A DNA stretch of 64,000 nt from Patiria pectinifera (taxonomy: Eukaryota; Echinodermata; Asteroidea; Valvatida; Asterinidae). Below the pieces are notes generated by a model that worked only from the letters and a program-made list of their open reading frames with translations, had not been told where the DNA came from and did not search any database. Shown here piece by piece: positions 1-64,000 of the stretch (the first letter of the stretch is position 1; every line of letters starts with the position of its first letter). The stretch covers positions 25,434,197 to 25,498,196 of the forward strand of contig CM057149.1 in assembly GCA_029964075.1 (NCBI GenBank), read 5' to 3'. The translations under genes and the position numbers were made by a program.

Positions 1-895
1 TCTAGACCTAAATGCGCAGTGGCCATCTTAGACTGGACAGTTTTTAGTTAATTTTAATTCAGTGACAATGAATGCACACGGATTCACTTAGTCTTAATTG
101 TATATCCCAGCCAAACAAAGGCATACATTATAACCTTCTAAGATGGCTGCTACGCAAAAGGTCTATAGTAGTGTAAGTTTTAAAATCCCTCCAATAAGCA
201 CCGTCGATATTACTTGATTGTGCAATATTATTATGAATTGATATCGCTGATAGCAATTTTTTAATCATATTGAAATATCAAACAGATTTGATGTTGAGAT
301 ACGATATCAAAAATATCGAAAATGCGTCAGATTATCGTCAAAATATATCTTCCCCTTGTGCTTTTACTTTGTGTTTTAAAGTTTGTTGTATAATGAAATA
401 AAAGACGTTGGCAGCTTGTGCTTATGACTGAAAATATACATCATGAAATGCCAAGGGGCGACGCTCTGTGCTCAGCGTTCGATGAAATTCGCTGTCTCAC
501 TAATGAAGAACCTCAAAAGAAACTGCCCATTTAATGGGCAAAATCTCAGTGCTGATATTTGTTTTAAAACCTTTGAGCAATATGCTGCAGAATTTTTTTT
601 GAAAATTGGGACTTTGTTGGAAATTTGAGACTTTTGGTTTCGTGGTGTGTATTTTTTCCACATTTTCTTTATATTAATGATGATAATCAATCTATCAAAT
701 ATTCTCGATTGGATTTCGGCTTTTCTTACGTTAGGCCTAGGCCAAATAAAAAAAACCCAACAACCATGTTTAGCGTTCCCACCTGCTTCCATTTTGTCAG
801 CTGCTTCCCTTTTTTTTAAATTGAAACAAAAACACATGAAAAAAGGGGACAAATCCACCAAAAAGTCGTACCGTCTTAACTTTAGTGTCCTACCT
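1..895. other. Intergenic, no gene recognised
   Basis: AT-rich sequence with short chance reading frames on both strands, none with splice structure, family similarity or biased composition. I see no clear repeat boundary. Confidence 0.6.
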
Positions 896-903
896 TAGCT
901 TGA

Positions 904-974
904 GTAACTCCAGCTGACATGTTCCATATTCACATGTGAATGAATATGGAACATGTCAGCTGGAGTTACTCAAG
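904..974. repeat. Near-perfect palindrome (about 31-bp arms)
   Basis: GAGTAACTCCAGCTGACATG...TTCCATATTCA is followed by its reverse complement with only a few bases between. The right arm ends just before the first unit of the minisatellite arm that starts near 982. Confidence 0.9.
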
Positions 975-981
975 CGGTTTC

Positions 982-3371
982 GATCCAACTCGGACCCAAA
1001 CCAACTCGGACCCAAGCCAACTCGGACCCATGCCAACTCGGACCCACTACCAACTCGGACCCATGCCAACGCGGACCCACTACCAACTCGGACCCACTAC
1101 CAACTCGGACCCACTACCAACTCGGACCCACAACCAACTCGGACCCACTACCAACTCGGACCCGTGTATGACCAACTCGGACCCATCGTTTTCAATCATT
1201 CATTTCATAAAGTTTGTCCACTTCTCATCCGTTATTACAGTGATGCTGTTTAGTATAAATTTTCATTGTAATTTTAAGGTAAATTATCTCATATCTGTAT
1301 TGCAGCAGTATAACATTTTTGTCGTTGTAAAGCGCATTGAAATGCTATTTTGAAATGCACTTTAAAAGTGTAATTAATTATTTATTATTTGTATTTGTTT
1401 CCATTAAAACATATTGCGCTTTAAAAGTTTAACCAATTATTTATTTTCATTAAAACATATTAATTGACATCGTTAACACTATCTTGCTAAATTTAACAGC
1501 AATTTATTTCGTTTTTAATCCAAACTTCAACGTAGCGCCTTAAGAACAGATCTTCATAGAAAAATTAAATTGGAAAGTATGGCATTAAAACATAAACACT
1601 TTCAAACATAACATTATTAACTCAATAAATATTAGTAAACATTATAAGCCAATAAATAAAATAAATAAGATATAAAAACGAAATCTTTTCTAATCTCTAT
1701 TTAAAAAAAACCCCACATAAACACCATTGCATACACTGCAAGAAAAACGAAGGTTCCGTATTAAACAAAAAAGTTAAATCAAAAAAGTATAAAAAGTTAA
1801 TCGGATTCGTAAAAAAAACACCACAAAATTGAAAGCCAGCATGTGAATTAAAAAATGATCAAGTTTAATCCCCTACAAATAGATGCACTGTCAATCATCA
1901 AAAAGGAGTATTGGAGCTCTGGGAAGATTATCCTTCAAGGCCTTACAGGTAGCTGCCTGTATGTTCCACTATGATGTTCCACGGGGGAAAAAAGGTTAAA
2001 TCAAAAAATTATTAAAAATTAAACAGATTCATAAAAAAAAATCCCACAAAATTCAAAGCCAGCATGTGAATTAAAAAAACTCAAACAATTACATGAAATG
2101 AAAGGCCTAAATAGTTATTTCAAATTAATAACTTCCTCACTGAAACAAAATGTGCCACTTAAAACCACTTGTTACACGACACAAAGGCCTGCAAAAACAA
2201 ACAAGTAATTTATTTTTTACTGAAAATTATAATCCTTTGAATTTCGTTTGTAAAAGAAAATCGAGATTTTGAAAAAGCACGTACATGTATATATCAAGTT
2301 GTACAAATGACATAGGGGGCCTATGATATGCCTAACCTATACTATACGCTATTCTCTTGGTTTAGCTTCACAGGTCACGGTTTCAAAAAGCTAAGCACGT
2401 TTAGTTTCATGACATTCAAAACGATAAGCATTTAGCAAAAGTATTTACTGTACGCATCATAAAATAGCGCTCCACACAGCGGCAATAAAAGAAAGGCAGT
2501 GGATATTTTGCCGGAGACGGCAAACCTTCAGTAAACGTTAGTTTGCCGGATATGCACTGAACATGCGCAGTTACTGTTTTTTTGTACTTAAACATTTTCC
2601 GGTGACAAATTTTAGTCTGGCTCCATGCCAATATTATCGTTGTATTTTTGTATTAACAAGATGGGAATCAGACCATTTTATAATTTTGGACTTTATTTCC
2701 CTTTAAAAAAAATCCTCCAGAGCCACAAATCTGAAAAAGAAAAAGTAATACTCTGCAATAAAATGTTTGAGACATATTAAAATAATAAAAGAAGAATATT
2801 CTTATTTATTTGGGGATGGGAAAAAAAAACCTTAAAATTGTGGCGGGGGTCAGGATTCGAACTCGGGACTTCCCACTCACTAGAGCTATTGCTTAACCAC
2901 TGCACCAACTGTGCTACACAACTTTGGTGGGAATTTAATACATGTTATAATTCAGCCCTATCTTAAAGAGTACAGCGCCCTCTGTTGATATGGATTGCCG
3001 CCGGCAAACCTTTAGTAAACGTTAGTTTGCCGGCGTTACCTCCGGCAAAATATACACTACCTAAAAGAAAACAACAAAACTAAAAGCCCCATTCTGCCCA
3101 ATATAATTACAGAATATCTTCACTATTAGCACTAACATTAAGATCACTTATAAATATAATCTCTGAAACTAATGATTGAGTCATTGTTGGGTCCGAGTTG
3201 GTAGTGGGTCCGAGTTGGTAGTCGGTCCGAGTTGGTCGCGGGTCCGACTTGGTAGTGGGTCCGAGTTGGTAGTGGGTCCGAGTTGGTAGTGGGTCCGAGT
3301 TGGCGTGGGTCCGAGTTGGCATGGGTCCGACTTGGCATGGGTCCGACTTGGTTTGGGTCCGAGTTGACCTG
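982..3371. mobile_element. Foldback-type element with inverted minisatellite arms (TU-like)
   Basis: Left arm (about 982-1184): about 12 units of CCAACTCGGACCCA plus 2-3 variable bases (16-17 bp). Right arm (about 3187-3371): the same unit in inverse orientation. Unit variants run in mirrored order: the outermost unit ends AAA in both arms, next come ATG-type units of 16 bp, and inner units are the 17-bp CTA type. The inner edges also match (TCAATCATT followed by TTTCA on both sides). The 2-kb AT-rich middle has no long reading frame but contains a tRNA-like SINE. Sea urchin TU and Drosophila FB elements share this design of inverted ends made of short tandem repeats. No target-site duplication could be fixed. 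Confidence 0.7.
2841..2931 (-). mobile_element. tRNA-derived SINE fragment
   Basis: Reverse complement shows an A-box (TAGCACAGTTGG) and a B-box (GAGTTCGAATCC) spaced as in a tRNA gene, but the flanks do not form an acceptor stem. It is better read as a SINE head. Confidence 0.6.
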
Positions 3372-3399
3372 ATACCACTCAAGCTAGTCCTAACTCGTC

Positions 3400-5578
3400 A
3401 TGCTCGTTACTGTGTTTATCAACTTTATGTTAATAAGATTATGGGTCCCTACTCGACAAGCAGTTGCTTCTTGGACTAGGGGAAGCCCATTCACATGTAC
3501 TTTTCTTTTCGTGTATATTGCCGGCCTAGACAGCAAGTAGCCTATGTGGAAAAATAAAGAATGAATGAAACTGAAAGAATGAATATCGCTACTGGTTCAG
3601 GCAAAGCAACACACAACACCCTCGCATCATCATCACCGACTGACTGTACGACTTACTTTATGTAGATCATTATTTGTCAATGAAAATGGCAGGTTGGATA
3701 CATAACATGTCGTCTTGCTCGGTGCTAGTCCAGAACTCATTGCTGATAATTGTAGGTATAAAGAAAAGGATTCTTTTCAAAGACAGCGGCCAGCGTTTTC
3801 AAGTTTGATCACGCTTGACGCAGTGTGCAATCGATGTGTGAATGCCTACTTATCTGTTGAGGGCGCTGTTCGAAATTCAACAGGGATTCCCCCGCCCTAT
3901 GACCCCGCCCCTTTTTGTGACCGCTTTCACTCCCTCCGGGCATTTTCGGATCTGGCCGCCGGAGAAATTGCTGCTGTGCAGTGGTTGCAAATTTATATAA
4001 AAACAAAAGGAAAAGAAAAAGTTGCAACTTGACAAACTACAAAGGTTTTGCAAAATGAAAAAAGCCATCACATATCAAAGACTTAAAAACTGTGAAACTT
4101 TTGAAAATGATGAAAAAGACAGCAATGATTTGTTATATTTGTTTCCAAAATTTAATGACACAAAAAAAAAAAAATGAATCGTTGATTAGTTGCAGATCGA
4201 TTTTTTAAAATCAATTATTGCTCCGTAATCTGTATTAAACACATTGTCAAACCACATCAATGATATACCAACAGAACTAAAATCCTGGGGAAAATTGATA
4301 ACCAATTTTGGTACTGGGCAAGTTGGCAGTCCTGAAAAAAAACAACCTTTTTTCTTGTCTTGGCTTTTTTGGGGGAAAAACGAGGACCCTTTTCCCCCCA
4401 AGATGGCAGATGGATTCTTACATTCTCGCCTCTTTTGCCTAACTTTTTTTTGTCCAAAGAAGCTGCTCCCTTTCTACTAGATTGTGAACTTGTGTACATA
4501 GCAACAATTTTGCTGGAAATAAATAGATAAAACATATTGCAAATAGTCCTATGATTACAAAAAAAGTACAAAAAGAACAAAGAAAAACTGGTTTATTTTT
4601 TAACCTGGCATTATTTGTAAGTGCACAGGTGATAAACTTCTATTTATCAAAGAAAAGCTAAACGGAAAAACAACTTCAGGAAAAATTCCATACGTGGACA
4701 TCACTAATTTTCCCCTGCAGTGACCAATGAGCCATCAGAAGCAATAACATGTCGTTAAAAGTCTAATTTAGCAGAAAAAAAAATTGAAGCATTTACTCAG
4801 AAAACAGTTTGAATTGTTCAGACCAGTCTCATTGGGTATGTGCACAGGGTGCCAAGTGATGTCGAGGTACGTATGGAACTCTTTCCACAAGTTCTTATTA
4901 AATGACAGTAACATTCTTTTTACTTGTTCATTTACATATTGATTCTGAGTGATTAAGGGTTTTACAAGTTCTTTTTTTCTTCTTAAATTTGACAAACGCC
5001 AGTGTCTGCACTAAGTACAACCACATAATGCATCAATTGTAATCTAAAAGCTTTGAGTATATCCAGCCGGATCACTTCCAAAAAACACTGAATAAAGGAA
5101 CAGAATAGAATATTAATGAGAAGAAATGTAACTTATTTATACTCTGTCACATTTTTTCTGATATACTTTTTTTTTAGTTGTCTTCTACTACCAAACAAAG
5201 CTCAAAATTGTGTATATATACTTTGTATATATTTTGTATATATATAAGGGGAAAAACATTATTCAGAATAATAAAATTGGATTGTCTTTCACCAAGCCTG
5301 AAGAATTAGATTGAAAAACATAATTATGACCGTGAAATGATTTATTACTGATTAATTATGAATTTGTGCAAAAAAAGAAAAACACATTTTCTTCTAGTTA
5401 AATAATTTAAATAATGTACCGTATTTAGAGAAATTCGAAGTAAAAACTGATAGCTTATTGTCTTTTTTTTCTCCAATTTTTCTATCTTGCCAAGTAATAC
5501 TTTTATAGTTTTGTTGAGGCACATAACTGTTCTATGAACATCTTTGTCATTTAGTTATAAAGAAAGTAAACAGAGGTA
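3400..5578. other. Intergenic, no gene recognised
   Basis: AT-rich DNA with short tandem patches (TATATA-type near 5210-5245) and small chance reading frames. Some (for example 3715-4032) have odd base composition but no motif, splice partner or family likeness. Confidence 0.6.
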
Positions 5579-5586
5579 ACATCTTG

Positions 5587-5895
5587 CAGTGGCCCAAGTG
5601 GGGGGGGGGGGGGCATCTGGCCCCCCAAGAGGTTGTCAATTTTTTAACTCCCTCGATTTTGACTGTGGATATATGTATATGAGGCCTATTTTCAAGTAGT
5701 ATAATAGGGTCGTAAATGGCGCCACCAAGGTCAAAATAGTCGTCCCCCCCCCCCCCCCAAAAAAAAGTTATTATTTTCTGTGACCAAAAATTGTGGCAAC
5801 ATTTTTTTGGAAAAAAATCAAATTTCTAAAAAATTGGGAAAAAAAACCAATTGTGAGCCCCCCCCCCCCCAACCCAAGTCCTGGGTGCACCACTG
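5587..5895. mobile_element. hAT-like MITE with 8-bp target duplication ACATCTTG
   Basis: Termini CAGTGG...CCACTG are flanked by ACATCTTG on both sides (5579-5586 and 5896-5903). The interior has long G and C runs. Length 309 bp, no coding capacity. Confidence 0.85.
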
Positions 5896-6000
5896 ACATC
5901 TTGACTTTTTCGAGTATTAAGATCACCTTTGGACTTAATCATGGCCAGTTTTGTAAAAAATATTTATTTTTTTATTGTCTTCCAACACACTCATTCATTA

Positions 6001-6508
6001 CAGGGTCAGTCAAAAAAACATGAAACCCAAATGTTGGGACCATTGTTTTAGGGAAGTTCTGCATGTAGCATTTTCAAAATCTAAGATATGAAAGCCCAAT
6101 TCATAAGCTTTCTTTTGGTTCAAGAATTATTCAAATCACTCATGTACTTTTCAAGTTACGGAATTTTAAACACAACCACCGTTTAAAGGTTCTGTCCACG
6201 GATCACAAAAAAAGTTCAGTGTTCTTTCAGCAAAAGGAAAGGAAATCACATAGGGATGTGTGTGAATTGTTTTCCTTTTGCTGAAAGAATGCACACCTTT
6301 TTTTGTGATCCGTGGACAGAACCTTAAAACGCTGGTTGCGTTTAAAATACCGTAACTGGAAAAGTACATGAGTGATTTGAATGATTCTTGTGCTAAAAGA
6401 AAGCTTACGAATTGGGCTTTAATATCCTAGATTTTGAAAGTGCTACATGCAGAACTTCAATGAAACATAGTCCCGAAATTACGGTTTCCGTTTTTTTTCT
6501 TCACGCTG
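6001..6508. mobile_element. Palindromic mariner-like MITE, copy 1
   Basis: A 508-bp element between TA dinucleotides, with ends CAGGGTCAGTCAAAAAAA and TTTTTTTTCTTCACGCTG. The two halves are inverted copies of each other for almost the whole length. A second copy lies at 8550-9097. Confidence 0.85.
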
Positions 6509-6692
6509 TACACATTTCGGAGCCTATCTTTCACAAAAAGAGCAAATTTATCAGTGTCAAACAAACAAACAAATCCCCTGTAAGCAGTCACAAGCTAATT
6601 ACAACAGGTCAACTTTAGTCTGTTATTGCTCAGCAAAATGTTTCTGTGCACAGCGAATGGGCGTGGTCATTAAACATCGGTCCCTAGGGATT

Positions 6693-6820
6693 GGCTGGAG
6701 GGGCAGTGGGTGGGATGGGGGGTAAGGGTGGGAATTGAGGGGTAAGGGTGGGAGCGGAGGGGTAAGGGTGGGAGTGGCGGGGCGGTGGGTGGGGTATGGG
6801 GCGGGGAGGGGGGGGGTGAG
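6693..6820. repeat. G-rich minisatellite next to the RTCB stop codon
   Basis: About 125 bp of degenerate tandem units around GGGGTAAGGGTGGGAG (roughly 16-20 bp), ending in a run of G. It begins 28 bp past the RTCB stop codon, so the RTCB 3'UTR would be C-rich here, and the + strand has many G-tracts able to form G-quadruplexes. Confidence 0.75.
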
Positions 6821-6847
6821 TTATTAATTTCAGTCAGTGTGTCTTGT

Positions 6848-22482
<15,635 letters not shown>

Positions 22483-22631
22483 CCTCAAAAGATGTTTGCT
22501 TTGTTCCGACTGTTTCTAGTACGAGAACTGGAGGAGATTTTAAAGGTAGAGTAAATCATTTACAGCAATCCAAAAAGTAACTGACAAAAGTTATAGTTGA
22601 AAATCATACTTGGTTTAAAGATACTTAATAA

Positions 22632-23272
22632 GGGAGTAAATGTGTGCTCGAGAGGTTTTTGTTACTCTGTTTAAGACCACTTAGAGTCTGGGTGCTGATA
22701 ATTACCCAAGCCGGCATGGCTGGAGGCGAGGGTAATTATCAGCACCCAGACTCTAAGCGGTCTTAAACAGAGTGATAAATACCGATCGAGCACATATTTA
22801 TTCCCATTCATAAATACCTTTTCGGTCAAAAATATCAAATAATTCGTTCAAAAAATCCCGATTTTGTTCAACAAGTTCACTTCATGCTTTTTGAAACATC
22901 CCTCTAGCAAAATAATGGAGTGTTCAGCTGGCGAGTAAGATGTAAACAACCCTTTTATGGAGATTGACGCGCGCGTAGCATGTTCTGCGCGATGTCGCGC
23001 AGAACGCACCTGGGGCGTTGCGTTTTGAATTTACAACTACAAAATTCTGACTCGCTGTTAGTGTTGCGCATGCCTACGGGAGGATTGTGAACGTTCAACC
23101 AATGAAACGGTAAGAGGCACTGGATTTTTAGGAGTCCACATTTTATTGTGACACTGGAAAAGTGTTTAAGACCAGCTAGCCATGTCTTTATCATCCGTTT
23201 ATAACCGGCCACGTGACGGGCTCTCGACCAATAGGAATAGCTAAACTGTCTGAGGTATTTATGAATAGATAG
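22632..23272. repeat. Interspersed repeat R1, copy 2, inserted in another repeat
   Basis: Related to the copy at 10610-11120. The left hairpin (22645-22790) has long, nearly perfect arms around CCGGCATGGCTGG. The DNA on either side of it (AAGTAACTGAC... and ACTAAACTCCCTGTGAAATT) is continuous in a repeat at 20020-20100, so R1 inserted there. Confidence 0.65.
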
Positions 23273-24700
23273 TAATGGCACTAAACTCCCTGTGAAATTA
23301 TTCTTTTTGGCATGCTGTCATTTTAAAGAAAACAATAAAAGAAGGTCATTTCCAAAGATACGTCTAACAAAGCATTTTTTGAAATTTCTGTTAGTTAGTT
23401 CGTTTTTAATTCGGCAAAGCCGAGAATGAGTGGGCATTGGGAACAAGCAGTGACACAATGCACACTAGTCCGAAAATTTGGAACTCTCAATACTGTGTAT
23501 GAGAGTCCCAAAACTTAAGGTATTGAAAACATGCAAAACAAGAAACTAGACTGGCACCTAAATTTTTGGAGAAATTTGCTGGCTAAACTGTGAGTAAAGT
23601 GGGCCTGATTTAGTTTTGCACGTTTCAGAGCACTCCAGAGCCCTGTCTGAATGCACACATGCGCAAGCTTGCTATAATTCATACATGCAGGTTCAGTGCG
23701 TGACATCACGTAGCTGCAATAGGCTGAATGAGAATGTGTCCTGGCATAGGCATGGCTCCACGCTAGACTGTTTCCTGGCTTTTGTTTGGGGTATGATGAA
23801 AATGAGTGGAATTAATCTCATGGAAGTCGTGATATGGCAATGAACCTCGTCCTCGGACTCTACTATCTCCTAACCATGTCCCAAAAAGGCGATTCGTAGA
23901 GTCCTAGTTACCACTGGTTACTGGGACTATTTATGAGGAAAATTATACGGTAAAATTATGAAAGGGCTTGAACTGCTGTGGACGCCCACATCATCTCATG
24001 TGCTAAAAACAAGTAAGAAAATCACATTTTCTTCCAAAGTAGGCCTTCTTTAGGAAAGATTTCCATATACGAAGTTCACTGAACACCCTGTGTACAAACC
24101 CTATGAGAGTGGACTGAAATATTTTAAGTGTTTTCTAAGAAAATGCTTGTATTTTCTCACTGCTCAAATTGACTTTGATGACATGAAATTGCTATCTGGG
24201 GGCTTGTTAGTCAATACAGAGGAAAATTAGTGAACTTCGCATATGGTAATCTTGCCCTTCTTTAAGTTCTTATCAAAATTACAAAAACTAGAGTTAATCT
24301 CAGTAAAAAAAAATACTGTCTGTATGGTAAGGGGCTGCAAAAGTTTTTTGGCAAATTTGACAGTCATGTAATGATGACTGATGTATTTGCAAAATTCATG
24401 TATGCAAAAGTCAAGTTTTGAAATTGAACAGAACAAAACTACAACTACAATTTACAAAGCATGAAGTGGGAGTTGTCTACACGAGTTGTCTACACGATTA
24501 CAGCTGTAGTATGCTTACCCACAAAATTCAACAGAAAATATGAAGACTTCAAGAACCAACCTCAAAACGTTCAATCACAATTTACAACTACAAGTACAAA
24601 TTTATACTTTACTGACCATTGTAACCTAGGCCTACTTTCAGTTTTGTGTTGACAAAGTTCATTTAATTGCACAACCAGTTGACACATTTTCAACACTGGA
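23273..24700. other. Intergenic between divergent RTCB and UQCC5, no gene recognised
   Basis: Repeat-like sequence in its first 450 bp (compare 20170-20290), then unremarkable AT-rich DNA. The UQCC5 promoter should lie near the end; ACAGAGGGCGCAA at about 24713 is the only notable word. Confidence 0.5.
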
Positions 24701-24782
24701 CATCTCACACCGACAGAGGGCGCAATTCAAAAATGAAATCCACTGTGTGCGTTCGCAAAAAGTTACTCACCGAAACTCCCCG

Positions 24783-25676
24783 ATGTTTTACAGCAAGAGA
24801 CTTCGAAACTTTCTCAACAAGTGGCCAGGAAAGAGAAGGTTCGGAATCTATCGATTCTTGCCAGTGTTCTTCGTTGTCGGGGCGTCGCTTGAATGGGTTA
24901 TGATCAACGCACGCATTGCACCGGGCCGAGAAACTTTCTGTAAGTCCTGCGCGGTTCCTGCTGCGCTAATGTGAATAGACGTGAATAGATAGCTGACTGC
25001 GGGGTACCAGACTAATTTTTTTTTTTATCTCGATTGCCATTGCCAATTGCCATACAAAATTGTATCGTGCTGCTAAAGTGTTATTCTTATTTAAGATTTA
25101 AAGTGAAATAGCTTTGTTGTATTGGATCCATAATTGATCAAAGTACTTTACTCATGCTCATTTGCAACCCAAATTCGCTAAATGATTTTTATTTAACTAT
25201 TTTAAGCAAAAAATTTAAATAAAAATTAAAAGGAAAAAACAATTTTAGGGCGGGGGCGGGGGAGTGTATTTTTTGCCGTGACTGTCAATAAACTTCCTAA
25301 CACTACTTTGCCGTGAGTGTGCTCCAAGAACCCGTGTCATAGTACAGGCATGCTACTTTTCCCCGGATCCACAAACTGTTTCGCTTTTCACTCTCATGAA
25401 TGCCACTGTACAAAGATACTTTTGAATAAATGTTGCCTTTGAATTAAAAATTGAATTGAATTTAAATAAGACATCGCTGCGTGCAGAACAACTTGTCGAC
25501 TTAGTATGATAAAAGTCGTTCAGATTCTGTACATTTGTGAAGTGTACAGTTCAGTCTGAACAATGTCATACTGCTTTTCTCAATTATTTGCAGATGACGT
25601 TTACCGCAGGAAGCAAGCTGAACAATTATATGCCGAGAAACTAGCCAAACCAGTGGAGGAAAGTCAACAAGTGTGA
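24783..25676 (+). CDS. UQCC5: Ubiquinol-cytochrome c reductase complex assembly factor 5 (SMIM4), 2 exons, complete
   Basis: Coding exons 24783-24939 and 25594-25676 (GTAAGT donor; TTTGCAG acceptor; codon split T|AT) give 79 aa; human SMIM4 has 70. The core is PGKRRFGIYRFLPVFFVVGASLEWVM (residues 15-40 with one membrane segment), then RETFYDVYRRK, the last matching the human QETFYDVYRRK closely. In animals this small inner-membrane protein is needed for early cytochrome b / complex III assembly. The chosen ATG lies in a poor initiation context (C at -3). An upstream out-of-frame ATG at 24733 opens a reading frame that overlaps the start and ends near 24902, unless transcription begins downstream of it. 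The stop is 246 bp before the UQCC6 start on the same strand. Confidence 0.93.
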
Positions 25677-25922
25677 TCCGTCTGAGTACATCTGGTGTGT
25701 GGAACTCTATGTCCTTGACAGACCTGCTGCGAGTGACGAGATTGGAAAAAGGCCGTCGCTTCATACGAACAAAAAACTTTGTTTATGTTACCTGTAGCAT
25801 ATTTCCAACAACAAAACTCACAATATCAAAGTGAAAACTCCGTGAAGAGAAGCCAAACTTGATGAACATTCAGACAAGTTGAGATTTTGTTTGAAGATTG
25901 CAACTCACAGTTGGTCAGTAAA

Positions 25923-26614
25923 ATGCCGGCTGGAGCTGACTGGCTTCCGTATTTGAAGTTCCTGGCTGCAGGAATGCTCTCCATGATGGCTGGGGCACAG
26001 GCTGTGCATGCTTACTACAAGCCAGACATGGTAAATCCAAATGTACTACATTTGTACTTGGATTGTTACTTTTTAATATCTTCCTGTATGTGCAATATCA
26101 AGTTCACGACAGTTTCCTTTGAAGTCCTGCACTCAGAATAGGCCACTTTGGTATGTCGATTAAGTGGTCCTGGTCAAAGGTCATTTGGGATGAAATGGCC
26201 GATATCATCAAGCATCTTGTAACCGTGATATTACACGAATGCCCATTCTGCTCTTAATTAACAGGTGAGCATTGTGCCGACCGTCTCTTTGCGTGTTCAT
26301 GCGCCTTTGATGAGTGTTCGATTACCGTTATATCCCAAATGACCTGTGACCCATATCATTGTGCGCATGCGCAGTTGAAATACCCAACTGGCTTAGAAAA
26401 CATCTTGCTTTGTATGTTCACTTTGCTGGACTTGCTTGTCCTGACTAAGCAATGATAGTTAACGCTGGAGGTCGATACATTGTAAGTATTTTCATTTTGT
26501 TTTTGTTTTCTGCAGTCAATACCTGATGTTCCTCCTGCAAGAGGTGAATTGGGACGGTTACGAGACGAAGCAAGACAAAAAGAGAAAGAGCAAGAGGAGG
26601 CCAAAGACAGATAG
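25923..26614 (+). CDS. UQCC6: Ubiquinol-cytochrome c reductase complex assembly factor 6 (brawnin, C12orf73), 2 exons, complete
   Basis: Coding exons 25923-26030 and 26516-26614 join at phase 0 and give 68 aa; human brawnin has 71. The N-terminus MPAGADWLPYLKFLAAG parallels the human MPAGVPMSTYLKMFAAS. One membrane segment spans residues 8-28, followed by HAYYKPDM and SIPDVPPARGEL (human HRYYRPDL, TIPEIPPKRGEL) and a charged Lys/Glu tail. It is an inner-membrane microprotein required for complex III assembly. The ATG has A at -3, a better context than the UQCC5 start. Four further ATGs lie in the spacer or out of frame in UQCC5 exon 2, so translation from a shared mRNA would need leaky scanning, reinitiation, or a splice acceptor such as CACAG at about 25910. 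The first ATTAAA on this strand after either gene is at 26700. Confidence 0.93.
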
Positions 26615-26699
26615 CACATGTAGTTTGTTTTTTGCCAATAGTTTTGAAATTGAAGAATGATTTTAATACTCCACAGTACCTCAGGCTCATGTGTTGGAA

Positions 26700-26705
26700 A
26701 TTAAA
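26700..26705 (+). promoter_or_regulatory. Candidate polyadenylation signal ATTAAA for UQCC5/UQCC6
   Basis: ATTAAA starts 86 bp after the UQCC6 stop codon. It is the first polyadenylation hexamer of either common form on this strand after the UQCC5 stop, in line with one shared mRNA end. Confidence 0.45.
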
Positions 26706-27015
26706 GATCAGAAACTTGTTTTTCCCATATTCCTTAATATTACAGAGTTTGAGATCGGATGTCGTCACATTAAGGTGTGAGAATAGATAAAGTGTGCTAT
26801 ATTCAGTTGAAATCTCTCACAAAGTACAATATCAAGGTCAGACAGCAAACTTTGCCTTTAGTAGTCAATTTATTTGCATTCACACTTTACAAATATTATT
26901 TTCAGCAACAGCACCTCAGCAATATAGTAACAAAATTTAACCGAGTTTGGGAGGAATGGAACCCTTTTTTTAATGATTGAGAAGTTATTTTCTCTTTTAG
27001 TAATCCATGTGACCA

Positions 27016-27169
27016 CAAGCATGCAACTTTTCCTCGGATCTGCTGATTTCCTTGTTTGTTTTTTTGCTTCTCATAAATGCCATTGCAACTTTAAAATTAC
27101 TGTACAAAACCTTGTGTGGTTTGGAATTTGGAATGTTTTTTTCCCCCTAAATTTCCAGTTGCATGCCTG
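27016..27169. mobile_element. ~150-bp MITE with GCATGCAAC ends, copy 1
   Basis: Carries AGCATGCAACTTTTCCTCGG at one end and AGTTGCATGCCTG at the other; the body includes CATAAATGCCATTGCAA and TGTACAAAACCTTGTG. Matches the copies at 29722, 32671 and 36210 in inverse orientation. Confidence 0.75.
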
Positions 27170-27222
27170 TGACCAGCATACAATTGGGTACTGGAAAGCC
27201 AGTGTAGTAGGCAAAGATCATA

Positions 27223-27639
27223 TGTGACCGGCTCCACAAAAAAAGGGCATTAAGTCGCGCTGAGCATTATTGTGTAATGGCCCGCTCAACATTGAGAGGG
27301 TGAAAATTTCTTCATTTTTTGTCATGAATGTCATCTTTAATACCTACAGTTTCAGGTTTTATTCACAGAAATTTTGATTTTGATGATCAAAGTGGGGAAA
27401 AACAACCATTTTGTGTGCATCGTTCTGTTGTTCTACAACAAAGCCAGCTATTTCAAAGCCTGTTTTATCAGTTGTGTAATTTGAACTCCAAGGAAGTAAT
27501 TAATATGCAGGTACCTCATATCTCCAGAACGGGAGGGGCTATGGAGCTCTATTATATACCAACTGAAAGCTTACATTGTGGGCTTTCCAACCATGTATAT
27601 AACTCGACATAATACCCTTTTTTTGTGGAGCCGGTCACA
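27223..27639. mobile_element. MITE with TGTGACCGGCTCCACAAAAA ends
   Basis: The left end TGTGACCGGCTCCACAAAAA has its inverse at the right end (TTTTTGTGGAGCCGGTCACA). TA occurs on both sides, as in Tc1/mariner insertions. 417 bp. Confidence 0.88.
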
Positions 27640-27644
27640 TAAAT

Positions 27645-29112
27645 GTAGTGCCCCGAAGCAGTAGGTAGTATACCAGCCTTCAAGGCTGTGATGGGCGAGA
27701 AAACTGCGGAGCCAACACCCACTGCTGGGTCGGCATGATTATGACAACTGTGCATGACACATAAACCATTATGTCATTTGATAAACTATTTGCAGATATT
27801 TAATGTGAAAATAAGCCCTTAAAGCTTGCCTACTGTAATGGAGGCTGATCACAGGAAAACCAGATGATCACGTGATTCTTTGACGTCACACGATCATACC
27901 CTGTAGAGCGAGTAATTTGCATGTTCCTTTTGGCAAATGTAGTTGATTTACTGTAAAAGAAAAACCACAGGTGTAAAAAAATTTTTTTTAAGCCCACGAA
28001 TGTTTATTGTATTAATCTGTTGTGTGAAGTGAGGGAAAATCCACTTTGATTTTCATTGAGAATGCTTGAACTATGGTTTACCAGTGTGATTTTCAAGATT
28101 TACCGGGTAATAAAATATATTGCCTCTACATGTCTGCATTCTAGATTTCATATCATTTATTGTATTTATTATCAGGAAATAATTTTCTCATGTAGGAACA
28201 TTCATAAATCAAAATTGATAAAAAGTCTAAGAAAATTTGAATAGTTTACAGGTAACAGTTGTACCACAACTTCCATTGCATGTTGCTACAATGTGATGCA
28301 AAATGCAAGCAACAAAACATTTTAGTAAATACAATATTTACAGCAAAGTTAGAATATTTACTGCGAAAAACCTTCATTAAAGCTAGCAGTCATGTTCATG
28401 TAGTGAGAACACAACAAACGATTATCAACGCTGGTGACATTTCCACTATGAGGCAAAGGTGATCATAAATGTGCACAAAATGCACGATGAACAGTTCCAA
28501 AGTTGGCCATAGGCCCCGCCCACCGATAGTTTCTGTGGGCTTCTCAGTGTTTAATGTTGTCACCTGACCAAAAAGTAGTGATCACATTGGTCAATGGTCA
28601 TTGTTTGACTGACAGGCAGGAAGGACCCATTGTCTCCACTCAGTCACAGTGACATTTTCCTCTGTGCAACAAACACGACAAAGCTGCGGACATGGCTAAT
28701 GATAATCCTGATCCCTGGCAGATCTTTCCGAAACCACCTGGAGGTTTTAAGTATTATGCAGGATTGAGGGAAAACGAGTCTAGCCACTTTGCCTTTTTTG
28801 CAGGCTTGAAAACCCTTGAAAGTTGAAGAATGTACAACTGATTTCAAGTTGGGCTACGGAGTTTCAAAGAAGACTCCTGGGAAAAAAATGGTTTAGGTCT
28901 CCGAGTTAAAAGCCACTATTCACTGTAACCAGCAGCAAAAATGTTGCAGTCTCTGTGGTCACAGATGTCGCTTAAAACTCTGCTGGTATAACTGGCATGG
29001 TGGGCGCACAATGATTCACTGATGTGGGTGATTTTCTGTGAAACACGGTGGGCACATGTAGTGCAGAGTACACGTCAAACATCAGCTTGAGTGGCATGTG
29101 CTGTCCCATACA
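27645..29112. other. Intergenic, no gene recognised
   Basis: The segment between the UQCC5/UQCC6 unit and the CENPK 3' array shows no spliced reading frame or repeat that I could delimit. TTTAAT near 28548 would read ATTAAA on the CENPK strand. Confidence 0.5.
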
Positions 29113-29515
29113 GTTCAAATTCATTACTACATATTCATGAGGTTCAGAGGTGAAAGGGCACCAATCAGATTCGTTTGCAGGCCTGTAAGTGGCGCAACGC
29201 CATGCCGCATCTCAACACATCATATTTATGAATATTCATGAGGGTAAGAGGTGGAAGGGCACCAATCAAATTCTTCAACAGGCCTGTCGGTGGCACAATG
29301 CAATGCCGCATCTCAACACATATTTATGAATATTCATGATGTTCAGAGGTGAAAGGGCAACAATCAGATTCGTTTGCAGGCCTATGGGGGGCACAAGGCA
29401 ATGCCCCATCTCAAGACATTCATATTAATGAATATTCACAAGGGTCAAAGGTGGAAGGGCACCAATCGGATTCGTTGACAGGCCTGTGGGTGACGCGAGG
29501 CAATGCCGCACCTCA
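29113..29515 (-). repeat. Four ~100-bp tandem copies of the CENPK C-terminal coding end
   Basis: The conserved block TGGAAGGGC/TGAAAGGGC recurs at 29151, 29252, 29350 and 29452 (spacing 98-102 bp). The copy at about 29415-29515 contains the real CENPK C-terminus and stop; the other three lie in the 3' flank. Read on the minus strand, the extra copies still show RCGIAL-like, QAC.RI and LVPFHL-like residues but carry internal stops. Between copies lies AT-rich sequence with TGAATATTCAT palindromes. Confidence 0.88.
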
Positions 29516-32500
29516 GGAGCAGCTCTACGTAGGGAGGCCAGAAGGATTCATCCAAGGTGATGTATGGGTCCGGCTCATCATCTGTGCACTTGTTCATCAG
29601 AACCTGCCGAGGGGATGGAAAAACATACAACATACAAAAATGAAGCAAAATGGCTTCAAGTTCAACGGCTGTACTTATTTTAAACCTTATTTAAAATTTA
29701 GATCTCAATTTTTACAATATACAGGCATGCAACTTGGAAATTGGAAGTAATCAAACACTAGAGGAATCCCCAATCTTTGCAAGACTTTACAGTGTTTTTC
29801 AATTTTTAATGGCATGAGTGTGAAGTTAAAAGCGAGGAAATCAGCTGATCCGAGGAAAACTTGCATGCCTGAATAAACATGTATGTGTAGTCTCCACAAC
29901 CACAACAGACTTGTATAAATCCAGCTCCACCACAAGACATTTTGTATGCTAAAAACAAATTCTGTTCATCAAAAAGTTGAATATTTGAACATTTATCACC
30001 AAATTTGCAGAATTTGTATGGGTTCCGCTTCCTTTGTGCACAATACCCCAGAATGTTGACCATTTATGTGTCATGGAAAATTAAGATAAGGCCATATTTT
30101 TTAAATCTAGCATTTTTTTAACAAAGTAAATCGCTGTCAGTTTCTGTAAGCCAAACATGCCTTATTTGGACACATTCTTATATTCTGGAAATGGGAATGA
30201 TAAAATGACCAAGAACTCTTTACCTCTAGTATCTCCAGGAGTGATATGTATCGATGTTGTTCTTCATCTGATTCAGCTGAGCTCCGTCTCTGTTTAAAAG
30301 AAATATTGAAAGGAGTCAAATGACAACTTGAAAATTACATGGAATATCATTTTACTCTTTCCGGCTGATGACTGCAAATGGTGCCCGACTAAACTTAGTG
30401 CAAATATGTGGGAGTCCAGAGAGGCCACATAAAGCTTATTCTCGATCGTAACTCCATCTAAAAACAGGTTAAAATTGTGCAGCAGCAGGATTCCAGTCAA
30501 ATCAGTGAGTTTGGCAGTTTTGAGACATCATCTTTCATTGAAAGAAAAAACCTTTTTCATTTTGCCGGCGCGCATACCAGAAACTGGAGATTTTTTGGGG
30601 GGCCAAAAGAAAGTCTACCAAATGTATCAATAAGATAGAATACTTTAAATAAACAAGTTAACAATTATACACCTATTTTGTACTTGGTAAGGGCAATAGC
30701 AGTTTTGTCAGTCAACAAAGCTCTTTCACACCAATTGCAAACCAGTGGACAAGAATCGCACCCAACCAAATTATTTGGAAGGTTTCAATTGAGTGCATAA
30801 AAAGTTCCACGTGAGATAGGTGTGTACAGTATGACATTGAAAATATGAACTGTTGCAGTCATTAAGAATGACTGTGGGTCGAAACAATGCAAATCAAAAC
30901 ATAAAGTTTGCCTGTCTGAAACAGAAGTCTATTTGGGTCAACTAGAGATCGCTCGTACCCCCGCCCTAATAAACAGGACGCTGGGTTAAGCTGATGAGCT
31001 TCACAGACTCTTGTGAAGGAAGTGGCCTATGACCTATGTATAAAGCATCTGGCTGCAGCTGTTCAAGACCGCAGTTAGACAATGTGTGCAAATGCTATCT
31101 GAAAACTTTCCCATAGAAATGCACCCATTCTATGTACCGGATGTGATTTCTTTCTCATTGCGGACCATGTGGACAAACTTTGAGCATTGCATTATATGCA
31201 ATTTGACCCTTCGTGTATTCGAAACAGAGCCTGTGCAAGTGACGAGAATTGAAAATTTACAAAACAGATACAGTTGACAGATTTTTCTATATAATTACGA
31301 TTTTTCAAGGGTAAAAACATTAATGAATGGGAATAAAAGAGTGATGACTCAGTCTTAATGGCCATTTGAAACCTTGCAGGGTCGTGGCCATGATGACTTG
31401 CAGGTCACAGGTCACGCAAAATCTATCCAATCAGAGCGTGCATTCATCAGCATATCCCAGCATCCTGTTTGCAAAGGGGGAGGGGGGAGGGGACCGAGCG
31501 AACACCTAGAGTCCCTCCTAATATTTTTTGGTTAGGTGCCACTCTGGAGCACCGGTCTAAAATGGGTGTAAGACTGACCAAGCAGATTAAAAAAAAAAAA
31601 AAAAACAGAAGTGAATTACGTACCCTTTTGCTTGCTTTGTTGATATCTGCTGCGGAGGGGAGAGGGAAGTGTTTGGTGGCAAAGTGGGCAAGGTTACGCA
31701 TCAGTTCTTGCTGGATCTCAGCAGCACGCTGTCTCCTCCTTGTCAAGTCCCTCAAACCTCTGTCGCTAAACAAAACAAAAAAAGTTGATATCTTATTATC
31801 TATTACTCATAAAAACCTGAGACAGTTTGCCCATTCCTACTAGCACAGTCATTTAAATACTGCCCAGCGATGTTTAAGACCAGTCTCAAGACCCTGCGCT
31901 CCGCGCCATGAGTGCGCAGTATGCATTCCGGGCGTCGGCCACAACCAAATGCTTGGAAATCACTGATATAATCTCCATATAAGGAGATAGAAGAGGCCTG
32001 AACATGGAGTAAAAGGTTAAAAACAAAATTGTTTTCAACTTTTTATGGTTTTTGATTAAAAGGGTATTTACATGTATGAATGAGAATAAAAGTTTGACAA
32101 TCACATGGACATATTCAATAGGAAATTGTTCAAGAAATGAACAAAAAGTAGAAAACATCCTTGTTTTTATCAGTTTTCCAAAACCTACACAAAGAATAAT
32201 GTTTGGACCACGATACAGACCTGTTGTGCTGCTCTGGACTTGTTTCTTTGGCTGCTTCCAGTTTCTGGACCAGACTCTGGTGGACATCCTTGTGTTGTTC
32301 CAATAAACTCCTTTCCCTGTTTGGAAATACAAAACATTTGGCCTCTTTTTTCAACTTTTTATTTGCAAGATAAAAGCACTTTCGTACAAACTTGTAATAC
32401 TAAATACCTTGAAACGGAAAAAAGACACACAAAAATGGTAACTTTTGAACAAGCTTTCTAACAATACAATGTACATGTATCTGGTAAAATGATACCGCCA

Positions 32501-35500
32501 TTACTGGGGGCCTCCGTGGGTATACAGAGGTTTCGGTGACAGAATTGGTCTACGGTCTCCGTTTGTGAACAAGAGAGGGCGCTTGTAGACCACTTTTGAG
32601 AGCTCCCGTGAAGGTACACATGTTCGCACGTATAGCCCGAAGCACGCATGACTTCTTCTAGTCTGAATATCAGGCATGCAACAGGGAATTTATAAAAAAC
32701 GAGGAAACTCCAAACCACACAAAACTTTGTACAGTGTTTTTCAATTTGTAATGGCATTCATGAGAAGTAAAAAACGAGGAAATCAGCGGATCCGAGGAAA
32801 AGTTGCATGCCTGGAATGTACATAAAAACCATAGTGTCTTTGCGTTAGCGTCAGGCGACATCAGCAATGCGTTCCAATGTCTCTCCCAGTGGTCCCCCCC
32901 CCAACTCTCCCTTCCTTACCGCTGAGGGGGTACTTGTGCACAGAGCCCATAGGCCAAATTTGATTCAGCCATCCCACTCTGGCAAGCACAGGGGTGGAGT
33001 GTGATTGAGATGTCTCTGCCGGTGAGTCAGAAACTTTGGGATGTGGGTCCCACACAGAAATCCGTGATATCTTCCACAAAAATTTATATTTTTGTCACCG
33101 TAGATGACAATAATATGAACACAAAAATGCTTCAACTCTTAACTATACAATGTTCAACATAAGTTCTGTCAGTAATTGTGTGGAGTGTGAGTGTCATTCA
33201 CCACGTAATCATGCCACTTTACAACTGATTTTGGTGGCTGGACACAGAGAGCGACCCTTTAACCTTTATTCACAGACTTTCCAATTCTGCAGTATAGAGC
33301 GCTTTTAACCCTAACCTTTCCAAATCCTCCAAAATCCTCTTTGCATAATAGAGGATTTTGCAGGATGGAGGCTTTATGGCAAAAACGTGTGGCTGATTTT
33401 GGAGGATGCACTGTATCAAGGTTTTGGGCCAGCCCCTATGTTGATTATGATCAGCCGGGCATAAATTTAGGCCTACATTACACTTGAAATACTCCACACT
33501 ACTCCAGGATGTCACACATACTGACAGTGATTGCTGGGGGATTTTGCAAGATTGAGGCAGTGGTCACCCCTCCAAGGACCACGTTCACGGAATAACAGAG
33601 GATTTTTGTAGGATTCAGGCTATATGCAATTTTTACGTCGAGGAAGTTGGACGATTTTGCAGGATTGAGGTTGCATCCTAGCCAAAATGCCTAGGGAGTT
33701 AGGGTTAATTGACAGAACTCATTTTGTTGAAAACTACCAACTTCTCTTTAGTTCCACGACAGAAAGCCACTCACCTGTTTAACTCTTCCTCGAGCTCTTT
33801 CCTCTGTGTCTGCACAATATCAAGTGTTTGCTGTAGCTGAGCTGTGGACGTTTCCAACTCTTGTTGCAGCAAAACTCTCAGTGTGTTTGCATCAGTAGGG
33901 TATGCTGGAAAAGAAGTGGAAGTTTATGAGTCCAACAGCTAAATTCTGAAGGCACCACCAGCCTAATCATTACAGCCAGCATGCATAACACCGCTTGCAT
34001 CACATTCAAACCAATTAGTGCTGGAATGTGCGCAAAACTGTAGCAGACAATGTGTGCCTTTTCCCAATACATGAAATTATCTGCCAAATTGGAAAGCATA
34101 AAAACATGGAAATACAGCAGAAAATAGTGCAAAAGGGCCACATAATGTTTTTGCCCCGGCTTTGGCCACTCACATGTATGGGCACAGCTGTGTGGTGGAA
34201 CCTTTATTACATTCAACATTTACATTTATGCCATTTTTTACAGACAAAATGCTCAAAAGGGAGTTTTGAAGAGTGAGTTTTTGAATGAAAAGTAGCTGCA
34301 ATCTTATTATATTTGGGGTGTTACCTTCTAGAGGGGTGTTCTTTAGGACATGTATCTCCCCTGCAAGTTGCCTTTCCTTTGCTTTGCAAACTTCAAGCAT
34401 CTACAGAGAGAAAAAGAGAATAGTGTGACAAACGCGAAACATTTTAGCAATTTAGTAGTAATTTAGTAATTTAGTGAGCGTCTTCATGGCAATTCAGCGA
34501 GCTGTGATCAAGAAATCACAACTCAATCACAAGTCAAACAGCCAGTCAAGACACAAACATGATATTAATAACAATAATGTGTGTATTCATAAAGCGCACG
34601 TATACACCAGTATTGGTGCTCAAGGCGCTACATCATTATTACCCTGCTCACTGGGCCAATGAAACATTCCAAAGACAATCTCAGCTCCCTGGGGAGTATA
34701 CAGCTCGATGCTGCCATTTCAGCGCAAAGCAGCTCAAATCACTCAATATTACTTTGGTCACAGTTCATTTGAATAGGAGTGTTGTATTCGAGTATTTTTT
34801 TCCCGAGTACAAAGTACTGCCGAGTACCAAGCCATGGAGTACCAATCGCATCCTAGTACTTTGACCCCTGAGAACGAATACAGGCACCCGAGTCGAACTA
34901 CTTGGACCTTCGAGTACAAGTTCTGTGGAGCTGAGTATGAGTACTTGGACCTCTGAATACAAGTACATGGTACATAAAGATGAAGCATGTAATCTGAGCT
35001 AGGACCAACACAAAGGAAATAGATCCTCTCCACAGCCCCGTACTATTCAGTAAGTATGACTAAAATGGAGCTAGCGAGTCTCCAAGTGCAAGTTTTTCAT
35101 TCAAAACTAAATTTTTCCCCGAGTCCTTATAATTGAGTATGAGTACTTTGACGAAGGAGTACAGTATCCAATAGTCGAGTCCAAGTGCTTCGCTTCTCGA
35201 GTACCATGGATTCGAGTCCGAGTATTTTGACATTCGATTACGAGTATACTAAAAAACTCATACAATGTACGAGTAATTTTAATAGATTGGCACTGGACTT
35301 GACACTGGTTGATTTGCGATTGATTTGTGATACATACTTGCGCTTTATCAAACAAAGACCGAGATGATACACACATGACAGGGGAATATAAACTTTGCAC
35401 AGAATTCTGCACAAATGATTCCATAGTCTGTTTCTGTTCATCGATATCCTCTACACTGACCTGATTTTCAGCCGCACTTAGGGTACCCAGTGGCTTCTCT

Positions 35501-36113
35501 TTTGCTAAATCTGCATGAATCTATGTAAATACGATCAAAAAGAGAAAGATACATGTAACCATAACATTTACTAGCACTTCTACACTGTCACGACTGTGGA
35601 ACAATTCAAGCCTATGTATTGTAATGTCCGTGAATAAACTGAAAATGTATTTTTTCAACTCTTCTACATCATCTCGTAATGGTCAAGGAGATTACAGACC
35701 AGGAGTTTTGAATCATTTCTTTGAATCATTAATTAGATCTGTCAAGGACATTACACTGTACATGTGTAGCTTTGATATACATGCACCTGTTATCATGGTA
35801 ATATCATATAGTCAGATAGTAGGTTTTGTTTGAATTTTGTCTCAAATTGGAATTAAGAACGCTGGTAGAAAATTGAAAATATCAAATGAAGGGGGATTTA
35901 TTTCACATGGTCAATATGATAAAAAAAAAAGGTAAGTACCTTGATTTAACATATCAATAAACTCAACCAGTACACAGTGAATTGCAATTTTCTCTGGCTA
36001 GATAGCATCATTACCTGATTGACTTCCGTCCATATCTTCTCACATTGAATGTGCAGTTGCTTCTGTGAGGCCATGATTTCTTTACTGGAGGCAACTCCTG
36101 TGTTCCCTGCCAT
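29445..36113 (-). CDS. CENPK: Centromere protein K, 8 coding exons, complete
   Basis: CENP-K belongs to the CENP-H/I/K/M part of the constitutive centromere-associated network, which links CENP-A chromatin to the outer kinetochore. Coding exons in transcript order: 36113-36015, 35520-35461, 34400-34325, 33904-33775, 32316-32221, 31765-31624, 30289-30224, 29603-29445 (stop TGA 29447-29445). They sum to 828 nt, or 275 aa; human CENPK has 269, and all phases agree. The middle is coiled coil (LRVLLQQELETSTAQLQQTL..., RSLLEQHKDVHQSLVQKLEAAK). The C-terminal part is diagnostic: HFPLP, ISLLEILEV, then DESFWPPYVELLLRCGIA and RHP..RIRL, against human SDSFWPPYVELLLRNGIA. The first ATG follows an AG acceptor (AAGTCAG|ATGG), so an untranslated first exon upstream is likely but was not found. 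N-terminal assignment is weaker than the rest. Confidence 0.92.
29722..29871. mobile_element. ~150-bp MITE with CAGGCATGCAAC ends, copy 2
   Basis: CAGGCATGCAACTTGG...GAGGAAAACTTGCATGCCTG. Located in the last CENPK intron. Flanks AATATA and AATAAA hint at a roughly 6-bp target duplication. Confidence 0.8.
32671..32813. mobile_element. ~145-bp MITE with CAGGCATGCAAC ends, copy 3
   Basis: CAGGCATGCAACAGGG...GAGGAAAAGTTGCATGCCTG, in the CENPK intron between exons 4 and 5. Flanks GAATAT and GAATGT are similar. Confidence 0.82.
33309..33704. mobile_element. piggyBac-like MITE (TTAA-flanked), member 2
   Basis: Between TTAA at 33305-33308 and 33705-33708; starts CCCTAACCTTTCCAAATCC, ends GGGAGTTAGGG. 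The body repeats GGATTTTGCAGGAT-like words several times. In a CENPK intron. Confidence 0.82.
34757..35280. repeat. Degenerate GAGTACNNGTACTT low-complexity block
   Basis: About 500 bp in which GAGTAC, AGTACTT and CGAGT words recur at irregular spacing on both strands. It is in a CENPK intron and ends about 180 bp before exon 2. The open frames here are by-products of the repeat. Confidence 0.55.
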
Positions 36114-36209
36114 CTGACTTGAAAAAACCTCTGGCCTGTGTACATATATGGGTGAGGCTTCAGTTTTCACAGTTATTCTTATGTCACAGCTCTTAAAATG
36201 TCCATGTAT

Positions 36210-36354
36210 CAGGCATGCAACTGTAAATTCCCCCCAAAAAGAGGAAATTCCAAAATTCAGAAGACTTTGTACAGTGTTTTTCAATTTTGAATGGCAGAAA
36301 TGGTAATTAAAAAAAAGAGGAAATCAGCTGATCCGAGGAAAAGTTGCATGTCTG
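36210..36354. mobile_element. ~145-bp MITE with CAGGCATGCAAC ends, copy 4
   Basis: CAGGCATGCAACTGTAA...GAGGAAAAGTTGCATGTCTG with ATGTAT directly on both sides. It lies about 100 bp upstream of the CENPK start codon. Confidence 0.82.
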
Positions 36355-36359
36355 ATGTA

Positions 36360-37610
36360 TGGACAAATATATGTAAGAAAATACACCGTCCCAGGCATCT
36401 TTTGCAAACTTTGTTGGAAAAAATATAGTCAGATAGTATCCTGAAGCCACTTCTCTGGTTGTGTATTTGTTCAAAGTCTAAAGAGAGAAGAGTGCATTTT
36501 GAAAGTTATTTCTACTTTTTAACCAAATTTGAAATGTTTCTCAGATTCAATTCATGTTTCTTTGTCTCAACATTTTTGCAATGACTGACCTTCATTGAGA
36601 TGAAATTATAATATGATGAAAAAAAATGGCATCAGCATGCAACCTTCTTTCCAATTTGTCAATGTTGTCTTTTTAATTTGTTTCCAACAAAATTGTAGCT
36701 AACTAGACCCATAACATTGTCATGTGTATTGTGCAAGTTGTGTCATTTGGGAAAGAATGTTGCAACCTGATGCTGCTTTTTTTCTTCATACCGGTATTTC
36801 ATATCAATGAGGGTCAGTCATTGCAAAAATGATGAAAACATGTATCTGGGACTGCGAAACATTTCCAATTTTATTAGGAAATAGGCCTGCTTTTATATTT
36901 TCTTGACTCTCCATAGACTTTTTACACAACCGCGGAAGTGATATAATTAAGATTGCAACATTCTTCCCTTATTCTTTTGTACCTGTTGTTAGCTCTGCAG
37001 AAAGATGCAGACCGCATGCACGCATACGATTAGACGGTTCTTTTTTCGCCTGATCAATCGACAACTGTTTCATGTTGCCATCAAATACACGCCGTTTTAG
37101 ACATGTTAGACAAGTTTCCAGTCCTCTCACCGTGCCGGGCAACGAGATTAATTAATTATGTGAGACTCAAACTCAAAGAGTATCAATAGGACAAATGACG
37201 TAGGCCTACATAATGATAGGCCCTACATGTAGAAAATTTGGAACATGTCAAACATGTCAAAGGTTTTCATTACAACAAAGTCAAGAAAAAAGAGCCCCAT
37301 CATCCAAAATTGGTAAAAAAAGGCAGAAATTACTTGAATGTGAACCAGCAGTTTGAATGAACACTGGGCATGAAGACCACATTGCGTTGTAACATGAGTC
37401 GGAAATTTAACGTGTTCACGATCGCGAGGGGAGCTCTCGGAATTGAACGGGAAATTTCACTTTTCATCCAGATCGTAAAGACGCAAGTAAACTTCAGTAC
37501 AACCATCATGTTAATTATCGATGTCTACTTGTACCTCAGGTGGCGTATCTAGTATTGGAAGCCGTTTTGAGGGTGAAATCTGATGTTTTTGTTGGGCAAT
37601 GTTTGGGTTT
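36360..37610. other. Upstream region of CENPK, no gene recognised
   Basis: Should hold the CENPK promoter and any untranslated first exon (minus strand). I could not place either. Confidence 0.4.
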
Positions 37611-37616
37611 TGGGTA

Positions 37617-38017
37617 CTCCTAGAACTATGAGGCTCCGCGAAATGATAGTATGTGCATGCGTACAAGTGCATGTACCGTACCCCCCGCGGCGCGCTCCGA
37701 GCGAACCGAAAATCATCGCTCGATCATATGCGTGCACGTTTCAAGTGTCAGGTTGGCTCAGTGCGGAAAGGGCATATTTTTCATCATTTTGGCCTAAAAA
37801 CCGACAGAATCCACCTATGTTAGTTCCGCACAAGATACGTGAGTATGTCAAGAGATAAAGTACGGAGTATAGGGGCAAACTGTGCAGCGGTTCTGTGTGA
37901 AATGCCTGCATTTTGATGGACGTTTTTGTACTTTATTAGTGTTTTGTGCTGCAGGCAATTTTGCGGGCTTCTTGATCTATGAGGCTCCGCTCACGCGGAG
38001 CCTCATAGTTCTAGGAG
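37617..38017. mobile_element. MITE with CTCCTAGAACTATGAGGCTC ends and a terminal hairpin
   Basis: The 24-bp terminus CTCCTAGAACTATGAGGCTC(CGCG) at 37617 has its inverse ending at 38017, and TA lies on both sides. Just inside the right end a second inverse copy (CTATGAGGCTCCGC) makes a tight hairpin with the terminus. Confidence 0.82.
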
Positions 38018-38639
38018 TAGGTTTTGGGGTCAATGACATTAATCACGAAATGGGTGCAACAGCCAACACTATTTGCATTATATTAAAAATCTTTTTGGAC
38101 TTGTTTGAAATGAATGATCAAATCAGAAAGTTAATCTTTCTTTTCTCTTAGTCTTACCCAAGACAAAACTCTCAATTAATCGAAGTCATGATGGTTAGTC
38201 TGCAAACCTGCGACCAAGTGGTGCCACATGTACCCAACTTTACTTCAAATATTTGATGTGTTTAAAATGTTATGCTGCATGTGGCATATATCATATGTGT
38301 GAAATCAAATGTTTATAAAGACTAGAGAGGGCGCGATTGCGCGCGAAATTTAACGATCATTTACAGTTTTCCTAAACTCGGCTTCATCTCCTTTTCGTAT
38401 TTACCTTTCTTAAAGAGCCCCCTACCCCGACTTTTGGACTTCGGTTCAATTTAGGTCCACGTTTTGTTTGTGGTTATCAAATCCATTACTAAAAATCCAT
38501 GATGCATGGGTACTCAAGGCTTCTAAATCATTTCGTAACAAAACATAAGTCAAATCTGCACATGAAGCCCAGTTTTGAAACTGGCAAAAATGATTTATCG
38601 ATTTTGATGTTCAGTCGTATCATCAGCTTACGTTAATAT

Positions 38640-39320
38640 CGAAAAAGAATTTTTGGGGGATTCTAGATGCTCTGTAGTGCAACCGGAGGCAATTTCTGAC
38701 CACTAGCAAATTTGACCAATTTTGTTTCGAGGAAAAGACTGGTGGGTTCGTGTTTTTTATGAGGGGGGGGGGGGCATTTTTTGATCCGCCCTTGGCCTGA
38801 CTCCCCCCTGCAAACATCCGCCCCTGCTTCCAATGATTAAATTACACCAAATACAGCAACTATATGAGCGAAATTTAGGCTCAGCTTTTAGTGTGGTTTG
38901 CCATATGCCAGGGTTTATTCTAGCCCAAACACTCATTTTAAAAAGTCGGTCGCCTTTAAGAAGAAATTTGATGAAATTAATTTCTAGATTTCTAGTTGGA
39001 TTCTAGATGCTCTGTGGTACGTGCGATCTGAGGCTATTCCTGACCACCTGTGAGTTTGATTATTTTTTTTTTGGAAAAATGGTGGTGTAACCGGCGCAGT
39101 GCCTGTCTTTATTGCGACGTCTATAGATATGGGTTTTTTTTTGGGGGGGGGGGTATTTTTGGATGCGCCCTTGGCCTGACACCCCCCCCGCCCCCGGCAA
39201 ACCTCCGCCCCTGCTTCCAATGATTATATTACCCAATACAGCAACTATGAGCGAAATTTAGGCTCAGCGTTACTTTAGTGTGGTTTGCCATATATATGCC
39301 AGGGTCAGCTGGCCCAAACA
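38640..39320. repeat. Duplicated repeat with poly-G core, two copies in tandem
   Basis: Both copies (about 38640-38930 and 38990-39320) read GGATTCTAGATGCTCTG..., a long G run, CGCCCTTGGCCTGAC, CCGCCCCTGCTTCCAATGAT and a GGCTCAGC tail. A third relative is at 48330-48655. Confidence 0.7.
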
Positions 39321-39414
39321 CTCTTTTTAATTTAAGGCGACTATCCCCTTTTTTGTTTGCTGAGCTAGATCATGCATCATCATCATCGGTCGGCTGCGAA
39401 GCAGTAGACTACCA

Positions 39415-39600
39415 GTTTTCAGAGTTGCTGACTCGAGTCATGTGACTTGGACTCGAGTCGGACTCGAGTCGCTATTTTTGTGACTTGTGACTTGACTTGT
39501 AAATACCAGCTTTGACTTGTGACTTGACTTGGACTTGCAAACAATGACTTGTGACTTGACTTGGGATTGCAAAAAATGACTTGTTACCAACCCAAGTCAG
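39415..39600. repeat. GACTCGAGTC / GACTTGTGACTT low-complexity repeat
   Basis: Irregular direct copies of TGACTTGTGACTTGACTTG and GACTCGAGTC over about 180 bp. Confidence 0.7.
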
Positions 39601-39879
39601 ACACTACTCGAGCGACCCAATACACTTTAATTAAGCTATTTATTCAGGTGTTGTATAATAATGGCTGTCGGGTTTTTAAATTCAATTTCCACCGATGTTC
39701 GAGACCTTTGCCTAGAACGTTCCCCCAAACCTCTCATCAATTCTTTACGTGATCATCTGTTCAGTCTAGACCCCATCTCTCATGCATTCTAGAGCTTTCC
39801 TCCCAAGATGTTTTTATCCTGACTTCATGTTTTCACAAATCAACTTTCTCCGGCTCAACAAACACCCTTTCACTGCATA

Positions 39880-40220
39880 TTATTATTAATTATTATTATA
39901 ATAATGATTTGGACATAGCATGTATGCCAGCTTTTATTTCATTTATTTGTTTATTTTATTTAATTTAATCTTATTTTATTTTATTTCATTTTATTTTACA
40001 TGTATTTTTATTTTATTTTAGTTTATTCTATTTATTCATTTTATTTTATTTTATTTTATGTTATTTCATTGATATTCTTTTTAATTTATTTATATATTTG
40101 TTTATTTATTTACTTATTTACTTACTTATTTTATTTATTTATTTATTTACTCTTATTGTAATTTTTAATTGTATTTTTAATTATATTTTGCATAACTGCT
40201 TAATTTTATAAATATTTTAT
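39880..40220. repeat. TTTAT/TTTATTTTA simple-sequence region
   Basis: About 340 bp almost entirely of A and T in TTTATT, TTTTATTT and TTACTTATTT units. Confidence 0.85.
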
Positions 40221-40433
40221 TTAATGAATTTTATCCTAAATAAATGTATTAATCACTGTTATCCAATTAGTTTGGAGAGCCCCTCGACGGAAACTTGTTT
40301 CTTTTGGGTAATCCTGCAGGAGCTTTTTGGGTTTTGTTTTCTGTTATGTTTTCTGTTATGTTTACTACTCAGTGTTATTTGTACATGTAATTGTTTTGTC
40401 TATGATTCACTGTTTGTAATATCCCGGAAAATG

Positions 40434-40464
40434 AAATAAATAAATAAATAAATAAATAAATAAA
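40434..40464. repeat. (AAAT)n microsatellite
   Basis: About eight copies of AAAT/ATAA units. Confidence 0.9.
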
Positions 40465-40469
40465 CGAGG

Positions 40470-40690
40470 CGTCTGACTCATGAAGCTTCGGACTATGACG
40501 TGAGGCGTCGGACTTATGGCGCGAAATAAAATGGCCGGACCTGCGAGGCGTGGGACCCAGGAGGTGTCGGACCTATGGGGCGTGGTACCTTTAGGGCGTC
40601 GGATCTAGCGTCGGACTTATGGGCCCATTTGGTTGGGGGATGAGATTTTGTCGGACCTATCGAGGCGTCGGACTAATGAGCGGACCCCGT
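40470..40690. repeat. Degenerate GGCGTCGGACNTATG minisatellite
   Basis: Words such as GAGGCGTCGGACTTATG, GAGGTGTCGGACCTATGG and GGGCGTCGGATCTA recur 8-9 times at about 20-30-bp spacing. Confidence 0.6.
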
Positions 40691-41522
40691 CTATACAGGG
40701 TCCCGCCGAGGTTTTGAAGGGATTGCTGTCTATGTACACTCCGTTTATCGAACAATGGGAAAGGTTCCTTCTCAGTCTAGGTTTGTCTGAATTCCCAACG
40801 TGACAATAAGGGAGGGGATGGGCATGATCGAGGGGTGGGGCATTGATTGAGGGACACTCAATCAATAACTTCGGTACCAATTTCATTGTTTGTTTTCTTC
40901 AATTTCCAAGGCGTGTTGGGACACAAGATCATGAGTCTGACATTAACTTAAGCCGACTCAAGGGGGCCGTGCCGGGTGCCTGATCCGCCATTGTTTTCCC
41001 ACCGGAGTTTACGTTTTTTTTTAAAGGGAATGATGCTATACGGCACCGGTATTAGGCCCAGTACGTAAAAATTCCCGCTAAAACTGTGCCGAATACCTTG
41101 GAAATTAAGGCTTTTAACTTTTGAACTGAAAATATTTCCTGAAATAATAATTGTTCAATGGTCGATTTACCAATTTTTTTTTTACACACCGGTAACTTCT
41201 TTATATCATCCGGTCATATAATTTTATACCCATTCTTTCATGTCTCATCTGTCAATCCGTGAATTATTGCCCTCAAGATACGTACCAGCACTGATTTGCT
41301 TGACTACTTTGAGCGGTTGAGTTTGAGAGATCAGAGTTCGATCGAATGCACGCAGTTCTAGTTGCTGGTATTTGCGAACTATAAGCTTATACGTAGTGTA
41401 CATGTACATGTACATGTACACGTCTTGTACACGTGTCGCTGTATACAACAAAATATACACAAACTGCGTGCATTTCTTCGCCTGGTTTGAGCGGTTACTT
41501 TTTGACACGCACACGTGGAAAC

Positions 41523-41613
41523 ATGGCACGAAGACGTATGCAAGGGGCTGACGAGAAGACGACACCTCTCCAAAATGAAAATTCTAATCTCAACCTCCAG
41601 GGAACGGACGAAG
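41523..41613 (+). CDS. Candidate alternative first coding exon A of the SLC35A2/A3-like transporter
   Basis: ATG in a strong context (AAACATGG) opens 30 codons (MARRRMQGADEKTTPLQNEN...) and ends at a consensus donor (GAAG|GTATGT), leaving phase 1. The next sure transporter exon (62751) starts at phase 1, so the join is in frame (E-G-A-A-T-H-L), with or without the exon at 56697. The peptide is hydrophilic, as expected for the cytosolic N-terminus of an SLC35 protein. Membership in this gene rests on strand, phase and lack of another gene, so it could belong elsewhere. CHCHD4 would then sit antisense in the following intron. Confidence 0.5.
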
Positions 41614-43987
41614 GTATGTAATTCATTTTCATTGTTTTGACGAAAGGTGAGCTGTTCAATTAGCCCATTAGGCCTATTGTGCTGATTGTATTTAATAAAG
41701 TTAATTTAAAGACAAAAACCCCACATATAGTAATGCTGCCAACATCATAACATGCATGCCACTTGACACTGCAGGTATTTTGCATAATAATATGAACTAT
41801 AACTATATTCTGCCGTGGAGCTATTACAACAAAGGAGGTCAAATGTCATATATAATTATAGAGGTGTGATATTGTACAAATAAATACTATCAGCATTAGC
41901 CCCATGTCTACATTGTATATGGCAACCTTGCACTTGGGACTCTGGTGTAAATCGAGTGTGCCGGGCGCATACACTATACTAGTCTATGTAATAGGCTCCT
42001 TTCCCTATGGTGACACCATAGAGCAAGAATCCGTGGTATACACGTGTCGTCGAAGATCGGCGTCGTCACGCGTCCTGCAAAAGACCTCCTGCTGCCCGTT
42101 GGTTGTCGATATCTGACCTCCATGGGCCTTCATGTACATATACAAGTTCCAACGTCAATTGTATAATTGCCTATACTATAGCACTATTAAAATGGTCCTT
42201 GTCTACCACCTGCTAAGTAATACATGTAATACTGGCATATAGGCACGATCCGTAAAAACATAAATACTCTGCAGCGATTAAAACACAAACTTATAGAAAT
42301 CCGATTGTGGCAAATTTCATTTCATATATACATGTATGTTGGTTATTTTCTACAAAGATCGGTTTTGCAAGACAAGGTCATGATTTAGCTCCCGAGGACG
42401 GCAATGCAAACTTTCCTAACGTGACTGTTTCGGAATTATAATAACTTATGAACAGTGGTCGAAGTTGAGGACTTCGACCTCTGTCTCTGATAGAGTATAA
42501 TTATAGAGGTATATTTTGCAATGTGCCACAATTCCCCCAACAAAACGAAATTACGAAAATCGTTAATTGGCACATCAGGCATGTATTCTTAACTTATTGA
42601 AATTCAGAGTATAGCTCTGATCGTGGTGCATGACTCTCTCAAACTAATGATCCTTTGAAAATGCGACACGAACATAAAAGAATCGCTAAAGCAACACCAG
42701 TTACAGTAAATGATTGTAAAGAATTAAATCTGTCACACACATAATAGCCAACTCAATCACGCCACAAACTTTTTGGAGTTTGAATTTTTTTCACAAACCT
42801 TATAGACACGCTACAATCTACATTATGGAATGGGCCCCGAAAATATTTGAGAAAAAAAATGGTTGGGTTCACAATTCTGCTAACATAAATGTACTGTACT
42901 GGCAACTATGAAATAAAATGCACGCACATGCATACATGTTAAGTCGAACACTGATAAGAAGAGCACTGTTAATACAACATGAACATACAGCTTATAACAA
43001 GCAAAATTTTAGGTCCCAAGTCTTTGTTTTCCATTACTGTTAATACCAGGTACCTGTTATAACAAGGTAATTTGTAAAGTCCCAAGGACCTTGTTATAAA
43101 GTTGTTGGACTGTACATGCATACACAACCCATGATTATGTAACGCTTGTTTTTAACAGGGGTTGAAAATACATGTACATGCATTTTTGCTGGTACCAGTG
43201 TGGCCAGCCTATAGTTCTCTTTGTAAATTTACTGACTGACACTTCTGAGTTGACTGGTTACCTATCCCATTGATTGCATGTCACATGACTGCGCTGGTAT
43301 ACATGTTTGGGAGCAGCTTTACTGCGGTGTATGTGATGTGCAAATACATACACCATGTACGCATTAGTCTGGTGCTGCTTGTTTCAAGTACTTTCATGAA
43401 ATTATTCGACAAAACTTTCAGAAATTATTAAATCAACAAGTGTGCTCTGGGACTAGATTTACTAGTCTTGCCTTGTCTTGTTTCATTAACAAGCACAAAT
43501 TTATTTGGTTTTTATAAACAAATATACAGGGCAGAAATGAATGGGGATCTGCTACTTATAAAGCGATTGGCTCTAAATATGAGACGGAAACTGCAAACTG
43601 AGAGAAAAGACGTTACACTTGGATGAGGAAAAACATGTATGCTTTTATAAACTAATTTCAAAATCAACTAACGAACCCATATAAAACCAGTAACATTCAT
43701 ACAAATGTGATTGGGTACCTACATGTAGTAATCATATTTATGCATCCTTTTTGAATAGGAAAGTTATTCGTTTTGAAAAGTTATAATTACGATAAATTGG
43801 TCTTTTTTGGTGACTTTATACCTAACGGCAATCCACAGAGAAGGGCCACAATTCAAAATGCAAAAGAGTATTAAAACATTGTAGTATCATGTCAAGTATA
43901 AAATCATCACAGGAAATAACGATTATAAAACTTAAGGTAACACTAAAAGTTATCATATAAATGTCTATAGATTTAGATAAACAAGCA

Positions 43988-46549
43988 TCAAGACTTGCTC
44001 CCCTTCTTCGAAGTAACATCATCGGTAATAATGTCTGCTGAAGCTCCTGAAGATGCCTTGTCCACAGCATCTTCATTGTTCACAACAGTGCTCATTCCAC
44101 TGTCAACAGTGTCTGAATCTAATGGTGTAGCTGCTTCTTGGCGTTCACTGATGTGATGGAGTGCGTCTCCTCCCACTTCTTGGGCCGCCTCCTCTGCCTC
44201 TTGTACCATTTCCTTCTCCTTCTGCTCTCCGACGGGGTATAGCTCCGGGTACTGCACCATGCACTCCTGCATGGTGCGAAACTTGTCTATGCAGTCTGAT
44301 CCCTTGGCCTCTGCCTCGCTGAAGTGGAAGCAGGAGAACGCCTCTCGAAATTCCACCCCGCAGGGTCCGCTGGCCATGCCCCCCAGGCAGGGGCAGCTCC
44401 AGTTGATGTCCCCGTTGGCAAGGATGAGACCTGATATGATATCGCGAAGTTAAAACTTGAATATCAGAAACACAACTTTTGTGATAGACAATCATTATCA
44501 TAGCACCCCTCCTGTAACACCAAAGTTTAATTGTAAACAGTTTATGTTTTATGCATAATTTTTAGCATCCTCCACAGAACTGCAGACATTATACTTGATC
44601 TAATAATTTGACATTATTCGAAGTTACATTCTCCTGAAATTTCAGCCTGAGGAGCAAAACCAATTCGATACTCAAAGTTTTTATTACATAAAAATAAAAT
44701 TGGACTTGGTACTTCAGATTTGTGTGTGTGTGTGTGTAAATTATGAATGACTTTTGAATTTCCAAAGATTTTTTTTTATCAATGTGATGAAAGTTACAGG
44801 TTTCATTGTTTCAACTAATCAGGAATATTTGTTAATTAATGAATGTCAATGACATATATTTGTATTCAGGCCCATCACTGCACCATGCACTGTTAGAGTT
44901 CCGGGTGTTGAACTCTTTCAGTTGAAGATTCGAATCATAAATGATAGGTGACCACATCAGGTCATATAATAACATCTCATCATGGCCAGTAGAGGGCGCT
45001 TTGAATTGACCTATCAGACTTAACATTTCTCACTAGGACATGGAGCCTAGGTTTAGCTAGTGCATCATTGGCCTAATGAGTTACGATATGGGAGTCAGCT
45101 TTAGAAAGTCACATGTACATGACGAGAGCACTGCATTCTGCGTGAGGTGTTAGTGTACGGGAGAAATGGGCCAAACAAACAACAGGAAACGTGAGGAAGA
45201 CTGGGATACTGTATCAGAAGAACTAAGGGTGTTACAAAATGTACTTTTTGGTGTTATTCTTGCGAGAACCATCAGGATAAAACTGAGCAATTTATAGATG
45301 CCGGGGAATTGTAAGGTCTAACTAAATATGGTAAATTGGGATCTGTATTTTGAAATAAGCCTGTTTTTTCCAACGCTGGTCGACCGACCAGCATTGGAAA
45401 TTCATACAAAACGGCACTTTTCTTGAAATGACAGCATACATGTACCACCAGGTGCCACAAGTTTGCGGGATGCTTTATCTATCATTCACTAACAGTCCAG
45501 AAAGGTATTGCATAATAATTTGGTAGTTTTGTTTTTTGATGTTTGCAAATGTTGTATATTCCCTTTAAAGACCAGATCCAAATTACTTATGGAACACATG
45601 TGCCTATGAAAGTGGCTGAAGCCGCTTTTCATAGACACAGTGTTACGTCTAGCCATAGCCAGTAATCCAGACGCTGGCTAACTTCTTTACCTTCTCCTTC
45701 ATCGTCATCATCTTCGTTGACCAGATCTTTTACATTTGTTGTCTGAATGGGCTCATCGTGATCCTCTTTGGTCACAAAGATGATCCGGTCTTTTCCTGAT
45801 AAATAATACAAAACACTTGTCAGAATCACACCACCAAAAAGAATGGGAACAACTTTGATATGAAAAGGGGGGGGGGGGGGCTGTGTTAATAATAATAATA
45901 ATTACGCGCACTAGTCTAGGCCTATCTCTGGAATCCATTCAAAGGTGCTGGTCTATAGATGTAAAGTAAAAAAAAACCTCAATTATTTGGAAAAGCCATT
46001 TGGTACCCATCTTCCAAATGGGGGCGCTCTTCAAAACTGACCATTATTATGCATAAGCTACTGTAAATTTATATACCCATTTACACGACGCATTGTTGTA
46101 ATGGGTTTTGAGCGGGTTTTGTTTTGTGGGATTGATGTAAGAACTCTATAACCATTTATTGAAATAATTGCTGAACAAAAAAATGTTGTGACAAAAATCC
46201 GCCGGGGGCAGAGTGGCTCCTCTGCGCCCCCCGGATACGCCACTGCCCTTAAGCTTTGGACTCTCATCATAGTACAAAAATAATCAAATAAATGCGACTG
46301 TTCTACTGTACTCACTAGCGAAATACATTCTGCATCACTTGCTTCAATGCATTGCATGCACTGTTCACACACCGCAACATACATGGTATGTACATAATTT
46401 GTATGGAGCTTTGGAGGTATTATATTACTTCGACATCAGACATGGTCAGCAGGTCAGACCATGGAGCTACTAAACCGTCGTGTCGATGTCATGACTGTCG
46501 AATTCGATATTTCAGTCTTCTTACCTTCTTGCGTACAATGTGACATCAT
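43988..46549 (-). CDS. CHCHD4: Mitochondrial intermembrane space import and assembly protein 40 (MIA40/CHCHD4), 3 exons, complete
   Basis: Coding exons 46549-46525, 45795-45691 and 44430-43988 (stop TGA 43990-43988) join in phase to 190 aa. CHCHD4 is the oxidoreductase that traps and folds cysteine-rich proteins in the mitochondrial intermembrane space. The start [20 protein letters not shown] matches human [19 protein letters not shown]; a second in-frame ATG (46546) is equally possible. The redox-active CPC is at residues 56-58. The twin CX9C helices have Cys67/77 and Cys90/100 with exactly nine residues between each pair, so all functional cysteines are present. After YPELYP comes an acidic, Ser/Thr-rich tail of about 75 residues, longer than in human (142 aa in total). 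The gene lies antisense between the candidate first exons A and B of the SLC35A-like gene. Confidence 0.96.
44986..45000 (+). promoter_or_regulatory. CTCF-like motif CCAGTAGAGGGCGCT
   Basis: The 15 bases fit every position of the bilaterian CTCF core consensus CCASYAGRKGGCRSY. The site is in the second CHCHD4 intron and in the transporter's presumed first intron. Binding is not shown. Confidence 0.4.
46204..46252. repeat. hAT-MITE-like end fragment
   Basis: CCCCCCGGATACGCCACTG resembles the right end of the element at 11196-11383; no matching left end was found. Confidence 0.35.
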
Positions 46550-47111
46550 CGCCCAAGTAGCTCCACAAATTTTCAATCAAATAATGATAAGCCGAAAGTG
46601 CACTTAATGTTTCTGCTATGGCGCTATTTCGCTGGAGTACGAGTATACCGGCATTTTTTTTTTAGCGTAGGACCATGGATGGCATGGATAGCTAGCTGCT
46701 TGATGCAGTGCCGCGCGCGCGATGCTGCTGCATGTGCATGCGATATGCGTGATGTAATCCACGTGCGGGTTCAACATAAACTTCTCCCAGTCCCCAGTTT
46801 CATAATCTCATGGTGCATACATTAAAAAAAAATTAAGGATCAAAACCTTTTACCTTTTTACTTAAAAGTTTGCTTTTTACTACGAAATGAAAAAAAAATC
46901 AGTAATTTGAAACTTGTTAGGGTGGGCCGGGTGCGATTTTCCCCCCCAAACGATATCCGCATGGGGTAGTACGGTACGGGTGTACGCGTGTACGCTATGA
47001 CGTTTGGACTTTACTTTTCATAAAAAATTAGAAAAAATATATAATTAGACAAAAAGAAATGAATTCGAACGTAATGAAATTCGGACTTTATTTCTCTTTA
47101 AAAGAAATCGT

Positions 47112-47449
47112 CCAAAGCCTCAGAAAAAAATCCTCGCGCTACAAAATTACGGATAATGAAAGGTTTGCGGAAACACCATGTGCGAATAATTTCTCAACTA
47201 AGAGAATGGTTCTGAAAAGAACCAGAGGTATAAACTCGACGTTCCGGTCAGTATGCTCTGACCGTCTTCAGCCTGCTCTGACCCTCTCCTGAAGACGGTC
47301 AGAGCATACTGACCGGAACGTCGAGTTTATACCTCTGGTTCTTTTCATGCAGAACCCAAGTTCTCTTAGTTGAGAAATTATTCGCACATCGTCATGATGT
47401 TTCCGCAAACCTTTCATTATTTAGTATCTCCACCATGCAAAGCCTCAAA
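47112..47449. mobile_element. Palindromic hairpin element, copy 1
   Basis: Long inverted arms run from AATGAAAGGTTTGCGGAAAC through GACGTTCCGGTCAGTATGCT to a small loop near 47275, then back. The element's outer end ATGCAAAGCCTC is shared with copy 2 at 61694. Confidence 0.8.
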
Positions 47450-47469
47450 GCTTACTTAAAATTACGGAT

Positions 47470-47545
47470 CTCATCTAGACCCGTGAACTCGAAATGTTTA
47501 CACGCCGCCGTTGGCCTGAGGTCCTATCCAACTGAGCTAAAGCGA
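47470..47545 (-). mobile_element. tRNA-derived SINE remnant
   Basis: Reverse complement contains TTTAGCTCAGTTGGATAGG (A-box) and CGAGTTCACGGG (weak B-box). No complete tRNA fold. Confidence 0.4.
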
Positions 47546-47651
47546 ACTCACTTCGACAAATCCTGGAAATTAATTCATGTTAATAAAATAATGTCAAATG
47601 TTTCTCCACCCCTCCCTCCCCCTGTCCCAGGTCCGATGTCGGGGTTTGGTC

Positions 47652-48023
47652 CAGGCGCGGTTCTACGGGGGGGGGGGGGGGGGGTTGTAGCCCCCCAAAT
47701 TTTGTCTAGCCCCCCCCCAAATAAATTCCGTAAAAAAAAAATTGGATTTATAATTTAGCAAAAAGAAGGATTGTGATGTACATGCGAACGGTCTCCCCCT
47801 AAAGAAGAAATAGCCGTGACAAGGGTGCATTAGTGTAGTGTGAATGATTTTAGGATTTTATTGGCGCTCCCCATTGAAAATATGGCATGAGCCTTCCCCC
47901 TATTGATTTTCGGAGGCCTAAGTGTCTGGAAAAAATAACCGGTCTACATTTCAGCACGCCTCCCTGAAAAAAATCTGGATCCACCGTGCTAGCCCCCAAA
48001 TATTGGTTCTAGAACCGCGCCTG
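47652..48023. mobile_element. hAT-like MITE with 8-bp target duplication GTTTGGTC
   Basis: Ends CAGGCGCGGTTCTA and TAGAACCGCGCCTG; GTTTGGTC directly repeated at 47644-47651 and 48024-48031. 372 bp with long G and C runs. Confidence 0.92.
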
Positions 48024-48114
48024 GTTTGGTCACGTTTTCCATGCACCAAGGTCACTCAAATTTAATTAACATTGTTAGTAATATGACCATTGGCGTAGTT
48101 ACTAGTGCGCTCCA

Positions 48115-48270
48115 GTGTTGGAGCAAAGGCTTTGACCCTCAAGGCCAAGGCCAAGGCCAAGGCTTTGACCCTCAAGGCCAAGGCCAAGGCCAAGGCTTTG
48201 ACCCTCAAGCCTTGAGGCCAAGGCCAAGGCTTAACCCTCAAGGCCAAGGCCAAGGCCAAGGCCCTGTTTT
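48115..48270. repeat. (AAGGCC)n higher-order array, part 1
   Basis: AAGGCC hexamers grouped in units of about 36 bp with CTTTGACCCTC. The same array type recurs at 49200-49375 with matching outer flanks (GCGCTCCA), suggesting a split or duplicated locus. Confidence 0.85.
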
Positions 48271-48329
48271 ATGAAATGACCACTAATATAGAACTAATTA
48301 TAGTCACATGAGTGACACATCATCACGCA

Positions 48330-48655
48330 AGGGCAGATCCAGAACACAATTTGCGGGGGAGGGGGGGGGGCAAAGAAATTTTGGTCCCCCCCAAAAAAAG
48401 TGGGTCGAAAAATTACGGCTTGGGATTCTGGGCCCGCTTGAGGGCCCCGAAAACATTTTGGATTCGAGATGCTCTGTGGTGCGATTTGAGGCAATTTCTG
48501 ACCATTTTAACCGATGTTTTTTTGAGGAAAAGATGGTGGTGTACGCATTGCCTGCCTTTATTACGACGTCACATAAAAAAAATGGTTTCGGGTTTTTTTT
48601 TGGGGGGGGGGGGCATGGCCCCTTTTAGCCCCCTGGATCTGCCCTTATCACAAAT
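48330..48655. repeat. Poly-G repeat related to 38640-39320, with inverse ends
   Basis: GGGCAGATCCAG...CTGGATCTGCCC are inverse ends; the body shares GATGCTCTGTGGTGCGATTT, the G run and the CTGACCA words with the 38.6-39.3 kb pair. Confidence 0.7.
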
Positions 48656-49199
48656 TGTTCGCTACGAAGAACAACATTTCTTTAATTGCAATCAACATGC
48701 TCGCATAGTTCTGCACCGTTTTATGACTGCACTGTATCTATTAAAGTATAAGTTCAGGTCTTCAATATGGATTAACTAAACAAAATAATGATTTACTTCT
48801 ATATTGACACACAATTCTCCCAAGTGTAACAAAAGGGGGATTCAAGAAACTGATTTGGGAAATTTTTATTTGCTGGCCCAACATGGTCAGAAATATCAGC
48901 ATTATCTAAAACAGATACATGCAAATCTTTAGCACTTATCAGGGAAACATATACAACCAATCAGATCTATTCCATAGTTATATGCAATTAAAGTGATCAT
49001 CGCATTAGCCCCACAAGTGTACGGAATATTTTTGCAGCAAATCTACTACAATGGTAACAAAATGTGATGTTACAAAAGTGGAAGTGTGCCCAACACACAA
49101 ATCTATAGGGTGCTTCCCTCCTCCATGGTAATACGATTAAAATGGTAACAGCAAAATTTCGAACATACATGTATTTATCTGGAAAATGCAAAAATCTAT

Positions 49200-49375
49200 G
49201 GGCCTTGAAGAGCCTTGACTCAAAATTGCAAGGCCCTGAACCCTCAAGGCCAAGGCCAAGGCCAAGGCTTTTGCCCTCAAGCCTCGAGGCCAAGGCCAAG
49301 GCCCTAAAATCCAGCCTTAAGGCAGCCTTAAGGCCAAGGCCCAGCATCAAGGCACTACATCACTGGTGCGCTCCA
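49200..49375. repeat. (AAGGCC)n higher-order array, part 2
   Basis: AAGGCC hexamers in groups broken by TTTTGCCCTCAAGCCTCG, CTTAAGGCAG and similar. See the first array at 48115. Confidence 0.82.
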
Positions 49376-49984
49376 CTCCCGTTTGCCATGTCGGGGATTG
49401 TCACTTAAATTTTGCCCAAGGGGTGGGGATTTTGTCACTTCCAAAGTGACAATCTCCAAGTTTTGGGTGGGCCAGCCCGGGGAAGGGGTGTGGAATGTTG
49501 TATGGGTCGGTAATAAATAATTGGCGCCCGGGACAGGTGTAGCGTGAATTTAGGTTTCTATGAAAATCGGACTCATTGATAATACTGCGCATGCGTAAGT
49601 ATGATAATTAGGAAAGTGACCGGTCACGTGAGAGGGATTAACCAATAAAAGGGAAAAGGGGTCCGATTTTCATAGGAGTCGGATTTTCATGTGACACCGG
49701 CTAGAACTAGAAGCTGTTGGCACTTGGCAGTGCGTGTATGCAGTACACGAACGCGGCGCGCGTACTGGAGCGGAAAACGACTTTCACAAGTTTACGGTCA
49801 AACGTCATTTCACTAAAATAAGTTGTTATACAATTTTTCCTCCATACTTTTAATACTCATACGTATGATTTAAAGAAAATATAAATACCCGCAATGTTTC
49901 TTATTATACATACATTGAATGGTTTACAAACGGTTAATTTTTTCGTAAAATTAGTAGAGCTGAAATAACAAATACTATTCGAGG

Positions 49985-50090
49985 ATGTCAATCAATAATT
50001 CCAACATGGCAGCTTCAAGGGAAAGTGGTCGAGAAGCAGTCGTAAACATCGGAAATGGAAACGTATCACCTACTGTCTCGTCTAAAGCAG
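49985..50090 (+). CDS. Candidate alternative first coding exon B of the SLC35A2/A3-like transporter
   Basis: ATG at 49985, with a second in-frame ATG at 50006 in a stronger context (AACATGGC), encodes about 35 hydrophilic residues (MSINNSNMAASRESGREAVV...). It ends at GCAG|GTGGGA with phase 1, matching both downstream exons. A CpG-rich stretch lies about 200 bp upstream (about 49730-49790) and could be its promoter. The 50.26-51.93 kb foldback element starts 170 bp downstream. Assignment is inferred from phase and position only. Confidence 0.5.
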
Positions 50091-50260
50091 GTGGGAATGT
50101 TTAATACAGCAGGTGGCAGTGGTTGAAGCCTACTTGTTAGATTAGTAGGGCAGCAAATCAAACAGGTGTAATGTAGTGCAATCATGATTCAATCTCTGTA
50201 TAAATTTTGTGCATGTTGTTGTATGCCCGCGGCCATGGCAATGCTGCGCGGCGCGGCAGT

Positions 50261-51927
50261 TAGCCCCACTAGCTGTGGTACCGCGGGCTACTGAGGACGA
50301 AGTTTTCATAAAATGTGCGGTCCGTTTCTTACATTCTCAGTTTCTTACTTTCTTATGGCTGTATTCTATGATGTCTCACCTAGCTCTACTGAGTGGAGCG
50401 CTGAATTACGGGTACCCCTCCATACTAGCGCTCCACCGATTCACCATACTTTGGTAGCACCATCACAGTAGCATAGTCAAAAACCCACGCGAGGACAAAA
50501 AGACCCCAAAAAAAACGGTAAAGAGATTACAAATGAGAGAGACAGTTATCCTGGATTGATCTATACATTCTTGACATCCCATGAGACCCCTTATAGTGTT
50601 CCCAAACAGCGAACATTTTGGGGAAAAAACAGGAAAATAGTCTGAAAACTTACAGTTCAATGTGTTTGCATGGAGGTTCAGTTCTTGAATTAGCTTGTCG
50701 CTGAGGGCGTCTGACGTGACGTCACTGTCGTTGCTCGATCGCGAAGAAAAACAAGTCGCGCTTTATCAGCGACTGTTTTGTGTAATAATACGTGCTCCTT
50801 GGGTGTGTTCAAAGCCCATACTGTCGTACGGCGCGGCGCGGATCGGAGCACGTATTATTACACGAAACAGTCGCTGATAAAGCGCGACTTGTTTTTCTTC
50901 GCGATCGAGCAACGACGGTGACGTCACGTCAGACGCCCTCAGCGACAAGCTAATTCAAGAACTGAACCTCCATGCAAACACATTGAACTGTAAGTTTTCA
51001 GACTATTTTCCTGTTTTTTCCAAAATGTTCGCTGTTTGGGAACAATATAAGGGGTCTCATGGGATGTCAAGAATGTATAGATCAACCCAGGATAACTGTC
51101 TCTCTCATTTGTAATCTCTTTACCGGTTTTTTGGGGTCTTTTTGTCCTCGCGTGGGTTTTTGACTATGCTACTGTGATGGTGCTACCAAAGTATGGTGAA
51201 TCGGTGGAGCGCTAGTATGGAGGGGTACCCGTAATTCAGCGCTCCACTCAGTAGAGCTAATGTCTCACCTATCACTTCTGGGATGCTTAGGTCTAATGAT
51301 GTTCAATTTTCCGAGATATTCTTCAATCTTTCTGGAGAATCCCCATATCAATATGCACTCGTGAAACGTCTGGTGGTGATGGCAGCCATTTTGAATGTGA
51401 CAAGAGATGACCTCAAGCTGTGACGTCGCGTTTATGCAAATTGCTTGTCGAGCGCGCGAGGGCGCGAGTCGCAAATGCGACGGCTGTTTCCTGTACCATG
51501 CATTTATCGTCAGGGGCCACGTGCACTGATCTCTATTCAGGATCTACGGCACAGGAAACAGCCGTCGCATTTGCAACTCGCGCCCTCGCTCGACAAGCAA
51601 TTTGCATGAACGCGACGTCACAGCTTGAGGTCATCTCTTGTCACATTCAAAATGGCTGCCATCACCACCAGACGTTTCACGAGTGCATATTGATATGGGC
51701 TCCAGAAAGATTGAAGAATATCTCGGAAAATGGAACATCATTAGACCTAAGCATCCCAGAAGTGATAGGTGAGACATCATAGAATACAACCATAAGAAAG
51801 TAAGAAACTGAGAATGTAAGAAACGGACAGCAGATTTTATGAAAACTTCGTCCTCAGTAGCCCGCGGTACCACGGTGTGTGGCCAGAGGTTCAGCGCAGC
51901 ATACCGACGGCCACACTAGTGGGGCTA
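50261..51927. mobile_element. Outer MULE-like foldback element with 9-bp target duplication CGCGGCAGT
   Basis: Starts TAGCCCCACTAG and ends CTAGTGGGGCTA; CGCGGCAGT is directly repeated at 50252-50260 and 51928-51936. Its two arms (50261-50380 plus 51270-51500, and 51540-51927) are long inverse copies, but the left arm is split by the inner element. A 9-bp duplication fits Mutator-like or other long-TIR families. No transposase frame seen. Confidence 0.85.
50381..51259. mobile_element. Inner foldback element with 10-bp target duplication ATGTCTCACC, nested in the outer one
   Basis: Starts TAGCTCTACTGAGTGGAGCG and ends with its exact inverse. The arms of about 415 bp are nearly identical and enclose a loop of about 45 bp near 50797-50840. 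ATGTCTCACC is directly repeated at 50371-50380 and 51260-51269; the outer element's other arm shows the uninterrupted sequence at about 51764-51775. Confidence 0.92.
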
Positions 51928-52634
51928 CGCGGCAGTAAGTTGTTCACTTGTTGTCGGTTGTGTAGCTAGCCCGACTAGCCGCGGTGTAGTCAGGGGAGTC
52001 AGCTGGTCAGTGCGCAGGGTTCGGAAAAGTGCCTGCATTTATTTGCAGCGTATGCATAACTCGCTTGGTAAAATGAATATTCATGAGATCGGGGGACCAC
52101 ATTCATGATTCATGACATTTGGAAATTCATTTTCTTGAATTGATAACTAAAAGTAAAATGTAATTAACAGACAAGTTAAGGTAGTCAGACTAGTGAGTTA
52201 GTCTTTAATTTAAAAGAAAGTTGTAACAAAAATAACAAAGTTTGAACGCACACCACATATTAGCTGAAGTAATCCCAGCTCCAATGCTCATCAGGAATTC
52301 AACATTAGAACTGGAGGTCAATCTACTTTGTATCAAGTGGGAGAAAATGCCGGATGCAGTCACATTTTGGCCCCCAGTAAAATGGTCCTTTTCCCCTATT
52401 GTTTTCCCCAAACCCAGATGAGATTAAACATACATTTTGTACCTAATAGTACATGAATACATGCAGCAGTTTCATACACGAAGCTAATGAATCACTTGAA
52501 ATAGAACAACAGTGACTAAAATATGAAAAATATTGATGATTTTGGTGGCTTCTTGAGAAGAACCATCCAATCTCGCTGTCACGGCTGTGTTTAGTTGTTT
52601 GTGCGCATGTGCATGTGTCAGTCAGGTTGACCAG

Positions 52635-52745
52635 ATGAAAATCGAGAAATTGATGGAAAAAATCAAGAATCGAAAAATCTGCTAGATCATACGCTTCAGT
52701 TGAGCGAATGATCCAGCAGATTTTTCAATTCTTGATTTTTCCATT
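52635..52745. repeat. Hairpin with about 40-bp arms
   Basis: GATGGAAAAAATCAAGAATC...ATCTGCTAGATCAT is followed by its near inverse after about 16 bases. Confidence 0.8.
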
Positions 52746-52896
52746 AATCACACTACTTCCAATGCATGCTTTGCTTTAGGCCTCCAGGCCCAAGTCCATC
52801 ATACTCCATCAGTATTTACATCGAGTCAAACCAGGCCTGCAGGACCAAGTCCCCCAAAATGGGGGATGGATTTGGATGGAGTTGGGGCGGTTAGGG
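52742..52896. mobile_element. piggyBac-like MITE, member 3 (inverted, left end lost)
   Basis: Inverse of the 12864 element body; its right end GGTTAGGG abuts the TTAA at 52897-52900, which also borders member 4. Confidence 0.7.
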
Positions 52897-52900
52897 TTAA

Positions 52901-53182
52901 CCCTAACTCCCTTCCGCATTTTTGCTTGGATGCGATGTCAATCCTGCCAAATCCGCCAACTGCCTTTATGTAAAAATAAATTGCATACAGCCTCAATCCT
53001 GCAAAATCCTCCGTTATTTCTTGAATGTGGTCATTGGAAGGGTGACCACTGCCTCGATCCTGCAAAATCCTCCAGCAATCACTGTTGCAGAGACATTTTT
53101 GCCATTTAGCATGTTTAGCCTCAATCCTGCAAAATCCTCCCATTTTGCAAAGAGGATTTTGGTGGATTTGGGAAAGTTAGGG
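52901..53182. mobile_element. piggyBac-like MITE, member 4
   Basis: CCCTAACTCCC...GAAAGTTAGGG between TTAA 52897-52900 and 53183-53186. Contains at least four copies of CCTCAATCCTGCAAAATCCT. Confidence 0.82.
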
Positions 53183-53644
53183 TTAATTTTAACATTAAAC
53201 ATGTAAAATGCCATGGGTTTCAGGAAAAAAAATGTATGTGAATAATTTTCAAGAACATGTACCGGTATCATGCATAAATAATTATCATATTGTATTTTTC
53301 ATTATGAGTGTGAAAGGTATTTATTGAATATTTGATTAAGTTGAATGCAATGTACAGTTACAGTCAACATGTCGACAGCTGCGGACACAGCTGTGAGTGC
53401 TAAGTCTACAAAAACACACACTGCATGTGTTGTACCATGTAATTTGCATAAATAACATGTGGCTTTAGTTTACTGCCTTTTCATTAATTTGTGTGTGCAA
53501 GACAGAAATCGCTTGTTTCCCCAAAAACCTGCATGGAAAAAATATTTTCAGCCATAGTTGTATACATGTATCTACCAATCTACTAGTAAAACCAAAGTTA
53601 GTACTTTTTATTAATAGTACAAAAATTGATAAGGCTTGGCTTGA

Positions 53645-53870
53645 CCCTAACCTCCCCAACTCCATCAACCTCTCCTCCCATCCCCCCATTTTGGTGGATT
53701 TGGGGGGACTTGGTCCTGCAGGCCTGGTTTGCCTAAATATTGATGGGGTATGATGGACTCGGGCCTGGTAGCGTAAAGCAAAGCATGCATTGGAAGCAGT
53801 GTGATTGATGGATTTTGGCAGACTTAGTCCAGTAGTTTAATAAAAGACATGAGGGAGTTTCTGTTATCCC
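53645..53870. mobile_element. piggyBac-like MITE, member 5 (decayed ends)
   Basis: Starts CCCTAACCTCCCCAACTCC after TTGA and follows the 12864 copy closely, ending near GAGGGAGTTTCTGTTA where the TTAA is lost. Confidence 0.7.
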
Positions 53871-54600
53871 ATTTTGCCATTTGCAAACATCTTGTATTAT
53901 AATACATTCGCTTTCAGATGAATCAGGTATTATTGTATTATTCATCACAGATCAGATATAAATGAGTGGGGTTTAATATTTAATTTCTGGTTTTTTTTAT
54001 AAAAAAATGTTTATCGTCCTTCCTTGTTGGAAAAGGAGGCCCTTTTTATTCATGTTTTTTTTTCTCAAAATGGCCGCCCATTAAGTTATTTAAATTGTTT
54101 TCAAATTGTATTGCTTGCATGCCATTTGTTACTTTTATAATATCACCATTGGTTATTTTATCAGATGCATCTCCATTCATATTGAATTGTGCTATTCAGT
54201 TCTTTGCCACTGTGGTACAAAATGTACATTTGCACTCACTTGAGCTCTTAGGTTTGCCCATTGCCGAGAGTGAACTTTTATACACGAAGTGACCATTTAG
54301 CTGCGCAACGTTTTAAAAAATTTAAACATCTTAGACGAGGATAATAACAGCATTTACTACGGCTGTTTTGTGTGGGAATTTGTTCGTGAAACAGTCGTTG
54401 GTTCACATCAGCCCGCCATTTTGGAAAATTATTTTGTGTGACTTTCTTCGGAATTGTTTGGCAACTCTAAAATTATGTTACAAGTAAAATAAAAATTCAT
54501 TTTCTTCAAACATGAGGTGGTGAGCGTCTTGTATCAGCCTTGATAAGTTGTGCAATAACGGGCTCCACTACTCGTCCTCCTCCACAGTGAGTCTGTTACC

Positions 54601-54766
54601 TTCCCAGCATTAAATAATGCTGGTACACATTTAACACCTTGGTTGAGAGGAGTAATTGAGGTAAAGCGCCTTACTCAAGGGCACAACACGCATGGCCACA
54701 GCGGGGCTCAAACCCACAACCTCATGATCATGAATCCTGTGCTCTACGGCTAGACCACACATGCCC
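54601..54766 (-). mobile_element. tRNA-derived SINE
   Basis: Reverse complement has TGGTCTAGCCGTAGAGC (A-box region), TGGGTTTGAGCCCC (B-box), then TTGTGCCCTTGAGTAAGGCG, a body common to marine SINEs. Confidence 0.7.
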
Positions 54767-56696
54767 TTTAAAAATGTAATGATGTTCCAGCCACGTCTCT
54801 TCATTCAAGCATTTTTGCTGCATGCTGATTGGCTACACAATGAAATAAGCTGATCCGGATGCGCGCACGACGTCACAACTTCATATCACACAGGTCGACT
54901 GTGACTGATTCTGTCGCAGTGCAACTGATGCCGATCGTCGCAGTTAAACTCGAGTCGCAAACAACCGGCGACTGATACCGTATGTTCCCGATGGTCGTAG
55001 CTCAGATGTCAGGCACAGCGCGATCCTGAAAAGTCAATTGCTGAGTGTTCTGTGTCGTCGCAAGGTCAGCCTAAGGGTGGCCTTTCATGTACATTCATGA
55101 GTACTTGGTGATGTCGTTCATTTTCCCATTCATTTCTCCATTCATGTTAAGGCCAGTTCATACTTAATGCGAATGCAATGGCAAGCGAATTTGACGTCAC
55201 AAACCATTGCTGCAAAATTTGCAAGAGTTGAAATATGTATTCAACTGTTGAGGAGTTTTCAGCGTGAACAACCTGCCGTGACGTTACCAATTTGCAGTCG
55301 TGTTTGTTTTGGCGCTGGGTATGAACTGGCCTTTATTTTTGGATTCTTGGTTCCTTCTTCTTAGTGCTCTTACACTGTATGATGCTACACGTACACGTTT
55401 GTTGAAGAACATGAACTCATTGGACTTCCTCGGGATACGGCATCCTTATGGTACATACACTTTGTGTACGCACAGCTTTAATTTCAGTGTTTCCTTTGGT
55501 GCTGAACCCTTGCATGTTTTCATCATTTAGCGCTGTCATGGCTGTGCCTGGTCATTTCAACTAACAACAAAATCGGAATTCAGACTGAACGTATTGACTG
55601 CTGCCAAGTGAGGGGTGTAACGATAAAGGATAAAAAATAATATCACTTGATTTATGCTGAAATACATGTACCGGTATGTATTGCAGTTGCAGTTGCAAAC
55701 TGCAAATGGCATGGCTTAGCAAAAGAACAACATGTTTACTTTTTACTGAGCATTTTAGATGTTCCATGTTTGTAAAGTATTTATTTGCCACGAGGAGTGG
55801 AATGGGGATTGGGCTCATTGCTTTCCAAGAGCTTGTAGTTGTACACTGTACAGTTTTGCAGATATGTACATGTACGTACATTTACCACTTCAACAGTTAC
55901 AGGTCAATATGTATGTACGTGTACGTATACCTATTTCATGTAGATACATGTAGCTTGAGTTGGCTGGCTGATTTAGCCAGTTCACACCGGAGGCCATGAT
56001 AACATGCACTGGCTGTTTTTGTGCACAGGCACGGCTGACGGGTTAAGACGACAAGATTGCCTTGACTCGCCTCTGTTGTGCACGGCCCATTGTTGTACAA
56101 TTTACGCGCCATTGCACACCCCGAAGTATTGAACTATATGAGGTTTTGGCAAGAAATATCGTACAAATACAATGTACCGGTACTGTTGAAATGACTCTTG
56201 TGAATTATTTGTGGCATTTGGCTGTGTATCAGTATCTTTTGAAAATTTCGAAATTTTTGGCAAAAATAAACCCGGCGCGAAGTGGTTAAGACTGTGGAAG
56301 GAGCATGTGTACCTTGTACACGTGTTTACAATTAAACACTGGATGTATACATGTAGTATACATTGTACATGCATAGGTGCTGCAATCAATGGAATACACT
56401 TGTAGTACGTGGTTACACGTACATGTTTATGTAGTTTTTATGGTTGTAGAGTGAATGATCAAATGCTTTTTAATAAAAATTTACAGTAATTATGATGATT
56501 AATTGAACGATCGTTACACCCCTGCTTTTCTCATATGCTACCGGTACACATAACATTGGCTCATCATCCATCATTGTTTATCCTCAAATGGCTATCATTT
56601 TTTTGCGGCTGAATGCTTTGCCTGGGAATTTTGTAGCATTGCTAGTTACTATTGTGATGTAAGATGTATTTCTGTGTTTTTTTGGTTTCTTTGAAG

Positions 56697-56753
56697 ACTT
56701 AGCTGGAGCAATGTCAGTACGTCAACAGGTTCAGGATAGCACCACAAAAGAAG
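56697..56753 (+). CDS. Candidate 57-nt cassette exon of the SLC35A2/A3-like transporter
   Basis: Between a pyrimidine-rich acceptor (TTTCTTTGAAG) and a donor (GAAG|GTGAAT) lies a 57-nt open segment in phase 1-1 (DLAGAMSVRQQVQDSTTKE when joined to exon A). It has no stop, its length is a multiple of three and it is hydrophilic, so it could be included or skipped without a frame change. It contains an in-frame ATG that could serve as a start in a shorter mRNA. Confidence 0.45.
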
Positions 56754-59225
56754 GTGAATTTTTGTACAGAAAATTTGCTATTCTTGTTCATGTTGTTAAG
56801 AAATAGAAAACAAAAGTGTTTTCCACTCTGAGTAAAAAGTGATGAGCTTGTAAGGTTGTTAAGAGAATATCTTGAAATCCTGGTACCGATACCGGTATCT
56901 TAAGTTAAAGTAAATAACGGGGAAATTAGATTTATACGTACGTAGGAGATTGACGTTTAGAAAAGCTTCCATTAATGGCAGTTTTTGCTTGTGCCAGAAG
57001 GGCCAGCCTATGTCTCATCATGTTCATACACAAGTCGGCCATTGTACATGTGTACACTGTATTAAATTGAAAGTGAGGTAATATTTTCATTTTGTGAAGT
57101 TGGGAGTGGAAATTGAAGCAATGACATACCGGTAGGCTAAGGTTAATTACATGCCACATGCATGAAAAGAATAGCAGTTCTAAATTGATTGACTAAATTG
57201 TTTGCACTCTGGGGAGTGGGGCCAGCTTCACTAGGCTTGCTTCGTCTGGTTCCTCCTTTTTCTATTCTTGGCTATGCAATTTGCAAGTACTCTTTACCAT
57301 AAATTTATTTTTATGCGTCTGAGTTCATTAGGCCTAACGTTTGTGTGACACTGCACACGGACCGTGAAGGACAAAGAGTCAGCTGTAGAGGACAATATGC
57401 CGGAAGCCATCAGCTGTAAAATTAAAGCTGTAAAAAGTGGTCAAGTCAAAGCTAATTAATACTTGGTGGCACAAGTAAGCATGCTATGGAAAAAAATTAG
57501 CAATATATTGTACACTGTACATATATGCATTACTTCTCGTGCACAATTTTTGTTCCTACTGGTATTCATCCCTTTTCCTGTTCCCCCCTCCCCCCCCCAA
57601 AAAAAATTCTGTTCTGTTACTATATTTTAACATTACTACATTTTAATTTCCCCATATTTCCTCATATTCAAGGCTTTGTTGTAGTACATGTACATGTACA
57701 TGTACCAGCTTATGGTGTTTGAAAATGTTAGTTTTATTAGTTGCTGCATGTTGTAGTACAGAGTAACTCAATCTGCATGCTCTATTGCTCTTCACCATGT
57801 TCACTAACTTCACATGTACCGTACATGTAGTTATGGAGGTACATGTAACGCTAAACTCGTTTATAGCACTTGTTTTTTGTTTTTTGTTTAAATGTGTGAC
57901 AGTGTTGTACAATGTACGTAAGTTGTATGGCTGTATTCATTTCAGTGTTATTTGCACTGCCCATAATGTATACATATGGAATAAATACAACAATTTTGCA
58001 AAATTAAAAGCTACATACATGTAGGCCCTATGTACTTCACTATGTGCTTGTGCGTAATGCTCTTGCCAACTTTTAAATGCCAAGTTTAGTTGCAAGCCCT
58101 CAGTTTAATATTGCTTCAGCTGACGGCAATCCAACAGATGTTTCTGTAAAGTGCAAACATATTTTGCACACGAAGATAAACCTACGGCACACGATAATCG
58201 AAGTGACTAATTGCAATAAGGGTTCTTACTGTCAACTGTAGCCATCTCACACACTGTGTTGACATACAATGTATAATTAATTTTTAAATACATGTAGTTG
58301 GTTTAAAGAAATTTCATAAAATGTGCATTATTGCTTACCAAAGTGGGAATCTAGTGAACAGGAATTTATTCTCTTCGTCAGCTGCTGGTAGTCTGCAACA
58401 TCAGCTTTTTGTCTGTAATGGCGCATGCCTCCCATCTTTTCAGTATTAACGGTATGGTACACGTAGTGCATGTAATATTGTGTTATAGGCTCAATCCTGC
58501 AGAAACAGTTTTGGCACTCGCTGGTAGATCTGTTCCCTAGAGGACTACATGTAGTTCGTCCGCTGCCCGGCAGAAGGGCATGTGACTAGCATTCCAGACA
58601 CGAAAATCACTTTTCAAGAAAATTGCATTGGAAGGCTTCACTGTTCCCATGTGTATTCTGAATCCATGTTCTCCCACGCGTATTATAAATCATACAAGTT
58701 TTAAATTTGTCACACGTTTGAATCATAATTTTTGGAACAACTTGTGCTAATTTCCGATGCTTAAACTTCTGCTAATTTCCAATGCTTAAACTTAAAATGA
58801 AGGCATGGTAGTTTTCTGCACATGCCCTTTCTAGGAACATTTTGGTGCAGGGGTGTGAAATCTCAGCTTTAAAGCTGATTTCAACTTTTTTTTGTATTGG
58901 ATTTCAGCTCTTTTTCAGCTCTTTTCCTCACTTACTGTGTAAAAAAGTATATTAGAGATTTCCAAAGTTCAGCTTTTTTTACACCTTTTCCAGCTGTTTT
59001 CAGCTATTTTTATCAGTGGTCACTCTCACCCCTGTTGGTGATTACGCTTTTGGCATAAAGGACGTACATGTACCTGGTACTTGCATGCCCTTCTGCCATG
59101 TCTGCCATGTCTGCCATGTCTGCCAGGCACACAATGAGTTATGCTACATGTACCGGTATGAACTCTGTGCTGGAACTGTGTGTTTGTAACTGTAAGGTGG
59201 TGCTGCGTTGATATTTGCTAGGAAT

Positions 59226-59583
59226 TGTAGCCTCAATCCTGCAAATCCTCCAATTGGCCGCATGGAAAATAGCAGCCTCAATCCTGCAAATTCCTCCATT
59301 ATCTCTTGAATATGGTCCGTGGAGGGGTGACCACTGCCTGAATCCTGCAAAATCCTGCGGCATGAGTGCTGGCCAGTGACATCCTGGAGCAGTACGGAGG
59401 ATATCAAGCATAAGCTAGGCCTATATTCATGCATGGCTGAGCAAAAACAATACAAGGTCCGGCCCAAGACCTTGACAAAATGCATCCTACGTAATCAGTA
59501 ACGCACTTTTGCCATGTAACCTCAGTCCTCTAAATTCCTCCACTTTGGCATAGAGGATTTGAAAGGATTCCAGGCGGTTAGGG
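59226..59583. mobile_element. piggyBac-like MITE, member 6
   Basis: Three to four copies of AGCCTCAATCCTGCAAAT-type words; right end GGCGGTTAGGG next to TTAA 59584-59587. Left end not found. Confidence 0.65.
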
Positions 59584-60419
59584 TTAATGCTCTTGAAGAA
59601 TGCATCACATGACCTTTTTCGACAGTGATGTTCACAGACTCCGAACATCCACATGTGAAATGACTGCACCTGAGTACATGCTAACATGACCCCAAGTGAC
59701 TCTCATTGTCTTTCAGTACTGGATGTTACTCTTTGTTATTTTTACTATTCGGGGGAGGGGGGGGGGAGCTACTTGTGCACGAAGTCGATAGAGGCACTTC
59801 CTAACCAAAGTTGGATTTAAAACCAAGTTGGTAATTGGCTGGGTTTTATTCGCTGCCCGCCGCGCACCGCGCTGCGACATGGGCAGATACACCGCACACC
59901 ATCCCACGACACGGGTGTGGTACATGACACTTCAACGCAATGTGCATCCTCTGCCCCAATATGCGTGTTCGTCGAACCCCGTTAATTTTGTTTTCATGTC
60001 GAACCCAGCCTATGATAATAAACATGACACACTGCGCCGTGCTACCGGTAGATATTGGGGGCGCCGACATACATGTACAGTTAACACGACCATCCAGCAA
60101 CTTGTTCTCAGGACTTTTATGCAAGAGTCAAAAGTCAACTATAGGCTCTACTGTTTTTGCCCATGACTAATGTTCAACCTGGAAGTGCCAGCTCACTGTC
60201 CTTTTAAAATGTTCACATTCTCACCATTGGAGAGCATACATTCTATAATGCTTGGTGCCCATTAGATAATGTACCGATATGATCAGGGCTATCACTAATT
60301 TTGAGAGGACCAACCACTCTGTGTTGCCAGACATGGTTTTCTGTCTGAGCTGCAAGTTCTCATAGCCGTTTTGACTCACTGACATGACTGACCTCATATT
60401 GTTCGATTGCCCACATGTA

Positions 60420-60500
60420 CACACTGTACATGTGCATACATGTACATGTACATGTACATGTACAAACTTTTAATGTACAATGTACATATGTACCGGTACA
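60420..60500. repeat. (ACATGT)n palindromic hexamer array
   Basis: Runs of TACATGTACATGTACATGTA, then interrupted copies. Shorter arrays of the same unit are at 41401-41420 and 57684-57702. Confidence 0.85.
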
Positions 60501-61693
60501 TACAAACTGTACATACACAAACAAACATACCGTACCATGGAACTAATCCCACATTCTCACTGCATGAAATATGTTACATAATGTGATTAACTAATTAACT
60601 AATTACTGTACAAGTATGTACACAGTAGATACATGCATGTCTGTGCTTTGGGAGTGTGGCACCGCCCCTCCCCCCCCCCAAAAGTTCCCTTTTTTTTATA
60701 TAAAACTCATGGGCTAAAAGTTACCTGATGTTACTGGTTATACGTGTGATGTTATACACACACATTGTTACAATGAACCCTTTTTAGTTTTATGGATAGC
60801 ATGGATAGATCAGAATTGTGCAGTGAAGGTACCGGTACCGCACATGTATGCTGCGTGTTGCATCCTGGGATAGTTTGTGCGACGAACTGAAGTATCGGAT
60901 ATCGACTTAAGTCTGACTTGAGTCAAGTCTAAGCTGAATAAGGAGTCCCCCTAATTCATAAGCCGAATAGAAAAAAATACAGCTAACTTAGTGTGAATTG
61001 ATTTGGTTTCATTCAATGTCTCATTGGAAATTTCACAACTTTTGTAATGCTACCAAATTATTTGTTTGGGTGCCACACTAAAAAAAGCATGAGAATAAAA
61101 CCCTTCTTCTTTAAGTTTTAAGTATGTTACATGTGTGAATTCACTGGACAACGTTTTTTGTTCACAACAATCTGCACGTACTGGTATTTTGTATTCATTT
61201 TTTTTTTAATGCTTCTTTGCAGTCTAGTGAATACTGATAATATATTTTTTTTCATGCACACTAAAGCTTTATTGGCCTTAAAGCCCATTGAACCGTGCAC
61301 TTTTGGCAGATGCTAGGTCTGAACGCTTAGCACTCTGTTGTGTGTAGCAAAGTTTCCTACATGTATTCACAGTGGTTCAGTGACTGCGGTACATTTCCAG
61401 ATGTCATTGTATTACGTAAAGGTATGGATACGTCTAGTTCAGACACCTTTCTGTTCTTATAAGGTCATCAAACACGATTCTGATTGTAAAAGTAATGGGC
61501 CATTCTTATCTTTGAAAAGGGAAGTACATGTGTTAAACTGTGTGATGTGGACCGACCGTGCACACATCATGTACTTTCTCCCTTTTTATCACAACACTTT
61601 TTATCAGAAAGTGCAGTCCTGCATTTACTGCATTTTGGAGGTTTTGCTAATTAATCACAACAGACGATAGGCTGATTGCGTTCATAAGTAAAT

Positions 61694-61971
61694 TTGAGGC
61701 TTTGCATGGTGGAGATACTAATGAATGAAAGGTTTGCGGAAACAGCATGTGGGAGTAATTCTTCAAACTATTAAGAGAATGGTTCTGAAAAGAACCAGAG
61801 GTTTAAACTCGACGTTCTGGTCAGTATGCTCTGACTGTCTTCAGGAGAGTGCCCATGATGATGGTCAGAGCATACTGACCGGAACGTTGAGTTTATACCT
61901 CTGGTTCTTCTCAGAACCATTCTCTTAATTTGAGGAATTACTCCCACATGGTGTTCCCACGAACGTTTCGT
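61694..61971. mobile_element. Palindromic hairpin element, copy 2
   Basis: GAGGCTTTGCATGGTGGAGA..., arms with GACGTTCTGGTCAGTATGCT and its inverse, loop near 61845. Related to 47112-47449. Confidence 0.8.
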
Positions 61972-62750
61972 GCACTATGAATTCATAGATCTGCATGTGG
62001 TACAAAATGTATATATTAGATTTGATTTGTACATTCAATTATTTTCAGTCACTGCTTATTAATCCCTGAGATTTTGTACGAATCCATACAATTTGCCAAT
62101 TGCCAAACCAACACCAACAGGTCTACCGGTACTTCTCGACATGCACAAGTGCAAAGAGTGTTTCTTTACGGATACGTGGGATTGATACAGAGGTTTTAGC
62201 CCAAACTGGTCCCAGTGCAAGGCATGCAGTACTGGTACATCAGCTTTTCCTATTAAAATTCCCTGCACAGTCCCATTTTGTCTATAAAAAAGAAAGAAAA
62301 TATCGTGGGGTTATTCCATCTTCAACAGGCCGGTTTGACATACCTGTACATGTACTTGGTGTGAAAGTAAATGTGAATTGCAAATTTGCATTGTTATGCA
62401 ACTGTGCACCCTACAAATGTATTTTAGGCAAAAAACTCAAACCCCATGCAGCGTCCAGCCTATACATGTACATGTACGGTATCATTGCGGATGTCACGTG
62501 ATGTGCCAACATTCACTTTGCAGTTTTGCATGTGTGAAGTACATGTACCAGTATGGAGAGGTCTGCCCTTATCCCATAATTGCTTATAGTCAATTTGTAT
62601 TACATTGCATACAAGTATTCACTCCTTGTTGAATCCAAAAGCCACAAAGTGCGTGGGTGTAACAATAACAGCCTGGCTGCATTTGGGGCAGTTTAGGAAC
62701 TACCGGTGCATGTACTGGACTTATGCAAATTGTTTTTTTTTTTTCCTCAG

Positions 62751-63094
62751 GCGCGGCCACCCACCTTAATCTGAAGTATGTCAGCCTGGTCCTGCTGGTT
62801 CTTCAGAATGCCTCCCTCATCCTCACCATGCGCTACACGCGCAACCAGCCCGGCGCCATGTACTTCTCCACCACGGCGGTCTGCGTGACGGAGTTTGTCA
62901 AGATGACCACATGCGTCTTCATTTTACTCTACCAACACAAGGGCAACTTTGTGGAGCTGGGCAAGCTCCTGTGGAACACCATTGTGCTCCAGCCCATCGA
63001 CACTCTCAAGGTGGCCATCCCTGCTTTCATCTACACGGTGCAGAACAACCTGATGTTCATAGGGGTCTCCAACCTTAGTACGGCAACGTTTCAG
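62751..63094 (+). CDS. Golgi nucleotide-sugar transporter, SLC35A2/SLC35A3 type (partial; continues past the window)
   Basis: A 344-nt exon with acceptor TTTTCCTCAG and donor CAG|GTATGT encodes LKYVSLVLLVLQNASLIL-TMRYTR (membrane segment 1), STTAVCVTEFVKMTTCVFILL (segment 2) and DTLKVAIPAFIYTVQNNLMF-IGVSNLSTATFQ (segment 3 and the start of 4). The LKYxSL, TMRY, DTLKxAxPxxIYTxQNNL and SNLxxATxQ signatures define the SLC35A family of Golgi antiporters that import UDP-galactose or UDP-GlcNAc in exchange for UMP. QNASLIL and the GN.. loop are nearer to SLC35A2 (UDP-galactose); LTMRY is nearer to SLC35A3 (UDP-GlcNAc). I cannot settle the substrate from this piece. The remaining exons, including those for the later helices, lie beyond 64000. 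Confidence 0.92.
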
Positions 63095-64000
63095 GTATGT
63101 CTGCTAATTCTATTTCACGGTGTGCGGACTTGTAGTAAAATTAATATGTTCAGAACCTCAGTAAACTTGTTTACACAGGGTTGGACGAAGGAGCCTAAAA
63201 ATATCCACCATTTGTTGGTGATACATGTGCCGGTACTTTCAAAGTAACTTGCTGTCCATAATTTTTAACAAAATAGACTCATCGTCAATTAAATGCAATA
63301 CTGAGTGGCACCACAATCGTCTGCACAGCGAATTGATTCTTTACTTTTTGAGTCGCATGCATTTTCATGACAAGTTACAAATATGTGTACATGTACCGAT
63401 ACATGTACTTCCGGTACATACACCCAGAGGTCCGACAGACAAAGGGTGAACAAAAGATCCTTTGTGTCCTGAACTTGGGCATTGCGTCTTCTGTTGAAAA
63501 CGGTCCTTGATCGTACAGTTATGTGCTTAGTCTTAGTGTTATATTACAGGGACAAAGGGAAACACAATTCACTGTTCTCTAGAGTTTAGTAAAACACGAC
63601 TGTGTGTACTTTGTACATGGAAGATGTACATGTACACGTACCGGACGTGTACTGTGTCACTTGATTGTGGTACCTCTCTTTTAACCCTCCGCCTTTGGCA
63701 GGCAAATTCAACAAAGTCGAAATCAATTGATTGACTGCTTTTAACAGTTGAGTGCTCCCTTCCCACATGAAGCAGGATTGACTCCAGTTGTAACTTGATA
63801 AAGCTTTGCTTTGACTAGAGGAGATTGAAAAACCATCTGTTCTTACCAGTTTAATGGTGGCTTCTTGAGTACCTACTCAGAAATCGACAAGGAAATGTTA
63901 ATACACATGTATATTATATATATTAGGCCAAGCAAATTTTCAATACATAACAGAATGTTTGATGTCCAAAGAATCCTCATTTAATTAACAATACCGGTAA
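63095..64000 (+). other. Intron of the SLC35A-like gene, running off the window
   Basis: No further transporter exon is visible before the end; the sequence is AT-rich with several TACATGTAC and ACCGGTAC words. Confidence 0.6.

Follow-up and report, generated by a model that had tools for sequence, protein, structure and literature searches.

The window, the whole 64-kb stretch of DNA analysed here, contains UQCC5 (SMIM4/Sloth1) directly upstream of UQCC6 (C12orf73/BRAWNIN/Sloth2) on the same strand (Table 1). Both genes have intact open reading frames divided between two exons by a GT-AG intron, and encode proteins of 79 and 68 amino acids respectively. The spliced UQCC5 protein matches PF15114 (UPF0640) over residues 3–69 (5.6e-32, 109.9 bits) and the spliced UQCC6 protein matches PF14990 (DUF4516) over residues 1–44 (1.1e-20, 73.4 bits); each family has a curated cut-off of 27 bits. 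The initial annotation had named both genes and placed them in tandem 246 nt apart, and both the coordinates and the assignments hold, with the two Pfam matches well over cut-off. The ATTAAA that it noted 86 nt beyond the UQCC6 stop codon is present at 26700. In the spliced message the two open reading frames lie in the same frame with several stops in between.

Table 1. Predicted features of the UQCC5-UQCC6 locus and its surroundings (window coordinates).
Feature	Position	Strand	Remarks
RTCB (tRNA ligase)	about 22480 down to about 6851	-	Start 2.3 kb from that of UQCC5, in head-to-head arrangement
Possible upstream open reading frame, 56 codons	24733..24903	+	Out of frame with the UQCC5 start, which it overlaps; A at -3
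UQCC5 (SMIM4/Sloth1) coding exon 1	24783..24939	+	PF15114 match; donor GTAAGT at 24940
ATG within UQCC5	24893		T at -3, G at +4; opens 16-codon open reading frame
16-codon open reading frame (spliced message)	24893..25597	+	First ATG after leaky UQCC5 start
ATG within UQCC5	24900		Met40 of UQCC5; G at -3
UQCC5 intron, phase 1, 654 nt	24940..25593	+	GT...TTTGCAG; both ends unchanged in second copy
UQCC5 coding exon 2 with stop TGA	25594..25676	+	Restores ETFYDVYRR
Intercistronic spacer, 246 nt	25677..25922	+	Three ATGs; no AATAAA or ATTAAA
UQCC6 (C12orf73/BRAWNIN/Sloth2) coding exon 1	25923..26030	+	PF14990 match; start with A at -3
UQCC6 intron, phase 0, with dispersed repeat	26031..26515	+	GT...CTGCAG
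UQCC6 coding exon 2 with stop TAG	26516..26614	+	PF14990 match of spliced protein
ATTAAA, probable polyadenylation signal for both genes	26700..26705	+	In both copies
CENP-K exon	about 31.6-31.8 kb	-	7.7e-5, 22.8 bits, under cut-off of 27.2
CHCH-domain gene	43991-44449		
Nucleotide-sugar transporter	62669		

The residues ETFYDVYRR that are restored by splicing of UQCC5 are invariant or nearly so in an alignment of 11 sequences. The best two of 73 database relatives of UQCC5 are from the acorn worms Glandiceps talaboti (86% identity, covering 62% of the query) and Saccoglossus kowalevskii (70%, covering 97%). Within the 11-sequence alignment a two-residue insertion in the window protein (AP in ARIAPG) is found elsewhere only in these two, being absent from amphioxus, lamprey, zebrafish, frog, crocodile and three further UQCC5 sequences; it is also found in four additional sequences, P0075, P0047, P0076 and P0077. 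No solved structure matches UQCC5, and comparison of UQCC6 with solved structures gave two chance matches only (E values 0.43 and 0.44). A search with UQCC6 alone yielded no homologue, as too few words were in common with any candidate. Viral contigs gave no relative, and Rfam and tRNA scans of the window gave no matches. The proposal of Bosch et al. that the two genes are paralogues of each other is unsupported by profile comparison, which returned a probability of 0.5% over 17 columns in what is a weak test, as the UQCC6 profile contains two sequences only.

A second copy of the pair lies in inverted orientation 34 kb before the window (C21:25397872-25400269), likewise with UQCC5 directly upstream of UQCC6 on one strand, and a DNA-level search of the genome revealed no further copy of either gene among the 40 of 736 candidates that were scored. 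The second copy is part of an inverted repeat (C21:25310250-25578196) with arms of at least 116 kb, one of which contains the window. The repeat is centred on a 500-N gap (C21:25426900-25427399), its arms consist of collinear pieces that are about 78–99% identical, and exons of RTCB, the CHCH-domain gene and the transporter are also mirrored across it. Because the inverted arms mirror the same genes around the gap, the second copy is probably the other haplotype, left uncollapsed in the assembly; a true palindrome is less likely. A true local duplication of the pair was rejected, an assembly effect being the most likely source.

The coding parts of the two copies differ by eight substitutions in seven of 149 codons. 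Six of the seven changed codons are silent, and the sole amino acid change is UQCC5 V73 to E. Random placement of the same changes altered 5.85 residues on average, and one or none in only 1 of 3000 simulations; both genes in the second copy thus appear, from their pattern of substitution, to be under purifying selection. UQCC6 exon 1 is identical in the two copies (0/108 differences), and the spacer has five changes in 243 aligned sites together with two gap columns. Since the genes encode partners in one complex, adjoin on one strand and have both reading frames kept in two copies, the pairing is real and well kept, not a product of chance.

The copies also differ by several larger segments. 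The second copy alone has an insertion of ~440 bp just 3′ of UQCC6, corresponding to a site after window position 26735, which has TTAA at each end and the inverted termini CCCTAAAAGGGCC...GGCCCCTTTAGGG; we take this to resemble a piggyBac-type MITE. The second-copy UQCC6 intron contains ~570 bp of extra sequence (C21:25398221-25398791). The dispersed repeat in the UQCC6 intron of the window (26129-26396) has at least 38 other matches in the genome at 72–83% identity.

The start codons of the two genes differ in context as initially described, with that of UQCC5 being weak (C at -3, T at +4) and that of UQCC6 being better (A at -3). Seven ATGs lie between them in the spliced message. Those at 24893 and 24900 are in fair context, and the remaining five (25594, 25630, 25709, 25785 and 25862) all have T at -3; the last three of these are in the spacer. 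Pure leaky scanning as the sole route to UQCC6 is therefore rejected, in agreement with the caution in the initial annotation, based on the ATGs of the spacer, that it could not be a full explanation. The intervening ATGs weaken that mechanism, not the assignment of the gene pair. A more elaborate route may be proposed from scanning rules, in which UQCC5 would be read first from its weak start, and ribosomes leaking past it would translate the 16-codon open reading frame and thereby skip the ATG at 24900. Reinitiation could then occur ~326 nt after 25597 at the UQCC6 start codon (25923), with only ATGs that have T at -3 being passed, and would be the main way in which UQCC6 is read. The 56-codon upstream open reading frame, whose start codon at 24733 is kept in the second copy, could possibly divert ribosomes from UQCC5, and would be relevant only if transcription begins upstream of it.

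The organization of the locus resembles that of Drosophila sloth1-sloth2 (CG32736-CG42308), which were shown by cDNA, RT-PCR and reporters to be bicistronic (PMC9681215), as the initial annotation had stated. In both animals UQCC5 precedes UQCC6 on the same strand, a weak first start is followed by a better second one, and the products are partners in a complex; leaky scanning is the mechanism proposed for the fly genes (PMC9681215). However, the fly spacer is only 5 nt long, compared with 246 nt and three ATGs here, and the fly reading frames are frame-shifted whereas those of the window share a frame (PMC9681215); a shared message is probable for the window pair. Adjacent orthologues are also found in a choanoflagellate, a sea squirt and lamprey, where linked pairs with a similar bicistronic architecture are described (Bosch et al. 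2022, PMC9681215); its main text mentions neither hemichordate nor sea urchin. The human orthologues, SMIM4 and C12orf73, function in complex III assembly (PMC9681215, PMC8719881) and lie apart on chromosomes 3 and 12 respectively (PMC9681215), as the initial annotation had stated, in contrast with their adjacency in the window. In humans, UQCC5 resides in the inner membrane and joins UQCC1/UQCC2 on newly made cytochrome b, and SMIM4 and C12orf73 depend on each other within a shared complex (PMC8719881). By analogy with these human-cell data, both proteins of this animal would enter the inner membrane of mitochondria, act with UQCC1/UQCC2 in binding new cytochrome b, and stabilize each other. 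Because the two would stabilize one another, a shared message may help keep them in step.

A search with the joined UQCC5 and UQCC6 proteins identified P0075 as the best of 49 matches; no other match among those listed contains both domains. P0075 is a single open frame of 174 amino acids (57% identical over 97%), with UQCC5 at residues 3–68 and UQCC6 at residues 99–143 by Pfam, and comprises six member sequences from five contigs, of which the longest has 2446 bases. It has neither intron and no stop between the domains, which are joined by a linker of roughly 19–30 residues. P0047, P0076 and P0077, on the other hand, continue past ETF at the point of the first intron, as if reading into the UQCC5 intron. 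The lack of introns in P0075, set against these three, suggests that it derives from a spliced message of a related animal carrying both genes; alternatively, it might be a genomic contig from an intron-poor species. P0075 retains the UQCC6 methionine, and a lysine codon precedes this in both P0075 and the window, such that the A at -3 is kept. A structure model of P0075 is of too low a confidence to be informative, and has a mean pLDDT of 61.4 and a pTM of 0.26, with only helices such as 18–45 and 106–130 being readable.

One shared UQCC5-UQCC6 message is likely in this animal, given the bicistronic mRNA of Drosophila and the two-domain frame of P0075. A single promoter immediately 5′ of 24783 and directed away from RTCB would yield one pre-mRNA, from which both introns would be removed and which would end after the ATTAAA at 26700. 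The initial annotation had pointed also to a spacer devoid of AATAAA and ATTAAA. This absence is genuine and yet carries no weight as evidence for one message, since 82% of 2000 dinucleotide-shuffled spacers likewise lack both hexamers, as do 849 of 1276 real 245-nt windows of the sequence; moreover, the spacer contains the variant hexamers AAAAAG (25746) and AGTAAA (25917). The lack of a poly(A) signal was thus rejected as a sign of a joint transcript.

With this absence meaning little, the genes might be two monocistronic neighbours, in which transcription of UQCC6 begins separately, within the spacer or the UQCC5 intron, and that of UQCC5 terminates at a non-canonical poly(A) site. The 246-nt spacer, unlike the 5 nt in Drosophila (PMC9681215), leaves room for a separate transcription start or end, as does the 654-nt intron, and a figure legend of Bosch et al. 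admits 'adjacent separate transcripts' among the linked cases (PMC9681215). We nonetheless consider such an arrangement unlikely, because P0075 joins both domains in a single frame without introns, and the spacer has neither raised CpG (o/e 0.70) nor raised GC (0.40). An operon-like precursor could alternatively be resolved into separate UQCC5 and UQCC6 mRNAs if a spliced leader were trans-spliced upstream of UQCC6, where there is a possible acceptor CAG (25908-25910) before the start codon, and sea squirts use trans-splicing. But neither hemichordates nor echinoderms are known to possess a proven spliced leader, and P0075 speaks for joined mature messages, making this route highly improbable. 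Sea squirts do carry the linked pair (PMC9681215), and a review names putative echinoderm spliced leaders but omits them as undecided (PMC3795323).

The least probable product, with only a very slight chance, is a single fused protein read through UQCC5 into UQCC6, as might be imagined from the open frame of P0075 and from the frame shared by the two window genes in the spliced message. The window has several stops in the spacer frame, the second methionine is kept in P0075, and the C-termini of human SMIM4 and C12ORF73 are both located in the intermembrane space (PMC8719881, PMC7066179), so that the two domains could be joined only by a short linker spanning the membrane. Because a joined protein with such a linker is ill suited to the membrane, the topology suggests that UQCC6 may still be initiated separately in P0075. 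P0075 offers a starting point for finding a lineage in which the two genes are becoming fused.

The initial annotation regarded the linkage as ancestral to bilaterians and later broken in vertebrates. The first part is published and extends deeper, to a choanoflagellate, whereas the break is placed more precisely in jawed vertebrates and looks like reciprocal loss, not a simple move. Unlinking toward jawed vertebrates was proposed by Bosch et al. 2022 (PMC9681215); the available passages of that paper give no mechanism, and the string 'duplicat' appears three times in its main text, never about whole genomes. On sheep chromosome 19 the genes are listed as NEK4, SPCS1, GLT8D1, GNL3, PBRM1, SMIM4, NT5DC2, STAB1 and NISCH (PMC8327097; one unnamed gene and snoRNAs omitted here), and on cattle chromosome 5 as STAB2, NT5DC3, HSP90B1, C5H12orf73, TDG, GLT8D2, HCFC2 and NFYB (PMC10818672, table 5). 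On the assumption that both lists follow the map, two paralogous blocks, STAB1-NT5DC2-UQCC5-GLT8D1 and STAB2-NT5DC3-UQCC6-GLT8D2, have the same order, and UQCC5 and UQCC6 occupy the same slot between the NT5DC and GLT8D genes of their respective blocks. Lists for human chromosome 3 agree in content, and not fully in order (PMC5545733, which is alphabetical; PMC6906185); that for human chromosome 12 also agrees in content, with UQCC6 not named there (PMC11061283), and UQCC6 is likewise absent from a sheep candidate list (PMC9858812).

Because three paralogue pairs together with UQCC5 and UQCC6 keep the same order and place, we lean toward a history in which the bicistronic gene was split by whole-genome duplication along with the STAB-NT5DC-GLT8D block followed by reciprocal loss, and in which ambulacrarian messages still carry both genes, in one lineage within a single open frame. 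The pair would have been copied with the block in jawed vertebrates, one block keeping UQCC5 and the other UQCC6, and the locus described here and the lamprey pair would represent the state before the split. On this view the three paralogue pairs would date from the vertebrate duplications. A genome search with PF05761 (NT5DC-type) gave 12 exon matches, seven on C5, five on C16 and none on C21. The STAB-NT5DC-GLT8D surroundings are therefore either not ancestral around the pair, having been assembled in the chordate line, or were lost in this animal. Among the papers listed in a literature search none joins SMIM4, C12orf73, UQCC6 or sloth2 with the terms ohnolog or paralogon, and no paper was found with at least five of the six STAB, NT5DC and GLT8D names; the account by duplication and loss is likely not yet in print.

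Our overall reading, to which we assign a probability of roughly 0.66, is that the pair in this animal has the gene form of sloth1-sloth2, with one mRNA translated by leaking and reinitiation, and with duplication followed by loss in vertebrates. The bicistronic pair as a kind, its linkage beyond bilaterians and its unlinking toward jawed vertebrates are known from Bosch et al. (PMC9681215); new leads are the way in which it was lost in vertebrates and the relative with a single frame, P0075. Stable two-protein messages are rare in animals, and this one codes for two mutually needed partners that are reportedly linked as far out as a choanoflagellate and given up in jawed vertebrates. If duplication and loss did occur, the pair offers a natural test of the worth of a shared message, with protein balance coupled in fly, this animal and lamprey and uncoupled in mouse and fish, and ambulacrarians would show how a eukaryotic two-gene message gets kept, fused or broken.

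Several further features of the window were noted. The head-to-head arrangement of RTCB and UQCC5 makes a shared promoter region possible. Another CENP-K frame in the set of window frames has a match of 6.9e-20. Weak Pfam matches, each to one frame within 1-32303/32133-63876, are to Serinc (7.7e-4) and Sde2_N_Ubi_vert (2e-4), and a tandem array at 918-1350 (+) has a QLGPTTNSDP-like translation.
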